From: Thermoflexus hugenholtzii
GTDB taxonomy: Bacteria; Chloroflexota; Anaerolineae; Thermoflexales; Thermoflexaceae
Assembly (NCBI RefSeq): GCF_018771565.1
Contig: NZ_CP076326.1
Coordinates: forward strand, 1 to 64,000
Length of the DNA stretch: 64,000 bases
Direction of reading: 5' to 3'
The notes beneath the pieces were generated by a model. That model did not search any database, was not told the DNA's origin, and saw only the letters and a program-made list of their open reading frames with translations. Below, piece by piece: positions 1-64,000 of this stretch; position 1 is the stretch's first letter; each line of letters starts with the position of its first letter. The position numbers and the translations under genes were made by a program.

Positions 1-13
1 GAGGTGAGGAGGG

Positions 14-2644
14 ATGAGCGCGGAGACCCCCATGCTGGCCCAATATCGCCGCATCAAGGCCCGCTTCCCCGACGCCATCGTCATGTTCCGGCTGGGCGAT
101 TTCTACGAGATGTTCGAGGAGGACGCGAAGATCGCCGCCCGGGAGCTGGAGCTGGCCCTCACCTCCCGTGCCTTCTCCAAGGACGTCCGCCTCCCCATGG
201 CCGGGGTCCCGGCCCACCACGTCACCTCGTATATCGGCAAGCTCATCGCCAAGGGCTATAAGGTTGCCGTCGTCGAGCAGCTCGAGGATCCCAAGAAGGT
301 CAAGCGCCTGGTCAAGCGGGATGTGGTGCGGGTGATCACCCCGGGCACGGTGGTGGAGGAGGCGCTGCTCCGGGACCGGCTGGAGAACTACCTCGCGGCC
401 GTCGCCCCATCCCCCGACGGCCAGGCCTTCGGCCTGGCGGCCATGGATCTCTCCACCGGGGAGTTCTTCACCACTCAGCTGGAGGGTCCGGAGGCGGAGC
501 AGGCTCTGATGGAGGAACTGGCCCGCCTGAGCCCGGCCGAGCTGGTGCTCCCGGAATCCCGCGCGCGGGAGGAGGCCTGGATCGCCCGCCTGAAAGGGGA
601 GCGCACCGTCCGCATCTCCCCGGTGGCCGACGCGGCCTTCGACCCGGAGCAGGCCCGTCGATCCCTCCTGGAACATTTCGGGGCGGCCTCCCTGCAGCCC
701 TTCGGCTGCGAGGGGTTGCCCTGGGCCATCGCCGCCGCCGGCGCCGCCCTCCACTACGTGAAATCCTCCCAGATCTCCGACCTCCGCCACCTGCGCCACC
801 TCAGCACCTATCATCGGGATGCCTTCATGGGGCTGGATCCCATCACCCGGCGCAACCTGGAGCTCACCGAGACCATCCGGGAGCGCCGGACGGAGGGGAG
901 CCTGTTCGCCGTCCTCAACCATACGGTGACCGCCATGGGGGCACGGCTGCTGCGCCGCTGGCTCCTCCAGCCCCTGGTGGACATTGAGGCCATCCGGATG
1001 CGCCTGGATGCGGTGGAGGAGCTGGTCCGCGACGCCCTGCTCCGCCAGGATCTGCGGCGGCTGCTGGACGGCCTTTACGACGTGGAGCGGCTGGTAGGCC
1101 GCATCGGCTTCGGCAACGCCAACGCCCGGGACCTGGTGGCCCTCAAGCGGACGCTGCAGCGGATCCCGCAGATCCGAAGCCGGCTGCTGTGGGTTCAATC
1201 GGCTCGCCTGCAGGCCCTGCGGGACGCCCTGGATCCATGCGTGGAGGTGGTCTCGCTGATCGACCGGGCCATTGTGGATGATCCCCCCATCCTGCTCCGG
1301 GAGGGCGGCCTGATCAAGCCCGGCTACCACGAGGAGCTGGACCGGCTGCGCCGCGCGGAGGAGGAGGGCCGGCGCTGGCTGGCGGAGCTGGAGCAGCGGG
1401 AACGAGCCCGCACCGGCATCGAAAGCCTCCGCGTCCGTTACAACGAGATCTTCGGGTTCTTCATCGAAGTCCCTCGATCGAAGGCCAACCAGGTGCCCGC
1501 CGACTACGAGCGGCGGGCGACCATCACCCACGCCGAGCGGTTCGTCACCCCGGAGCTCAAGGCCCGGGAGACGGAGATCCTGGCGACCCGGGAGCGGATC
1601 GAGGACCTGGAATACGAGCTCTTCGTGGAGGTGCGCGGCAAGGTCGCCGAGCACATCGAGCGCCTGCAGGGGGTGGCCCGCCACCTGGCCGAGCTGGACG
1701 TCTACCAGGCCCTGGCGGAAGCCGCCGCCCGCTACGGCTACACGCGCCCCATCGTTGAGGAGAGCGACCGCATTGAGATCCGGGAGGGCCGCCATCCCAT
1801 GGTCGAGCGTTGCCTCCCGCCCGGCGAGCCCTTCGTGCCCAACGATGCAGAGCTCAGCCACGCCCGCCGCCTGATCATCCTCACCGGCCCCAACCTGAGC
1901 GGCAAATCCGTCTATATCCGGCAGGTGGCCCTCATCGCCCTCATGGCCCAGATGGGCTCCTTCGTGCCCGCCCGCTCCGCCCGCATCGGGGTGGTGGATC
2001 GTCTCTTCGCCCGGGTGGGGGCCAGCGACGACATCACCGCCGGGATCTCCACCTTCATGGCGGAGATGATGGAGACCGCCTACATCCTCCACCACGCCAC
2101 CCCCCGCTCCCTGGTGATCCTGGACGAAGTGGGGCGGGGGACCAGCACCTATGACGGGATGAGCCTGGCCTGGGCGGTGGCCGAGGCCCTCCACGATGAG
2201 GTGCAGGCCCGGACCCTCTTCGCGACGCATTACCATGAGCTGACCCGGCTGGCGGAGCAGCTGGAAGGGGCCTGCAACCTGACCATGGCGGTGCGGGAGG
2301 TGGGGGATCAGGTGGTGTTCCTGCGGCGGGTGGTGCCGGGGGCAGCCGACAAATCCTATGGGATCCATGTGGCCCGCCTGGCCGGCCTGCCGGACTGGGT
2401 GATCCGGCGGGCGCAGCAGATCCTGGCGGAGCTCGAGGGCGCCCGGCGCGGCCCGGAGCTTCCAGCCGCCCGACCGGAGCAGCCCCCGGCCCTCCCCCGG
2501 GAGTTCGAGGAGGCCTACCGCCTGCTGCAGGAGCTCCTCGGGCTGGATCTGGTCAACATGACCCCGTTGCAGGCCCTCCTGGTCCTGAACGAGTTCCAGA
2601 CGCGGTGGCGCCAGCTCCTGTCCCTCCGGGGGGAGCCTCGCTGA
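14..2644 (+). CDS. mutS: DNA mismatch repair protein MutS
   Basis: Binds base mismatches and small loops and recruits MutL in postreplicative mismatch repair. The 876-residue length is normal for MutS1. The mismatch-reading motif GDFYEMF lies near residue 28. The ATPase has Walker A GPNLSGKS near residue 624 (most MutS have GPNMAGKST, so the last position is altered) and Walker B LVILDEVGRGTST near residue 700. The ATG follows a strong SD, GAGGTGAGGAGGG. The gene ends 2 bp from the convergent gene on the other strand. Identification is by direct motif recognition and is secure. Confidence 0.97.
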   Translation: MSAETPMLAQYRRIKARFPDAIVMFRLGDFYEMFEEDAKIAARELELALTSRAFSKDVRLPMAGVPAHHVTSYIGKLIAKGYKVAVVEQLEDPKKVKRLVKRDVVRVITPGTVVEEALLRDRLENYLAAVAPSPDGQAFGLAAMDLSTGEFFTTQLEGPEAEQALMEELARLSPAELVLPESRAREEAWIARLKGERTVRISPVADAAFDPEQARRSLLEHFGAASLQPFGCEGLPWAIAAAGAALHYVKSSQISDLRHLRHLSTYHRDAFMGLDPITRRNLELTETIRERRTEGSLFAVLNHTVTAMGARLLRRWLLQPLVDIEAIRMRLDAVEELVRDALLRQDLRRLLDGLYDVERLVGRIGFGNANARDLVALKRTLQRIPQIRSRLLWVQSARLQALRDALDPCVEVVSLIDRAIVDDPPILLREGGLIKPGYHEELDRLRRAEEEGRRWLAELEQRERARTGIESLRVRYNEIFGFFIEVPRSKANQVPADYERRATITHAERFVTPELKARETEILATRERIEDLEYELFVEVRGKVAEHIERLQGVARHLAELDVYQALAEAAARYGYTRPIVEESDRIEIREGRHPMVERCLPPGEPFVPNDAELSHARRLIILTGPNLSGKSVYIRQVALIALMAQMGSFVPARSARIGVVDRLFARVGASDDITAGISTFMAEMMETAYILHHATPRSLVILDEVGRGTSTYDGMSLAWAVAEALHDEVQARTLFATHYHELTRLAEQLEGACNLTMAVREVGDQVVFLRRVVPGAADKSYGIHVARLAGLPDWVIRRAQQILAELEGARRGPELPAARPEQPPALPREFEEAYRLLQELLGLDLVNMTPLQALLVLNEFQTRWRQLLSLRGEPR

Positions 2645-2646
2645 TC

Positions 2647-3342
2647 TTACAGATCCAGTGGCGCCTCCGCGAGGGCCTCCAGCTGGGGAAGGGTCAGCCG
2701 GTGCCGGCGCAGGGCGCGGGCCAGAAGGAGCATCTCCTCAATCTGCCGACGGCTCTCCCCGTCAAAGCGGTTCTCCCGGGCCCGATACAGGACCGGCCAG
2801 GGCATCCCCCGCCGGGCGGCCTCCTGGCGCAGCCCCTCCAGGACCTGGGCGACAGGCGGGGGGAGCATCCGCTCCAGCCAGGCGGCCGCCCAGTCCTCTT
2901 CCGAATCCGGGCGGATCTGCAGAGCGGGCCCGGCCTCCACCCACACTCCCCCTGCGCAACGTTGCCAGGTCGGCGCCGCGACGTAGGCCTCCATCGCATC
3001 CAGGTCCAGGTCCCGCACCAGGAGCTCCACCCGCTCCCCTTCCGGCGTCATCCCCGCCAGCTCGGCCCGGGGCTCCTCATAGCCGAAGCGGGCCAGCCAG
3101 AGGGTCACCCACGGGGCCCGGATCACCCCGCCGCGTTCCATACGGACCTGATGGGGGATCACCCGCCGGGGCTGAGTCCACTCGGGGAAAGCCAAAGCGA
3201 CCTCCACGGGGCCGGGGGCGAGGATCTCCTCCCCGCGGCGTGAAAGGATCCCCCGAAGCGCTTCTGAGGAGAAAGGCGGGGCGACCCCCCACAGGAGGAT
3301 CCGCCCCGCCCGAAGGGTGGCAAAGGCCGGCAGCCGGAGCAT
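2647..3342 (-). CDS. Hypothetical protein downstream of mdh
   Basis: A 231-residue, soluble-looking protein that I do not recognise. It has no signal peptide or membrane segment and is rich in Arg, Glu and Leu, with a predicted helical C-terminal third. It starts 4 bp after the mdh stop codon on the same strand, so it is probably translated by coupling to mdh. Codon use and GC match the neighbours. The frame is open over nearly 700 bp and fits exactly between the mdh and mutS stops, which supports a real gene. No function can be assigned. Confidence 0.75.
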   Translation of the reverse strand: MLRLPAFATLRAGRILLWGVAPPFSSEALRGILSRRGEEILAPGPVEVALAFPEWTQPRRVIPHQVRMERGGVIRAPWVTLWLARFGYEEPRAELAGMTPEGERVELLVRDLDLDAMEAYVAAPTWQRCAGGVWVEAGPALQIRPDSEEDWAAAWLERMLPPPVAQVLEGLRQEAARRGMPWPVLYRARENRFDGESRRQIEEMLLLARALRRHRLTLPQLEALAEAPLDL

Positions 3343-3346
3343 CGCC

Positions 3347-4312
<966 letters not shown>

Positions 4313-4320
4313 TCACGAAG

Positions 4321-4326
4321 ATTATA
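4321..4326 (-). promoter_or_regulatory. Putative -10 box of the mdh operon
   Basis: A perfect TATAAT on the - strand 39 bp upstream of the mdh ATG. The hexamer at the expected -35 position is poor, so this is a one-sided match. Confidence 0.45.
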
Positions 4327-4351
4327 GCCGAATTCCGGGATCTGGGGATCG

Positions 4352-5053
4352 TCATCCCGAGCGATCATCGTAGAGGGCGGAGAGGGGGAGACGGGAAGCC
4401 GTCGCCAGCCGCCATGCCAGGGCGAGGGCCCCGAGGCTGAGGGCGGCGGCCATCCCCAGCCAGAGCGGATCCCCGGAGCGCAGATAGGCCCCGACGGCGT
4501 TGGCGATCAGCACGTGGACCAGACGGGCGAGGGTGCTCACGGCGAAGGCGGGGCCGAGGGGGAGCGGAGAAAGCCCGACGGCCCACGCCAGGAGATCGTC
4601 CGGCGTGAAGGGCAACAGGAAGACGATCAGGATGAGGACCAATCCGTAGCGCCGGAGCAGACGATCCATCCGTTCCAGCCGATGGGCCGGAAGCCCGGCC
4701 ATGAGCAACGGGCGGCCCAGGACACGGGCCACGGCCATGGTGAGTCCGTTGCCCAGGCTGACCCCGATCCAGGTGATCAGGGAGCCCCACCAGGGCCCGA
4801 ACCAGTAGCCGCTGATCCACCCCAGCAACGCCCCCGGCAACGGCGCGAGGATCACCTGCAGGGCGTTCAACCCGATGAGGAGGATGACGCCCGTCGCCCG
4901 GTTGGCCGCCAGCCATGCCTCCAGCCGCTCCCGCTCGGCCACCAGGGGCCACAGATGGGGGAAGAGGAGGAGGCCGCCGGCGGCCAGGGCGATGAGCCCT
5001 GCGCCCCGCAACCACAGGCCGACTCGGGGTCCGCGAGGAAGCAGGCGGGACAC
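4352..5053 (-). CDS. TVP38/TMEM64 (SNARE-associated/DedA-like) membrane protein
   Basis: Integral membrane protein of about 233 residues. It begins with a basic N-terminus and a TM helix, then the family core: PLPGALLGWISGYWFGPW with a G-rich re-entrant region, and LPFTPDDLLAWAVGLS. It ends in two more TM segments. TVP38/DedA proteins are linked to lipid scrambling and envelope homeostasis, but the substrate here is unknown. The open frame runs on to 5170, but that extension is tRNA-Pro sequence. I chose the GTG at 5053 because GGAGG sits 6 nt upstream; a GTG at 5068 is the alternative. Confidence 0.85.
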   Translation of the reverse strand: MSRLLPRGPRVGLWLRGAGLIALAAGGLLLFPHLWPLVAERERLEAWLAANRATGVILLIGLNALQVILAPLPGALLGWISGYWFGPWWGSLITWIGVSLGNGLTMAVARVLGRPLLMAGLPAHRLERMDRLLRRYGLVLILIVFLLPFTPDDLLAWAVGLSPLPLGPAFAVSTLARLVHVLIANAVGAYLRSGDPLWLGMAAALSLGALALAWRLATASRLPLSALYDDRSG

Positions 5054-5128
5054 TCGAATCCTCCACACGGGCAAGGGACGGGGGCTGGGAACACGCGGGG
5101 GGTGGCCCCCTCGGACCACCCCCCGCAG

Positions 5129-5203
5129 TCGGGACGGGCGGATTTGAACCGCCGACCCCTGCAACCCCATTGCAGTGCGCTAACCTGGCTGCGCCACGTC
5201 CCG
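5129..5203 (-). tRNA. tRNA-Pro (anticodon GGG)
   Basis: A full cloverleaf read by hand on the - strand: 7-bp acceptor CGGGACG/CGTCCCG, D stem GCGC/GCGC, anticodon stem CTGCA/TGCAG around loop ATGGGGT (anticodon GGG), 5-nt variable loop, and T arm GGCGG TTCAAAT CCGCC. The discriminator is A, and the 3' CCA is not encoded. Length is 75 nt. A TATAAT box lies 12 bp upstream at 5215-5220. Confidence 0.95.
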
Positions 5204-5211
5204 ATCCGTTT

Positions 5212-5613
5212 TCAATTATAGCCCTCTCCCTGGGATCCGGCAAGCCTGGGGCGCTCTTCGATGCTGGCGGAAGCCGGGCGGAGGAGGGAACCAGTGGGCC
5301 AGACCATCCGCTCCGGTGGCAGCCGGTCCAGTTCACCCTCCGGGAAGGGGACCTCGCCGCTGAAGTAGAGCACATCCACCTCGCCGTCGTAGCGATAGCG
5401 CCGCCGCACCCACCCCGGGCCGACCCGCATCACCACGTCGAACCAGACCAGGGCGTTCTCCACGTCGAAGGCCTCGCCCAGGACCCAGGAGGGGGAATCC
5501 GACGGCAGGGTCGGCCGGAGGCGGCCCATCGCCCGCTCCCACAACCGCTGGCGCCGGGCCTCCGGGGAGAGAGGCGCTTCCCGAGAAGCTGTCGAACGCT
5601 TCCAGAAACCCAT
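5212..5613 (-). CDS. Hypothetical protein (133 aa)
   Basis: An unrecognised 133-residue soluble protein. It has a basic N-terminus with several Arg residues and a centre predicted to form beta strands (FDVVMRVGPGWVRRRYRYDG, then VDVLYFSGEVPF). It lies between fabI and tRNA-Pro on the same strand. The stop overlaps the tRNA promoter region. Codon use looks native. There is no homology I can name; it could be a lineage-specific Chloroflexota protein. Confidence 0.6.
   Translation of the reverse strand: MGFWKRSTASREAPLSPEARRQRLWERAMGRLRPTLPSDSPSWVLGEAFDVENALVWFDVVMRVGPGWVRRRYRYDGEVDVLYFSGEVPFPEGELDRLPPERMVWPTGSLLRPASASIEERPRLAGSQGEGYN
5215..5220 (-). promoter_or_regulatory. Putative -10 box of tRNA-Pro
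   Basis: TATAAT on the - strand just upstream of the mature tRNA 5' end, within 3 bp of the stop codon of the preceding hypothetical gene. No strong -35 was seen. Confidence 0.5.
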
Positions 5614-5653
5614 GGGATCGTTCCCTCCGCTTCGCCTCCGGGCGGTGGTGATC

Positions 5654-5751
5654 CGTCAACGGGTGTGTCCCAGAATCGTAGGACAACTGCTCGCAGTTGT
5701 CCTACAAAGCGGCCAGGCCCGACCAAATTGGGACACACCCACGTCAACGGG
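5654..5751. repeat. MITE-like nested inverted-repeat element
   Basis: Terminal inverted repeats GGGTGTGTCCCA (5661-5672) and TGGGACACACCC (5729-5740) bracket a second, inner perfect inverted repeat, GTAGGACAACTGC (5678-5690) and its complement (5693-5705). A 10-bp direct repeat, CGTCAACGGG, occurs at 5654-5663 and 5742-5751, as expected for a target duplication that overlaps the element end. The right copy contains the fabI stop codon. There is no coding capacity, so this is best read as a small non-autonomous insertion. Confidence 0.65.
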
Positions 5752-6547
5752 CCTCCGCCGGCTCCTCCACCAGGCGCTCGGTGACGCCGAGGATGTGATA
5801 CCCGGCGTCGACGAAGATCACCTCGCCGGTGATGGCGGCCGCCCGGTCGCTGCACAGCCAGGCGGCCAGTGCCCCCACGTCCTCGATGGTGACGTTGCGC
5901 CGCAGGGGGACGATCTCCCGGAACAGGCTGTAAAGGGAACGGAACCCCGGGATGCCGGTGGCCGCGAGGGTCCGGATGGGGCCGGCGGAGATGGCGTTGA
6001 CCCGGATGCCCTTCGGCCCCAGGTCATAGGCCAGGTAACGGACCGAGGCCTCCAGGGCGGCCTTGGCCACGCCCATCACGTTGTAGTGCGGGACCACCTT
6101 CTCCGAGCCGTAGTAGGTCAGGGTGAGCAGCGCCCCGCCGTTCTTCATCAGGGGCGCGGCCTCCCGGGCCAGGGCGGTGAAGGAATACACGCTCACGTCC
6201 ATCGCGATGCGGAACCCTTCGCGGGAGGTCAGGTAATACGGTCCGCTCAGCTCCTCCCGCTTCGCGAAGGCCACGGCGTGGACCAGGATGTCCAGCCGGT
6301 CGTAGGCCTGGCGGTATTTCTCGAAGAGGGCGGCGATCTGTTCGTCATCGCTCAGATCGCACGGCTCGATGAAGGACGCCCCCACGCTCTCCGCCAGGGG
6401 ACGCACCCGCCGCTCCAGGGCCGGCCCGGCGTAGGAGAAGGCCAGGGTGGCCCCCTCCGCATGCATCGCCTTGGCGATGCCCCAGGCGATGGAGTGATCG
6501 TTCGCCACCCCGAAGATCAAGGCGATCTTCCCATCCAGCAGCCCCAT
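5744..6547 (-). CDS. fabI: Enoyl-[acyl-carrier-protein] reductase (NADH), FabI type
   Basis: Reduces trans-2-enoyl-ACP in the last step of each fatty-acid elongation cycle. The 267-residue SDR-fold protein has the FabI-specific dinucleotide motif [15 protein letters not shown] near residues 13-27, [11 protein letters not shown], and the catalytic Tyr155-x6-Lys162 in YNVMGVAKA, with a second Tyr at 146. I chose the ATG at 6547, which follows GAGGGAGG, over an in-frame ATG ten codons upstream that would place the start before the SD. The stop codon falls inside the direct repeat of a MITE-like insertion. A TATAAT lies at 6581-6586. Confidence 0.95.
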
Positions 6548-6580
6548 GGAGGCCTCCCTCGAAGAGGTGATGCGCATCCA

Positions 6581-6586
6581 ATTATA
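6581..6586 (-). promoter_or_regulatory. Putative -10 box of fabI
   Basis: A perfect TATAAT on the - strand 34 bp upstream of the chosen fabI ATG. The -35 region is GC-rich and does not match well. Confidence 0.45.
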
Positions 6587-6636
6587 GAGGCCCTGACGGC
6601 AGCGCGGCCGCCGGCGGCCGGCCAGGCGTCCCTCCC

Positions 6637-6867
6637 TTAGGTGGAGGTCAGGGTCCGCACGTGCAGGATCTCCTCCTTTCCGATCGGCCGAACCTCATCC
6701 CGGCTCAGGGTAACCACCGCCACCGTCTTCCCGTCGCCCGTCACGAACTCCACCTCGAATCCGATCCCCTCCCCGTAAACGTGCACCACGACTCCTACAT
6801 CTCCGGCCCGTAAGCCGTGCTCCGGCAGATCCCGCATCAGTACCACACTGTCTAGTTCTCGGATCAT
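6637..6867 (-). CDS. DUF4926 domain protein
   Basis: A 76-residue protein with the DUF4926 pattern: [21 protein letters not shown] followed by a beta-rich small-barrel-like region ([31 protein letters not shown]). The function is unknown. It starts 3 bp after the stop of the DUF6883 gene, which I recall as a frequent partner, so the two probably act as a pair, perhaps as a toxin-antitoxin-like or accessory module. Here the partner is frameshifted. Confidence 0.8.
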
Positions 6868-6870
6868 CGC

Positions 6871-7210
6871 TCATTCCTCCTCTCGAGGATAGGCGGTAAC
6901 CAGCCGCGGCTGATCTTGACCCGCTTCCACAATCCATATCGTTCGAATCCACACCAATTCCCCTTTTGGTGTCCGCAGCTGACCATCCACGACATATTTG
7001 CTGCCGTATGGCGTCTCAAGGATGCCTCTCCCGAGGCCCTCCCGAGCAACTTCCAGGAGCGCCTCCTGCAGAAGCTCTGGGTCTTTCATTGAACCCAAGG
7101 GCACGGAAGAACCTGGCCTTTGCCCTGCCGACGCTGTGTGTTTCCGACAGCAGATATCGAGTGATCTTGGACAAAGGGACGTAGGCGTTTCCGGCATTCG
7201 GGAGCGGCAT
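6871..7210 (-). pseudogene. DUF6883 protein, frameshifted
   Basis: The N-terminal part from the ATG at 7210 (SD GTGGAG) reads MPLPNAGNAYVPLSKITRYL and continues to RFFRALGFNE, the DUF6883 start. The C-terminal half (DPELLQEALLEVAR, ETPYGSKYVVDG, VWIRTIWIVEAG, RLVTAYPREEE) lies in the next frame. The frames join near 7082-7090, needing one base skipped or two bases lost around GAAAGACCC. Together the halves give a full-length protein of about 113 residues. A sequencing error or programmed shift cannot be excluded. The gene sits directly upstream of the DUF4926 gene. Confidence 0.7.
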
Positions 7211-7453
7211 TGGAAGGCTCCACAAATGGCGATGGCTGTCTCTCGCGGCGATCCGGGGGCGCGGCACCCCACCGGATGAACCCATAGCCCGATGAAGGAG
7301 GCGCCCGCTCTTCATTTTAACCAAGCCACTGATTCGGCGGGCCAATGGCGTCCACGAATCGAGGCGCGGATGCCCGGACAGGTCCTTCCGCCTTCATCGG
7401 GGCTTACCCGGAGAGCGGCCTCTGCCGATGCGAGGGATGTGTTTTCGATCTCA

Positions 7454-7705
7454 CGCCGATTGGAAATCGGCCTTCCGGGGCGCTGGCGCGCCGGGCGTCG
7501 GCCTCCGCCGACGCGAAGGGTGTTTTCGGTCGGCGCAGGCCGACCGTTGGCCGAAAGGCCTTTCGCGCCGATTGAAATCGGCCTCTCAAGGCGCTGGCGC
7601 GCCGGGCGTCGGCCTCCGCCGACGCAAGGGGGGCTTTCCGGTCGGCGCAGGCCGACCATCGGCTGAAGGCCTCCCCAGGCCGAATTCATTCGGCGCCCAG
7701 GCCGA
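7454..7705. repeat. Tandem palindromic repeat array
   Basis: Two units with a 112-bp period begin at 7454 and 7566, and a partial third begins near 7675. Each unit strings together small palindromes: GCCGATTgAAATCGGC, GGCGCTGGCGCGCC, GCGTCGGCCTCCGCCGACGC and GGTCGGCGCAGGCCGACC. The third carries GCCGAATTCATTCGGC (7679-7694), a variant of a palindrome found in the other repeat islands. Short open frames across it are repeat artefacts. This accounts for most of the 7211-7863 gap. Confidence 0.75.
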
Positions 7706-7746
7706 CCGCACCAGCAACCCGGGACATCCCTCACATGTCGCGGGCC

Positions 7747-7776
7747 TTGTCATCGGGTTCCCCCTTGAGTTACAAT
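7747..7776 (+). promoter_or_regulatory. Putative sigma70-type promoter for the DUF169/2-oxoacid dehydrogenase operon
   Basis: TTGTCA (7747-7752), an 18-bp spacer and TACAAT (7771-7776), 87 bp upstream of the DUF169 ATG and just after the repeat array. Confidence 0.5.
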
Positions 7777-7863
7777 GAACCCTGAGATCGAAATCGGGCG
7801 GCCGGGGCGTCCGGCTCCAGCCGTGGCGCGGGAGGGGCACCTTTCCATTCACAGGAGGCCGGG

Positions 7864-8664
7864 ATGCTGGACAGGCTTCAACGCCTGCAGGAGGCCCTTC
7901 AGGCTCACGTGCGCCCGGCCACCTTCCCGGTGGCGATCCGGATGATCGCCCCGGGGGAGCCGTGGCCGGAGAAGACCCGCTTCCCCAAACGGGATTTCGG
8001 CCAGCAGATCGCCATCTGTCAGGGCTTCGCCATCGCCCGTCATTACGGTTGGATCATCGGGATGCGAGGGGAGGACCTCTCCTGCCCCCTCGCCAAAGCC
8101 GTGTGGGGCTTTGAACCGTTGCTCGATTACTACCTCAACGGCATGACCTGCGCCGGGATGTATACGGAAACCCCGGCCGCCGGAGCGGTGAGCGAGGCCC
8201 AGGTCGACAAATGGGAATACCGCCAGTGGGAAGGCGTCGTCGCCGCTCCCCTCCATCGCACCACCTTCGAGCCCCATGTGATCCTCATCTACGGGAACTC
8301 CGCCCAAGTCATGCGCCTGGTGGTCGCCCGTCTCTGGAAGACGGGAGGGCGTCTCACCTCCTCTTTCTCCGGGCGCATCGACTGCGCCGACGCGGTGATC
8401 ACCGCCATGAAGACCGATGAGTGCCAGGTCATCCTCCCCTGCTACGGCGATCGGGTCTTCGGCCAGGCCCAGGACGACGAGATGGCCTTCACCATCCCGA
8501 ACAGCAAGATCGAGTGGATCGTCGAGGGGCTGGAGGGCACCCACAAGGGCGGCATCCGCTATCCCATCCCCAGGTTCCTCCGCTACACCGGGATCTACCC
8601 CGATCATTACATGGAGATGGAGCGCCAGTGGAGGGAAAAGAAAGAAGCGGCAGCCTCAGGATGA
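7864..8664 (+). CDS. DUF169 domain protein
   Basis: A 266-residue protein of the DUF169 (COG2043) family. It shows conserved RMIAPGEPWPEKTRFPKRDF near the N-terminus, a Cys-containing CQGFAIARHYGW segment, GEDLSCPLAKAVWGF, SGRIDCADAV and ILPCYGDRVFG, and a C-terminal IEWIVEGLEGTHKGGIRYPI. The function is unknown; the conserved Cys residues suggest a cofactor or redox role (inference). It is the first gene of the + strand operon, 21 bp before E1alpha, implying a role with the 2-oxoacid dehydrogenase. The ATG follows AGGAGGCCGGG. Confidence 0.9.
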   Translation: MLDRLQRLQEALQAHVRPATFPVAIRMIAPGEPWPEKTRFPKRDFGQQIAICQGFAIARHYGWIIGMRGEDLSCPLAKAVWGFEPLLDYYLNGMTCAGMYTETPAAGAVSEAQVDKWEYRQWEGVVAAPLHRTTFEPHVILIYGNSAQVMRLVVARLWKTGGRLTSSFSGRIDCADAVITAMKTDECQVILPCYGDRVFGQAQDDEMAFTIPNSKIEWIVEGLEGTHKGGIRYPIPRFLRYTGIYPDHYMEMERQWREKKEAAASG

Positions 8665-8685
8665 ACAACCGCTCAGGAGGCAGCG

Positions 8686-9777
8686 ATGGCGGTCGAGGTA
8701 AAAGAGTTCCTTCCGATCACCCAGCGCCATGAGGACCTCGGGCTCTCCGATGAGACCGTCCTCCGGATGTATTACCACCTCCTCCTCTCCCGCCGGCTCG
8801 ACGAGCGCTGTTGGGTTCTTCAGCGCCAGGGCCGCGTCCCCTTCCACATCTCCGGCATCGCCCACGAAGGCATCGGGGTGGGGGCCGCCTACGCCCTGCG
8901 CAAAGGGTTCGACATCGTGCACCCTTACTATCGGGACCTCGCCCTCTCCATCGCCCTAGGGATGAAGCCGGTGGAGTTCATGCTCGCCCTCTACGGGAAG
9001 AAAGGCGATCCCCACAGCGCCGCCCGCCAGATGCCCTCCCACTTCAGCCTCTGCCACCTGAACATCATCTCCGGCTCCAGCCCCGTCGCCACCCAGCTCC
9101 CTCAGGCCGCCGGCATCGCCTTCGCGGAGATCCTCAAGCAGAAGCTCCGGCCCCAGCTGGAGGCCGCCGGGTTCCGGGTGAGCCGGGAGATGCGGGTGGT
9201 CCTCACCTCCACCGGTGAGGGCAGCACCAGCGAGGGCGACTTCCACGAGGCCCTGAACTGGGCCGGCATCTACAGGCTCCCCCTCGTCGTCCTGGTCCAC
9301 AACAACCAGTATGCGATCTCCGTCCCGGTCTGGAAGCAGATGGCTGTGAAGCGCGTCGCCGACCGGGCCGCCGCCTACGGGATCCATGGGGCCGTCGCAG
9401 ACGGCGGAAACGTCCTGGAGGTCTATCAGGTGGTCAAGGAGGCGGTGGACCGGGCGCGGGCGGGGGAGGGGGCAACCCTCATCGAGGCGGTGACCTACCG
9501 GTGGACGCCTCACTCGTCCGATGATGACGACCGGACCTACCGGACGCGGGAGGAGGTGGAGCAGGGCAAGCTGCGGGATCCGCTGCCGCGGCTGCGGGAC
9601 TATCTCTACCGGCGGGGCTTGCTCACCCAGCGGGAGGAGGACGAGCTGGAGGAGCGGGTTCGGGCGGAGGTGGACGAGGCCCAGCGGCAGGCGGAGGAAG
9701 CCCCTTATCCGGCCCCTGAGGAGGCCCTGGCCCCTGTCTTCGCCACGGAGGACCGCTCCGGCTGGTGGGGGGAGTGA
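8686..9777 (+). CDS. 2-oxoacid dehydrogenase E1 component, alpha subunit (TPP-dependent)
   Basis: Decarboxylates a 2-oxoacid with thiamine diphosphate and, with the beta subunit, transfers the acyl group to lipoyl-E2. The 363-residue protein has the TPP/Mg motif GEGSTSEGDFHEALN...VHNNQYAISVP and the phosphorylation-loop-like YRWTPHSSDDDDRTYR. The HISGIAHEGIGVGAAYAL region resembles branched-chain 2-oxoacid dehydrogenase alpha more than acetoin dehydrogenase alpha, but pyruvate or another 2-oxoacid is possible. It is followed by E1beta after 71 bp. No E3 gene is in the window. Confidence 0.93.
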   Translation: MAVEVKEFLPITQRHEDLGLSDETVLRMYYHLLLSRRLDERCWVLQRQGRVPFHISGIAHEGIGVGAAYALRKGFDIVHPYYRDLALSIALGMKPVEFMLALYGKKGDPHSAARQMPSHFSLCHLNIISGSSPVATQLPQAAGIAFAEILKQKLRPQLEAAGFRVSREMRVVLTSTGEGSTSEGDFHEALNWAGIYRLPLVVLVHNNQYAISVPVWKQMAVKRVADRAAAYGIHGAVADGGNVLEVYQVVKEAVDRARAGEGATLIEAVTYRWTPHSSDDDDRTYRTREEVEQGKLRDPLPRLRDYLYRRGLLTQREEDELEERVRAEVDEAQRQAEEAPYPAPEEALAPVFATEDRSGWWGE

Positions 9778-9848
9778 AAGCGCCCCGCGTCTTCGTCGAA
9801 CCCGGATAGGTCGTTCTTTTTCTCGAACGAACGTTTGGAGGGAAGAAC

Positions 9849-10832
9849 ATGCCGGAGAAGACGCTGATCGAGGCGATCCGGGAGGCCATAGATGAGGAGA
9901 TGGCCCGGGATCCGCGGGTCTTCGTGGTCGGGGAGGATGTGGGTCCGCGGGGCGGGGTGTTCCGGGCCACCATGGGCCTGTGGCAGAAATACGGGGAGTG
10001 GCGGGTGATCGACTCCCCGCTGGCGGAGCTCTCCATCGTGGCCATCGGCATCGGGGCCGCCCTCAACGGCTTCCGCCCGATCTGTGAGATCCAGTTCGCC
10101 GATTTCATCCATCCCGCCTTCAACCAGATCGTCAACGAGGCCGCCCGCTTCTTTTACCGCTCCGGGGGCGTCTACAACGTCCCCATGGTCATCCGCGCTC
10201 CTTACGGGGGTGGGATCAGCGGCGGTCTCTACCACAGCCAGAGCGTGGAGGCCTTCTTCGCCCATGTGCCCGGCCTGAAGGTGGTCATCCCCTCCAACCC
10301 CTACGACGCCAAGGGGCTGCTGAAGGCGGCCATCCGCGATCCGAACCCCGTGCTCTTCTTTGAGCCCAAGAAAGGCTATCGATTGATCAAGGGGGAGGTC
10401 CCTGAGGGCGACTACATCGTCCCCATCGGCCCGGCGAAGGTGACCCGGGAGGGGAGCGACCTCACCGTCTTCGCCTACGGGATGATGCATTACTACGCCC
10501 TCCAGGCGGCCGAGATGGTGGCCAAGGAGGGGATCGACGTGGAGGTGGTGGATCTGCGGACCCTGGCCCCGGTGGACAAGACGACGATCCTCAACTCGGT
10601 GAAGAAGACGGGGAAGGCCCTCATCGTCTACGAGGACAACCTGACCCTGGGCTATGGGGCGGAGGTGGCGGCCATCCTGGCCGAGGAAGGTTTCGAATAC
10701 CTGGACGGCCCGGTGATGCGGCTGGCGGGGCCGGATGTGCCGGGGGTGCCCTTCAGCCCGCCCATGCAGGACTTCTTTATGCCCAGCCCCCAGAAGATCG
10801 CCGAGGCCATCCGGCGCCTGGCTCGATATTGA
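9849..10832 (+). CDS. 2-oxoacid dehydrogenase E1 component, beta subunit
   Basis: Partner of E1alpha in an alpha2beta2 decarboxylase. The 327-residue transketolase-like protein has EDVGPRGGVFRATMGL, the beta-subunit signature PICEIQFADFIHPAFNQIVNEAARFFYRSG split over residues around 77-106, and the C-terminal transketolase domain with VVDLRTLAPVDKTTIL. The VGEDVG and ICEIQFADF features resemble branched-chain 2-oxoacid dehydrogenase E1beta. The ATG follows GGAGGGAAG. It is expressed between E1alpha and E2 in one operon. Confidence 0.94.
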   Translation: MPEKTLIEAIREAIDEEMARDPRVFVVGEDVGPRGGVFRATMGLWQKYGEWRVIDSPLAELSIVAIGIGAALNGFRPICEIQFADFIHPAFNQIVNEAARFFYRSGGVYNVPMVIRAPYGGGISGGLYHSQSVEAFFAHVPGLKVVIPSNPYDAKGLLKAAIRDPNPVLFFEPKKGYRLIKGEVPEGDYIVPIGPAKVTREGSDLTVFAYGMMHYYALQAAEMVAKEGIDVEVVDLRTLAPVDKTTILNSVKKTGKALIVYEDNLTLGYGAEVAAILAEEGFEYLDGPVMRLAGPDVPGVPFSPPMQDFFMPSPQKIAEAIRRLARY

Positions 10833-10866
10833 GGGACGCCCGCCATCCTCCTCAGGAGGCCTTCCG

Positions 10867-12240
10867 ATGCCGACCCAGGTGATCATGCCCCAGCTGGGAG
10901 AGAGCGTGGTGGAGGGGAAGATCCTCCGCTGGCTGAAGCGGGAGGGGGAGCCGGTCCGTCAGTTCGAGCCCCTGCTGGAGGTGGAGACGGAGAAGGTGAC
11001 CACCGAGGTGACGGCGCCGGCGGATGGGGTGCTGCTCAAGATCTATTTCCCCGAGGGCGTCACTGTGCGGGCGGGGACGCTGATCGCCATGGTGGGACAG
11101 CCGGGGGAGCCGGTCCCCGAGCGGCCCTACCGGGTGGGCCACGGTGGGGAGATCGAGCCCCTGGAGGAGGCCCCGGCCGTCGCGCCCGCAGCCGCTGGTC
11201 TCCCGCCCGCCCCGGAGCCGGCCCCGGCGGGCCGCCGGGAGGGTGGTCCGCGCATCTCCCCGGTGGTGGCGAAGATGGCCGCCGAATACGGGATCGATCT
11301 CTCCAAGGTCCCGGGCACCGGGGAGGGCGGCCGCGTCACCAAGAAAGATCTCCTGGCTTACATTGAGCGGATGAAGCTCCAACCCGTCGGCGCTCCGACA
11401 GCCCCTCGGGAGGCGGAGCTGCCGCCCTGGGAGCAGCCGGGGACCGGGGAGCTGTTCCGGCCTACCGAGGAGGTGTTGCGGGCCGCTCCGGCCCCGGCCG
11501 CGCCTCCTGCGCCCGCGGCCCCGCCGCCCCCGCCCGCTGCCCCGGCGATGCCCTATGAGATCCTCCCGCTCACCTCGATACGTCGGGCCATCGCCGAGCA
11601 CATGGTCCGCTCCAAGCACACCTCTCCCCATGTCACCACCGTCTTCGAGGTCGACATGAGCCGGGTGATGGCCCATTATGAGGCCAACCGGGCGGCCTTC
11701 GAGCGGGAGGGGGTGCGCCTGACGCTCACGCCGTATTTCATCATGGCCGCCCTGGCTGCCCTCAAAGCCTACCCGATCCTCAACAGCACGTGGACCGAGG
11801 AGGGGATCCGGGTCTACAAGGTTTACCACATCGGGGTGGCGGTCTCCCTGGGGGAGGAAGGGCTGATCGTGCCGGTGATCAAGAACGCGGACACCTATAG
11901 CCTGATCGGGCTGGCCCGGGCGGTCAACGATCTGGCGGAGCGGGCCCGCAAGCGTCAGCTGAAGCCCGACGAGGTCCAGGGCAGCACCTTCACCATCACC
12001 AACCACGGCGTATCGGGCAGCCTGTTCGCCACCCCCATCATCAACCAGCCCAACTGCGCCATCCTGGGCGTGGGGCGCGTCCATAAGCGCCCGGTGGTCG
12101 TGGAGACCCCTCAGGGGGATGCCCTGGCCATCCGCCCCATGGTCTACCTCACCCTGACCTTTGACCATCGCATCATCGACGGCGCCCAGGCGGATGCTTT
12201 TATGAGCAAAGTGAAGGCGGTGCTGGAGGGCTGGGCGTAA
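10867..12240 (+). CDS. Dihydrolipoamide acyltransferase (E2) of the 2-oxoacid dehydrogenase complex
   Basis: Core of the complex; carries acyl groups on lipoyl-lysine and transfers them to CoA. The 457-residue protein has an N-terminal lipoyl domain with lipoylated Lys43 in ETEKVTTEV, a Pro/Ala linker, an E3/E1-binding domain (RISPVVAKMAAEYGIDLSKV to KKDLLAYIE, about 132-170), a second Ala/Pro-rich linker, and a catalytic domain with D433-H434-R-I-I-D438-G. I chose the ATG at 10867, after AGGAGG, over an upstream in-frame ATG overlapping E1beta. The next ATG abuts the stop codon directly. Confidence 0.95.
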   Translation: MPTQVIMPQLGESVVEGKILRWLKREGEPVRQFEPLLEVETEKVTTEVTAPADGVLLKIYFPEGVTVRAGTLIAMVGQPGEPVPERPYRVGHGGEIEPLEEAPAVAPAAAGLPPAPEPAPAGRREGGPRISPVVAKMAAEYGIDLSKVPGTGEGGRVTKKDLLAYIERMKLQPVGAPTAPREAELPPWEQPGTGELFRPTEEVLRAAPAPAAPPAPAAPPPPPAAPAMPYEILPLTSIRRAIAEHMVRSKHTSPHVTTVFEVDMSRVMAHYEANRAAFEREGVRLTLTPYFIMAALAALKAYPILNSTWTEEGIRVYKVYHIGVAVSLGEEGLIVPVIKNADTYSLIGLARAVNDLAERARKRQLKPDEVQGSTFTITNHGVSGSLFATPIINQPNCAILGVGRVHKRPVVVETPQGDALAIRPMVYLTLTFDHRIIDGAQADAFMSKVKAVLEGWA

Positions 12241-13974
12241 ATGGGCGCTCCCCGGGAGGTATGGGTTCAGGTCGCGCGCGTCCCAGAGGTGCGGGCCGCA
12301 GGCGTCTATGTTGTCCAGGCCGGTCGCTACACCATCGCCCTCTTCGCCGAAGGGGATCGCATCTACGCCGTGGACAACCGGTGCCCCCATATGGGCTTCC
12401 CCCTTCACCGGGGAACCTTGCGGGATGGCCTGCTCACCTGTCACTGGCATCACGCCCGCTTCGACCTGCAGACGGGAGGGACCTTCGATCTGTGGGCCGA
12501 TGATCTGACGGTGTTCCCGGTGGAGATCCGGGGCGATGAAGTGTGGGTGAACCTATCCCCTTCGGGGGATGCACGGGAGCGCGCCCGGGTCCGGCTGGAA
12601 GATGGATTGAAACACGGGTTGCCCCTGGTCCTGGCCAAGACGGTCCTGCGCCTTCTGGAGCTCGGGGAGGACCCGGTTGAGATCTTCCGAATCGGATTGA
12701 ACTTCGGCGTGCGCCACCGGCGGGACGGCTGGGGGCCCGGGCTGACGATCCTCACGGCGATGATGAATCTGCTCTCCGACCTGGACCCTTCGGACCGGCC
12801 GCGGGCGCTCTACCACGGCCTGGCGGCGGTGGCCACGGATGCGGAGGACTCCCCTCCACGTCTCCCAGTCCGCCCCCTCCCAGGCGCTGCCGATCCGGAT
12901 CGCCTCCATCGGTGGTTCCAGCAGTTCGTGGAGGTGCGGGATGCGGAGGGGGCAGAGCGCTGCCTGGCCTCTGCCATTGCAGCCGGCCTGCCCCCGGCTA
13001 TCATCGCTGAGATGATCTTCGCCGCGGCCACAGATCACCGTTACTTGGCTGTCGGCCACGCCCTGGACTTCGCGAATAAGGCCTTCGAGGCTCTGGAGAT
13101 CGCGGGGTGGGCGGACGCAGACCTGGTGCTGACCAGCCTCGTCCCGGTCCTGGTGCGGGGGGAGCGGATGGAGGAGAGCGTCGCCTGGCGCCATCCGGTG
13201 GACTTGGTGGGGCTCCTGGAGCGGGCCTTCGAGGCGCTGCCGGCCCTCCGTCCATCCCCAGAGGGGCGTTGGGCCGGGCCGGAGGCGCTGATCCCGGTGC
13301 TGCTGGGGGAGGATCCCGAAGCCATCGTCGACGCCCTGCTCGGGGCGCTTCGAGAGGGAGCGCCCTGGGCGGAGGTGGCCGGGACGGTCGCCCTGGCGGC
13401 GGCGCTCCGGATCGTTCACTTCTCCCTGCACAACGAACACGGCGATTGGGACACCGCCCTGCACACCTTCAGCTTCGCTCACGCGGTCCACCAAGCGATG
13501 CGCCGGTTCCCCTCCCCTGCCCTCCTGCGGGGAGTCTTTGACGCGGCTATGAGCGTCTACCTGGATCGGTTCCTGAACGTCCCGTCGGTCCCTCTCCCGG
13601 AGCCCCGTGCCCCTGCAGGGATGCCCAATCGCGTGACGGCAACCCTCGCCGCCCTCCTGGATCGGCAGGGGGCGGTGCAGGAGGCCGCCTCCGTGGTGGC
13701 CGGTTGCCTGCAGGCAGGAGGGGAGGCCAGCCCGGTGCGGGCCGCCTTAGGGCATGCGTTGTTGCGGGAGGACCGGGACTTCCACACGATCCAGATGGTG
13801 GAGGCAGCCTTCCGGGAATCCGCGATCTGGCGAGGGACCCGATGGGAGCCCTTCCTCCTGATCGCCGCTGCCCGCTATCTGGCTGCCCACGCCCCCACGC
13901 GGCGGGCCCAGGAGCAGATCTACCGCATCGCCGAGCGCCTCCACCGGGGCGAGCGCCTCTACGAGGAGGCGTAG
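12241..13974 (+). CDS. Rieske [2Fe-2S] protein with large helical C-terminal domain
   Basis: A 577-residue protein. Residues 1-105 form a Rieske domain with both cluster boxes, C48-P-H50 and C67-H-W-H70, so the cluster should be intact. Residues from about 120 to the end form a mainly alpha-helical domain I cannot name, with several His-rich motifs (HFSLHNEHGDWDTALHTFSFAHAVHQA near residue 400 in pieces). There are no TM helices. The ATG begins at the base after the E2 stop codon, so translation is coupled and the protein probably works with or senses the complex. It could be an oxygenase-like or regulatory protein. Confidence 0.85.
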   Translation: MGAPREVWVQVARVPEVRAAGVYVVQAGRYTIALFAEGDRIYAVDNRCPHMGFPLHRGTLRDGLLTCHWHHARFDLQTGGTFDLWADDLTVFPVEIRGDEVWVNLSPSGDARERARVRLEDGLKHGLPLVLAKTVLRLLELGEDPVEIFRIGLNFGVRHRRDGWGPGLTILTAMMNLLSDLDPSDRPRALYHGLAAVATDAEDSPPRLPVRPLPGAADPDRLHRWFQQFVEVRDAEGAERCLASAIAAGLPPAIIAEMIFAAATDHRYLAVGHALDFANKAFEALEIAGWADADLVLTSLVPVLVRGERMEESVAWRHPVDLVGLLERAFEALPALRPSPEGRWAGPEALIPVLLGEDPEAIVDALLGALREGAPWAEVAGTVALAAALRIVHFSLHNEHGDWDTALHTFSFAHAVHQAMRRFPSPALLRGVFDAAMSVYLDRFLNVPSVPLPEPRAPAGMPNRVTATLAALLDRQGAVQEAASVVAGCLQAGGEASPVRAALGHALLREDRDFHTIQMVEAAFRESAIWRGTRWEPFLLIAAARYLAAHAPTRRAQEQIYRIAERLHRGERLYEEA

Positions 13975-13988
13975 GGGTGCCCTCCCTC

Positions 13989-14978
13989 TTATCCCATTGC
14001 CGCTAGGTAGCGGGTGGGGTCGGCCAGGAAGGCCTGCCGGCAGGAAGCACAACAGAAGTAGAAACGTTGCCCTTCCCAATCCGTTGCGTGGCGAGCCGTA
14101 GGGATCTCCACCTCCATCCCGCAAACCGGGTCCCGGGCCCGTGCTGGGCTGGGTTCCGGAAGCGTGATCGGCTCAGCCATGGCTTGCCGGCGCACCTGCA
14201 TGATCTCCGCCATCACCGAGAGGGCGATCTCCTCCTGGGTCACGGCCCCCAAGTTCAGGCCGGCCGGCGCCCGGATCCGCCCCAGGTCCGCTTCGGACCA
14301 CCCGGACTGTTGCAGGAAGTTAAGGAGCGCCTGGGCCCGACGGCGGCTGGCCACCAGGCCGATGTAGCGGGCAGGGGTGCGCAGGGCGGCCGCCAAGGCT
14401 TCCTCGTCGTAGTGGCCCATCGAGGCCACCACCACATAGAGCTCGTCGTTCGGGGCGAAAGCAGGCATGGCCTCCAGAGGCGTGAGCCGGATCCCCGATG
14501 TCTCCTCCGGAGAGGACATTCGCTGGACCACCCGGGTGACTTCGTATCCCAAAGCCTGGCCGAACACGGCCAGGGCCTGGGCCAGGGGGGATTCCCCGAA
14601 GATCAACAGCTGCGGCTCCCGGACCCATGGCTCCAGGAAGACCTCCAACTCCCCCTGGCTGGGGCAGGCCATGGTCGCCACGGTGCGGGCTTCTTCTTCG
14701 ATGTCCTCCCCGCTCGCCTCCGGTGTGATGCGCAGCAGGCGCGGTCGGCGGCTCGCCAGCACGGCCTGGGCCTCCCGGAGGATCAGATCATGAGCGCAGC
14801 CCCCGCCCACCCAACCGTAGATCCGTCCATCGGCGGTGATCACCGCTCGATCCCCTACGCGCGCCGATACCGGAGGCTGCCGGCGCACCACTGTGGCGAT
14901 CACGAACGCCTCCCCACGCGCCTCCAGATCCCGGATCAGCTCATCCAGCCGAAGCCCCCCGCTCAGACGCCAGCTCAT
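13989..14978 (-). CDS. XdhC/CoxI family protein fused to a C-terminal YHS-like metal-binding domain
   Basis: XdhC/CoxI proteins help mature molybdenum hydroxylases by binding and modifying Mo cofactor. This 329-residue protein has the N-terminal XdhC domain (VIATVVRRQPPVSARVGDRAV, GWVGGGCAHDLILREA), a Rossmann-type domain (LLIFGESPLAQALAVF, VVASMGHYDEEALAAAL) and, unusually, a C-terminal piece from about residue 280 with DPVCGMEVEIPTA and FYFCCASCRQAFLADPTRY. That is the YHS motif, which binds metals through Cys residues. It is the last gene of the cox operon, so it probably serves CoxL maturation. Confidence 0.88.
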   Translation of the reverse strand: MSWRLSGGLRLDELIRDLEARGEAFVIATVVRRQPPVSARVGDRAVITADGRIYGWVGGGCAHDLILREAQAVLASRRPRLLRITPEASGEDIEEEARTVATMACPSQGELEVFLEPWVREPQLLIFGESPLAQALAVFGQALGYEVTRVVQRMSSPEETSGIRLTPLEAMPAFAPNDELYVVVASMGHYDEEALAAALRTPARYIGLVASRRRAQALLNFLQQSGWSEADLGRIRAPAGLNLGAVTQEEIALSVMAEIMQVRRQAMAEPITLPEPSPARARDPVCGMEVEIPTARHATDWEGQRFYFCCASCRQAFLADPTRYLAAMG

Positions 14979-15087
14979 CGGACGTCATCCTCAATCCTTA
15001 GTGGAAGTGGAATAGGTTACCCTGCCTATCCGGCCGGGGATGGGGCAGGCGTCTGAAGCATCCGCCCCACCCCCGCGCTTTCTATAT

Positions 15088-17439
15088 TCATTCGGTGATC
15101 CCATGTTCCCGTAGGATCTTCCAGATCTTCCACGGGGTGATCGGCATGTCGATGTGACGCACCCCCATATGGGATAGTGCGTCGACCACGGCGTTGACGA
15201 AGGCGGCCGGGGAGCCCACGTTGGCCGACTCGCCCACCCCCTTGGCCCCCAGCGGGTGATGCGGGGACGGCGTCACTGTGCGGTCCAGCTCCCACCGCGG
15301 CGTCTCCACGGCGGTGGGGATCAGGTATTCCGTGAAGTTCGAGGAGAGGCAGTTGCCGTTCTCATCGTAGGCGATCTCCTGCATGAAGGCGATGGCGAAG
15401 CCCTCCGTGAGACCGCCGTGGATCTGGCCCTCCACGATCATCGGGTTGATCACCGTCCCACAATCGTCAACGCCCACAAACCGCCGGACCTTCACCTGTC
15501 CGGTCCCCTTATCGATGTCCACCACACAAACATAGGTTCCGAAGGGGAAGGTGAGGTTCGGGGGGTCGTAGTAGTAAACAGCTTCCAGACCCGGTTCCAT
15601 CCCCGGAGGTGGGTTGGTGTAGGCGGCGAAGGCCACCTGAGGGAAGGTCACGGACTTTCCGGGGACGCCCCGGACGATGAAGCGCCCTTCCTCCCAGACG
15701 ATGTCCTCTTCCGCCGCCTCCAGCAGATGAGCGGCGATCTTACGGGCCTTCTCGCGGATGCGGCGGGCGCACATGGCTGCCGCTGCCCCTGCCGTGGGGG
15801 TGCTGCGGCTGGCATAGGTCCCCAGGCCGTAGGGGGCGGTGTCGGTGTCCCCTTCCTCGACCAGCACATCCTCCACTGAGACCCCCAGCTCATGGGCGAC
15901 GATCTGGGCGTAGGTCGTCTCATGGCCCTGCCCCTGATGACGGGTGCCGAAGCGGGCCAGGATCTTGCCGGTGGGATGGACCCGGATCTCGCAGCTATCG
16001 AACATCTTCAGGCCGGCGATGTCGAAGGTATGGCTCGGCCCGGCCCCCACGATCTCCGTGTAGGAGGAGATGCCGATGCCCATCAGCTCGCCCCGACGCC
16101 GACGCTCCTCCTGTTCCCGCCGGAGCTCCTCATAGCCGATCAGCGCCAGGGCCCGGTCCAGGGCCGCTATGTAATTGCCGCTGTCGTAGGTCCAGCCCAG
16201 AGCCGAGCGATAAGGGAACTTCTCCGGCGGGATGAAGTTCCGCCGCCGCAGCTCCGCCGGGTCCATCCCCAGCTCATCCGCCAGGATGTCCATCGCCCGC
16301 TCGATCAGGTAAGAGGCCTCGGTCACCCGGAACGAGCAGCGGTAGGAGATCCCGCCAGGGGCCTTGTTGGTGTAGACGGCATCCACCTCGGCGAAGGCCA
16401 CCGGGAAGTCATACGAGCCCGTGCAGATGCTGAACAGCCCGGCGGGGAAACGGCTGGGGTTTGCCGAGGCGTCGAAGGCGCCATGGTCTGCGATGGTCTT
16501 CACTCGCAAGGCCGTCACCTTCCCCTCCCGGGTGGCTCCCAGCTCCACCATCATATGGTAATCCCGAGCGAAGGAAGTGGAGGTCAGGTTCTCCGTGCGT
16601 GTCTCCACCCATTTCACCGGGCGTCCCAGCATCATCGAGGCTACCACGGCGCACACATAGCCCGGGTAGACCGCCACCTTGTTTCCAAATCCCCCACCGA
16701 TGTCCGGTGAGATCACCCGGATCATGTGCTCGGGGAGCTTGGTCACCAGGGCCAGCAACGTCCGGTAAGCATGAGGAGCCTGGGAGGTTACATAAAGGGT
16801 CAGGCGGCCGGTGATCCGATCGAAGTCCGCAATGCAGCCGCATGGCTCCAGCGGGGCCGGATGGACCCGTTGGAACCGGATGCGTTCCCGGATCACCACA
16901 TCGGAGCGCCGCAGGGCCTCTTCGGTAGCTTCCCGATCTCCCACCTCCCAGTGCCAGATGTGGTTGGTTTTCTGCTCCCGGTCCTCTCGCAGAACCGGCG
17001 CGTCCGGCTCCAGCGCCCGGAAGGGATCCACCACCACCGGGAGGGGGTCGTAATCCACCTCCACCGCCTGGGCCCCATCCACCGCTGCCTCCCGGGTCTC
17101 CCCCACCACCGCGGCGACCTCCTGATACTGGAAGAGCACCTTGCCCACCGCCAGGACCATCTGCTTATCCCCGGCCAGGGTGGGCATCCAGGCCAGGCCG
17201 AGCTCCTCCAAATCCTCCCCGGTGATCACCGCCAGCACGCCGGGGATCGCTTTCGCGGCATCCGTGCGGATGGATCGAATACGGGCGTGAGCGTGGGGAC
17301 TGCGCACCAGGGCCAAGTAGGCCATGCGGGGCAGCACGATATCATCCAGGTAGCGTCCACGGCCCTGGATGAACCGAATGTCCTCCTTCCGTCGAACTGG
17401 ATGGCCCAGAACGGCGTGAGCTTGCCCTGTGGTCGTCAT
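15088..17439 (-). CDS. coxL: Aerobic carbon monoxide dehydrogenase large subunit (form I-like)
   Basis: Catalytic Mo/Cu subunit that oxidises CO to CO2. The 783-residue protein aligns well from memory with Oligotropha CoxL: GAGPSHTFDIAGLKMFDS, HPTGKILARFGTRHQGQGHE, TDTAPYGLGTYASRSTPTAG, DDCGTVINPMIVEGQIHGG and TPSPHHPLGAKGVGES. The active-site loop reads S365-Y-R-C368-S-F-R371, whereas form I CoxL has AYRCSFR. The Cu-binding Cys and the catalytic Glu737 in GVGES are kept. That makes it form I-like with an Ala to Ser change. It is cotranscribed with coxM and coxS upstream and the XdhC gene downstream. Confidence 0.93.
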   Translation of the reverse strand: MTTTGQAHAVLGHPVRRKEDIRFIQGRGRYLDDIVLPRMAYLALVRSPHAHARIRSIRTDAAKAIPGVLAVITGEDLEELGLAWMPTLAGDKQMVLAVGKVLFQYQEVAAVVGETREAAVDGAQAVEVDYDPLPVVVDPFRALEPDAPVLREDREQKTNHIWHWEVGDREATEEALRRSDVVIRERIRFQRVHPAPLEPCGCIADFDRITGRLTLYVTSQAPHAYRTLLALVTKLPEHMIRVISPDIGGGFGNKVAVYPGYVCAVVASMMLGRPVKWVETRTENLTSTSFARDYHMMVELGATREGKVTALRVKTIADHGAFDASANPSRFPAGLFSICTGSYDFPVAFAEVDAVYTNKAPGGISYRCSFRVTEASYLIERAMDILADELGMDPAELRRRNFIPPEKFPYRSALGWTYDSGNYIAALDRALALIGYEELRREQEERRRRGELMGIGISSYTEIVGAGPSHTFDIAGLKMFDSCEIRVHPTGKILARFGTRHQGQGHETTYAQIVAHELGVSVEDVLVEEGDTDTAPYGLGTYASRSTPTAGAAAAMCARRIREKARKIAAHLLEAAEEDIVWEEGRFIVRGVPGKSVTFPQVAFAAYTNPPPGMEPGLEAVYYYDPPNLTFPFGTYVCVVDIDKGTGQVKVRRFVGVDDCGTVINPMIVEGQIHGGLTEGFAIAFMQEIAYDENGNCLSSNFTEYLIPTAVETPRWELDRTVTPSPHHPLGAKGVGESANVGSPAAFVNAVVDALSHMGVRHIDMPITPWKIWKILREHGITE

Positions 17440-17467
17440 GACGACCTCCTGAGCGACAGGATGATGT

Positions 17468-18022
17468 TCAGCGGGCGGCCATCTCCTGCGCGGCGTGCTG
17501 GATGGCTTTGACGATGTTCATGTATCCTGTGCATCGGCACAGGTTGCCGGAGATGGCGATGCGGATCTCCTCCTCGCTGGGGCGAGGGTTCTCTTTCAGG
17601 AAGGCGTAGGCGGCCATCAGCATACCGGGCGTGCAGAACCCACACTGGAGGCCATGGTGTTCCCAAAATGCCTTCTGCAGGGGGTGCAGCTCGCCGTCTT
17701 TCGCCAAGCCTTCCACGGTCATGATCTCTGCCCCGTCGGCCTGGACGGCGAACATGGTGCAGCTTTTGACTGCCTCCCCGTTCAAGAGGACCGTGCACGC
17801 CCCACAGGTGGTCGTATCACAGCCCACATGGGTTCCTGTGAGCCCCAGCGTGTCCCGGATGAAATACACCAGGAGTGTGCGCGCCTCCACCTCCGCTTCG
17901 TAGGGACGGCCATTGACAGTCACACGAATCCGCTGGCGGGCTGCGGGCCGGACGGCCTCCGCAGCCTTGCGTGTGGGCACTCGCGGCGCTCCGGTCGTCC
18001 GCTTTCCTTTGCGAGCCGGCAT
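17468..18022 (-). CDS. coxS: Carbon monoxide dehydrogenase small subunit (two [2Fe-2S])
   Basis: Electron-transfer subunit linking the Mo site to FAD. The 184-residue protein holds the plant-ferredoxin-type cluster at C68, C73, C76 and C88 ([12 protein letters not shown]) and the second cluster at C127, C130, C162 and C164 ([10 protein letters not shown] and CRCTGY). Its N-terminus is about 28 residues longer than usual and basic ([20 protein letters not shown]), with no known role. It lies between coxM and coxL in the order coxM-coxS-coxL, as in classic CO-oxidiser operons. Confidence 0.94.
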
Positions 18023-18073
18023 CGTTCCCTCCCGAATCTCAACGAGATGGAGCAGGTTCCCGTCTTCTTCCCC

Positions 18074-18958
18074 TCACGCCCCCGGGATGCGCTCCAGGGC
18101 TTTCCGGAGGGCCCGGATCGTCAGGACGCGCACCATGTCCCGTTTGTATTCCGCAGGCCCCCGGGTATCGCTGTTGGGTTGAGAGGCTGCGGCGGCCAGC
18201 TCCCCCGCGCGGGCGATCACAGCCTCATCCAACCGCTTGCCGACCAACCACTCCTCCGCCTCCTGCGCCCGCAACGAGGTCGGCCCGACCGCGCACAACC
18301 CAATGCCTGCTTTCCGGCAGATCCCGTCCGCATCGAGGGCGATCTGGACTCCCACAGCGACCACAGCGAAATCGCCCACCTTGCGCTCGATTTTGAGATA
18401 AGCGCCTGCCTCCCGCGGCCCGGGAGCCGGAACCCGGATCTCCGTCACGATCTCGCCGGGTTCCAAAGCCGTCATGAAAGGCCCGACGAAGAACTCCTCC
18501 AGCGGCATGGCGCGCTGGCGGATCCGGCGGCCCCGGGGGCCGGTGATCACCACCTCCGCCTTCGCCGCCAGGAGGGCTGCCCCCCAATCTCCTGCTGGAT
18601 CCGCGTGGGCGATGGAGCCCCCGAGGGTGCCCCGATTGCGCACAATGGGGTCAGCGATGACCCGTGCCGCGTCCGCCAGGAGCGGGTAGCGTTGCTGGAT
18701 CAGAGGGGCTCGCTCCACCGTGCGATGGCGCACCATGGCCCCGATGCGGAGGACCCCCTGTGCCTCTTCCAGGAAGTCCAGGCCGGGGATGCGATGGAGA
18801 TCGATGAGGACCCTCGGGTTGGCCAGCCGGAAGCGCATCATGGGGATCAGGCTCTGCCCCCCGGCGAGAAGCCGGGCGTCCGGACCGTGTTGTTGCAGGA
18901 GGCGAATGGCCTGATCGAGGGTGGATGGGGCAACATACTCGAAAGGTGCCGGGAACAT
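18074..18958 (-). CDS. coxM: Carbon monoxide dehydrogenase medium subunit (FAD)
   Basis: Flavoprotein subunit that passes electrons on from the [2Fe-2S] clusters. The 294-residue protein has the FAD-binding segments AGGQSLIPMMRFRLANP near residues 37-53 and RNRGTLGGSIAHADPAGDWGAALL near 107-130, plus the C-terminal domain. Length is close to the roughly 288 residues of known CoxM. It follows the alcohol dehydrogenase gene by 15 bp and is part of the seven-gene - strand operon. Its placement between adh and coxS rather than at the operon start is notable. Confidence 0.93.
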   Translation of the reverse strand: MFPAPFEYVAPSTLDQAIRLLQQHGPDARLLAGGQSLIPMMRFRLANPRVLIDLHRIPGLDFLEEAQGVLRIGAMVRHRTVERAPLIQQRYPLLADAARVIADPIVRNRGTLGGSIAHADPAGDWGAALLAAKAEVVITGPRGRRIRQRAMPLEEFFVGPFMTALEPGEIVTEIRVPAPGPREAGAYLKIERKVGDFAVVAVGVQIALDADGICRKAGIGLCAVGPTSLRAQEAEEWLVGKRLDEAVIARAGELAAAASQPNSDTRGPAEYKRDMVRVLTIRALRKALERIPGA

Positions 18959-18973
18959 CGTTGACCCCCTTTC

Positions 18974-20017
18974 CTATGGGATGATCACCGCGCGGCCGAT
19001 GTAGCGGCGGTTCTTGAAGTCATCGATGGCCTGGTTGATCTGGTCCAGGCGGTAGGTGCGGGTGTGCACCCGGACCAGCCCGCGGGCGTTGAGGTCCATC
19101 AGCTCCACCAGCTCCGTGTAGTTCCCCACCAGGCTCCCGGCGATGGTCATTTCGTTGAAAATCATCTGGACCGTGGGGACTTCGAGCTTGCCGCCGTAGC
19201 CCACCACGAAGTGGGTCCCGCCCCGCCGCAGCATCTGCCAGCTCTGCTGCTCAACCCCGGCCTCCCCCACGAAGTCGATGACCACGTGGGCCCCTCCTTT
19301 GGTGAGCTCCCGGACCTCGGCCACCAGGTCCGGGCCGCCGGGGAGGACGTGATCCGCCCCCAGCTCCTGGGCCAGCTGGCGGGCGGCCTCGGAGATGTCC
19401 ACGGCGATGATGCGGGCGCTGCAGAGGGCGCGCAGCGCCTGAAGGGCGATGTGGCCCAGCCCGCCGATCCCCACGATCACACAGAACGTCCCCGGCGGGA
19501 GCTGTTTGGCGGCCCGCCTGGCTACCCGATAGGCGGTCAGGCCGGCGTCGGCCAGGGGAGCCACATCCGCGGGGGTCACGCCCTCGGGGAGTTTCACCAG
19601 GGCCCGCTCATTGGTCACCAGATACTCCGCGAACCCGCCATCGGCGTTCAGGCCGGGGAAGGTGCTGTTCTCGCAATACATGTCCTCGCCTTGGCGACAG
19701 GCCAGGCACACCCCGCATGTGCGCAATGGGTGACAGATCACCGCATCCCCTGGCTTCACAGAGGTGACCGCACTTCCCACCTCCTCCACCCAGCCGGCGT
19801 TCTCATGGCCAGGGATGTAAGGGAGCAGTTTGCCATCCGGATCCAGAATGCTCCGCCAGACCCCTTCGATGATATGCAGGTCGGTTCGGCAGAGGCCGGC
19901 GGCCCCGATGCGGACGATGACCTCGTTGGGATGGGTGATCTTCGGCTCCGGAACTTCCTCGATCTGCAGCTGGACGTTCAAATGCGGGTCATACTGGTAG
20001 AGGCGGGCCGCTTTCAT
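18974..20017 (-). CDS. Zinc-dependent medium-chain alcohol dehydrogenase
   Basis: Probable NAD(P)-dependent alcohol or ketone reductase, 347 residues. It has the catalytic-zinc ligands in GLCRTDLHIIEG and GHENAGWVEEVG, the structural-zinc cluster CGVCLACRQGEDMYC, and the Rossmann motif VGIGGLGHIALQAL. It resembles the alcohol dehydrogenases encoded with propane monooxygenases that oxidise 2-propanol or 1-propanol (from memory). It follows the amidohydrolase and precedes coxM in the same operon. A stem-loop lies between the amidohydrolase stop and this start. Confidence 0.92.
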   Translation of the reverse strand: MKAARLYQYDPHLNVQLQIEEVPEPKITHPNEVIVRIGAAGLCRTDLHIIEGVWRSILDPDGKLLPYIPGHENAGWVEEVGSAVTSVKPGDAVICHPLRTCGVCLACRQGEDMYCENSTFPGLNADGGFAEYLVTNERALVKLPEGVTPADVAPLADAGLTAYRVARRAAKQLPPGTFCVIVGIGGLGHIALQALRALCSARIIAVDISEAARQLAQELGADHVLPGGPDLVAEVRELTKGGAHVVIDFVGEAGVEQQSWQMLRRGGTHFVVGYGGKLEVPTVQMIFNEMTIAGSLVGNYTELVELMDLNARGLVRVHTRTYRLDQINQAIDDFKNRRYIGRAVIIP

Positions 20018-20045
20018 GGCTGACCTCCGAGATGAATGATCTTAA

Positions 20046-20085
20046 AGGGCCCAAGGATATCCTTGCGGATCATGCCTTGGGCCCT
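20046..20085 (-). terminator. Stem-loop, possible internal attenuator/terminator
   Basis: A perfect 11-bp stem, AGGGCCCAAGG (20046-20056) with CCTTGGGCCCT (20075-20085). On the - strand it is followed by TTTAAGATCATT. It lies between the amidohydrolase and alcohol dehydrogenase genes and could give partial termination or mRNA processing. The U-rich tail is weak. Confidence 0.5.
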
Positions 20086-20119
20086 GAATTCCTTTTGGGG
20101 GCCTTCCATCCATCCGGGT

Positions 20120-21151
20120 TTACGCCACCTGAGCAGCCAGCCGCTGGCCGATGGGATCGCGCTGGAGCTTTTCCCGCTGGGCAGCGATGTCGATCCCGTA
20201 AAGGCGCGCCGCGTTCTCCCCCAGGATCTTGCGCTTGGTCTCCAGCGTCAGATCGACACCGTATTCCTCCTTGATATCCGGGGGCAGTTCGAAGGCGATG
20301 AACTTCTCGATGATCCAGCGGGGCGACCAGAGGGCGTAATCGCTGCCGAAGAGGATCCGATCCGGTCCCAGCCAGTAGAGGAGGTTCGCGATGATCTCGG
20401 CGAAGTAACGCGGGCGGGAATGAATGAAGGCGATGGCCACCGCCAAGCCCGCGTAGACGTTCTTGTCCTGCGTCGCGATCCAGCAGAAGTCGTCCAGGCG
20501 CGGCAGACCACAGTGTTCCACGATGAAATTCAGATCCGGGAAATCGGAGGCTGCCTGATCCACATCGTGCACGTCGAAGGCGTCCTTGTTCAGCGGATAA
20601 ATCGTCGGGCCCTTATGGACGTGGATGTTACGGATTCCCAGCTCCCGGCAGAGCTCCAGATAGCGATAGGCCATCGGGTCCGTCAGCCGCCAGCCCCGGG
20701 ACTCCCCGCGCCACTCCGCCGTGTAGAGCTTCAGGCCCTGGATCGGGTATTCCTCGATCATCCGCCGGAACTCATCCAGTCCCTTCTCCCCCCAGCGGGG
20801 ATCAAAGGTGCCGCACAGGATGAAGCGCTCGGGATACTTCTGCTTGAGGACGTAGTTCTGGACATGGGTATTAAAACCGTTCTTAAAGAACTCGGTGAGA
20901 TAGGTGGAGTTAAAGATCCCCATGTCCACATAGCCTTCGAGGAAGAGGTCCCGGATCAACGTCTCCTCATCGTATTTGCAGTATTTATCGAAGGGCCAGA
21001 CGTAATCGGCGGGGCTGAGGGCCTTGTGGTAATCGTAGAAACATAGCATCCAGCCTTCCCCGTATTTGTTTCGCCAGTTCTCCGGGCTCCCATCCCAGAA
21101 GTGCATGTGTCCGTCGATCACGAAGATCTCCTGTCCATTCACGCGGATCAT
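20120..21151 (-). CDS. Amidohydrolase family protein (metal-dependent TIM barrel)
   Basis: A 343-residue amidohydrolase-2 type TIM-barrel enzyme. It has the metal-binding N-terminal DGHMHFWDG, a barrel His in IVEHCGLPR, and LFGSDYALWSP near the C-terminus. The GEGWMLCFYDYHKALSP and PFDKYCKYDEETLI pattern matches, from memory, the amidohydrolase encoded next to prmABCD propane monooxygenases, whose role is unsettled. It overlaps the DUF59-like gene by 4 bp (ATGA coupling). The substrate is unknown. Confidence 0.88.
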   Translation of the reverse strand: MIRVNGQEIFVIDGHMHFWDGSPENWRNKYGEGWMLCFYDYHKALSPADYVWPFDKYCKYDEETLIRDLFLEGYVDMGIFNSTYLTEFFKNGFNTHVQNYVLKQKYPERFILCGTFDPRWGEKGLDEFRRMIEEYPIQGLKLYTAEWRGESRGWRLTDPMAYRYLELCRELGIRNIHVHKGPTIYPLNKDAFDVHDVDQAASDFPDLNFIVEHCGLPRLDDFCWIATQDKNVYAGLAVAIAFIHSRPRYFAEIIANLLYWLGPDRILFGSDYALWSPRWIIEKFIAFELPPDIKEEYGVDLTLETKRKILGENAARLYGIDIAAQREKLQRDPIGQRLAAQVA

Positions 21152-21885
21152 GGAGCACCTCCTTTCCGGCTGGCCAGCAAGGCCTGGCAGAGGAATGCAT
21201 TGGACCTGAAATTTAAAAAGCTGGCGCGGCTACGCCGCAGGTAGTCCTCCAGGGACTCCATGGGGATCGGGGTTCCCTCGGGATCCAGCATCAAGGGGGC
21301 TTCCGGGCGGCTGTCAAGGCCCAGCTCCTGTCGGCGTTCCAAATAGCGGGAGACCACCTCCCCGGGTTCGATCTGCGCCAGCGTCCCATCTGCCCGGCGG
21401 GCCCACCAAGTCCCCTCCCTCTGAAGGAGGTCCGCCAGCCGCATCGCGCAGATCTCCGCAGGAGAGAAACCCGCGGCGCGCAGCGCGCGCAGGAGGGCGA
21501 AATGACGGCTCAGATAGCTCTTGCGTCGGAAGAACTGGCGAAGCTCATCCAGCGAGCCCTGCGCCTCTCCGGGGAAAGCCTCTTCAAAGGAACGCCCATC
21601 CTGAACGGCAGCCTCGATGGTCTCCGAAGCGAAGTGATCCAGCAGCCGGATCCGAACCGTGTGGATGCCTTCCACTTCGAGGAGCGCGCGCCGGATGTCC
21701 TCCACCATCATGAACACGAAGTTGGGGGCGCACCAGAACGTGGGCAGACGGAGGGTCACGAGGGCGCATGAGCCCTCCACCGCCACCGCCTCCACAAACC
21801 CAAGCCGGACGATGGATCGATCCAGCTCAGGATCGAGAACACGATCCAGCGCTCGCCAGAGCTGGGCCTGCGCCGGCTCCACCAT
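21148..21885 (-). CDS. DUF59/MIP18-like protein of the propane-monooxygenase accessory type
   Basis: A 245-residue protein with an N-terminal DUF59 (MIP18) domain: ALDRVLDPELDRSIVRLGFV, LRLPTFWCAPNFVFMMVEDI, and DHFASETIEAAVQDGRSFEE. The C-terminal region is helical. I recognise the HFASEEINAGV-like element from proteins encoded between the amidohydrolase and alcohol dehydrogenase genes of actinobacterial prm clusters, probably involved in metal or Fe-S assembly. I chose the ATG at 21885 (SD GAAGGAGGGG) over an upstream ATG lying in the leader. It is the first gene of the cox operon. Confidence 0.85.
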   Translation of the reverse strand: MVEPAQAQLWRALDRVLDPELDRSIVRLGFVEAVAVEGSCALVTLRLPTFWCAPNFVFMMVEDIRRALLEVEGIHTVRIRLLDHFASETIEAAVQDGRSFEEAFPGEAQGSLDELRQFFRRKSYLSRHFALLRALRAAGFSPAEICAMRLADLLQREGTWWARRADGTLAQIEPGEVVSRYLERRQELGLDSRPEAPLMLDPEGTPIPMESLEDYLRRSRASFLNFRSNAFLCQALLASRKGGAP

Positions 21886-22032
21886 GGGCCCCTCCTTCAA
21901 CCTGTTGGGACCCCTCCTATCGAGACCGTGGGGACTACCTGTAGACCCGTAGAGACCGGCAGGGAGGAGCCGTCGAGGACGCTGACCTTGGAAGCCCCAC
22001 GGAGCCCCAAAAAGGGAACCACAGACACTATT

Positions 22033-22062
22033 ATGATAAAGCAAATCAATACAATTTGTCAA
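22033..22062 (-). promoter_or_regulatory. Strong sigma70-type promoter of the prm-like/cox operon
   Basis: On the - strand: TTGACA (22057-22062), an 18-bp spacer and TATCAT (22033-22038), 148 bp upstream of the DUF59 ATG. It sits in a markedly AT-rich island. Confidence 0.65.
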
Positions 22063-22067
22063 GGTTT

Positions 22068-22110
22068 AAGGAAATTTATCTGTGAAATTTATAACAACTT
22101 TGTAAAGTTT
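22068..22110. promoter_or_regulatory. AT-rich palindromes upstream of the cox promoter (candidate regulator site)
   Basis: AACTTT-GT-AAAGTT (22096-22109) is a 6-bp-arm palindrome. AAATTT...AAATTT (about 22072-22090) is another near-palindrome. Both lie 10-48 bp upstream of the -35 box, where an activator would bind. The rest of the 22113-22328 gap holds a 14-bp palindrome, GCGCTCCGGAGCGC, at 22177-22190 and nothing else I recognise. Confidence 0.4.
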
Positions 22111-22328
22111 AGAGCAAAATGAGGTCCATCGGATCCAGATGGTGGGTTTCGCGAACAGGGGCGAAAAGGCCCCGGGCGCTCCGGAGCGCGCCGCTTATGC
22201 CGCTTTTCGACAGAAATCCGGAATGCGGGGATGATCAAGGAGGGCGCTCGCCGCTCCAGGGTTCCGGCCGCAGGTCCCCCTGGGGCGAGGCCGGGCGCTG
22301 GAAAGCCCTTCCATGGAGGGAGGCGGTG

Positions 22329-22895
22329 ATGGACGTCCTGGAAGCGATCATGACCCGTCGCATGGTCGGGAAGGTGCGGCCGGAGCGGCCGCGTCGAGAG
22401 GAGATCGAGACGTTGCTGCGGGCTGCGGTGCGCGCGCCCAACCACCGCCTGACCGAGCCCTGGCGGTTCGTGGTGCTGACCGGCCCCGCCCTGGACGAGC
22501 TGGGCGAGGTCTTCGCGCAGATCCTCCGCACGGTCAAGCCGGAGGCCACCGAGGAGGAGCTGAACCGGGAGCGGGCCAAGCCCCATCGCGCGCCGGTGAT
22601 CATCGCCGTGGCCTGCCTCAAGGGCCGCGACCCCATCGAGACCCACGAGAACATCGTGGCCACCGCCGCCGCTATCCAGAACATCCTGCTCGCCGCCCAC
22701 GGGATGGGCCTGGGAGCCTATCTGCGCACCGGAGAGACTGCCTATCACCCCTCGCTGTTGCGCTGGCTGGGCCTCCCTGAGGACGCCCAGTTCATGGGTT
22801 TCATCTATCTGGGCTACCCGGCCCCCGATGCGCCGCCCCGCCAGACCCCCCGCCGCCCCATCGAGGAGGTGACCGAGTGGCGGGGATGGCCCTGA
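22329..22895 (+). CDS. Nitroreductase family protein
   Basis: A 188-residue flavin-dependent NAD(P)H oxidoreductase. It has the N-terminal [21 protein letters not shown]-binding motif, the [19 protein letters not shown] helix and [15 protein letters not shown], all typical of the family. The [19 protein letters not shown] stretch is intact. Substrates of such enzymes are varied, and this one is not assigned. The ATG at 22329 is preceded by GGAGGGAGG; an upstream in-frame start at 22119 is in the promoter island and not believable. It is divergent from the cox operon. Confidence 0.9.
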
Positions 22896-22953
22896 GCGTC
22901 GGAGCCCCTTCGCCCCCACCGCCTCCCATCCGGAGGGGAGACCGGACGATCGT

Positions 22954-22982
22954 TTGTTGCCTCTCTCTCCTCCGCTTATAAT
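22954..22982 (+). promoter_or_regulatory. Putative promoter of the acyl-CoA mutase gene
   Basis: TTGTTG (22954-22959), a 17-bp spacer and TATAAT (22977-22982), 44 bp upstream of the ATG. Confidence 0.55.
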
Positions 22983-23025
22983 GGCGATAAGCCTCGCCGC
23001 AAGAGATTCCGGGCAGGAGGGCGCC

Positions 23026-24708
23026 ATGTTCGATCGGGAGAAGCTCCGGGAGCTGGCGGCCGCGCGGGACCGCTGGGAGGAAACCACGCTTCAGCAATGG
23101 CTGGCCCGCATGCCCGAGCGCCAGGAGACCTTCACCACCGTCTCCGGGGAGCCGGTGAACCGCCTCTACACGCCCCTCGACATCCCCGACTTCGACTACC
23201 TGCGCGACCTGGGGTTCCCCGGCGAATACCCCTTCACCCGTGGCATCCACGCCACCATGTATCGGGGCCGTCTCTGGACCATGCGCCTCTTCGCCGGCTA
23301 CGGCACCGCCGAGGAGACCAACGCCCGGTTCAAATATCTGCTGGAGCACGGCCAGACCGGCCTCTCCATCGCCTTCGATCTCCCCACCCTTTACGGCTAC
23401 GACACCGATGACCCGATGGCCGAAGGGGAGTTCGGCAAGTGCGGGGTCGCCGTCTCCTCCCTGCTGGACATGGAGATCCTCCTGGACGGCATCCCCCTGG
23501 ATCAGATCACAACCTCCATGACCATCAACGGGCCGGCGGCCATCATCTGGGCGATGTATCTGGCCGTGGCGGAGAAGCGGGGCATCCCATGGGATCAGAT
23601 CGGAGGGACCACCCAGACCGACATCCTCAAGGAATACATCGCCCAGAAGGAGTGGATCTTCCCGCCGGAGCCCTCCATGCGCCTGGTCGTGGACATGATC
23701 GAGTTCGGCTCCAAATACGTGCCGAAGTGGAACCCCATCAGCATCAGCGGCTACCACATCCGGGAGGCGGGGGCCACGGCGGCCCAGGAGCTGGCCTTCA
23801 CCCTGGCCGACGGCTTCGAATACGTCCGCTGGTGCCTGCGGCGAGGGCTGGACATCGATTCCTTCGCGCCCCGCCTCTCGTTCTTCTTCAACTGCCACAA
23901 CGATTTCTTCGAAGAGATCGCCAAGTTCCGGGCCGCCCGCCGGATCTGGGCCCGGGAGATGCGGGAGACCTTCGGGGCCAAAAACCCGCGCTCCTGGTGG
24001 CTGCGCTTCCACACCCAGACCGCCGGCTGCACCCTCACCGCCCAGCAACCCTACGTGAACGTGATCCGGGTGGCCATTCAGGCCCTGGCCGCCGTGCTGG
24101 GGGGCACTCAGTCCCTTCACACCAACTCTCTGGATGAGGCCCTGGCCCTGCCCAGCGAGTTCGCCGCCAAGCTCGCCCTGCGCACCCAGCAGGTCATCGC
24201 CTACGAGAGCGGGGTGACGAACACCGTCGACCCCCTGGGGGGCAGCTACTACGTGGAATATTTGACCAACCGCCTGGAGCAGCAGGCCTACGAATACTTC
24301 CGCAAGATCGAGGAGCTGGGCGGGGTGATCCCCGCCATCGAGGCGGGCTTCTTCCAGCGGGAGATCGCCGAGGCCGCCTATCGCTACCAGAAGGAGATCG
24401 ACGAGAAGCGCCGCATCATCGTGGGGGTGAACGAGTTCGTGGAGGAGGAGGAGGTCAAGCCGCCCATCCTCCAGATGGATCCCGAGGGGGAGCGCCGGCA
24501 GCGGGCGCGCCTGCAGAAGCTGCGCATGGAGCGGGACAACGAGCGGGTGGGGCAAACCCTGGCTGCCCTCCAGGAGGCCGCCCGCAAGGAGAACGAGAAC
24601 CTGATGCCCTACATCCTGGAGGCGGTGAAGGCCTACGCCACCCTCGGGGAGATCACCCGCGCCCTCAAGGCCGTCTGGGGGACCTGGCAGGAGCCGCTGA
24701 TCATCTGA
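23026..24708 (+). CDS. Adenosylcobalamin-dependent acyl-CoA mutase large subunit (isobutyryl-CoA mutase-like residues)
   Basis: Catalytic TIM-barrel subunit (560 residues) of the methylmalonyl-CoA mutase superfamily, without the C-terminal B12 domain, so a separate small subunit is needed. It has [54 protein letters not shown] and [13 protein letters not shown]. At the positions that set substrate choice, Phe89 replaces the Tyr89 and Gln207 replaces the Arg207 of methylmalonyl-CoA mutase. This matches the Phe/Gln pair known for isobutyryl-CoA mutase (IcmA). The ATG at 23026 follows GGCAGGAGGG. Confidence 0.88.
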
Positions 24709-24774
24709 GCCGGATCCCGCAGAGCGGGGAAGCGCCGGCCGGGGGAAGGATCCGCGACCATCGGGGATGCCTTT

Positions 24775-26025
24775 ATGGGCGTTCGCTGGCTCCGCATCGG
24801 ACTAAGCCTGGGGCTGGTCGCCCTCCTCACCTTGAGCCTCCCGGCCTCCGAGCCCTCCCGTTCCCTGGAGACCCGTCTGACCCTCCTGCTTCAGGGGGAA
24901 AGCTTTTACTTCCCGGAATGGGCCCTTCAGGCCTGGGCGGAGAAGCTGCTTCTCTCCGTAGCGAACCCTCAGGCCTTCCTGGACGACGAGACCCAGCGCC
25001 GGGCGGTGCGGCGCTACCTCCAGCGCCTGTCGGAGGCCCGGGAGGCGGCGGCCGCCCTGGAACGGGAGGTGTCCGCGCCGACCCCGCCGGAACCGGAGGC
25101 GATCGCCGCGCTCCGGAGGCAGTGGGAAGCGGCCCACGGGCGGGCCCAGGCCCTCCGTCCTCTGGCCGAGGCCATCCTCTCCGAACAGCTCGGCGTGATC
25201 CTGGCCCAGGAGGGGCTGGCCCTCCTGGGCCAGCCGATCCCCCCCGTTCAGATCCGCCTGACGGCCATGCCGAACCTGCTGGTCCTCTCCCCGCGGGAGC
25301 GCATCGCCCTCACCACCTCCTTCCCCCTGCGGGCCGACCTCACCGCCGACGAGATGGATCGCCTAGAGCGGCGGGTGGATGGGCAGCTCAACCTCTCCTC
25401 CCTGGTGGTGCCCCTGGGCGGCCTGGCCTTCTACCCGGCGATGATCATGGAGGCCACCGGGCTGCCCGAGCTCACGGAGATCATCGCGCACGAGTGGACC
25501 CATCACTGGCTCTTCATGGGGCCGTTGGGGTGGTTTTACGATCGTCCGGAGGCCCGCACCATCAACGAGACCGTCGCCGATCTGGCCGGGAAGGCCATGG
25601 GCCGCGCCTGGCTGGCCCGCTTCTACCCCGAGGATCTCCCGTCTCCGCCGGCGGACGCGGCCCCCGCGCCGGCTCCCCCGGAACGGCCGGCCTTCGATTT
25701 CGGCCGGGAGCTGGCGAAGACCCGCACCGTGGTGGAACGCCTGCTGGCCCAGGGCGAGGTCCGCCGGGCGGAGCTCTATATGGAAGCCCGTCGGCGGGTT
25801 TTCGTCGCCCACGGTTACGCCCTGCGGAAGCTGAACCAGGCCTACTTCGCCTTCTACGGGGCCTACGCCGCGGAGGAGGGGGCGGCCGGCGCCGAGGACC
25901 CCATCGGCCCGCGGGTCCGCCGGCTGTGGGCCCAGAGCCCCTCCCTGCGCGCTTTCCTCTTCCGCATGCTGTTCATCACCGACCTTGCCGGCCTGCGCCG
26001 CGCCCTGGGGGAGCCCCTTCAATAG
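24775..26025 (+). CDS. Secreted or membrane-anchored HExxH metalloprotease-like protein
   Basis: A 416-residue protein with an N-terminal hydrophobic stretch (WLRIGLSLGLVALLTLSLPA), probably a signal peptide or anchor. It carries the zincin motif H239-E-W-T-H243 with a downstream Glu265 in NETVADLAG, the spacing of a gluzincin. A Pro/Ala-rich segment lies near residues 285-305. I do not recognise the family, and the peptidase role is inferred from the motif alone. It lies 66 bp after the mutase on the same strand. No other function is evident. Confidence 0.8.
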   Translation: MGVRWLRIGLSLGLVALLTLSLPASEPSRSLETRLTLLLQGESFYFPEWALQAWAEKLLLSVANPQAFLDDETQRRAVRRYLQRLSEAREAAAALEREVSAPTPPEPEAIAALRRQWEAAHGRAQALRPLAEAILSEQLGVILAQEGLALLGQPIPPVQIRLTAMPNLLVLSPRERIALTTSFPLRADLTADEMDRLERRVDGQLNLSSLVVPLGGLAFYPAMIMEATGLPELTEIIAHEWTHHWLFMGPLGWFYDRPEARTINETVADLAGKAMGRAWLARFYPEDLPSPPADAAPAPAPPERPAFDFGRELAKTRTVVERLLAQGEVRRAELYMEARRRVFVAHGYALRKLNQAYFAFYGAYAAEEGAAGAEDPIGPRVRRLWAQSPSLRAFLFRMLFITDLAGLRRALGEPLQ

Positions 26026-26054
26026 TTGACGTCGCGGGCGGAAGGGGTTAGAAC
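26026..26054 (+). promoter_or_regulatory. Putative promoter of the thi operon
   Basis: TTGACG (26026-26031), 17 bp and TAGAAC (26049-26054), just upstream of the TPP riboswitch and directly after the preceding stop codon. Confidence 0.45.
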
Positions 26055-26071
26055 TCCGCATGGGCGCGGGT

Positions 26072-26169
26072 CCGTTGGGGGAGTCCGGGTGAGCCGGGCT
26101 GAGAGGGCGGCCGAATCCGCCGCCGACCCCTCGAACCTGATCCGGATCATGCCGGCGGAGGGAAAGCGG
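26072..26169 (+). promoter_or_regulatory. TPP (THI-element) riboswitch
   Basis: Contains the conserved thi-box core GGTGAGCCGGGCTGAGAGGG, a long P3 arm, ACCCCTCGAACCTGATCCGG, then GAGGGAAAGC. The P1 helix CCGTT (26072-26076) with AGCGG (26165-26169) closes it. It senses thiamin diphosphate and controls thiO-thiS-thiG-thiE. About 130 nt follow before thiO, with a small hairpin, GTCCTT ACG AAGGAT, next to the thiO ribosome-binding site, which could be part of the expression platform. Confidence 0.95.
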
Positions 26170-26300
26170 GCGCGCCGCAGATCCCACCCCTTCTGCCTCC
26201 TTCGGCTCCCTTGCTCCCTTCGCCCGGACTTCGCCCGGAGATCCGCAACGGGAAAGCGACTTTACAGGGCTCTGTCCTTACGAAGGATAGGAGCGAAGCG

Positions 26301-27452
26301 ATGACCGAGGAGATTGTGATCGTCGGAGGCGGCATCTGCGGGCTCTCCATTGGCTGGTTCCTGGCCCGCTCCGGGCATCCGGTCACCCTCCTGGAGCGCG
26401 GGGGCGCGGGCCTGGGGGCGACCTGGGCGGCGGCCGGGATGCTGGCCCCCTATGCCGAGGCGGAGCCCGGCGAGGAGGGGCTGTTGCCCCTGCTGCGGGC
26501 CAGCCGCGACATGTGGGCGGACTTCGCCCGGGAGCTGGAGGCCGCCTCCGGTATCCCGGTGGATTACCGGGACGAAGGCACCCTGGTGGTGGCCCTGGAT
26601 CGGGACGACGCGGAACGATTGAAGTTCCTCTATGAATTCCAGCGGAGCCAGGGGTTGCCTACGGAGTGGCTCTCCGGCTACGAGGCGCGGCGGATGGAGC
26701 CGCACCTCTCCCGATCTGTGGTGGCCGCCATCTACAGCCCGCAGGATCATCAGGTGGACAACCGGAAGGTCGCCCGGGCGCTGATCGAAGCCTTCCGGCG
26801 CGCCGGGGGGCGCCTGCGGGAGCACACGGAGGTCACCGGGATCGTGATCGATGAGAACCGGGTCCTGGGCGTGCGCCTGGCCCGGGGGTTCCTGGAGGCC
26901 CGCACCGTCATCCTGGCCGCCGGGGCGTGGTCCGCCCAGATCCCCGGTCTCCCCGAGGAGGTCCGCCCGCCGGTCCGCCCCGTCAAAGGCCAGATGCTGG
27001 CCGTGCAGATGCCCCCGGAGGCCCCGCTGATCCGGCACGTCATCTGGGGGCCGGACGCCTACCTGGTGCCTCGACGGGATGGGCGGCTGCTCATCGGGGC
27101 CACGGTGGAGGAGAAAGGGTTCGACGCGAATCTGACGGCGGGGGGCATCTTCCGGTTGTTGCGGGGGGCCTGGGAGATCCTGCCAGGCATCGACGAGCTG
27201 CCCATCGTGGAGATGTGGGTGGGCTTCCGGCCGGGGAGCCGGGATGACGCGCCCATCCTGGGGCCGACGGCGGTGGAGGGCCTGATCCTGGCTACCGGGC
27301 ACTACCGCAACGGCATCCTGCTGGCTCCCATCACCGCCTATGCGATCCACCATCTGATCGCCCGGGGGGAGCTCCCCGACATCGCCAGGCCCTTCACCCT
27401 GGAGCGGTTTCGATCCAGGGCGCCGGTTGCCCCTTCGGGATCCGGGAGGTGA
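26301..27452 (+). CDS. thiO: Glycine oxidase ThiO (FAD)
   Basis: FAD enzyme that oxidises glycine to iminoglycine for the thiazole ring of thiamin. The 383-residue protein has the Rossmann motif VGGGICGLSIGWFLARSG, an ATWAAAGMLAPYAEAE active-site region, and GSRDDAPILGPTAVEGLILATGHYRNGILLAP in pieces near residues 310-345. The ATG at 26301 follows TAGGAG. It is the first gene under the TPP riboswitch; its stop is 4 bp before thiS. Confidence 0.93.
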   Translation: MTEEIVIVGGGICGLSIGWFLARSGHPVTLLERGGAGLGATWAAAGMLAPYAEAEPGEEGLLPLLRASRDMWADFARELEAASGIPVDYRDEGTLVVALDRDDAERLKFLYEFQRSQGLPTEWLSGYEARRMEPHLSRSVVAAIYSPQDHQVDNRKVARALIEAFRRAGGRLREHTEVTGIVIDENRVLGVRLARGFLEARTVILAAGAWSAQIPGLPEEVRPPVRPVKGQMLAVQMPPEAPLIRHVIWGPDAYLVPRRDGRLLIGATVEEKGFDANLTAGGIFRLLRGAWEILPGIDELPIVEMWVGFRPGSRDDAPILGPTAVEGLILATGHYRNGILLAPITAYAIHHLIARGELPDIARPFTLERFRSRAPVAPSGSGR

Positions 27453-27456
27453 AGCG

Positions 27457-27684
27457 ATGGAGCGCACGGGGACGTCGGAGGCGATCCTGACCGTCAACGG
27501 GCAGCGCTATCCCTATCAGCCGGGGACCATCCGGGACCTGCTGGCCCGCCTGGGCCTGGACCCGGACCGGCCGGGGATCGCGGTGGCGGTCAACGCCACG
27601 GTGATCCCGCGTTCCGAATGGGAGCGCGTCGCCCTTCAGCCGGGGGACCGTGTGGAGATTGTCCACGCGGTGGCCGGCGGATGA
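27457..27684 (+). CDS. thiS: Sulfur carrier protein ThiS
   Basis: A 75-residue ubiquitin-like sulfur carrier ending in the required Gly-Gly, which is thiocarboxylated to supply sulfur to ThiG. It shows LTVNGQRYPYQPGTI, VNATVIPRSEWERVALQPGDRV and HAVAGG. The ATG at 27457 (SD GGGAGG) is just after the thiO stop; an upstream in-frame ATG at 27427 lies inside thiO. It is followed by a 190-bp repeat-bearing gap before thiG. Confidence 0.92.
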   Translation: MERTGTSEAILTVNGQRYPYQPGTIRDLLARLGLDPDRPGIAVAVNATVIPRSEWERVALQPGDRVEIVHAVAGG

Positions 27685-27715
27685 GGCCCCGTAAACCGTG
27701 GGCCTGTCGGGGCAA

Positions 27716-27850
27716 GAGCGGCTTGCGCCGCGACTTTGGGCTATCGAAGGCGAAGATGTGGGGCTGAAGCCCCTTACGTAAGCCGAGCTTCATTTCGGCA
27801 TCTATGCCTGCAGGAACATCTTTCGCCGCGGCCTTTGCTTCTGCGGCGGC
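27716..27850. repeat. Interspersed palindromic repeat island in the thiS-thiG gap
   Basis: Contains GAGCGGCTTGCGCCGCGAC (27716-27734), the 5-bp stem GGGGC-TGAA-GCCCC (27760-27773), GCCGAGCTTCATTTCGGC (about 27782-27799) and CTATCGAAGGCGAAG. These share a consensus with islands at 34.3 kb and 55.5 kb. No gene is seen here. Confidence 0.65.
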
Positions 27851-27871
27851 ACATTCTGAGCGAGGGGGTGA

Positions 27872-29271
<1,400 letters not shown>

Positions 29272-29374
29272 CCTTCTCCTTCCAGAGCGGATCAGAGAAG
29301 TTCGCCCCATCTTTTCCGCGGATATACCTCCGTTCAAGGGACCCCCGCCGGCGGATTGTGAATGCAACGACCCG

Positions 29375-30034
29375 CTATCCAGAGGCGTTCAGGATCTCCG
29401 GGTAAACGGAGCAACGGTGGGCGAGGGCAGCCTGGCAGCGATCGGGGAGGTCGGCGGGCGGCGTCCAGCCCCAGCGTCGCAGGATCCGCGTCAGGTGGCA
29501 GAGGGGAAGGCCGACCACCGCGGCGTAGCACCCCTCGACGGCCGCCGCCGGCCGGAAGGTCGGATGCTGAACGGCGTAGGCCCCCGCCTTGTCGAAGGGA
29601 TCCCCCGTGGCCAGGTAGGCCTCGATCTCCTCGTCGGCGTAAGCGCGCATGATCACCCGGGCCGTGGCCACCTCCACCCGCGTCTCGCCCCAAGGCGGGT
29701 GATGGACGGCGACGGCGGTGTGGACGAGATGGGCGCGCCCGCGCAGGGCGCGCAGCATCCCCCGGGCCTCCTCAGCGTCGGCCGGCTTGCCCAGGATCTG
29801 CCCCTCCAGATCCACCACGGTGTCCGCCGCCAGGATCAGGGCCTCGGGGGCCTGAAGGCGGGCCGCCTCGACCTTGGCCCGGGCCAGCCGGGCGGCGCAG
29901 GCAGGCGGCCCCTCGCCCGGCTGCGGGCTTTCATCGATTTCCACCGGGAGGATCTCCACGGGATGCCCGAGGAGCGTGATGAGCGCGCGACGCCGCGGCG
30001 AGGCGGAAGCCAGGACCCAGCGCTCCGGGATCAT
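29375..30034 (-). CDS. maf: Maf family nucleoside triphosphate pyrophosphatase
   Basis: House-cleaning NTP pyrophosphatase related to dTTP/UTP pyrophosphatase. The 219-residue protein has LASASPRRRALITLLGHPVEI, the metal-binding ILAADTVVDLEGQILGKP, and TGDPFDKAGAYAVQ with the conserved Lys. It starts inside the end of the upstream lipoprotein gene (4-bp overlap), so they share an mRNA. The C-terminus runs about 25 residues beyond the usual end. Confidence 0.92.
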   Translation of the reverse strand: MIPERWVLASASPRRRALITLLGHPVEILPVEIDESPQPGEGPPACAARLARAKVEAARLQAPEALILAADTVVDLEGQILGKPADAEEARGMLRALRGRAHLVHTAVAVHHPPWGETRVEVATARVIMRAYADEEIEAYLATGDPFDKAGAYAVQHPTFRPAAAVEGCYAAVVGLPLCHLTRILRRWGWTPPADLPDRCQAALAHRCSVYPEILNASG

Positions 30035-31185
30035 GGGTTCGGATGCGCCCGCAGGTAGTCTTCGAACATCTCCCGGAAAGGCTCCACCATGATCTCGTAA
30101 GAGGCCTGGTCCTCGAAAGCCCCTGCGATGTAAACCGTCGCCCCCAGCACGTAATCGTCCTTCTGAAGCTCTTCGTCATACCACCAGAGCTGGCGCAGGT
30201 AAAAGTAATGGGGATCCCCGAAGCCTCGCTGGGCCCAGTAGCTCAGGTAATTGCGCCAGCCTCGGGAGGGCGGCCCCTGAAAAGTGGGGACGTCGTCGAT
30301 CCCCAGCTCTGTGATCACGATGGGGATCTGATATTCCCGGGGGACCATATAGCGATAGACCTTGCGGTAGCGCAGGGTGAACCAGCCCTCCCCGGTCTGG
30401 GGATCCACCCCGGCGTCGAGGGTGGGGGAGGCGTATTCGTGAAGGGCCAGGATCCCGCCGAGCTGCCGGGCGGTCCGGAGGGCCGGAAGGAAATCCACCC
30501 ACAGCTCCAGATCCGGCGAGCCGTTGGGGAAGTTCCCGATGGCGCACTTGAGGCCCCGCTGGGCCATCAATTGCATTCGCTCGATCTCGAACTGGGCGAA
30601 GAGGCGCATGACTTCATGGTTGTGGGGACGGGGCTCGTTGTGCCCCTCCCAGTAGTCGATCAGCGGGTTCGCCAGATAGATTTCCATGAACCGGTTGACA
30701 TACCACTCCGCCGCCGCCCGCATATCCGTCCGGCCGTCCCGGAGATGCTCCTCAAAGCCGAAGTTATGGTTGTGGGTGATGCGACCGATGAGGACGGTGT
30801 TGGGGGAGGCCGCTTTGATCTCCGGTGCCCGCCCGAAATCGTCGATGATCTTCACCACCCGCATCCGGGTGTTCACGATCAGGTTCACGATGTGGACGTC
30901 CCGGAACCACTGGACGACGATCCCCAGCTTGCTGGGCCGGGGGAAGGGCGGCCACGGGGTCTTGGTCGGCGTGGGGGCCGGGGTGGGAGAGGGCGGGATG
31001 GGCGTGTCAGTCGGGATCGCCGTGGCCGTGGGCGAGGGCCAGGGCGTCGGGCTGGGGAACGGACGGGGTGTAGGGGAGGAAGGGGGGGTGAGCGTCTCCA
31101 GCATCCGCCCGCAGGCCCCGGCCACCAGGCCCAGGCCCAGCCCCCCGAGTTGCCGCAGCAACCGTCGACGGGTCCACAAGGGCAT
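30031..31185 (-). CDS. Secreted lipoprotein, clan GH-A glycoside hydrolase-like
   Basis: A 384-residue protein. It starts TRRRLLRQLGGLG (Tat-like twin arginines) and has the lipobox LVAGAC, then a Pro/Ser/Thr linker at residues 30-75. The TIM-barrel-like domain has HNE184P and TE293LG, matching the acid/base and nucleophile positions of clan GH-A glycosidases. No substrate can be named. I chose the ATG at 31185 after GGGAGGGGAGG; the open frame continues upstream but without a signal sequence. The ATGA overlap with maf implies coupling. The linker suggests that it works outside the cell. Confidence 0.83.
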   Translation of the reverse strand: MPLWTRRRLLRQLGGLGLGLVAGACGRMLETLTPPSSPTPRPFPSPTPWPSPTATAIPTDTPIPPSPTPAPTPTKTPWPPFPRPSKLGIVVQWFRDVHIVNLIVNTRMRVVKIIDDFGRAPEIKAASPNTVLIGRITHNHNFGFEEHLRDGRTDMRAAAEWYVNRFMEIYLANPLIDYWEGHNEPRPHNHEVMRLFAQFEIERMQLMAQRGLKCAIGNFPNGSPDLELWVDFLPALRTARQLGGILALHEYASPTLDAGVDPQTGEGWFTLRYRKVYRYMVPREYQIPIVITELGIDDVPTFQGPPSRGWRNYLSYWAQRGFGDPHYFYLRQLWWYDEELQKDDYVLGATVYIAGAFEDQASYEIMVEPFREMFEDYLRAHPNP

Positions 31186-31363
31186 CGTCCTCCCCTCCCA
31201 CGGGTTTTCCGAAATTGTAACCCGAACCTGGGGATCATAGCAGAAGAAAAGGCACGGCGCGGATCCGCTCGTGCCCATCCGGCCTCCCGGCTTTCGCAAG
31301 ACTTCCTCGGGATCCGTATAATTCCCCTGGGAGATCGAAAATTCGGACGGAGGAGGCCCCACG

Positions 31364-32257
31364 ATGCGCTGGGAGCTCGGACGGCGGCATCGGCTGGGGA
31401 TCGCCCTGAGCGGCGGGGGCGCCCGGGGCTTCGCTCATATCCGGGTGCTCCGGGTGCTGGTGGAGGCGGGCTGGCGGCCCGCGGTGGTCACCGGCACCAG
31501 CGCGGGGGGCATCGTGGGCGGCCTGTTCGCAGCCGGGCTCTCCCCGGAGGCCATCGAGGCCCTGGCCCGGCGCATCCACTGGCGGATGTTCATGCGCCTG
31601 GATCCCGATGGGACGGCGCTGGTCAGCACGCGGGGGCTGGCCCGCCTCCTGCGGGAAGCGGTAGGGGATGTGCGGATCGAGGAGCTGCCCATTCGCTTCG
31701 CAGCGGTGGCGGTGGACCTGGACACCGGAGAGGAGATCTGGCTGGATCGAGGTCCGCTGGTGGAGGCCATGCTGGCGACCAGCGCCTTCCCGGGCGTCTT
31801 CCCGCCGGTTCTCTGGCAGGGCCGGCGCCTGATCGACGGCGGGGTCCTCAACCCGTTGCCGGTGGATGTGGCCCGAGGCCTGGGGGCCACCTTCGTCATC
31901 GGAGTGGATCTCTCCGGACCGATGAGGTCCGGCGGCGATCGCCGCCTGCCCGAGGAGCTGCCGGGCCCGCTGCTGATCCGCTGGCTGACCCGGCGGGCGC
32001 GCTGGAGCCGGACGCTGGAGGTGGTCTTCGGCTCGGTGGGCATCATGGCCCGGTGGATCACAGAGGCCCGCCTGGCCCGGACGCCCCCGGACTGGCTGAT
32101 CCGGGTCCCCACCGGGGACATCCCGGTGTTCGCCCTGGACCAGGCGCCGGAGATCCTGGAGCGGGGAGAGCGGGCGGCGCGGGCTGCCCTGGCCGGGCTG
32201 GAACGGGCGATGAGCCAGCCCCGCTGGTTGCGTCGTCTTCTTCCTCAAGCGGCCTGA
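31364..32257 (+). CDS. Patatin-like phospholipase family protein
   Basis: A 297-residue serine hydrolase of the RssA/patatin family. It has the oxyanion-hole GGGARGFAHIRVL (residues 17-29), the nucleophile Ser46 in GTSAGG, and the catalytic Asp158 in LIDGGVLNPLP. The TATAAT at 31317-31322 is 42 bp upstream. It is probably cytoplasmic (no signal peptide); phospholipase or esterase activity is a family inference. It is divergent from the lipoprotein gene and followed 18 bp on by a response regulator gene. Confidence 0.93.
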   Translation: MRWELGRRHRLGIALSGGGARGFAHIRVLRVLVEAGWRPAVVTGTSAGGIVGGLFAAGLSPEAIEALARRIHWRMFMRLDPDGTALVSTRGLARLLREAVGDVRIEELPIRFAAVAVDLDTGEEIWLDRGPLVEAMLATSAFPGVFPPVLWQGRRLIDGGVLNPLPVDVARGLGATFVIGVDLSGPMRSGGDRRLPEELPGPLLIRWLTRRARWSRTLEVVFGSVGIMARWITEARLARTPPDWLIRVPTGDIPVFALDQAPEILERGERAARAALAGLERAMSQPRWLRRLLPQAA

Positions 32258-32275
32258 ACGGAGGGTCGTTCCCAA

Positions 32276-32950
32276 ATGCGCACGATCCGGATCATGATCG
32301 TCGATGACCACGAAGTGGTGCGGGTGGGCCTGCGGGCGTTGCTGGAGCGGCGCCCGGATTTCCGGGTGGTAGCGGAGGCGGGCTCGGCGGACGAAGCGGT
32401 TCAGAAGGCCCTGGATCACCGTCCGGATGTGGTGGTGATGGATATCCGCCTCCCCGGCGGCAACGGCATCGAGGCGACGCGGCGGATCGTCGAAGCCCTC
32501 CCGGAGACCCGGGTGATCATGCTGACCTCCTATGCGGAGGACGAGCTCCTCCTGGAGGCCATCGAGGCCGGGGCCTCCGGCTATGTGCTCAAGCAGATCG
32601 GCAGCGACGAGCTCATCATGGCCATCGAACGAGTGGCCCGGGGGGAGGCCCTCATTGATCCTTCCATAACCCCTCGTCTGCTCCGGCACGTGCGGGCCGC
32701 CCGCCGCAGCGCCCTGGCCTCCGCCTTCAAGGACCTCACCGAGCAGGAGCTGCGCGTGCTTGCCCTGATCGCCGAGGGGAAGACCAACCGGGAGATCGCC
32801 CAGATCCTCTTCCTCAGCGAGGGCACCGTCCGCAACTACGTGAGCAGCATCCTCAGCAAGCTGGGGCTCTCCAACCGCGCCGAGGCGGCGGCTTACGCCG
32901 TGGAGCACAACATCAAAGCCTACCTGGACGAGGGGTTGGGATCGGCCTAA
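32276..32950 (+). CDS. LuxR/NarL-type response regulator
   Basis: A 224-residue two-component regulator. It has a receiver domain with DDHE near residue 10, phospho-acceptor Asp56 ([14 protein letters not shown]), Thr in [12 protein letters not shown] and Lys in [10 protein letters not shown]. The C-terminal LuxR HTH has [44 protein letters not shown] in pieces. No kinase gene is adjacent. The SD is GGAGGG. It is followed by a CNNM-type gene after a 10-bp gap. Confidence 0.94.
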
Positions 32951-32960
32951 GAGGAGGCGT

Positions 32961-34217
32961 ATGGAAGGCAGGAGTGGCTGGGTCTTCGGATGGGGGGTGC
33001 TGGTCGGCTTGACGCTGCGGGCGTGGGTGCTGGCCTCGGAAGCGGCGATCCTCGCCCTCCCGGAAGCCCAGCGTCAGGCCTGGGCGCAAGAGGGTCGTTT
33101 CCTCGCCGCATGGCTGAACCGCCTGGCTGAGGACAGCACCATCCGGCTGCAGACGCTGCGGCTGACCCTTCTCTTCCTGGATCTCGCGGTGGCCGGGTGG
33201 GGGACGCTGGGGCTGTTCCAGAGCCGGGCGTCAATGGCCCTGATCCTCCTTTTCTGGCTCGCTCTGGCCTGGGGGCTGCACGGTCCCGGCGAGGCCTGGC
33301 CCCGAGCCCTGGGAAGCCGCTACGCTCGATCCCTGGCCATCCCGGCCGCCTTCACCCTCCTGGCCCTGCGCGGCCTCTTCGCCCCGCTGCGCCGCCTGGC
33401 GGCGCGCCTGAGCCCGCGCGCCGATGGGCGGGCGGCCCCCCTGGTGGATGAAGCCGGGCTCCGGACCCTGGTGGATGCCGGGGAGGAGGGCGGGGCCATC
33501 GAGGCCACTGAGAAGGAGATGATCGTCTCGATCTTCGAGCTGCACGACACCGTCGTCGGGGAGATCATGGTGCCGCGGCCGGACATGGTGGCCATCCCGG
33601 TGACCGCCTCCCTCTCGGAGGCCCTCAACGTGATCCTCCAGGCCGGTTATTCCCGCATCCCCGTCTACGAAGGCACCATCGATCACATCGTCGGCGTGCT
33701 CTACGCCAAGGATCTCCTCCGGCTGCTCCGGGATGGGATCCGGGAGGCTTCCCTCCGGGAGCTCCTGCGCCCTCCCTATTTCGTCCCCGAAGGCAAGCGG
33801 ATCGTGGACCTCCTCCGCGAGATGCAGCAGCGCCGGGTCCATATGGCCATCGTGGTGGACGAATACGGCGGCGTGGCCGGGCTGGTCACCATCGAGGACA
33901 TCCTGGAGGAGATCGTCGGCGAGATCCAGGACGAATTCGATCGTTCCGAGGAGCCCCTGGTCCTTCCCCTGGACGAGCGGACCTATCTCTTCGATGGCCG
34001 GGTGGATCTGGAGGAAGCCGAGCGGGTGCTGGGCGTATCATTGCCCTCCGAGGGCGCTGACACCCTGGCCGGTTACGTCTACGAGCGCCTGGGTCGCATC
34101 CCGGCGGCGGGCGAGGTCTTCACGGATCAGGGCCTGGAGTTCCGGGTGGAGGAGGTCCTCGGGCGCCGCATCCGCAAGCTCCGGGTCCGCCGCCTGGAGA
34201 CCGCCGTTGAAGGCTGA
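32961..34217 (+). CDS. CNNM/CorC-family (HlyC-type) membrane protein with CBS pair
   Basis: A 418-residue protein. The N-terminus has three or so TM helices (residues 8-130) but a degenerate DUF21 region. A CBS-pair domain with [14 protein letters not shown] and [35 protein letters not shown] in pieces, and a C-terminal CorC/HlyC transporter-associated domain ([16 protein letters not shown]) follow. These proteins are linked to Mg/Co efflux. The N-terminal TM domain seems to be shorter than in typical CNNM members, so the transport role is uncertain. SD GAGGAGG. Confidence 0.88.
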
Positions 34218-34230
34218 AGGCGGATCGCTT

Positions 34231-34421
34231 GCCCTCGCAGGTCGAAATGAATTTCGGCCGGTCTCCGCCACGGGAGCGAAGCCCTCGCAGGTCGAGCGAA
34301 GGCGTTTCCCAGGATCATCCCGGTCCCTTACAGCGGAGCGCATCCGACCCGCACGGGAAAACAAGCGTCCGTCGCTGGACAGGGGAAATCGCTCCCTGTA
34401 GGAGCGGCTTCCGCCGCGACC
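34231..34421. repeat. Interspersed palindromic repeat island before cax
   Basis: GCCCTCGCAGGTCGA occurs directly repeated at 34231-34245 and 34281-34295. The first copy runs into GTCGAAATGAATTTCGGCC. TGTAGGAGCGGCTTCCGCCGCGACC lies at 34397-34421 and is 24 of 25 identical to 55558-55582. No gene is seen between 34218 and 34453. Confidence 0.7.
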
Positions 34422-34453
34422 CTGAGGGAATTCCATCCGGGAGGTTATCAACG

Positions 34454-35488
34454 ATGAAGTGGTCCAGAGTGATGCTGCTCGCGGTTCCCCTCGCCCTGGG
34501 GGCGGCCCTCCTCCGGGCGGGGCCGGTCCCTGAACTGGCCCTCAGCGCCCTGGCCCTGATCCCGCTGGCGGCCCTGATCGGAGAGGCCACGGAGGAGCTG
34601 GCCGCGCGCACCGGCCCGGTCATCGGAGGGTTGCTGAACGCTACCCTGGGCAACGCTGCGGAGCTGATCATCGCCCTGGCCGGCATCCGAGCCGGATTGC
34701 TGGACCTGGTGAAAGCCTCCATCACCGGGTCCATCCTGGGGAACATGTTGCTGGTGATGGGGCTGAGCCTCCTGGTCGGAGGATGGCGCCACGGGGTCCA
34801 GCGGTTCTCCCGCCAGCGGGCGGGGGTGCTGACGACCATGACCGTCCTCGCCTTCATCGCCCTGGGGATCCCCTCCCTGTTCAGCCACACCATCGCTGCC
34901 CATCATCCGGAAGCGGTGGAGACGCTGAGCCTGGGGGTGGCCGGGCTGATGCTGGCCCTTTATATCCTCAGCGTGCTCTACACCCTGCGCGCCCGGGAGC
35001 CTCTGGGAGGGCATGCCATCGCCCACGCCCGCTGGACGCTCTCCCAGGCCCTGGGGATCCTGGCCCTGGCTACCCTGGGCGTGGTGATCATGAGCGAGAT
35101 CCTGGTTCACGCCCTGGAGCCGGCCCTGCACGCCCTGGGCCTGACGGAGTTCTTCGTCGGGATCATCCTCATCCCTCTGGTCGGCAATGCGGCGGAGCAC
35201 CTGGTGGCCGTCCAGATGGCGGCCGAGAACCAGATGGACCTCTCCCTGGAGATCGCGGTAGGCTCCAGCCTGCAGATCGCCCTGCTGGTGGCCCCCGTCC
35301 TGGTCTTCGCCAGCCTGGCCCTGGGGCGGCCGATGGACCTGGTCTTCCATCCCCTGGAGCTGGTGGCGCTGATGATGGCGGGGGCCATCGCGGCCTTCAT
35401 CGCCCTGGATGGGGAGACCAACTGGCTGGAGGGCGCCCAGCTGCTCACGGTCTACGGCATGCTGGGGATCGCCTTCTTCTTTGTTTGA
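34454..35488 (+). CDS. cax: Calcium/proton antiporter (Cax family)
   Basis: Exports Ca2+ in exchange for protons across the cytoplasmic membrane. The 344-residue protein has about 11 TM helices and the two CaCA alpha repeats: GNAAELIIALAGIRAGLLD and GNAAEHLVAVQMAAENQMD, each with the ion-binding Glu. There is an N-terminal EATEELAARTGPVIGG helix. I chose the ATG at 34454, after GGGAGG, because the longer frame covers the repeat island. It stands alone on the + strand. Confidence 0.94.
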   Translation: MKWSRVMLLAVPLALGAALLRAGPVPELALSALALIPLAALIGEATEELAARTGPVIGGLLNATLGNAAELIIALAGIRAGLLDLVKASITGSILGNMLLVMGLSLLVGGWRHGVQRFSRQRAGVLTTMTVLAFIALGIPSLFSHTIAAHHPEAVETLSLGVAGLMLALYILSVLYTLRAREPLGGHAIAHARWTLSQALGILALATLGVVIMSEILVHALEPALHALGLTEFFVGIILIPLVGNAAEHLVAVQMAAENQMDLSLEIAVGSSLQIALLVAPVLVFASLALGRPMDLVFHPLELVALMMAGAIAAFIALDGETNWLEGAQLLTVYGMLGIAFFFV

Positions 35489-35516
35489 GCCGGGGGAGGA
35501 AGCCCCGCCTATCGCA

Positions 35517-36017
35517 TCAATCCGCGGTGCCGGCCGGGGCGGGGGCTTCCTCCCCCATCCGGTATTCGCCCTCGACGGGCGAGGCTTCCGGCCTGCTCGG
35601 CTCGATGCGGTAGCGGTAACGGATACGGGCGGTCTTCCGGAGCATGGCGCTGACCGAGCAATATTTGGTGGCCGACAGCTCGATCGCCCGGACCACCGCC
35701 TGAGGATCCACGTTCCCCCGCACGATGTAGAGGAGATCGATATCCGTGTAGACCTTGGGGTGCTCCGGGGCGCGCTCGGCCCGCACCTCCATGGCGAACC
35801 CTTCGAGGGGCTGGCGCTTCTTCCGGAGGATGGAGAGGACGTCCATGGCCGTGCACCCGGCCAGGGCGACCAGCACCAGCTCCATGGGACGCGGCCCCTC
35901 GTTGGTCCCCCCTACGTCCGGGGCCGCGTCCATGATCACCGCGTGGCCGCTCGGCGTGCGGGCCTCCATCTTCATCCCTTGAGGGTCCAGCAGATCGAGA
36001 CGGATCTCGGTGGCCAT
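35517..36017 (-). CDS. OsmC/Ohr-like peroxiredoxin family protein
   Basis: A 166-residue OsmC-family protein with the two redox Cys: GCTAMDVLSILRKKRQ (first Cys) and SATKYCSVSAMLRK (second Cys), plus the PRPMELVLVALAG core. OsmC/Ohr proteins reduce organic hydroperoxides with thiols; substrate here is unknown. The ATG lacks a clear SD, with a GGGAGG about 10 nt upstream. It is the last gene of a small - strand group with the zinc ribbon and CsoR-type genes. Confidence 0.92.
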   Translation of the reverse strand: MATEIRLDLLDPQGMKMEARTPSGHAVIMDAAPDVGGTNEGPRPMELVLVALAGCTAMDVLSILRKKRQPLEGFAMEVRAERAPEHPKVYTDIDLLYIVRGNVDPQAVVRAIELSATKYCSVSAMLRKTARIRYRYRIEPSRPEASPVEGEYRMGEEAPAPAGTAD

Positions 36018-36093
36018 CGAAAACCTCCCGGATATGGGTGATCGGGAAAGAGCCTTGCGTTCGCGGGGGCGCCGCCCCCGGTGGGTCCGGTTA

Positions 36094-36357
36094 TCAGGTG
36101 CAGGCGCCGCGGGCGCCGGTGCGGAAGCCGCAGATCGGGCAGTGGAGGTTGAAATACCCGTCGTATTCCAGACGGGCGAACCCGCAGTTGGGGCAGGGAT
36201 CGCCCGCCCGGTGGATCTCCACGGCCTGCTCCGCTTCCTGCGGGGGGTGCAGGGAGAAGGTCAAGGAGGGGCCTTCGGCCGGCGCTTGGGACGCCCGGCG
36301 CTTCTTCGCCCGAGGCTTCGACGGCGAGCCTTCCGTTTCCCACCAGTAGTTCCCCAT
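36094..36357 (-). CDS. Small zinc-ribbon protein
   Basis: An 87-residue protein with a charged, Lys/Arg-rich N-terminal half (SPSKPRAKKRR) and a C-terminal Cys4 zinc ribbon, CPNCGFARLEYDGYFNLHCP with a following ICGF. It has no other domain. It could be a nucleic-acid- or protein-binding zinc ribbon. I chose the ATG at 36357; the frame runs on upstream through the CsoR-type gene in another reading frame and is not credible. It lies 23 bp from the CsoR-type stop and may share its mRNA. Confidence 0.75.
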   Translation of the reverse strand: MGNYWWETEGSPSKPRAKKRRASQAPAEGPSLTFSLHPPQEAEQAVEIHRAGDPCPNCGFARLEYDGYFNLHCPICGFRTGARGACT

Positions 36358-36380
36358 GGAGGACCTCGAAGCCGAATGGG

Positions 36381-36650
36381 TCAGGAGGGTAACCGTTTCA
36401 AGGTCTCCAGGAGGTCGTGCAGCGCCGGGGCCGCGCGGGCCGGATCCTCCTGGGCGCAGGCCTGCAGATAAGACCGGGAGGCGAACAGGAAGGCCTGGCG
36501 GGCGGCGGCCTGCAGGGCGGCCAGCTGCTCCAGCACCTCCCGGCAATCCCGCCCCTCCTGGATCATCCGCTCAATCCCCCGGGCCTGCCCCTGGATGCGC
36601 CGGAGGCGGCGGATGAGGCGCTGTTCCGCATCTGGAGGGAGATGGATCAT
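36381..36650 (-). CDS. CsoR/FrmR-family transcriptional regulator with Cys-Tyr-Cys site
   Basis: An 89-residue all-helical repressor of the DUF156 family, with RRIQGQARGIERMIQEGRDC and ALQAAARQAFLFASRSYLQAC. In Cu-sensing CsoR the ligands are Cys36, His61 and Cys65. Here residues 36, 61 and 65 are Cys, Tyr and Cys. Loss of the His with both Cys kept is the pattern of CstR, which senses persulfides. The target is unknown; a sulfide-related role is an inference. The ATG at 36650 is 6 bp after GGAGCAT. It sits next to OsmC and zinc-ribbon genes. Confidence 0.9.
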   Translation of the reverse strand: MIHLPPDAEQRLIRRLRRIQGQARGIERMIQEGRDCREVLEQLAALQAAARQAFLFASRSYLQACAQEDPARAAPALHDLLETLKRLPS

Positions 36651-36700
36651 TGGATGCTCCTTCGATCGAGCGGGGCCACCGGCCCCGATCACCGGATCCC

Positions 36701-36895
36701 TCAGGTGACCGGCCCGCAGGCGGGCCCCCGCCGGGACTCGCTCCCGGTCCCCGCCGTGGCGAAAAGGGAGAGACGCTTCTCCGCCTCCCGCCGGCCGCAG
36801 CGGGGGCATTCGATCTCCTCCGTCGGGGTGTTCCACCGCACCAGCCGCTCGAACTCGGCGCCGCAGGCGCGACAGCGATACTCGTAAAGCGGCAT
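36701..36895 (-). CDS. FmdB-type zinc-ribbon regulatory protein
   Basis: A 64-residue protein starting MPLYEYRCRACGAEFERLVRWNT (in pieces), then ECPRCGRREAEKRL, the FmdB/CxxC_CXXC_SSSS zinc ribbon. The ATG at 36895 sits 8 nt from GGAGGTGAG; a GTG four codons upstream lies inside that SD. The function of FmdB-type proteins is poorly known. It precedes the CsoR-like gene, from which it is separated by 50 bp. Confidence 0.88.
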   Translation of the reverse strand: MPLYEYRCRACGAEFERLVRWNTPTEEIECPRCGRREAEKRLSLFATAGTGSESRRGPACGPVT

Positions 36896-37042
36896 CGCTC
36901 GCCTCACCTCCTTCGACGCGGAATCCCGCGGCGAGGGATCCTCCCCGGATCCCGGGCGGTAAGGGGGCGATAACCGGGTTACCCCCTACCCGTATAGAAG
37001 GATAAACCGGAGGGGCCGGTGTGTCAAACGCGAGGCAAAGCC

Positions 37043-37749
37043 CTACAGACCCAGGTAGGCCTGACGGACCCGGTCGTCGCGGGCGATCTGGCGGGCGGGG
37101 CCCTCCAGCTCGATGCGCCCGCCGCTGAGGACATAGGCGTAATCGCTGACGGCCAGGGCCAGGTGCACGTTCTGCTCCACCAGGAGCATGGTCAGCCCCT
37201 GGGCTTTCAGGCGCCGGATGACCTCGAAAAGGTTCAGCACCAGAAGCGGGGAGAGGCCCAGGGAGGGCTCATCCAGGAACAGCACGCGGGGTTCGGCCAT
37301 GAGGGCCCGGGCGATGGCCAGCATCTGCTGCTCGCCCCCGCTGAGGGTCCCCGCCTTCTGGTGGCGGCGTTCCTTCAGGCGGGGGAAGAGATCGAAGACG
37401 TAATCCAGGTTCTGGCGGAAGCGGGCGCGCGCCCGGCCGGTCACCGCTCCCATCTCCAGGTTCTCCTGGACCGTCATATCGGTGAAGAGCTGCCGGCCCT
37501 CGGGGACCAGGATCAGCCCCATGGCCGCTTTCCGGTGTGGGGGAAGCAACGTGATGTCCTGGCCGTCGAAGAAGATCGCCCCCCGCCACGGCCGGATCAA
37601 CCCCATCACGGCGCGCAGGGTGGTGGTCTTGCCGGACCCGTTGGCGCCGATGAGCGTGGTCAGCCGCCCGGCTTCCAGCCGGAACGAAAGACCCCACAGG
37701 ATCTGCACCTCTCCGTAGCCGGATGTCAGGTCCCGGACCTCCAGAAGGG

Positions 37750-37753
<4 letters not shown>
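37043..37753 (-). CDS. livF: Branched-chain amino-acid-type ABC transporter ATPase LivF
   Basis: A 236-residue ABC ATPase with Walker A GANGSGKTT, Q-loop, signature LSGGEQQ and Walker B VLFLDEPSLGLSP. LivF and LivG form the ATPase pair of the liv importer. It is the last gene of livJ-livH-livM-livG-livF and overlaps livG by 4 bp (ATGA). The substrate (branched-chain amino acid, amide or urea) is not decided by sequence alone. Confidence 0.94.
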
Positions 37754-38507
<754 letters not shown>

Positions 38508-38511
<4 letters not shown>

Positions 38512-39476
38512 GCCAGCATCCTCCGGAGAGCCGGGAAACGGGCCCGCAGCCAGCCGATCAGGCCTGCCGGTATGAACAGGATGATCAGCAGCAGGAAGGC
38601 CCCCGCCAGGGCTAAGTGCAGGTTCTTGAACAGGGGGCTGGTCAGCAGATAACCCCGGAGCCGCTCGTAGAGCGCGGCCCCCAGGATCGGCCCCCACACC
38701 GTCCCCTGTCCACCCAGCATCACCATCACGATGGTCTCAATGGAAAGGTGAAGCCGGAAGGCATCCCCCGGCTCGATGTTCCCGTTCTTGAAGAAGAACA
38801 GCACCCCCACCATGCCCGGGAACAGCGCCGAGAGGGCGTAGGCCAGGGTCTTCCAGCGAGGGGCCCGCACGCCCAGGACCAGGGCCGCGTCCTCGTCCTC
38901 CCGGATGGCCATCAACCCCAGCCCGAATTTGGAGCTCTTCACTGCAAAGCTCACCCCCACCGTGAGCAGGGCAAGGGCCAGCAGCGTGCCGTAGCTGAGC
39001 CAGAGGGCGCGGGCGGGCCCGCCGTAGGCGTTGTAAACGGCGAAGTTCAGCGACATGCCGGTGGGGCCGCCGAAGGGCTCGAAGTTGGTCACGAAGGCCC
39101 GGACGGCCTCGTTGATCCCGATGGTGGCCAGGGCGAAGTAAGCCCCCCGCAACCGGAGGATGATCGCGCCCAGGCCCAGGGCCATGGCGGCCGTCGCCAC
39201 CCCCGCCGCCGCCATCGCCGGCCACAACCCCCATCCGTGGCGGTGCATCAGGTAGAACCCGATGTAGCCCCCCAGCCCGAAGAAGACGATGTGGCCGAAG
39301 TTGACGTATCCGGTGTAGCCCAGCAGGATGTTCAGGCTGGAGGCCAGCACGATCAGCATGAAAATCAGGAACAGATCCTCCCGCAGGGTGGCCGAGCCGG
39401 TGGCCACCGGCCACAGGCCCACCCCCAGCAGGACGATCAGCGTGATCCACAGGGAACGCGAGCGCCAGAACTCCAT
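38508..39476 (-). CDS. livM: Branched-chain amino-acid-type ABC transporter permease LivM
   Basis: A 322-residue permease with about nine TM helices and the LivM signatures LASSLNILLGYTGYVNFGH, GAYFALATIGINEAVRA and AIREDEDAALVLGV, and GGQGTVWGPILGAALYE near the C-terminal third. It is encoded between livH and livG. The gap to livH is 26 bp. SD GGAC... is weak; start codon chosen by length and family fit. Confidence 0.94.
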
Positions 39477-39502
39477 CGTCCTTCACCCGGGCAAAAGGAT
39501 CC

Positions 39503-40384
39503 CTATCGCTCTCCCAGCAATCCCTGGGGGCGCACCAGCAGCAGCAGGACGAACATCGCGAACTCGATGACGGGGACCCAGCCGGTGGGCAGGAAGACCG
39601 GGATGAGCCCTTCCAGGACGCCCAGGATCAGGCCGCCCAGCAAGGCCCCGGTGGGGTTCCCCAGCCCGCCCAGCACGCAGATTACGAAGCTCTTCAGCTC
39701 GTAGGTCCCGCCGGACAGGATCGTGAACGGGAAGAAGGTGGCGATCAGTCCCCCCGCCGTCGCCGCCAGCATCGTCCCCAGCCCGAAGCTCAGGGCCAGG
39801 ATCCGCGTGGAGGGGATGCCCATCAGCTCAGCGGCGGCCCGGTTGCTGGCCACCGCCCGCACCATCTTCCCGAGCGTGGTCCGGTAGAGGAACAGATAAA
39901 GGGCCGCGGCGATCAGCAACGCCGCCAGGGCGGCCACCAGCCGGGTGCCCAACAGGACCACCGGGCCCAGGGTCAGGCTCCCCAGGGAGAGGTTGACGTT
40001 ACGGGGAGTGGTGGTGAACAGGGCCGTGCCCACCCCGATGATCATCATGTTGACTGAGAAGGTCGCCAGCAAGGTCGAGAGGTGAGGAGCGTTGAGCACC
40101 CGGTGGACGGCGACGGCGTAGATCAGGACGCCGGAGAGCAGGCCCAGGAGGGCCACGACGAACAGCCCTACGTAAGGATGCACCCCGGCCTGGGCGAAGA
40201 GGAGATAGACGCCGAACATCCCCAGGGCGATGATCGGGCCGTGGGCCAGGTTGATCACCCGCATCACGCCCCAGATCAAGGTGAGCCCCATGGCGGCCAG
40301 GCCGTAAACGAAGCCCAGCAACAGCCCATCGATGAGCGAGGCCAGCAACACTCCCGGATCCACCCGAGCCTCCTCCCGGATCAA
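39503..40384 (-). CDS. livH: Branched-chain amino-acid-type ABC transporter permease LivH
   Basis: A 293-residue permease with eight or so TM helices and the LivH pattern GLAAMGLTLIWGVMRVINLAHGP, RAVASNRAAAELMGIPSTRI and VICVLGGLGNPTGALLGG. It is encoded first after the binding-protein gene livJ. A strong stem-loop separates the two genes. Confidence 0.94.
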   Translation of the reverse strand: MIREEARVDPGVLLASLIDGLLLGFVYGLAAMGLTLIWGVMRVINLAHGPIIALGMFGVYLLFAQAGVHPYVGLFVVALLGLLSGVLIYAVAVHRVLNAPHLSTLLATFSVNMMIIGVGTALFTTTPRNVNLSLGSLTLGPVVLLGTRLVAALAALLIAAALYLFLYRTTLGKMVRAVASNRAAAELMGIPSTRILALSFGLGTMLAATAGGLIATFFPFTILSGGTYELKSFVICVLGGLGNPTGALLGGLILGVLEGLIPVFLPTGWVPVIEFAMFVLLLLVRPQGLLGER

Positions 40385-40440
40385 TGGCGAAGTTCCTCAG
40401 ATGGCATAACCCGATGATCCGACACCGCCCCAACGATTCG

Positions 40441-40470
40441 GGGCCGGGGGGATCCTTCTCCCCCCGGCCC
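40441..40470 (-). terminator. Stem-loop between livJ and livH
   Basis: A perfect 12-bp stem, GGGCCGGGGGGA (40441-40452) with TCCCCCCGGCCC (40459-40470), and a 6-nt loop. There is no U run on the - strand, so it is more likely an mRNA stabiliser or partial attenuator that keeps the binding protein in excess over the permeases. Confidence 0.6.
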
Positions 40471-40478
40471 GCGCCGCT

Positions 40479-41813
40479 TCACCGGCTCAGGGGATAGAGC
40501 GGCGTCGCCGCCTGGGCGGCCTCCGGCCAGACGATGGGACGGATCAAGTTCCCCGAGGCGTCCTTCTGCCACTGGAGATAGACCATCTCGTGGCCGATCT
40601 GCTTGCCGTGGGCCTTCCCGGTGTCGAACTTGATGCGGCCGTAGAAGGTCATGATGTCCATCTTCTCGAGGGCCGCCTTCACCTTCTCCGTGTCCGTGGA
40701 GCCGGCGTCCTCGATGGCCTTCTGAAGGACCAGGCCGGCGGCGTAGCCTCCGGCGGCGTGATAGCCGGGCTCGTAGCCGTATTTGGCCTTGTAGGCGCTG
40801 ACGAACTGATCCACCGTCGGGCCATACCAGGGCAGCCCCGCCGCCTTCGCCGAATCCGGCGAGTATTTCGCGCCGGGCTCCCACTGGCTGGGGCCGATCA
40901 CACCCACCGCCGCGTCGCCCAGCTGCGCGAACTCCGGCACCGCTGGGGCCACCAGCAGGGCGATCATCTTCACCGGCACCTTCTTCTCGAACAGCTGCTT
41001 GGCCAGCGTGGAGCCGTCCTGGAAGTGACCGCCGCCGATGATGGCGTCCGGCTTAGCCGCCATGATCTTGTTGATGAAGGGCCCGAAGTCGGTGGTCCCG
41101 GTCTCGTAGCCCTCGAAGAGCACCACCTCGAAGCCCTGGCTCTCCGCATACGGCTTGGCGGCGTTCACCACGTCGGTGGAGAACTTCTCGTTCTCATAAA
41201 CGATGGCGATCCGCTTGGCGTTCGGATCCATCTTCTTGAGGAAATCGATGGCCCCCGTCAGATAACGGCTGGCCGGGGTGTAGATCTGGAAGATGTGCTG
41301 GTAGCCTTTCTCATAGGTGCTGTCGGAGGCAGCCCCCGTGGTGATCATGATCTTGCCGTATTGCTCGGCGATCACCGCCGCGGCGTCAGCCAGGCCGCTG
41401 CTGTAGGGGCTGATCAGGAAGTCCGCCTTGTCCTCGTTGATCAGCCGGACGTAAAGCTGTTGGACCCGTTCCTTAGCGCTCTCGTCGTCGTAGAACTTGA
41501 GCTCGACCTGGAGCACCGTGCCATCGGGCAGCCGGATGCCCCCCGCCCGCTGGAGGTCCTCCAGCCAGAGCTGCAGGCCCTGGACCTGTTCCTTGGACTC
41601 CTTGGTCAGCTTGCCGGTCTGGGAGGCGGTGAAGCCCAGGATGATCTTCTTCACGGCGGGGGTGGGGGAGGCGGCTGGGGTGGGGCTGGGTTGGGCTGCC
41701 GGCTGAGCCGGCCCCGCCGGCGTCGCCGTGGGCGCCGGGGGCGTGGGAGTGGCGCACGCGGCCAGCAGCGCCAGGCCGATCAGGATCCCGATCCACTTCA
41801 GCCCGCGCACCAT
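40479..41813 (-). CDS. livJ: Periplasmic-type substrate-binding lipoprotein LivJ
   Basis: A 444-residue extracellular solute-binding protein of the Peripla_BP_6 type. It has a lipoprotein signal peptide ending LLAAC20, a long Pro/Ala/Thr linker (residues 22-50), and KIILGFTASQTGKLTKES, VNAAKPYAESQGFEVVLF and GYEPGYHAAGGYAAGLVLQ. I chose the ATG at 41813. The ligand is unknown; amino acids or amides are likely from the liv context. It is divergent from the histidine kinase gene. Confidence 0.92.
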   Translation of the reverse strand: MVRGLKWIGILIGLALLAACATPTPPAPTATPAGPAQPAAQPSPTPAASPTPAVKKIILGFTASQTGKLTKESKEQVQGLQLWLEDLQRAGGIRLPDGTVLQVELKFYDDESAKERVQQLYVRLINEDKADFLISPYSSGLADAAAVIAEQYGKIMITTGAASDSTYEKGYQHIFQIYTPASRYLTGAIDFLKKMDPNAKRIAIVYENEKFSTDVVNAAKPYAESQGFEVVLFEGYETGTTDFGPFINKIMAAKPDAIIGGGHFQDGSTLAKQLFEKKVPVKMIALLVAPAVPEFAQLGDAAVGVIGPSQWEPGAKYSPDSAKAAGLPWYGPTVDQFVSAYKAKYGYEPGYHAAGGYAAGLVLQKAIEDAGSTDTEKVKAALEKMDIMTFYGRIKFDTGKAHGKQIGHEMVYLQWQKDASGNLIRPIVWPEAAQAATPLYPLSR

Positions 41814-41949
41814 CGCAACCTCCTGCGCACTGGAGTTCGGGGCATGCCCGTCATCCCTTAGGTTAGGCGGTCGGGATAAAATGTCCACAAACGATCGTTC
41901 GCCGCGCATAAACGCCGCGTAAACACCCCGGATCGGAGAGGGGGGACCC

Positions 41950-44589
41950 ATGGGGAGGGGGCATCCGCATGATCTGCGGACCACGTTGCTGGCCGCTTAT
42001 GGTCTGCTGATCGGCTGGATGATCGCCCTGGGCCTCCTGTTCCATTTCTGGAGCGCCGACCGGCTGCTCCGGGACGCCGAGGCCTCCAATCGGGCTCTGG
42101 CCCAGGCGGTGGGGCTGGAGACCGAAGCCTGGCTCCAGGACGCGATCCAGGCCGTGGAGGCCCTCGCCCGGATGGAGGCGGTGCGCCGGCATGACCTCCG
42201 CGCCCTCCCAACCCTCTTCGCCCCCGCCTTCTCCGCCCGCCCGGACGCCCTGATGCTCTTCCTCCTGGATCGCCGCGGCCTGATGCGCTATCACTACCCG
42301 GAGGGACCCGGGAGCACGGTGGGCTGGGATTTCAGCTTCTGGAATTATTTCCAGGCCGCCGCTCAGGGGAACGGCCCGGTGCTCTCCAAGGGATGGCTCT
42401 CCCCCACCACCGGGAAGCCCGTGGTGACGATCGCCATGCCCCTGAAGGATGAGCGGGGCGACTTCAACGGAGTGGTGGCCCTCAATCTCTCCCTGGAACG
42501 CCTCAGCACGGTCCTGCGGACCATCGCCGGGGACCATCTGGATCTCCGCCTGTATGACGCCACCGGGCAGCTGATCGCCGCCTCCGGCCCCTTGATCCCT
42601 CTGGATCCGACCTACCGGCTGGATCCGGGGGAAGCCGTCCCCCCGGGCCTATTCCGGGGTCCCGAAGGGCGGGCCTGGGTGGCGACCTCCCTGTTTCTTC
42701 CCCGAACCGGATGGCGCATCCTGGTGCGCCGCCCCGCCGATGAGGCCCTGGCCACCCTCTATATGTTCCGGCGGGGGCTGCTCCTCCTGCTCACGCTGGT
42801 GCTGATCAGCGGCTTCGGCTTCTGGTATCTCCTCACCCATCAGGCGCTGCGCCCGCTGGAGGCCATCGCCCGCTTCAGCCGGGAGCTCGGCGAGCATCCG
42901 GGATCGGCCAGCGCCGCGCCCATCCTCCGCCTGACCGCCCGCGGGGATCAGATCGGGCACCTCGCCCGCTCGCTGCTCTGGATGCAGGCGGCGATCGAAC
43001 GACGCCTGAGCGAACTGCGCACCCTCCTCGACACCGGGCGCGTCGTCCTGTCCTCGCTGGAAACCGAGGCGGTGATCGCCACCATCCTGGAGCAAATCCA
43101 GCGCCTGCTCCGCGTCCCCACCTGCGCCCTCTTCACCCTGGATGAGCGCACGGGGCGGTATCGGGTGCGCGCGGTGCGCGGGCTGAGCCCGGATTACGCC
43201 CGCGGGCTCTCCTTCCATCCGGATGATCCGCGCTCGCCCACCATGCGCGCCATCCGGACCGGCCGCCCCGTCCAGATCGCCGATATCGAGGTCGAGGGTT
43301 ATCCGGAGCTGCGAGAGCGGGCGCGCCGGGAGGGGTTCCGTTCGCTCCTGGCGGTGCCGCTTCAGGCCCGCCACGTTCCTCCCGCCGCCCTGGTGATCTA
43401 CCGGCCGGACCCCCATCCCTTCTCGGAGGACGAGGTCTCCCTGGCCTGGAACTTCGCCAACCTGGCCGCCTTCGCCCTGGAGCACGCCGTCCTCTACGCC
43501 CGCAGCGACATGCTCCTCCAGCAACAGACCCGCCGGCTGGAAACCCTGATCGAGCATCTCCATGACGGACTGATCATGGAAAGCCGGGAGCGGGAGATCC
43601 TGTATATGAACCGGCGGGCGGCCGAATGGTGCGGCCTGGAGGAGCCGTGCGCGCCGGGATGCCCCGCCGACATCGCCTACGCGGCCTTGCTCCCGCATCT
43701 CTCCCCTTCGGAAGAGGCCGCCCGGCTGCTGGAGGGGACCGATGAGGGAACAGTAGAAGTGCGCTGGCAGAGGGACGCCCGGGCTCGGGAGCTCCGCATC
43801 CAGAGCCTGCCGGTCCGCGGGGAAGGAGAGGAGCGCCTGGGGCGCATCCTGGTCCTCCGGGACATCACGGTGGAGCGGGAGCTGGATCGGGCGAAATCGG
43901 CCCTGCTCTCCGCCGTCTCCCACGAGCTGCGCACCCCCCTGGCGGCCATCCAGGGCTACACCACCACCCTCCTGGCGGAGGATGTGGAGTGGGATCCGGC
44001 GGCGCGCCGGGAGTTCCTTCAGATCATCCTGGAGGAGACGGAGCGGCTGGCCCATCTGGTGAGCAATCTGCTGGATCTCTCGCGCCTGGAGGCGGGGGCC
44101 TTGACCCTTAACCGGCAGCCCTACCCCCTGGAGGCCCTCATCGCCCGGGCCCGCCGGGGCCTCCGGGCGAACACCCATCCCATCTTCGTGCAGCTGCCGC
44201 CGGATCTGCCTCCTGTCGACGTGGACGCGGCGCGCATCGAGGTGGTCTTTCGGAACCTCCTGGACAACGCCCTCCGCTACACGCCTCCGGGCACGCCCAT
44301 CACCGTCTCCGCCGGCGTCGCGGACGGGGTGGTGGTCGTCCGCGTGCGCGATGAGGGCCCGGGTATCCTGCCCGAGCATCGAGGGCGCCTGTTCGATCGC
44401 TTCTACCGCATCCCCGGCCAGGTTCGATCCTCCGGTGCCGGCCTGGGCTTAGCCATCTGCAAGGGCTTCATCGAGGCCCACGGGGGTCGGATCTGGCTGG
44501 CCGATGAGGGCCCGGGTGCAACCTTCGTATTCACCCTCCCGATCTGGAGGGGCGACGATGGCCGAGCGGATCCTGGTGGTGGAGGATGA
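41950..44589 (+). CDS. Membrane sensor histidine kinase (dCache-HAMP-GAF-PAS)
   Basis: An 879-residue sensor. TM1 (residues 10-32) and TM2 (about 278-300) bracket an extracellular dCache-like sensor domain. Then come HAMP (about 300-355), GAF (365-520), PAS (530-640), HisKA with phospho-acceptor His658 in SHELRTPLAAIQGY, and HATPase with NLLDNALRYTPPG near 770 and GAGLGLAICKGFI. It overlaps the response regulator by 32 bp. It faces the liv operon, so a small extracellular ligand such as that taken up by Liv may be what it senses (inference). Confidence 0.93.
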   Translation: MGRGHPHDLRTTLLAAYGLLIGWMIALGLLFHFWSADRLLRDAEASNRALAQAVGLETEAWLQDAIQAVEALARMEAVRRHDLRALPTLFAPAFSARPDALMLFLLDRRGLMRYHYPEGPGSTVGWDFSFWNYFQAAAQGNGPVLSKGWLSPTTGKPVVTIAMPLKDERGDFNGVVALNLSLERLSTVLRTIAGDHLDLRLYDATGQLIAASGPLIPLDPTYRLDPGEAVPPGLFRGPEGRAWVATSLFLPRTGWRILVRRPADEALATLYMFRRGLLLLLTLVLISGFGFWYLLTHQALRPLEAIARFSRELGEHPGSASAAPILRLTARGDQIGHLARSLLWMQAAIERRLSELRTLLDTGRVVLSSLETEAVIATILEQIQRLLRVPTCALFTLDERTGRYRVRAVRGLSPDYARGLSFHPDDPRSPTMRAIRTGRPVQIADIEVEGYPELRERARREGFRSLLAVPLQARHVPPAALVIYRPDPHPFSEDEVSLAWNFANLAAFALEHAVLYARSDMLLQQQTRRLETLIEHLHDGLIMESREREILYMNRRAAEWCGLEEPCAPGCPADIAYAALLPHLSPSEEAARLLEGTDEGTVEVRWQRDARARELRIQSLPVRGEGEERLGRILVLRDITVERELDRAKSALLSAVSHELRTPLAAIQGYTTTLLAEDVEWDPAARREFLQIILEETERLAHLVSNLLDLSRLEAGALTLNRQPYPLEALIARARRGLRANTHPIFVQLPPDLPPVDVDAARIEVVFRNLLDNALRYTPPGTPITVSAGVADGVVVVRVRDEGPGILPEHRGRLFDRFYRIPGQVRSSGAGLGLAICKGFIEAHGGRIWLADEGPGATFVFTLPIWRGDDGRADPGGGG

Positions 44590-45241
44590 GGAACCGCTCC
44601 GGCGGTTCATCGCCCGCAACCTGTCCGCCCGCGGATACGAGGTGCAGACGGCCTCGGACGGCTACGAGGCGCTGCGGCGGTTCGAGGAGCAGGCCCCGGA
44701 TCTGGTGATCCTGGACATCCTGTTGCCGGGGCTGAACGGGCTGGAGGTCCTCCGGCGGATCCGCCAGGCCTCCCTGGTCCCGATCCTGGTGCTCACGGCG
44801 CTGGACCAGGAGGCGGACAAGGTCACGGCGCTGGACCTGGGGGCGGATGATTACCTCACCAAGCCCTTTGGGGTGGGGGAGCTGCTCGCCCGGGTGCGGG
44901 CGGCCCTGCGCCGGATGCGCTGGAGTGAGGGAACCGGCGGGCCCGGGATCCTGCGGGTGGGCGATCTGGAGCTGGATGGGGACCAGCGACGGGCCTGGCA
45001 TCGAGGGGAGCCCCTGCGGCTGACCGGAAAGGAGTTCGATCTGCTTTATCTCCTGGCCCGCCACGCCGGGCGCACCCTCTCCCACCGCTTCCTGCTCCAG
45101 CGGGTCTGGGGGCCGGAGTATGTGGATGAGGTGGAATACCTTCGGGTCTACATCGGGCGGCTGCGGCGCAAGCTCGGGGAAACGGGGGATCACCGGCACC
45201 TCTTCACCGAGCCCGGCTTCGGCTACCGGCTGGAGGGATAG
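44558..45241 (+). CDS. OmpR-family response regulator
   Basis: A 227-residue regulator with a receiver domain (VVEDEEPL, Asp53 in LVILDILLPG, Lys in DYLTKPFG) and a C-terminal winged-helix DNA-binding domain (LTGKEFDLLYLLARHAGRTLS, VEYLRVYIGRLRRKLGE). It begins inside the kinase gene; the ATG at 44558 follows GGAGGGG. The two are a cognate pair by context. The control target is not identified. Confidence 0.95.
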   Translation: MAERILVVEDEEPLRRFIARNLSARGYEVQTASDGYEALRRFEEQAPDLVILDILLPGLNGLEVLRRIRQASLVPILVLTALDQEADKVTALDLGADDYLTKPFGVGELLARVRAALRRMRWSEGTGGPGILRVGDLELDGDQRRAWHRGEPLRLTGKEFDLLYLLARHAGRTLSHRFLLQRVWGPEYVDEVEYLRVYIGRLRRKLGETGDHRHLFTEPGFGYRLEG

Positions 45242-45316
45242 GGCCCAGGGGATGCGGTTTCGATTAAAATCCATTAAGAGATCCTTGCCTCCCATCCGGG
45301 CAGTCAGGAGGGAAGG

Positions 45317-45889
45317 ATGCCGGCGGCCAGCGAGCTTCGACCGGGGATGACCGTTGCGCTGGAAGGGAACCTGTTCCGCGTGATCGAGGCGGTTTACCAC
45401 TCGGGCACCGCCCAGCAGAAAGGGGTGGTCCACGCGAAGCTGCGCAACCTGCGCACCGGCGTGGTGGTGGACCGGCGCTTCCGGCCCGAGGAGCGGGTGG
45501 AGGAGGTCGCCCTGGAGCGCCGGGTGATGGAATACCTCTACAACGACGGCGAGATGTTCTACTTCATGGACCCCGAGACCTACGACCAGGTCCCCGTCCC
45601 GGCGGCGATGATCGGCGACCTGGAGGTCTTCCTCCAGCCCAACCAGCGGATCCCCGTGGAGTTCCACGAAGGCCGTCCCGTCGCCGTGGCCTTCCCCGAG
45701 ACCGTGGACCTGCGGGTGGTCCACACCTCCCAGCCCCTGCGCGAACGGGAGAGCCATGTCTACAAACCTGCCATCCTGGAGAACGGCCTGGAGGTGCTGG
45801 TCCCCCAATTCATCGCGGAAGGGGACATCGTCCGGATCAACGTCTACACCCGGGCCTACGTGGACCGCGTGGGGAAGCGGGGGGCCTGA
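45317..45889 (+). CDS. efp: Elongation factor P (divergent tip)
   Basis: Relieves ribosome stalling at polyproline. The 190-residue protein has the three beta-barrel domains and conserved LRNLRTGVVVDRRFRPEERVEEV and GDIVRINVYTRAY. The tip of domain I, which in E. coli is KPGK34G with a modified Lys34, reads SGTAQQKG, with Gln33 at the Lys34 position. So it lacks the usual modifiable residue, unless the nearby Lys35 is used. It could be a second EF-P-like copy. SD GGAGGGAAGG. Confidence 0.9.
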   Translation: MPAASELRPGMTVALEGNLFRVIEAVYHSGTAQQKGVVHAKLRNLRTGVVVDRRFRPEERVEEVALERRVMEYLYNDGEMFYFMDPETYDQVPVPAAMIGDLEVFLQPNQRIPVEFHEGRPVAVAFPETVDLRVVHTSQPLRERESHVYKPAILENGLEVLVPQFIAEGDIVRINVYTRAYVDRVGKRGA

Positions 45890-45890
45890 T

Positions 45891-46280
45891 CTATTCCATC
45901 CCCAGCCGGCGCAGGTCCTCCTCGCTCAGCCCGAAGTAATGCCCCAGCTCGTGCAGGAGGGTGCGGCGGATCTCCGCCCGCAGCCGGAAGGGGTCGTGGC
46001 CGAAGTCGGCCTCTAAGGGGCGGCGGAACAACCGAATGCGGGAGGGCCAGGCGATGTGCATGCGCTCCCGTTCCCCGCGGGTGGGCCCTTCGAACATCCC
46101 GTAGAGGTTCTCCCCGGGGGGCAACCCCAGCGCCGCCCGCTGCGCCGGGGAGGGCTCCTCCTCCAGCAGCACCGCCACGTTATCCACCGCCTCCCGCAGG
46201 TCCGCCGGGAGGCTCTCCAGCACCTCCGTCCAGATCCGCTCCACCAGCTCAGGGGTGATCCGAAGGCGTCGCCGCCGCAT
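45891..46280 (-). CDS. Small metallopeptidase-like (zincin) protein
   Basis: A 129-residue protein with HELGHYFGLSEEDL at the C-terminus, the zincin motif with HExxH plus downstream residues, in the family of short bacterial metallopeptidase-like proteins (DUF1025 type). The role is unknown; proteolysis has not been generally shown for this group. The gene overlaps the DtxR-type gene at its 5' end by 32 bp, so the pair shares an mRNA. Confidence 0.88.
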   Translation of the reverse strand: MRRRRLRITPELVERIWTEVLESLPADLREAVDNVAVLLEEEPSPAQRAALGLPPGENLYGMFEGPTRGERERMHIAWPSRIRLFRRPLEADFGHDPFRLRAEIRRTLLHELGHYFGLSEEDLRRLGME

Positions 46281-46962
46281 CCGGTGGGGGTTCCTCCAAG
46301 GGTTCGGGGATCGGCACGCGGACGAAGATCCGGTCGGCCAGGCGGCGTCGGATGCGGTGGGTCTGATCCCCCACTCGGATCCGCAGGCCGGCCCCGGGCT
46401 CCTGTTCCTCGACGGTCACCCGGGTTCCGGGCCGCAGGCCGACCCGGGCGGCCTGGCGCAGCGTGGACACCTCATCCGTCACCCGCAGCACCTCACAGGC
46501 CACCCCGAGGGGTGCCTCGCTCAGGCGGCAGGCGAGGGGAGCGGGGATCTCGCCGGAGCGGGTGGGGATGGGATCGCCGTGGGGGTCGTAGGCGGGGTGG
46601 CCCAGCAAGGCGGCGATGCGCTCCTCCAGCGCCTCGCTGATGGCGTGCTCCAGCCGGTCCGCCTCCGCGTGGACCTCGTCCCAATCGTAGCCCAGGGCCT
46701 CCATCAGGAAGAGCTCCAGGAGGCGATGGTGCCGGATCACCTCCAGGGCGATGCGGCGGCCGGCGCGCGTGAGGGCCACTCCGCGATAGGGGGTGTAGTG
46801 GACCAGGCGGAGCCGGGCCAGCTTCTTCAGCATCCCGGTCACGGAAGGGGGGGAGACGTTCAGGTATTCGGCCAGCCGGGTGGTGCTCACCGCCCCCTCC
46901 CGCTCGGCCAGGATGTAGATCGCCCGCAGATAATCCTCCATCGAAGCGCTCAACCGGGGCAT
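46249..46962 (-). CDS. DtxR/MntR-family metal-dependent regulator
   Basis: A 237-residue repressor with an N-terminal winged helix (MEDYLRAIYILAEREGAVST, LNVSPPSVTGMLKKLARLRL), a dimerisation helix with HHRLLELFLMEALGYDWDEVH and LEHAISEALEERI, and a C-terminal FeoA-type SH3 domain. The metal (Fe or Mn) cannot be told from the sequence. The ATG at 46962 was chosen; one at 46998 is in frame and would add 12 residues. Confidence 0.88.
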   Translation of the reverse strand: MPRLSASMEDYLRAIYILAEREGAVSTTRLAEYLNVSPPSVTGMLKKLARLRLVHYTPYRGVALTRAGRRIALEVIRHHRLLELFLMEALGYDWDEVHAEADRLEHAISEALEERIAALLGHPAYDPHGDPIPTRSGEIPAPLACRLSEAPLGVACEVLRVTDEVSTLRQAARVGLRPGTRVTVEEQEPGAGLRIRVGDQTHRIRRRLADRIFVRVPIPEPLEEPPPDAAATPSDHP

Positions 46963-47053
46963 GCCCCGTTCGGCCCCCTTATAGAATCCCCTCTTCATCT
47001 TAACATAAAAGCCAGCTCCAGCTGTGAAGCCCTGTGTGTCTTCCCTCGAACGG

Positions 47054-49198
47054 CTATGGCCCTTGAGCGATCCAGATCCGCCGGAACCCCACCGCCAGCC
47101 ATCGGGCATCCCCGGCGGGCGGAGGCGCCGCGTAGGCGAACCGGAAGCGCACCTCGTTGACGCCCCGCCGGATCGCCCCCGCCGGGATCTCCCAGCGGAT
47201 CCGCCGCTCCCCACAATCGGGGAACGATTCCTCCCCCAGACGCCGTCCGTTGAAGAGGACCTCCAGCCGCTGAGGCTCCCCGGCCCGGCACAGGGGGAAG
47301 GCCTCCAGCTCCAGCGTGGCCGGCCCTCCCCCCGCTTCCGCCAGATACAGCGCCTCCGCCTCCGTCCCCTCGGCCCAGATCCCCCACGCCTCCGGACCCG
47401 ACCAGCCGCCGAGCAACAGGAGGTTGGTGATCTCCGGCTCCCCGCGGCCCGGGATGCGGAAGATGCAGATCGGATAGTCCCACGGCGAGGGGACCGACGG
47501 CGGCTCGAAGCATCCTTCCAGGGAAAAGGGCCAGCCCCACTTCCGCCAGTCCGGCGGGGGACGATGGACCACCAGGAACCGGAAACCATGGCGGCCCAGC
47601 CAGTCCGGCCGATGCCGGAACAGCAGCCCGCGCCCCCGTTGCAGCGCCTCGATCCAGCGGGGATGGAAGGGGGGAAAGCCGGAAAGGGTCGGGCGCCGGT
47701 GATACTCCGTGGCCATCACCGTCACCCGCGAAAGGTGAAGCCCCGGCGTGTGATCGGCGAAGACGTCGATCACCGCCCCCGGCTCCGGGTTCCGCCGCAA
47801 CCACTCGAAGGCAGGATGGACGGCGTAGGGCCAGGGGAGGGTGGGGATCGGACGCATCAGCGCCTCCCCCAGCCAGAGGGCCGCCCATCCCCACCGGAAC
47901 CCCCGCGGGGCGATGCGGGACCAGGCCTCCGCGCCGCCGATGAACAGCCCCAGGGCGGTGAGGGCGATGAACCGCCACACGGTCCCCGCCGCCTCGTAGA
48001 ACGGCACCACGGCCCACAGCAACAGCAGCGGGGTGAGGGCCTGACGGGCCCATTCCTCCGGGAGGGAGGGCTCCCGGAAGAGCTCGGGTTTGCGGATGTG
48101 GCCGATGCGCCAGATCCCCTCGTAAACGCTTCGCACCGCAGGGATCTCGGGGATCGAAAGGGGCGCGTCGGCCCGAAGGGCGATCCCGGTGGCCAGCAGC
48201 GCCCCAAGGGCCGCCGCCCGCAGCAGCCGGCGGCTCCGCAGCCGCCGGCCCGCGAGCTGGCTCCACCCCAGGCCGATCAGGCTGCTCCCGGCCGGCACGA
48301 GCCCCAGGGTGAGAACGGGGCGATCGGTTCGGGGGAGGTGTCTGGAACCGGGATGGTAGGGGTTCCAGGTCAGGGCATCGGCCCACGGATATCCGTTGCC
48401 CCGGGCGGTCTCCAGGGTCTGGCCCAGCATCTGATCCTGGCGGATGGCGTGAACCCAGAGGCCCACCCACGGGCCGCCGATGGCCACGGCGGTTCCGACC
48501 CCATAGAGCAGAAAGCGCCCGAGGCGTTTCCGCCGCCAGGCTCCCCATATGTAAACCAGCGCCAGCGCCCCGCCCAGGAGCATGAGGTAAGGGGTGCCGG
48601 CGATCCCCAGCCCCCAGAGGATCCCGGCCCGACGCAGCGCCCGGGGGGACCATCCCATCGCCCGGGCCCGCTCTAAGGCCCAGGCCATCCAAGCAAGGCT
48701 GGCGGCACCCCACGCGACCGGCAGGTAATCCCCGTAGATCCGCATGGCGGCGTGGCTGCCGTGGAACAGGGCGTAGGCGATCCCCGCCGCCGTGGCCAGC
48801 CCCCGATCCCGGGAGAGCAGATAGGCGAGGCGGAAGGCGCCGAGGAAGGCCAGGGAGTAAACCAGCCACCCGAAGAAGTGGACCGCAAAGGCGTCCCCGC
48901 CCAGCAGGGCCGCGGGGAGCATCAGGGCGATCAGGAAAGGGCCATGGTGCAGCTTGGCCACATGCCAGCCTGGAGGGGCGAAGGCCAGCGGATGGAAGAG
49001 CGGGGAGGTGTGCAGCTCGAAGAGGGCCCGTCGATACCAGGCGAGGGCCCACATCACCTCCAGGGTGTCCTCCCCGGCGGGGGCGCGGGTGAAGAAGACC
49101 CGGGCAGGCCAGGCCTGGTGGAGCCACAGGAACCAGACCCACAGCGGGATCAGCCAGCCTCCGATGCGCCGGGTCAGCGCTCCCAGCCGGGGATCCAT
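47054..49198 (-). CDS. Large polytopic membrane protein (YfhO/GT-C-like)
   Basis: A 714-residue protein with about ten predicted TM helices over residues 10-430 (for example IGGWLIPLWVWFLWLHQAW and IAGTPYLMLLGGALALVYIW) and a soluble C-terminal region of roughly 250 residues. It fits an integral-membrane glycosyltransferase or YfhO-like protein. A fragment, AGEDTLEVMWALAWY near residue 40, resembles the GT-C first loop. The donor is unknown. It has no clear SD. Large overlapping frames in other registers were discarded. Confidence 0.8.
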   Translation of the reverse strand: MDPRLGALTRRIGGWLIPLWVWFLWLHQAWPARVFFTRAPAGEDTLEVMWALAWYRRALFELHTSPLFHPLAFAPPGWHVAKLHHGPFLIALMLPAALLGGDAFAVHFFGWLVYSLAFLGAFRLAYLLSRDRGLATAAGIAYALFHGSHAAMRIYGDYLPVAWGAASLAWMAWALERARAMGWSPRALRRAGILWGLGIAGTPYLMLLGGALALVYIWGAWRRKRLGRFLLYGVGTAVAIGGPWVGLWVHAIRQDQMLGQTLETARGNGYPWADALTWNPYHPGSRHLPRTDRPVLTLGLVPAGSSLIGLGWSQLAGRRLRSRRLLRAAALGALLATGIALRADAPLSIPEIPAVRSVYEGIWRIGHIRKPELFREPSLPEEWARQALTPLLLLWAVVPFYEAAGTVWRFIALTALGLFIGGAEAWSRIAPRGFRWGWAALWLGEALMRPIPTLPWPYAVHPAFEWLRRNPEPGAVIDVFADHTPGLHLSRVTVMATEYHRRPTLSGFPPFHPRWIEALQRGRGLLFRHRPDWLGRHGFRFLVVHRPPPDWRKWGWPFSLEGCFEPPSVPSPWDYPICIFRIPGRGEPEITNLLLLGGWSGPEAWGIWAEGTEAEALYLAEAGGGPATLELEAFPLCRAGEPQRLEVLFNGRRLGEESFPDCGERRIRWEIPAGAIRRGVNEVRFRFAYAAPPPAGDARWLAVGFRRIWIAQGP

Positions 49199-49270
49199 AC
49201 GGGCGCGCGCTTTCAGGGTTGGGCACGAACGCCTCCATGATAGCACGATGCGCGATGGACCTCCCTCCGC

Positions 49271-49299
49271 TTGACAACCCCCTCCCACGGGTTTATACT
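49271..49299 (+). promoter_or_regulatory. Strong sigma70-type promoter of merA
   Basis: TTGACA (49271-49276), 17-bp spacer and TATACT (49294-49299), 54 bp upstream of merA ATG; both hexamers match well. Confidence 0.8.
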
Positions 49300-49307
49300 G
49301 GAGAGCG

Positions 49308-49336
49308 CATATCCCCATCCCCGGGAGGGGGATATG
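49308..49336. promoter_or_regulatory. Inverted repeat at the merA transcription start (candidate operator or leader hairpin)
   Basis: CATATCCCC (49308-49316) and GGGGATATG (49328-49336) are a perfect 9-bp inverted repeat with an 11-nt loop. It sits about 9 bp after the -10, where a repressor could block transcription. No merR gene is adjacent. A 5' UTR hairpin is the alternative. Confidence 0.5.
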
Positions 49337-49352
49337 GAGAAGGAGGGATCAG

Positions 49353-51005
49353 ATGCGGGTTCGCGTGGAGCTGGAGGTGCAGGGGATGACGTGTGACGAT
49401 TGCGCCCGGCATGTGGAGCGGGCGCTCCGCTCGGTGCCCGGGGTGCTCTCCGCCCGGGTCCCTCACTGGTCCTCCGGGAAGGCCGAGGCCATCGTGGAGG
49501 GAGAGGTCCCTGATTCCGCGATGGAGGAGGCCGTCGCCCGCGCCGGCTATCGGGCCCGGGTGGTCCGGGCGGAGCTCCCGGAGGCTCCCGCAGCCCTGCG
49601 GGGCGATGGCCGGTTCGATCTCCTGATCATCGGCGGGGGATCGGCGGCCTTCGCCGCGGCCATCCGCGCCGCCGAGCTGGGCGCCCGCGTGGCCCTCGTC
49701 GAGGCAGGGACCCTGGGGGGGACCTGCGTGAACGTGGGCTGCGTTCCGTCGAAGTTCCTGATCCGCGCCCTGGAGGTCTACCATCGGGCGGGTGCCCATG
49801 GCTTCCGGGGGGTGAGCACCGCCCGGGGGGCGCTGCACTGGGCCGCCCTCATCGCCCAGAAGGAAGCGCTGGTCGCGGATCTGCGCCGGGAGAAATATGA
49901 AGAAGTCCTGGCCGCCTATCCCCAGATCACCCGGGTCCAGGGCCGTGGCCGCCTGGCCGAAGGCGGGGCGGTGGTGGTGAACGGCACGACCTACGCGCCG
50001 GGACGGGTGATCCTGGCCACCGGCGCGCGGCCGTGGGCTCCGCCCATCCCGGGCCTGGCCGAAGCGGGCTATCTCACCAGCACCGAGGCCCTCTCCCTGC
50101 GGGAGCTGCCCCGCTCCATGATCGTGGTCGGCGCCAACGCGGTGGGGCTGGAGCTGGCCCAGGTCTTCGCCCGTGCCGGCGTCGCGGTGACGGTCCTCGA
50201 GGCCCTCCCCCGCATCGTCCCCTTCGAGGAGCCGGAGATCAGCGAGGCGTTGCAGCGCGCCCTGGAGGAAGAGGGCATGGTCTTCCACACCGGCGTGAAG
50301 ATCATCTGGGCGGCTCGATCCGACGGCCGCTATGAGGTGTCCTTCGAGAAAGACGGGGAAACCCGCATCGTCTCCGCGGAGCAGCTGTTGATGGCCACCG
50401 GCCGCCGTCCGAACACCCAGGACCTGGGGCTGGAGGCGGCCGGGGTGGCGGTGGGGCCGAGGGGGGAGATCCGGGTCAACCCCTATATGCAAACCTCGAA
50501 CCCTTCGATCTACGCCGCCGGCGACTGCGCGGACCTGCCCATGTTCGTCTACGTCGCCGCGGCCAGCGGGACGGTGGCGGCGGAGAACGCCCTGCTGGGC
50601 AACCACCGGACGCTGGATCTCACCGCCGTCCCCCGCGTGACCTTCACCGATCCCGAGGTGGCTTCGGTGGGATGGACGGAGGCGCAGGCGCGGGAGCGAG
50701 GGGAGACGCCGAAGGCCGTCCTGCTCCCGCTGGAGGCGGTGCCCCGGGCGCGCATCGCCTTCGAGACCCGCGGGGTGATCAAGCTGGTGGCCGATGCGAA
50801 CACCGACCGGCTGCTGGGCGTCCATCTCGTGATGCCCCAGGCGGGGGAGGCCATCGCCGCCGGCGTGATCGCCCTCCAGGCGGGATACACGGTCCAGGAC
50901 CTCGGTCGCACCCTCTTCCCGTATCTCACCTGGTCGGAGGGCCTGCGGCTGGGCGCCCAGTCCTTCACGCGGGATGTAGCCCGGTTGAGCTGCTGCGCGG
51001 GATAG
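49353..51005 (+). CDS. merA: Mercury(II) reductase MerA with N-terminal HMA domain
   Basis: NADPH-dependent flavoenzyme that reduces Hg2+ to volatile Hg0. The 550-residue protein has an N-terminal heavy-metal-associated domain with C14-x-x-C17 (GMTCDDC), the redox-active GTC125VNVGC130VPSK, FAD motif LIIGGGSAAFAAAIRAAELG, and the C-terminal C547-C548 pair that hands Hg to the active site. All the key cysteines are there. It is monocistronic under its own promoter. No merR or merT gene is in the window. Confidence 0.96.
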   Translation: MRVRVELEVQGMTCDDCARHVERALRSVPGVLSARVPHWSSGKAEAIVEGEVPDSAMEEAVARAGYRARVVRAELPEAPAALRGDGRFDLLIIGGGSAAFAAAIRAAELGARVALVEAGTLGGTCVNVGCVPSKFLIRALEVYHRAGAHGFRGVSTARGALHWAALIAQKEALVADLRREKYEEVLAAYPQITRVQGRGRLAEGGAVVVNGTTYAPGRVILATGARPWAPPIPGLAEAGYLTSTEALSLRELPRSMIVVGANAVGLELAQVFARAGVAVTVLEALPRIVPFEEPEISEALQRALEEEGMVFHTGVKIIWAARSDGRYEVSFEKDGETRIVSAEQLLMATGRRPNTQDLGLEAAGVAVGPRGEIRVNPYMQTSNPSIYAAGDCADLPMFVYVAAASGTVAAENALLGNHRTLDLTAVPRVTFTDPEVASVGWTEAQARERGETPKAVLLPLEAVPRARIAFETRGVIKLVADANTDRLLGVHLVMPQAGEAIAAGVIALQAGYTVQDLGRTLFPYLTWSEGLRLGAQSFTRDVARLSCCAG

Positions 51006-51014
51006 ACCGATCCC

Positions 51015-51818
51015 TCAGCGCACCTCGAACTCCAGGCGGATCTGCAGGCGGTCCTCGATGTAGAGGCGGACCTCCCATCGTCCGGGCGGGAAGCCGTCCG
51101 GCCGGGTGTTGTAGATGTAGCCGGGCTGGCCTGGGCGGCCGTCCCAGAGCAGCGTGCTGCTGTCCTCCAGGGCGCCCTCCCGATACCAGGCCACCGTCCA
51201 CGGCGCCCCCACGGGCATGTTCTCCACGCGGAACCGCCCGCAGATCCGAGTGGTCCCGGTGGGGAAGACCGTAGGGGGCGGCACAGGGATCCGGAGGGGC
51301 CGCCCGCGCTCGTCGCAGGCGTCCGTGAGCGCCAGATCCGTGAAGCGGGCGTTCGGCGGCGCCGGGACGGCGGAGGGGAGCGGGGTCAGCAGGGTGGGCG
51401 GATACGGCAGCGTCGGCGAGGGGAGGGGAGACGGCGGCGAGGTGGGCGACGGGGAGGGCGTCGGCCGGGATGTAGGTGTTGGTGGGATCTCTTCAAGAGG
51501 TGTGGGGGATGGAGAAGGAAGGACCTCCAAGAAGGGTGTGGGGGAAGGGGAAGCCGGCCCGGGCCATCCCGGCGGAGGGATTTCGAAGGGCAAGTGGAAG
51601 CCGGAGCGGGCGAAAGCGTTCAGGGCGCCCGTGCCGAGGGCCAGCCCGAGGGCCAGCCAGAACCAGCGGCGCGCCCGCCGCTCCGCGGCGCGGCGCACGA
51701 TCAGATAGCGGGTGCGGCGGGCTTCCCGCCATGCCCACGCGGCTCCGATCAGGGCCAGCAGCGCCCCGATCACCCCGATCCCCGTCAGCGCCGAAAGCCA
51801 AGGGACCCCTGTGTTCAT
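51015..51818 (-). CDS. Membrane-anchored protein with Pro/Ser linker (hypothetical)
   Basis: A 267-residue protein with two TM segments (residues 10-30 and 52-72), a Pro/Ser/Thr-rich linker at residues 85-150 and a C-terminal beta-rich domain outside the membrane (FTDLALTDACDERGRPLR, GRFRVENMPVGAPWTVAWY, GRWEVRLYIEDRLQIRLEF). The topology suggests a surface-exposed domain. I do not recognise a family. It is convergent with merA. Confidence 0.75.
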   Translation of the reverse strand: MNTGVPWLSALTGIGVIGALLALIGAAWAWREARRTRYLIVRRAAERRARRWFWLALGLALGTGALNAFARSGFHLPFEIPPPGWPGPASPSPTPFLEVLPSPSPTPLEEIPPTPTSRPTPSPSPTSPPSPLPSPTLPYPPTLLTPLPSAVPAPPNARFTDLALTDACDERGRPLRIPVPPPTVFPTGTTRICGRFRVENMPVGAPWTVAWYREGALEDSSTLLWDGRPGQPGYIYNTRPDGFPPGRWEVRLYIEDRLQIRLEFEVR

Positions 51819-51861
51819 CCGCTCCTCTTGGAGGGAGAGATCCGGGCTGCTTGTCCTCCCC

Positions 51862-53490
51862 TCACGCCGCCGGCTCCAGATCCCGGGCGAAAGGCTCCGG
51901 GGAGAGCGGGTAACCGGTGGCGAACACCATCAGGGTGTTCCAGTCGACGGAGCGTCCGGGCCGGAAGTAGCGCCGGATCAAAAAGGCCCCCGTCTCCGGC
52001 GAGGCGATCCATGCCTCATCTTCCCCGATCCGCGCCCGCAGCGTCATCAGCAGCTGGGAGGCCGCCAGCTCCCCCAGCAGATAGTTGTGGTAGTAAACCG
52101 GCGCGATGCTGAAGTGGATCTTCGCCGCCCAGTCGGGCGCATCCCGCCCCTCCGGGCGCCGGACCATCTGGAACTCCTCCACCAGGTCCCACCACAGGCG
52201 GTTGAGGTCCTGCCGGGGGTTCTGATACAGGGCGCGTTCGAAGTGAGCCATCACCAGCACCCAGCGGGTGAAGATCAGCAGCTTGGCCCGGTGGCGCCGG
52301 AGGGCCTGAGGCAGCACCTCCCGAAGGGTTCCCTCTTCCAGGCCCAGGTAGCGCCGCAGCCAGGCCGGGTGATGGATCAGGCGGCCCATCAGCACGGCGA
52401 TGGCCTCGGTGGAGAGGATATGGGCCGGCGTGCGCAGCAGGAAGGGGAGGTCCCGGTCGATGTATTTGTCGTAGACCGCATGGCCGAGCTCGTGGAGCAT
52501 CGTCTCGGCCCAGTAGGCGTCGGGCTGGAGGTTGGCCAGGATCCGCACGTCCCCTTTGCGGTCGATGTGGATGCAGTAGGCGTGCTGCTGCTTTCCCTCC
52601 CGCTCGTAGAGATCGCTGCGGGCCAGGATGTCCTCGATCTCCAGCCCGATGGCCGAATAAAAAGCCCGCGAGAGGGCCACCGGATCGCGGCCCTCGAACA
52701 GGCGGCTGATCCCATCCCCGGCTTCCGGCGGCTCCTGGAAGAAGGGATCGCTGTAATGCCAGGGGCGCAGGTCGGCGACCTCCACGCCGAACCGCCGGGC
52801 CAGCTCCGCGTCCAGCTCCGCCTTATAGGCGGCGAACAGGGGGCGGGTCAGCCGATCCAGCTGATCGAGCAGCCGGAACAGCTCCCCCTCATCCTGCTCG
52901 GCCAGGGCCAGGCTCATGGTGTAGAAGTTGTCAAAGCCCACCTGGCGGGCCCCTTCGTTGCGCAGCTCCACCAGGCGGAGCAGCCGTTCGGCCACCTGCG
53001 CCCCGATCTGCTTGCTGGCCTCCCAGGCCTCCCGCCGCAGGGCCAGGTCCTCGGAGGTCCGCAGGATCTGGCGGATCTGGTTGTCGGTGACCGGCCGCCC
53101 CCGCAGGGTGGCCCGGAAAGTGTTGAAGGCGCCCTCGACCTCTTTCTCCAGCTCGGTGATGGCATCGATCAGGGCGGGGTCGATCTGCAGGCCGCGGAAG
53201 TCGTCATAGAGGATGCGGGCCTGGCGGGCGAGCAGAGGGGGGACCTGGGGGTTCGGGGTGAAGACGCCGTCTTTGAGGAGCCCGGCCTCCTCCATCAGCC
53301 GGCGCAGCCGGGCGAAGGCCTCCCGGTCGGCGTAAACCTTGCGCAGCGCCGCGGTCAGCCGGGCGTATTCTTCCTCATCCTCCTTGCGGCCGGTGGTGGT
53401 GAACCGCCAGTAGGCTTCCGACTGGGCGACGACCAGCGGCTCCACCTGCCGGGTGTGGGCCTCGATGAACGCTTGCAGCGCATGGCTCAC
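51862..53490 (-). CDS. M2/M3-type zinc metallopeptidase
   Basis: A 542-residue cytoplasmic metallopeptidase with H333-E-L-G-H337 in AETMLHELGHAVYDKYIDR and the third ligand, probably Glu in STEAIAVLMG. The helical fold over most of the length fits the M2 (ACE-like) or M3 (oligopeptidase) families; M2 seems closer but I cannot decide without alignment. There is no signal peptide. Probably degrades peptides in the cell. The ATG has SD GGGAGCGG 6 nt upstream. Confidence 0.88.
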   Translation of the reverse strand: MSHALQAFIEAHTRQVEPLVVAQSEAYWRFTTTGRKEDEEEYARLTAALRKVYADREAFARLRRLMEEAGLLKDGVFTPNPQVPPLLARQARILYDDFRGLQIDPALIDAITELEKEVEGAFNTFRATLRGRPVTDNQIRQILRTSEDLALRREAWEASKQIGAQVAERLLRLVELRNEGARQVGFDNFYTMSLALAEQDEGELFRLLDQLDRLTRPLFAAYKAELDAELARRFGVEVADLRPWHYSDPFFQEPPEAGDGISRLFEGRDPVALSRAFYSAIGLEIEDILARSDLYEREGKQQHAYCIHIDRKGDVRILANLQPDAYWAETMLHELGHAVYDKYIDRDLPFLLRTPAHILSTEAIAVLMGRLIHHPAWLRRYLGLEEGTLREVLPQALRRHRAKLLIFTRWVLVMAHFERALYQNPRQDLNRLWWDLVEEFQMVRRPEGRDAPDWAAKIHFSIAPVYYHNYLLGELAASQLLMTLRARIGEDEAWIASPETGAFLIRRYFRPGRSVDWNTLMVFATGYPLSPEPFARDLEPAA

Positions 53491-53506
53491 GGTTCCGCTC
53501 CCTTTT

Positions 53507-53845
53507 CTATGCGTTCTCCGGATGCTCCATGGGGCGAGGGCGCCGCACCCAAAGGACCAGCACGTCGCCCTCCGGCCAGCGCTCCACCCGGGCGGCGATC
53601 ACGTCCGCCCAGCGCCGTTCTCCGGACGGGGCGGGGAAATCCAGCTGCACCGGGCGTCCCTCCCCCCAGGCCCGACGGCAGCGCTCCAGCATCTTCTCCC
53701 CGTTGAAGGTCCGCATCTGGCACACCGCCACCGGCTGGGGCGTGGGCCCTTCGTAGATCGAGAACGCCCAGACCTCCCGGGCAGGTTGAAATTGCGGCGC
53801 CGGCCCTTCCACGACAGTGATCCACTCCGGCTCCATCCACCGCAT
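53507..53845 (-). CDS. Hypothetical protein (112 aa) upstream of the metallopeptidase
   Basis: A 112-residue protein with a beta-rich sequence (EWITVVEGPAPQFQPAREVW, AICQ-like VAVCQMRTFNGEKMLERCRR, DVLVLWVRRP) and no motif I know. It ends 17 bp before the metallopeptidase start on the same strand, so the two may form an operon. The ATG at 53845 is chosen, as the frame upstream extends into non-coding sequence. An alternative ATG is at 53836. Assignment not possible. Confidence 0.6.
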   Translation of the reverse strand: MRWMEPEWITVVEGPAPQFQPAREVWAFSIYEGPTPQPVAVCQMRTFNGEKMLERCRRAWGEGRPVQLDFPAPSGERRWADVIAARVERWPEGDVLVLWVRRPRPMEHPENA

Positions 53846-53978
53846 CCTTCCCCCACCCCCTTTCGGATCTTCCGATTTCCATATCCGGTTAAAACATTTT
53901 ACCACGGCCTGCAGGCCCATTTCTGACGAAGGGAACACCTCAGTGCCTGGAGCGTGGGACCCCCTCTCCGCCCGCAGC

Positions 53979-55463
53979 CTATCGCGGCTCGGAGGCGGGC
54001 TGTGGGGCCGGGGCGGGCGCATACCGCAGCACCAGGTTCCGGGCCGCCCGGGCCTCGTCCAGCCGGCGGACGGGGGTGGTGTGCGGAGCCCGCTGCAGCC
54101 GTTCGGGGTCCTCCCGGGCTTCCTCGGCGATGCGCCGCATCGCCTCGGCGAAGGCGTCCAGGGTGGCCTTGCTCTCGGTCTCCGTCGGCTCGATCATCAG
54201 GGCTTCGGGGACGATCAGCGGGAAGTAGTTCGTCGGCGGGTGGAAACCGTAATCCATCAGCCGCTTGGAGATGTCGAGGGCCCGGATGGGGGTGCCGGGG
54301 ATCTTCCCCATGATCACAAACTCGTGCTTGCAGAGCCGGTCGTAGGGCACCGGGTAGATCCCCCGCAGCCGCGCGAGGAGGTAGTTGGCGTTGAGGACCG
54401 CCGCCTCGGAGACCTCCCGCAGGCGCGGGCCGTGCATCCGAATGTAGGTGTAGGCGCGGACGAAGACCCCGAAGTGGCCGTGGAAGGCCCGCACCCGGCC
54501 GATGCTCCGCTCCGGCCAGACGAACGTGTAGAAGGGTTCGTCCGGCCGCACCGTTCGTTCCCGATCGATGGCCACGATGGGCCCGGGCAGATAGGGGGCC
54601 AGCCGCTCGCTGGCCCCGATGGGGCCGGCCCCGGGGCCGCCGCCGCCGTGGGGGGTGCTGAAGGTTTTGTGGAGGTTGTAGTGCATGACGTCGAAGCCCA
54701 TCGCGCCGGGCTTGCAGATCCCCATCAGGGCGTTCATGTTGGCCCCGTCCCCGTAGATCAGCCCCCCGCAGCGATGGACCAGGTCGATGGCCTCCAGGAG
54801 GTTCTCGTCGAAGAGGCCCAGGGTGTTGGGGTTGGTGATCATCAACCCCGCCACCGTCTCATCGCACTCCTTCCGCAGGGCGTCCAGGTCGATGTTCCCA
54901 CGCCGGTCGGAGGGGATGTTGACCACCCGCAGGCCCGCCATCGCCGAGGAGGCGGGGTTCGTGCCGTGGGCCGAGTCGGGGATCAGCATCTTGATCCGCT
55001 TCTTCCCCTCCCCGCGGTCCCGATGGTAAGCCCGGATCATCAGGATGCCGGCCAGCTCCCCCTGGGAGCCTGCCGCCGGCTGGAGGGAGACCGCAGCGAA
55101 CCCCCCGATCTCTTTCAGGAACTCCTGCAGGTGATACATCAGCGCCAGCGCGCCCTGCACCGTCTCCGGATCCTGATAGGGGTGCAGGTGGGCGAAGCCC
55201 GGCAGGCGGGCCATCTCCTCGTTGATCTTGGGGTTGTATTTCATGGTGCAGGAGCCCAGGGGGTAAAAGCCCTTATCGACCCCGTAGTTCATCTGGGAGA
55301 GCCGGAGGAAGTGGCGGACGACATCCACCTCGCTGACCTCGGGCAGCGGGAGATCCGCCCGCTGGAACCCCTCCGGCAGAGGGGCCTCGGGCACATCGGG
55401 CTCCGGCAGCTCCACCCCGCGCCGGCCGGGGACCGAATATTCAAAGATCAAGGGCTCCGTCAT
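53979..55463 (-). CDS. gcvPB: Glycine dehydrogenase (decarboxylating) subunit 2, GcvPB
   Basis: PLP-dependent half of the split P-protein of the glycine cleavage system; decarboxylates glycine and passes the aminomethyl group to GcvH. The 494-residue protein has [32 protein letters not shown], and PLP Lys266 in [16 protein letters not shown]. The split P-protein (PA and PB) is common in Gram-positive and thermophilic bacteria. It is downstream of gcvPA beyond a 240-bp repeat island on the same strand. Confidence 0.96.
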
Positions 55464-55481
55464 CGGTTCACCTCCCTAACC

Positions 55482-55730
55482 TGTAGAAGCCGCGACCTTC
55501 GCGTCATCGAAGACGGAGGTTCGGCACGTAAGCCGAAATTCATTTCGGCATCTGGGTTGTAGGAGCGGCTTCAGCCGCGACCCTTATGCCATCAAAGGCC
55601 GAGGCCCTGGGTGAAAGCCTCTCCTGCAGCCGTGATCTCCGCGCCATCGAAGATGGAAAGTTCGGGGCGAAAGCCCCTCCTCGGCATCCTTCTGCCGGAT
55701 CGGCTTCAACCGCGGCTTTGTCCTTCTCCG
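55482..55730. repeat. Interspersed palindromic repeat island between gcvPA and gcvPB
   Basis: Carries TGTAGGAGCGGCTTCAGCCGCGACC (55558-55582), GCCGAAAT-TC-ATTTCGGC (55532-55549), two or three CATCGAAGaCGGA/GATGGAA-type motifs and GGGGCGAAAGCCCC (about 55658-55671). It extends to the C-terminal end of gcvPA. Matches islands near 27.8 and 34.3 kb. There is no gene here. Confidence 0.7.
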
Positions 55731-57100
55731 CCGATCTCGCCCAGGGCCGTCACCAGGGCGTCCAGCTCCTCCCGGGTGTTCATCTCCGTGGCGCACAGCA
55801 GCATATGGCCCTCCAGCTCCGGGTAGGCCCGGCCCAGGTCGTAGCCGCCGATGATCTGATAGTCCTCATAGAGGATCCGGTTGATCTCCTCCACCGGCCG
55901 GGGGGTTCGGACCACAAACTCATGGAAGAAGGGCTGCTCCGTCCACACCTCGTAGCCGGGGAGGGCGGCGATGCGCCCGGCCAGGTAATGGGCCTTGTGG
56001 TAGCAGAGGGCGGCCACCTGGCGCAGGCCGTGCCGGCCCAGGGCCGAGAGATAGATCGTGGCCGCCAGAGCCATCAGGCCCACGTTGGTGGTGATGTTGC
56101 TGGTGGCCTTCTCCCGGCGGATGTGCTGCTCGCGGGTGGAGAGGGTGAGCACATAGCCCCGACGGCCCTCCAGGTCCACCGTCTCCCCCACCAGGCGCCC
56201 CGGCAGCTGGCGCACGAAGGCCATCCGGGTGGCCATCAGGCCCAGGTAAGGCCCGCCGAAGCTCAGGGGGATCCCCAGGGGCTGCCCCTCGCCCACCACG
56301 ATGTCCGCCCCCCAGGACCCCGGGGGTTCGAAGAGGGCCAGGGCGATGGGGTTGATCACCGCGATCAGCAGCGCCCCCGCCCGGTGCACGCGGTCCGCGG
56401 TCTCCCGCAGGCGGGCCGGCGGGAGCACCCGGCCCAGGAAGTCGGGGTAAGGGATCACCAGGGCCGCCGTCTCCCCATCCAGACGGGCCTCCAGCGCCTC
56501 CAGCACGGCCAGCGGCTCCCGCAGCTGCTCCCGGGTCCAGCCTTCATCCCCCTCCAGGCGGACGTCCAGGTGCTGCACGTAGGTGCGGACCACGGCCCGG
56601 TATTCCGGATGGATGGTGGGGAAGAGAAGGATACGGGGCCGCTCGCCCCGGGTTAGCCGCAGGGCCATCAGCACCGCCTCCGCCAGCGCCGAGGAGCCGT
56701 CGTAATGGCTGGCGTTGGCGACCTCCATGCCGGTGAGGGCGCAGATCATCGACTGGAACTCGAACATCGCCTGGAGGGTCCCCTGGCTGACCTCCGGCTG
56801 ATAGGGGGTGTAGGCGGTGTAGAACTCGCCCCGGCGGAGCAGCTCATCGACCACGGCGGGGATGAAATGGCGGTAGGCACCGGCCCCCAGGAAGCAGGCA
56901 TATTGGCCGGCGTGGGTGTTGGCCTCCGCCAGGGCCTCCAGCTCCCAGCGGGCCTCCAGCTCGGTCAGGGGAGGAGGGAGGTTCAGCGGAGGGAACCGAT
57001 AGGCTTCCGGGACATCCGCGAAGAGGTCCTCGATGCGCTCCACGCCGATGACCCGGAGCATCTCCTGACGCTCTTCCTCAGTGTGCGGGATGAACCGCAT
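55706..57100 (-). CDS. gcvPA: Glycine dehydrogenase (decarboxylating) subunit 1, GcvPA
   Basis: Other half of the split P-protein. The 464-residue protein has MRFIPHTEEERQEMLRVIGV, CFLGAGAYRHFIPAVVDELL and AYTPYQPEVSQGTLQAMFEFQSMI in pieces, and ADIVVGEGQPLGIPLSFGGPYLG. It lies 64 bp from gcvH and pairs with GcvPB to act on GcvH. The C-terminus of about 10 residues overlaps the repeat island, so it may have been lengthened by it. Confidence 0.95.
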   Translation of the reverse strand: MRFIPHTEEERQEMLRVIGVERIEDLFADVPEAYRFPPLNLPPPLTELEARWELEALAEANTHAGQYACFLGAGAYRHFIPAVVDELLRRGEFYTAYTPYQPEVSQGTLQAMFEFQSMICALTGMEVANASHYDGSSALAEAVLMALRLTRGERPRILLFPTIHPEYRAVVRTYVQHLDVRLEGDEGWTREQLREPLAVLEALEARLDGETAALVIPYPDFLGRVLPPARLRETADRVHRAGALLIAVINPIALALFEPPGSWGADIVVGEGQPLGIPLSFGGPYLGLMATRMAFVRQLPGRLVGETVDLEGRRGYVLTLSTREQHIRREKATSNITTNVGLMALAATIYLSALGRHGLRQVAALCYHKAHYLAGRIAALPGYEVWTEQPFFHEFVVRTPRPVEEINRILYEDYQIIGGYDLGRAYPELEGHMLLCATEMNTREELDALVTALGEIGGEGQSRG

Positions 57101-57164
57101 CGGCGCCTCCGGAACACGATGATCCCGCGCGAGGAACTTCGGGGTTGCGCGGAGGAAGATGGGC

Positions 57165-57554
57165 TCAGTGCGCGCGAGCTTCGCAGTGAGCCCGGTAGGC
57201 CTCCGCGTCCATCAGGGTCTCGTATTCCGCCGGATCGCTGGGGCGGAACCGGATCAGCCAGGCCCGCCCGTAGGGATCCTGGTTGACCCACTCCGGGTTC
57301 TGGACGAGCTCCGTGTTCACCGCGGTGATGGTCCCGCTCATCGGCATGTAAAGGTCGGCCGCGGCCTTGACCGACTCGATGGTCCCGAAGACCTCGCCCT
57401 TGCGGAAGGTGCGGCCGACCTCGGGGAGCTCCACGTAAACCACGTCGGAGAGCTGGCTCTGGGCGTAATCCGTGACACCGCAGACGGCTTCGTCGCCTTC
57501 CAGGCGGACCCACTCGTCGGACTCGGTGTAGCGGAGATCCGGCGGGATGTTCAT
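57165..57554 (-). CDS. gcvH: Glycine cleavage system H protein
   Basis: Lipoyl carrier that shuttles the aminomethyl group between P and T proteins. The 129-residue protein has LRYTESDEWVRLEGDEAVCG and the lipoyl Lys63 in FGTIESVKAAADLYMP. I chose the ATG at 57554; the frame upstream includes out-of-context residues. It leads the gcvH-gcvPA-gcvPB operon. No gcvT gene is in the window. Confidence 0.94.
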   Translation of the reverse strand: MNIPPDLRYTESDEWVRLEGDEAVCGVTDYAQSQLSDVVYVELPEVGRTFRKGEVFGTIESVKAAADLYMPMSGTITAVNTELVQNPEWVNQDPYGRAWLIRFRPSDPAEYETLMDAEAYRAHCEARAH

Positions 57555-57623
57555 GGTGACCTCCGGCGCAGAGGATCCATCTGTCTTCATTCTAAGCGGA
57601 TGGGCAGGCGAGGGCAACGGGGG

Positions 57624-58529
57624 TCATTCCGGCTTGCAGGCATACGCGGTGAAGAGATCGCCCAGGTTGATGTAAACCGGCAGGCGTTCCAGCCGCGCGG
57701 CCCGGACCAGCCGGCTCAGCAGCGCGCCCAGGGTTGGGAAGAGGGCGCGGACCCGGGTGGCGAGGTAGCCCAGGCGCAGGTAGCGGCCCTCGGCGGCGGC
57801 GTGGTGGAAGCGGAACCCGGCTCGCTCCAGCATGTGCTGCAGGGTGCGCCGGGAGAAGTAGTAAAGGTGCATCTCCATCAGCCAGGGCCACCGCGGGCCC
57901 AGCAACCGGGCGAAGGGGCTCTCGATGTCCATCGTATGGATCACCACCCAGCCCCCCGGCTTCAGGATGCGATGGATCTCCCGCAGCTCCCCCATCGGAT
58001 CGCTGAGGTGCTCGATGACGTCCCACATGGTGACCACATCGAACCAGGCCTCCGGGAAAGCGGCCTCCCGGAGGGTGCCTTCCACCACCCGCAGCCCCCG
58101 GGAGCGGGCGACCTCCACGGCCCATCGGGAAGGCTCTACCCCCCAGGCCTCCCAGCCGTGGGCCTGGGCGATCTCCAGGAACACGCCGACGTGGCAACCC
58201 ACATCCAGCAGCCGTCGGCCCCGGCCGGGTCCGAGGAGCCGCTCGATGGGCCGGAGGTGCCGCTCGAAGGTCAGCACCCGGCCCTCCCGCTCCAGGACAT
58301 ACAGCGGGTCCTCCATCGCCCGATAGGTTTCCGTGATCTCCGCCGTCTCATAGCGGGGGTTGGTGTAGACCAGTCCGCACTCCAGGCACTGCACGATGGG
58401 CGGATGGATGCCGTAGCCGTCGCTGGTGCACCGGAAGTCCGGAGCCCGGCTTCGCCGGCGGTCCAGGGTGCTGGGGAACCGCAGGCGGGCGCGGGAGGAG
58501 CCGCAGAGGTTGCAGGCCACGAACTCCAT
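57624..58529 (-). CDS. Class I SAM-dependent methyltransferase with N-terminal zinc knuckle
   Basis: A 301-residue methyltransferase with an N-terminal Cys pair, CNLCGSSRARLRF with a later CLECGLVYTNPRY (zinc ribbon), and SAM motif I RRLLDVGCHVGVFLEIAQ, then WDVIEHLSDPMGELREIHR. This matches the family that decorates sugar or polyketide carriers (Methyltransf_23 type). The acceptor is unknown. It lies 14 bp from a GT2 gene, suggesting envelope-glycan or lipid work. Confidence 0.85.
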   Translation of the reverse strand: MEFVACNLCGSSRARLRFPSTLDRRRSRAPDFRCTSDGYGIHPPIVQCLECGLVYTNPRYETAEITETYRAMEDPLYVLEREGRVLTFERHLRPIERLLGPGRGRRLLDVGCHVGVFLEIAQAHGWEAWGVEPSRWAVEVARSRGLRVVEGTLREAAFPEAWFDVVTMWDVIEHLSDPMGELREIHRILKPGGWVVIHTMDIESPFARLLGPRWPWLMEMHLYYFSRRTLQHMLERAGFRFHHAAAEGRYLRLGYLATRVRALFPTLGALLSRLVRAARLERLPVYINLGDLFTAYACKPE

Positions 58530-58543
58530 CGAAGCCTCCAGGG

Positions 58544-59251
58544 TTATCCGGCGATCCGGTCGCGGGCGAGCCGGAGGACGGTGCCCAGGGCCCGCCAGAT
58601 CTCCCGCCGGGAGATCTTGGACCGCCCGTAGCGGCGGTCCTGGAAGCGGATGGGCACCTCGGCGATGCGGAAGCCGGCCCGCTGCGCCCGGTAGGTGATC
58701 TCAATGAGGAAAGCGTAGCCCTCGGCGCGGATGGTCTCCGGGGCGATGGCCTCCAGGACCTGGGGGCGATAGCAGCGGAAGCCGGTAGTGACGTCGCGGG
58801 GGGTCAGCCCCAGCACGAGGCGGGCGAACCCGTTGGCCCCTCGGCTCAGCAGCCGGCGATACCACGGGCTGTCGATCACCTCCCCGCCGGGGACATAACG
58901 GGATCCGATCACCAGGTCCGCCTCCCGGCTTCTGGCGAGGAGATCGGGCAGGTGGGCCGGATGGTGGGAGAAGTCCGCGTCCATGGTGAGGAGACGGTCG
59001 TAGCCCCGAGCCCGGCCGAAGCGGAACCCGGCCACGTAAGCGGTCCCTAAGCCCAGCTTGGCCGGCCGATGAATCACGTGGATCCGTGGATCCGCCGCGG
59101 CCATCCGGTCCACAATCTCCCCCGTCCCATCGGGGGAATGATCGTCCACGACCACCACCTCCAGGTCCAGGGGGAGGCTCAGGATGGCCCGGATGAGGGC
59201 CTCAATGTTCTCCCGTTCGTTATAGGTGGGGATGATCACCAGGCTGCGCAC
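58544..59251 (-). CDS. Polyprenol monophosphomannose synthase-like GT2 glycosyltransferase
   Basis: Transfers a sugar, probably mannose or glucose, from a nucleotide sugar to polyprenyl phosphate. The 235-residue protein has VIIPTYNERENIEALIRAIL, DDHSPDGTGEIVDRM, the metal-binding LTMDADFSHHPAHLPDLL, and RDVTTGFRCYRPQVLEAI, all typical of Dpm1/Ppm1-type enzymes. There is no C-terminal TM segment. It lies between two methyltransferase genes on the - strand. The sugar is not decided. Confidence 0.92.
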   Translation of the reverse strand: MRSLVIIPTYNERENIEALIRAILSLPLDLEVVVVDDHSPDGTGEIVDRMAAADPRIHVIHRPAKLGLGTAYVAGFRFGRARGYDRLLTMDADFSHHPAHLPDLLARSREADLVIGSRYVPGGEVIDSPWYRRLLSRGANGFARLVLGLTPRDVTTGFRCYRPQVLEAIAPETIRAEGYAFLIEITYRAQRAGFRIAEVPIRFQDRRYGRSKISRREIWRALGTVLRLARDRIAG

Positions 59252-59270
59252 CGGCTCTCGCTCCTTTCCT

Positions 59271-60041
59271 TCAAGAGGGATGGGCAGGGGCGTGGGATGC
59301 GATCAGGATCATCCGCTGTTTGCGGATGATCCATCCATCTGAGCGGCGGAGGAGGATCTCTGCGGCTTCGGGGCCGCCGGAGGCGGCGAAGGCGCGGGCT
59401 CGGGCGGCGGCCGGGCCGTCCGGGGGCACCGGCGCCCACCAGCGCTCCCAGGGGAGAAGCTCCTCCACGACCTCCAGAGCGCGCACCTGCAGGCCGGCGG
59501 CCTTTATCCGGGCTTGCCATTCCTCCCGACTGAGGGCTTGCATGTGGGAGGGATCCCGGATCCGTTCCAGCTCGTTCAGGAAGCGGGCGGCGGCCGGGTC
59601 GGAGGGGGCGATCATATCCACCAGGCCCAGCCGTCCGTTCGGGGCGAGCACGCGGGCCATCTCCGCGAGGGCGCGGGGGAGCTTCGGGAAGTGATGGGCC
59701 GCCCGCCGACAGGTAACCCACTCGAAGACCCCATCGCGGAACGGCAGGGCCTCCGCGTCACCGATCACGAAGAAGGACCGGGGGAAGGGATCGGCCTGGC
59801 GCCGGAACTCCCGGGCCATCGCCGGGGTGAGATCCAGGCCCACCACGGCCTCCACGTATGGGGCCAGGGCGAAGGCGGTGTGCCCGGGGCCTGTCGCCAC
59901 GTCCAGCAAACGCCCGTGGCCCTGAGGTTGAAGCATGGCGATCAGCCGCTGCAGATCCTCCCCGGAGCGATGGGAGACGCTCTCGGTGTAGGCCGGGGCA
60001 TAACGGGAGAAGAAGTCCTCCGCCCGCTCTTTGGGATCCAT
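59271..60041 (-). CDS. UbiE-like class I methyltransferase
   Basis: A 256-residue SAM methyltransferase with motif I LLDVATGPGHTAFALAPY, acidic motif VVGLDLTPAMAREFRRQ, WVTCRRAAHHFPKLPRALAEMARVL in pieces, and motif III-like GRLGLVDMIAPSD. It resembles UbiE/Coq5-type and generic Methyltransf_11 enzymes; acceptor unknown. I chose the ATG at 60041 (SD GGAGGCC); upstream sequence lacks homology. Its stop lies 20 bp from the GT2 gene start. Confidence 0.9.
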   Translation of the reverse strand: MDPKERAEDFFSRYAPAYTESVSHRSGEDLQRLIAMLQPQGHGRLLDVATGPGHTAFALAPYVEAVVGLDLTPAMAREFRRQADPFPRSFFVIGDAEALPFRDGVFEWVTCRRAAHHFPKLPRALAEMARVLAPNGRLGLVDMIAPSDPAAARFLNELERIRDPSHMQALSREEWQARIKAAGLQVRALEVVEELLPWERWWAPVPPDGPAAARARAFAASGGPEAAEILLRRSDGWIIRKQRMILIASHAPAHPS

Positions 60042-60200
60042 GGCCTCCTCCGAACGCGGATGCGCTTCTATCATAACGCGGAAGATCCGGAGGGCGTTCC
60101 AGGGGAGGACGCCAGGGATCCCCACGCCTCCGTTCCGGTCGACGCGGGGCATGCCCCGATGGCCGAATGTGACCGCCGCATCCTTTTTCGCTCAAACGAC

Positions 60201-60229
60201 TTGACAGAAAAACCTGCGCGTGCTACATA
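60201..60229 (+). promoter_or_regulatory. Putative promoter of the sulfurtransferase leader
   Basis: A perfect TTGACA (60201-60206), a 17-bp spacer, then TACATA (60224-60229). It lies in a locally AT-rich patch between the methyltransferase and sulfurtransferase genes. The -10 is weaker than the -35. Confidence 0.5.
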
Positions 60230-60261
60230 TATGGACAAACCCCGGAAGGCGTGGGCCGCCG

Positions 60262-60417
60262 ATGCGGATTGGGATCCGGCATCCACCGGCTGGCGCGAGG
60301 GGCGCTCCGCGGTTGCGGATCGCGCAGCGGGTGGATCTCATCTCCTCGATGAACACCTGTATCTGTCCTGAGCGGGGGCAGAAGGGGGCCGCCCGCTTGG
60401 GACGCGCGCCCCGCTGA
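60262..60417 (+). CDS. Candidate cysteine leader peptide upstream of the sulfurtransferase gene
   Basis: A 51-codon open frame from the ATG at 60262 with the segment QRVDLISSMNTCICPERG, with Cys codons at 60358-60360 and 60364-60366. The RVDL...C pattern resembles, from memory, the leader peptides encoded before cysteine genes and CysA2-type sulfurtransferases in actinobacteria. A shorter version could start from TTG at 60313 or ATG at 60349. GGAAGG is 12 nt upstream of 60262. Downstream hairpins begin right after the Cys codons. A regulatory rather than enzymatic role is inferred. Confidence 0.4.
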   Translation: MRIGIRHPPAGARGAPRLRIAQRVDLISSMNTCICPERGQKGAARLGRAPR

Positions 60418-60549
60418 GCGGAACCGACCTCCCTCTGCCCCCGCTTCTCCGCTTCCGGTCAACCCAACCTCCCTCCCTCTACCGGTTCTGTTCTCCCTGT
60501 CGTCAGTTGCCGTTTTCAATCCGCCAGGGGTGAGCGGAGAGCAGAACCG
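60371..60549 (+). promoter_or_regulatory. Structured leader with nested hairpins (attenuator candidate)
   Basis: AGCGGGGGCAGA (60371-60382) pairs perfectly with TCTGCCCCCGCT (60434-60445). CGGTTCTGTTCTCC (60483-60496) pairs with GGAGAGCAGAACCG (60536-60549), with 1 mismatch in 14. The first arm starts 5 nt after the second Cys codon of the leader ORF, as needed for ribosome-controlled folding. The rest of the gap to 60690 holds smaller GGGG/CCCC hairpins and the sulfurtransferase SD. Confidence 0.5.
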
Positions 60550-60690
60550 AAGGGGAGCCTAAGAGACCACCTTGGCGGAGGTGATCTTCCCTTTACAGGG
60601 AAAACGGATCCCCTTCGGGGGGAGGGGGATAGAGAAGTTGTTCTCCCAACCCGCCTGATTCCAAAAACTGAGCTTCAGGAGGGACCTGCC

Positions 60691-61536
60691 ATGGCGACGT
60701 ATGCGGATCCGCAGGCTTTGGTGGACACCGAGTGGGTGGCCCAGCACCTTCAGGATCCGAAGGTGCGGATCGTGGAGGTGGATTATGACCCGGCCAGCGC
60801 CTATCATCTGGGCCACATCCCGGGCGCGGTGCTCTTCGACTGGCGGAAGGATCTGAACGATCCAGTGCGGCGGGACATCCTGAGCAAGGAGGCCTTCGAG
60901 GCCCTCAACAGCCGCGCCGGGATCTCCAACGACACCACCGTGGTGCTTTACGGGGATTTCCGGAACTGGTTCGCGGCCTTCGCCTTCTGGATCTACAAGT
61001 ATTACGGCCATGCGGATGTGCGGTTGCTGAACGGCGGCCGCAAGAAGTGGATCGAGGAGAAACGCCCGCTCACCGAGGAAGTCCCTTCGTATCCCCCAAC
61101 CACCTATCGGGCTCAGGACCCGGACGCTCGGCTGCGGGCGCATCTGCCCTACGTCCTGAACGTGCTGGGCAAGCGCGGGGTGGCCCTGGTGGATGTGCGT
61201 TCCCCGGCGGAGTTCACCGGGGAGATCACCGCTCCGCCGGAGTATCCCAACGAGGCGGCCCAGCGGGGCGGCCACATCCCCGGCGCGGTGAACATCCCAT
61301 GGTCGAAGGCCCTCAACGACGATGACACCTTCAAGGATGCCGAGTCCCTGCGCCGGATCTATGAGGAGGCAGGGGTCACCCCGGACAAGGAGGTCATCAC
61401 TTACTGCCGCATCGGAGAGCGCTCCTCGGTGACCTGGTTCGTGTTGCGCCATCTGCTGGGCTATCCCAACGTCCGCAACTATGACGGCTCGTGGTCCGAG
61501 TGGGGCAACACGGTGGGGCTTCCCATCGAGCGCTGA
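60691..61536 (+). CDS. Thiosulfate sulfurtransferase (rhodanese), CysA2/SseA-like
   Basis: Transfers sulfane sulfur from thiosulfate or 3-mercaptopyruvate to acceptors. The 281-residue protein has two rhodanese domains. The active-site loop is C239-R-I-G-E-R244 in [17 protein letters not shown]. It is very similar over its length, from memory, to mycobacterial CysA2, including [20 protein letters not shown] and [14 protein letters not shown]. The ATG follows CAGGAGGGAC. It is preceded by the structured leader described here and followed by a TusA-like gene. Confidence 0.95.
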
Positions 61537-61606
61537 ACGACAGAAGGGCTGGGCGGGCGCCCGGCGCTCCCGCCCAGCCTTTGCTCCTCGGTAGTGGGAG
61601 GTGGGC

Positions 61607-61849
61607 ATGGCGCGGGTGGTGCGGACGGTGGATCTGCGGGCCGGGGTGGAGCTGTGCACGGATTCCCCGATCGGGCGGGTTCAGCAGGCCCTGGCTGGCC
61701 TGGGGCTGGAGGAGGCGGTGGCGGTGTGGGTGAAAGGCTACGCCGACGAGTTCACCGTCACCGCGTGGGCCAAGCGGAACGGCTATGCGGTCCTGGAGGT
61801 GCACCGGGAGGGCGAGGAGGCCCGCATCCTGCTGGGGATGTCCCCTTGA
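61607..61849 (+). CDS. TusA-like sulfur-carrier protein
   Basis: An 80-residue protein with a TusA-like fold: VDLRAGVELCTDSPIGRVQQA, with the Cys of the sulfur-binding motif in ELCTDSPI, and VLEVHREGEEARILLG. TusA-type proteins carry persulfide sulfur for delivery. The usual CPxP at the Cys is changed to CTDSP. The ATG at 61607 follows GGGAGGTGGG. It is 70 bp from the sulfurtransferase and probably accepts sulfur from it. Confidence 0.72.
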   Translation: MARVVRTVDLRAGVELCTDSPIGRVQQALAGLGLEEAVAVWVKGYADEFTVTAWAKRNGYAVLEVHREGEEARILLGMSP

Positions 61850-61910
61850 GTTGCTTTGGATCGAGGTGACGCCCCTGGTTTCGAGCGATCACGAGCCATC
61901 CAGAGGATTG

Positions 61911-61952
61911 CATGAGCTGTTTCATCTGTGAGGAACATTGCCCGGTGGGCTG
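61911..61952 (+). CDS. Cys-rich 13-codon ORF before the carbonic anhydrase gene
   Basis: ATG AGC TGT TTC ATC TGT GAG GAA CAT TGC CCG GTG GGC TGA: the 13-residue peptide has three Cys. AGAGG lies 5 nt upstream of the ATG. Its end lies inside an 8-bp hairpin (GGGCTGAC at 61947-61954, GTCAGCCC at 61967-61974). It could be a leader peptide, or a remnant of an HIT-like protein start. Too short to be sure. Confidence 0.35.
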
Positions 61953-62036
61953 ACTGTAGACTGTATGTCAGCCCGGAGCGAAGCCCATTGCATGCGATAT
62001 GGCCTTTCCCTGAGGAAACAGAAAGGAGGGATGGGG

Positions 62037-62537
62037 ATGAGCGAGATCGATGAGCTGTTGCGCCGCAACGAGGCCTACGCGGCCTCCTTCGACCAGGGTC
62101 ACCTCCCCGCCGCTCCCTCCCGGCGGCTGGCCATCGTGACCTGCATGGACGCGCGCATCGATGTGCACCGGATCCTGGGCCTGCGGGAGGGGGAGGCGCA
62201 CATCCTCCGCAACGCCGGAGGGGTGGTCACGGAGGATGTGATCCGTTCCCTGACGATCTCCCAACGCCTGCTGGGCACGCGGGAGATCATGCTCATCCAT
62301 CACACGGACTGCGGCATGCTGACGTTCCGGGATGATGATGTAAAGGATCGCATCCAGGCGGAGATCGGGATCCGGCCGCCCTTCGCCTTCGAGGCCTTCT
62401 CCGATCTGGAGGAGGATATCCGACAATCCATCCGGCGGCTTCAGGCCAGCCCCTTCCTGCTCCATAAAGACGCCATCCGCGGCTTCATTTACGACGTGCG
62501 CACCGGCCGGCTTCGCGAAGTTCCCATGAATCCCTAA
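62037..62537 (+). CDS. Beta-class carbonic anhydrase
   Basis: Interconverts CO2 and bicarbonate. The 166-residue protein has zinc ligands C36 (TC36MDAR), H89 and C92 (HHTDCGM) and the Asp38-Arg40 dyad, with GEAHILRNAGGVVTEDVIRSL in pieces. It closely matches, from memory, the mycobacterial Rv1284-type enzymes. I chose the ATG at 62037 since GAAAGGAGGG is at the correct distance; two in-frame ATGs lie upstream. It fits with a CO-oxidising, CO2-producing metabolism. Confidence 0.95.
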   Translation: MSEIDELLRRNEAYAASFDQGHLPAAPSRRLAIVTCMDARIDVHRILGLREGEAHILRNAGGVVTEDVIRSLTISQRLLGTREIMLIHHTDCGMLTFRDDDVKDRIQAEIGIRPPFAFEAFSDLEEDIRQSIRRLQASPFLLHKDAIRGFIYDVRTGRLREVPMNP

Positions 62538-62555
62538 CCCTTCCAGAGATGAGCG

Positions 62556-62738
62556 ATGGCGCTCCGGGGGCTCGACCCCAGCTTCTATCCGTCCCCTCGG
62601 CTCACCATGCAGGCGCCCCCGGAGCGCCCGGCCGATGTGGCGACGGTGAACCCGAACCCGGATGGGCGGCCCGATGCCCTTGCGGTGGTGGATGTGGATC
62701 CCCGTTCCCCCACTTACGGGCAGGTGGATCAGCGGTGA
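62556..62738 (+). pseudogene. Truncated SBP56/methanethiol oxidase-like gene
   Basis: The 60-residue frame reads DPSFYPSPRLTMQAPPERPA, DALAVVDVDPRSPTYGQV then stops. This is the N-terminal signature of selenium-binding protein 56, which acts as methanethiol oxidase. Full-length proteins are about 460 residues, so over 85% is missing. There is a faint continuation in other frames up to about 62780. It sits between the carbonic anhydrase and nuoA genes. Confidence 0.7.
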
Positions 62739-62747
62739 AACAAATGA

Positions 62748-62906
62748 CGATGCGCTGCGGGGTGGTATGCATGGACCGCCGGCCTGATCGCCCGGGTCAT
62801 GGATGAGGGCAGTCCCTTGGCCCTTCTCCGACAGGCCGGGGTGAACCTGGACCTCCTCGGGGCGTTCGCGTTGATCGGCCCGGCGCTGCGGACATTTTTT
62901 GGATGA
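62748..62906 (+). other. Possible degenerate coding fragment
   Basis: An open frame from 62748 to the stop at 62904-62906 reads GWYAWTAGLIARVMDEGSPL and LLGAFALIGPALRTFFG, with ordinary amino-acid composition but no start codon near its beginning. It may be the tail of a broken gene. I do not recognise it. Confidence 0.3.
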
Positions 62907-62983
62907 AGGACCTCTTTCAAATTCAGAGTCCCCGTGCGGGGCTTGCAGCCTCCCCCCAATCTTGTTCCGCTGCGCACGAAAGA

Positions 62984-63011
62984 TTGACGCTCCCTCCCTT
63001 TGTGGTAAAAT
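62984..63011 (+). promoter_or_regulatory. Putative promoter of the nuo operon
   Basis: TTGACG (62984-62989), a 16-bp spacer and TAAAAT (63006-63011), 29 bp before the nuoA ATG. Close to the sigma70 consensus. Confidence 0.6.
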
Positions 63012-63039
63012 GAACAAAAGGTTCCCGAGGGGGATATCG

Positions 63040-63411
63040 ATGTCGACGGGGACGTTGCTGGAGTATGTGCCCATCGGGATGTTGCTCCTGATCGGGCTGG
63101 GGATCGGGGGCGTGGCCCTGGTGGCGCCGGCCCTGCTGGCTCCCAAGCGGCCCAGCCGCCGCAAGCATCTCCCCTATGAGTCCGGCATGCTCCCCATCGG
63201 GCCGGCCCAGCGTCGCTTCCCGGTCAAGTTTTACCTCACCGCCCTGCTTTTTATCCTCTTCGACATTGAGATCATCTTTTTCTACCCCTGGGCCCTGCAG
63301 GTGCGGGCGTTGCGGACCCTGGCCCTCGTGGAGATGGGGCTCTTCGTCCTGGTCCTGCTGATCGGGTATGTCTACGCCTGGCGGAAAGGAGCCTTCGAAT
63401 GGGAGCGGTGA
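63040..63411 (+). CDS. nuoA: NADH-quinone oxidoreductase subunit A
   Basis: Membrane subunit of complex I. The 123-residue protein has three TM helices and the conserved [35 protein letters not shown] in pieces, and [10 protein letters not shown]. The ATG at 63040 follows CGAGGGGG. The frame extends upstream but with no TM pattern. It overlaps nuoB by 13 bp, so the two are translated from one mRNA. Confidence 0.94.
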
Positions 63412-63926
63412 GCGAGCCTTTGACGGGATACAGCCCTTCGGCGCCGGGTCAGAAGAACGGGGAGATGGGGGTGGCTTTGACCACCCTGGAGGAGGCCCTG
63501 GAGTGGGTGGCCGCCTGGGGGCGCACCCGGGCGATGTGGCCGCTGCTCTTCGGCCTGGCCTGCTGCGCCATCGAGATGATGGCCACCCAGGCCAGCCACT
63601 ACGACCTCTCCCGCTTCGGGATGGAGATCATGCGGGCCTCCCCCCGTCAGGCGGATCTCATGATCGTGGCCGGGCGGGTGAGCCGGAAGATGGCCCCGGT
63701 GGTCCGGCGGCTCTACGATCAGATGACCGAGCCCAAGTGGGTGATCGCCATGGGCGATTGCGCCTCCACCGGCGGCGTCTTCAACAACTACGCCATCGTC
63801 CAGGGGGTGGATGAGATCATCCCCGTGGACGTCTACGTCTCCGGCTGCCCCCCGCGCCCGGAGGGCCTGATCGACGGCATCATGCGGCTTCACGAGAAGA
63901 TCCGCCGGGGGAGCCGATCCCGCTGA
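63399..63926 (+). CDS. nuoB: NADH-quinone oxidoreductase subunit B
   Basis: Subunit of complex I that holds the N2 [4Fe-4S] cluster next to the quinone site. The 175-residue protein has the cluster Cys in [23 protein letters not shown] (in pieces), [13 protein letters not shown] and [15 protein letters not shown]. The start overlaps nuoA; GGGAGC is too far to be a clear SD. Confidence 0.95.
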
Positions 63927-63953
63927 TGGGCGATCGAGGGGCTCCCACCGGCC

Positions 63954-64000
63954 ATGCGCAGGATGTTGCCTGACCCCTGGGAAGAGGAGGACGGCGGTGC
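63954..64000 (+). CDS. Possible start of the next nuo gene (partial, runs off the window)
   Basis: An open frame from ATG at 63954 reads MRRMLPDPWEEEDGG to the window edge; GAGGGG is 11 nt upstream. By operon order nuoC or a nuoCD fusion would be expected, but 15 residues do not prove it. Partial at the 3' end. Confidence 0.3.
   Translation, partial: MRRMLPDPWEEEDGG

Follow-up and report, generated by a model that had tools for sequence, protein, structure and literature searches.

A cysteine-codon leader probably controls a CysA2-like rhodanese gene of Thermoflexus hugenholtzii as a divergent member of an Anaerolineae leader family

Classical amino-acid attenuators such as trp, his, and ilv combine leader codons for the product amino acid with mutually exclusive pairings and a terminator. 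For cysteine, leader open reading frames (ORFs) rich in Cys codons have been described in actinobacteria, upstream of the Mycobacterium cys operons, cysA2/Msmeg_5788, and nirA/Msmeg_4527 (PMC1262725, PMC4633059). The actinobacterial leaders are leaderless, carry their Cys codons in runs close to the stop codon, and have no conserved terminator hairpin (PMC1262725); PMC13236596, citing Canestrari 2020, reports that those of mycobacteria work at the level of translation. In Rhodobacterales, the uORFC-8-2 motif upstream of cysS is predicted to attenuate transcription through its Cys codons (PMC8632094). Our literature search, which was incomplete in coverage, found no description of a Cys leader in Chloroflexota, and while ribosome-mediated cysteine attenuation is a known kind of control, in this phylum it is apparently undescribed.

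How does the leader upstream of a rhodanese gene in Thermoflexus hugenholtzii compare with these systems? We analyzed a stretch of 64,000 nucleotides of this organism (here called the window) and compared its leader with others of the class Anaerolineae, which we divide into type I leaders, with an intrinsic terminator, and type II leaders, without one. Like the actinobacterial leaders, those of Anaerolineae are short upstream ORFs with Cys codons that precede sulfur or cysteine genes, a cysA2 rhodanese gene being among them in both groups. Unlike them, the Anaerolineae leaders have a C-x-C arrangement, an ATG ∼26 nt into the likely transcript (the distance seen at the rhodanese leader), and a conserved GCGGGG helix, with a U-tract terminator in type I. 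No motif common to the two groups was detected. The rhodanese leader also falls outside the mycobacterial definition of a polycysteine leaderless upstream ORF; its two Cys codons are separated, and 16 codons lie between the last of them and the leader stop. The first-pass annotation had drawn a parallel between its R-V-D-L residues and actinobacterial leaders. This parallel did not hold: the NCBI actinobacterial leader model NF042934 (cis_reg_atten) had no match in the organism's own genome even at E ≤ 10, and RVD, present in 7/8 rhodanese leaders of the genus, was found neither in its cysM and TsuA-like leaders nor in leaders of other families, which share C[ILM]C..RG. We therefore rejected RVDL as a family signature, as it is confined to the rhodanese leaders of the genus. 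The resemblance to uORFC-8-2 lies in a predicted ribosome-mediated attenuation that uses Cys codons and an intrinsic terminator; uORFC-8-2 differs in belonging to another phylum, in preceding a cysteinyl-tRNA synthetase gene, and in having tandem Cys codons inside a stem. With trp, his, and ilv, the Anaerolineae leaders share codons for the product amino acid and mutually exclusive pairings, plus the terminator in type I; they differ from these in that cysteine would be the amino acid sensed and in that type II leaders have no terminator and end their ORF between the helix arms.

The features of the locus, and of a second leader in the same genome, are as follows (gene names were assigned by homology).

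60201 to 60229, plus strand: sigma-70-like promoter, TTGACA-17-TACATA, by direct reading
60262 (ATG) to 60415-60417 (TGA), plus strand: leader ORF, MRIGIRHPPAGARGAPRLRIAQRVDLISSMNTCICPERGQKGAARLGRAPR and stop, by direct reading with conserved frame
60299 to 60305, plus strand: GGGGCGC, complementary to GCGCCCC (60406-60412) beside the stop codon
60358 to 60366, plus strand: putative regulatory codons TGT ATC TGT (Cys-Ile-Cys), with TGT at 60358 and at 60364
60371 to 60388, plus strand: 5' arm of the helix (segment 2), AGCGGGGGCAGAAGGGGG, with a perfect 12 bp at its base and pair covariation
60392 to 60397, plus strand: CCCGCT, possible competitor for pairing with 60371-60376 (1:2-like hairpin), invariant in ten type II leaders
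60429 to 60445, plus strand: 3' arm of the helix (segment 3), ending in TCTGCCCCCGCT, with pair covariation
60446 to 60535, plus strand: C-rich, G-poor tract 3' of the helix, at a guess a Rho loading region
60483 to 60549, plus strand: second hairpin (CGGTTCTGTTCTCC/GGAGAGCAGAACCG), pairing 60483-60496 with 60536-60549, clearly kept by the closest relative only
60691 to 61536, plus strand: CysA2-like two-domain rhodanese (thiosulfate sulfurtransferase), Pfam PF00581 at 1.7e-39 and PDB matches
61601 to 61849, plus strand: TusA-like small protein, PF01206 at 3.7e-05, below the gathering score
62034 to 62537, plus strand: short beta-carbonic-anhydrase-like protein, PF00484 at 2.6e-13
G000:C1:2836121-2836140, minus strand: second Cys leader, MRTGMKPVHCICPGRGR and stop (locus L206), upstream of a cysM-type cysteine synthase and a JAMM peptidase

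The promoter, the small ORF, and the Cys codons at 60358 and 60364 all read as the first-pass annotation had claimed, and the 12-bp arm from 60371 indeed begins inside the footprint of a ribosome stalled on those codons, the perfect 12-bp helix being formed by AGCGGGGGCAGA (60371-60382) with TCTGCCCCCGCT (60434-60445). The promoter was not called by a consensus scan; both of its hexamers are recognizable at 8/8 loci of the genus, with TATATA as the −10 hexamer in several relatives. Counting from the first Cys codon, the leader has no stop at +24 and terminates at +57, between the helix arms. We also agree that a U-rich terminator is absent: on the plus strand, no good stem followed by a U tract was found from the leader down to the rhodanese start codon. 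The rhodanese itself matched best, among PDB entries, 1uar (a rhodanese; 2.7e-115) and 3hwi/3aax (thiosulfate sulfurtransferases; 4.6e-96), from Thermus and Mycobacterium, respectively. The TusA-like and carbonic-anhydrase-like genes possibly belong to the rhodanese operon.

Conservation was evaluated in eight genomes, consisting of the window genome and seven genomes of the same genus with a rhodanese at 92 to 96% identity. The block at 60286-60446 is 91 to 97% identical across the seven relatives, and all eight genomes retain the promoter, the leader frame, both Cys codons, and the first helix. By comparison, the spacer between the helix and the rhodanese gene varies in length; its identity is only 21 to 28% in five relatives, rising to 57% in a sixth and 89% in the nearest. 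An in-frame ATG was found in 8/8 genomes with no stop over the aligned block, while both other frames contain stops. Thus, the frame and the Cys codons, whose conservation in relatives had been proposed as a check, are both kept; the codons (TGY-ATC-TGT, with one TGC replacing TGT) recur within the genus in the leaders of the TsuA-like and cysM genes. In the part of the ORF that precedes the Cys codons, substitutions showed no third-codon-position bias, suggesting that the N-terminal sequence of the leader peptide is not strongly selected. The second hairpin, at 60483-60549, does exist as annotated; it is recognizable only in the nearest relative (L003), and possibly in L007, and is not part of the conserved element.

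The helix is supported by covariation. Compensatory two-sided changes were found at 7/16 helix pairs, with 97.3% of cells paired, in a set of nine leaders (eight from rhodanese loci and one from a TsuA-like locus, the loop being removed to hold register) in which the TsuA-like copy, its register set by hand, is the source of many of the changes. None of 500 shuffles reached seven covarying pairs, and slid versions of the helix gave 0 to 3. Pairs 13:37 and 17:34 show two-sided changes among the rhodanese leaders alone as well. The GCGGGG arm (segment 2) lies in every leader at +14, counted from the first Cys codon; its segment 3 partner lies at +69 in 10/10 type II leaders, and the equivalent partner of type I leaders at +63 to +105. 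The 2:3 duplex had a mean z of −3.6 among type I leaders and −4.2 among those of type II. GGGGCGC and GCGCCCC, which may pair, both occur in rhodanese and TsuA-like leaders. In static folding of the rhodanese leader, a ribosome placed at the second Cys codon weakened the helix without abolishing it, and one placed at the first left it almost whole. Searches of Rfam with nine leader loci gave no match above the gathering score and, in the window region, only sub-threshold chance matches; no NCBIfam or Pfam family matching the leaders was found.

We then asked how widely such leaders occur. A first scan upstream of rhodanese orthologues in other families revealed short ORFs ending in C-x-C-x-x-R-G. 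The tight Cys motif, which was selected after inspecting the loci, occurred in 22/91 rhodanese loci of the same class outside the genus, compared to 0 on the reverse strand and a mean of 1.3 in dinucleotide shuffles; an untuned C.?C motif gave 49 forward, 18 reverse, and 26 shuffled matches. In other Chloroflexota classes, the tight motif was found in only 2/27 rhodanese loci (shuffle mean, 0.5). A DNA pattern of the leader core (Cys codons + GGCGGGG + CCRCCGCC), in which the downstream gene is not specified and outside which the segment 3 partner (+63 to +105) lay, had 42 matches in 396 genomes of the class versus 5 for a reversed control. Across GTDB (∼85,000 bacterial and archaeal species), the same pattern had 48 exact matches, every one in a record titled Chloroflexi, Chloroflexota, Anaerolineae, or a subgroup of these. 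Two of these stretches could not be classified, the sequence ending within 350 bases, and the 46 with usable downstream sequence all precede cysteine-synthesis or rhodanese genes: 26 are ahead of cysM and a JAMM peptidase gene (12 of those with a DUF4395 gene), 2 are ahead of cysM at a contig end, 9 precede cysK-cysE, 3 precede other clusters that include a cysteine synthase, and 6 precede a rhodanese. This tally of downstream genes is the strongest evidence that the leaders serve cysteine supply. The annotated idea of a Cys-codon leader outside Actinobacteria before a CysA2-like rhodanese is supported, and its link to cysteine is much strengthened by the same core preceding cysM, cysK-cysE, and TsuA-like genes.

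A stem with an immediate U tract was found 100 to 195 nt past the Cys codons in 35/35 type I leaders, compared to 2 to 10 (about 7) in shuffles. In these leaders, segment 2 (GCGGGG, +14) encodes the R-G of the peptide. The rhodanese leader does not fit the type I definition (C-x-C-x-x-R-G-[SR]-stop, a GCGGGG segment 2, and a U-tract terminator): it has C-I-C-P-E-R-G and the GCGGGG arm, but neither the stop at +24 nor the terminator. A covariance model of 42 leaders from other families (R1) placed the cysM leader of the genus at the top in 7/8 genomes, with weak E-values, and did not report the rhodanese leader at 60358 at E ≤ 10. Since R1 misses it, the rhodanese leader is tied to the family by the near-identical core of the cysM leader. 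The 3.3-Mb genome has exactly two occurrences of the core TGYATCTGTCCTGNGCGGGG, one at 60358 and one in the second leader, and the two cores are alike at 20/22 bases. Judged by these sequence features, we set the rhodanese leader apart as type II, a divergent member of the family.

All eight genomes of the genus that have the rhodanese carry the core at both the rhodanese and the cysM-JAMM loci, the rhodanese copy of G006 with 2 mismatches; it was not found in G007, the least complete genome of the genus. The cysM leader of the genus has a terminator with a U tract, GGACCAAC...GTTGGTCC-TTTTTATTT. A third copy, MARACICPRRGWEIAARFGLAPR and stop, of the same type as the rhodanese leader, lies ahead of a YeeE/TsuA-like transporter gene in G008 and G001 and was not found in the window's own genome. 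This copy is type II and is also without a U-tract terminator. In G008 and G001, the TsuA-like (thiosulfate transporter-like) gene is near a second rhodanese gene (L213 and L216).

Do Anaerolineae sense their cysteine supply through ribosome stalling? Our data suggest that they probably do. The leader frame, Cys codons, covarying helix, gene associations, and type I terminators were all observed computationally, and we consider it quite probable that the rhodanese gene is under a cysteine-codon leader-peptide attenuator, type II of an Anaerolineae leader family on cysteine-synthesis genes. From these features we infer that Cys-tRNA is what is sensed, as well as the direction of the response and the type II effector step. 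In type I, a short leader ending in C-x-C-x-x-R-G-[SR]-stop would be followed by three competing pairings. When Cys-tRNA is ample, the ribosome would reach the stop codon (+24) and cover segment 2, so that the intrinsic terminator forms and the genes are off. When Cys-tRNA is short, the ribosome would stall on the Cys codons, segment 2 would pair with segment 3, and transcription would continue; a ribosome stalled at the first Cys codon would leave segment 2 uncovered. The 2:3 pairing and the type I terminator should exclude each other, because their positions overlap or cross, and their competition is proposed by analogy to classical attenuation. When the cysM leader was folded with blocked footprints, terminator-region structure appeared in each of the three cases, with no separation of ON and OFF, because the terminator region dominates the energy. 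The case for the type I switch therefore lies in the competing pairings and not in the minimum free energy structures.

What, then, would the type II helix do? The rhodanese leader has product-amino-acid codons, pathway genes downstream, and the 2:3 pairing expected of attenuators in general, but not the intrinsic terminator that is found in 35/35 type I leaders, including the cysM leader of this genome. By its likeness to type I, the helix would act as ON. The likeliest reading is that a stalled ribosome permits prompt formation of the helix, which keeps transcription going; without it, the rhodanese would be turned down by premature termination, for which Rho acting on the C-rich tract is a possible agent. 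In 10/10 type II loci, C minus G in the tract after the helix lies in the 94th to 97th percentile of the windows of the locus, and a rho gene is encoded in the genome; on these grounds Rho-dependent termination is a possible output, although a guess. Taken alone, we hold this effector step only tentatively. By analogy to the 1:2 hairpin of type I leaders, CCCGCT at 60392-60397 may serve as a 1:2-like hairpin partner in type II. We lean slightly toward a single Anaerolineae cysteine regulon, in which homologous attenuators act on cysM-JAMM, cysK-cysE, rhodanese, and TsuA-like genes, with a derived terminator-less form that has its stop in the antiterminator loop and gives its output by Rho or another route.

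An opposite role for the helix is conceivable, in which the GC helix is itself a terminator or pause site (OFF) and a stalled ribosome covers its 5' arm, so that the gene is expressed under cysteine shortage. The great stability of the helix, the start of its 5' arm inside the footprint of the stalled ribosome, and the pyrimidine-rich tail behind it are all consistent with this. Nevertheless, there is no U tract, whereas cysM of the same genome uses a U-tract terminator; the position and sequence of the helix match the type I 2:3 pairing, a competitor of the terminator; and the helix stays almost whole with a ribosome on the first Cys codon. We regard this role as improbable. Somewhat less likely still is control of rhodanese translation, with segment 3 (CCTCC) or another stretch masking the distant Shine-Dalgarno (SD) sequence until stalling frees it. 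The missing U-tract terminator would fit, as would CCTCC within region 3 in 6/8 genomes and the reported control of mycobacterial cysteine genes by translation attenuation (PMC13236596, where it cites Canestrari 2020). The helix, though, lies 240 to 450 nt from the SD and start codon across an unconserved spacer, the type I relatives have transcription terminators, and CCTCC is lost in G004 (CCTTCC), in G006 (CCCCCC), and in both TsuA-like copies, yet the helix is kept. For lack of this conservation we rejected region 3 as a conserved anti-SD, and the earlier suggestion of control by RNA folding near the SD is not borne out by the distance, the spacer, and these losses.

Could the ORF instead encode a functional small protein, with the RNA helix and the cysteine link being secondary? 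Its length (∼50 amino acids) and its conservation to the C terminus, including AAR.G.APR in the TsuA-like copy, speak for a protein. On the other hand, the cysM leaders have only C-I-C-P-G-R-G-R in common with it, their N termini being of other lengths and sequences; no NCBIfam or Pfam family covers the peptide; and the conservation beyond the Cys codons coincides with the base-paired arms. We consider a protein function very improbable. The preferred reading of the rhodanese leader, as a type II cysteine attenuator, would, if true, mean that Chloroflexota have cysteine-responsive gene control that needs no regulator protein. It would reveal which genes count as cysteine supply in these mostly uncultured bacteria, the rhodanese and the TsuA-like transporter among them, and would mean that Cys leaders govern a cysA2-type gene in two phyla, apparently by different output mechanisms. 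A type II leader without a terminator beside a type I leader in one genome would also allow a direct comparison of how sensing leads to output.

Several other leaders deserve mention. Upstream of rhodanese genes at L119, L130, L155, L157, L159, L164, L129, L128, and L010, we found CCC or C.C leaders without the GCGGGG core, several of them followed by U-tract terminators; these possibly had independent origins. At L256 and L262, the leader core precedes a cluster with a MoeB/ThiF-like E1 gene and a cysteine synthase gene, with a thioredoxin-like ORF also present at L262, which suggests cysteine synthesis via a sulfur-carrier protein. At L175 and L180, the core lies directly 5' of a DUF4395 membrane protein gene (Pfam-confirmed in L175), which in L175 is followed by a thioredoxin-like gene and then cysK.
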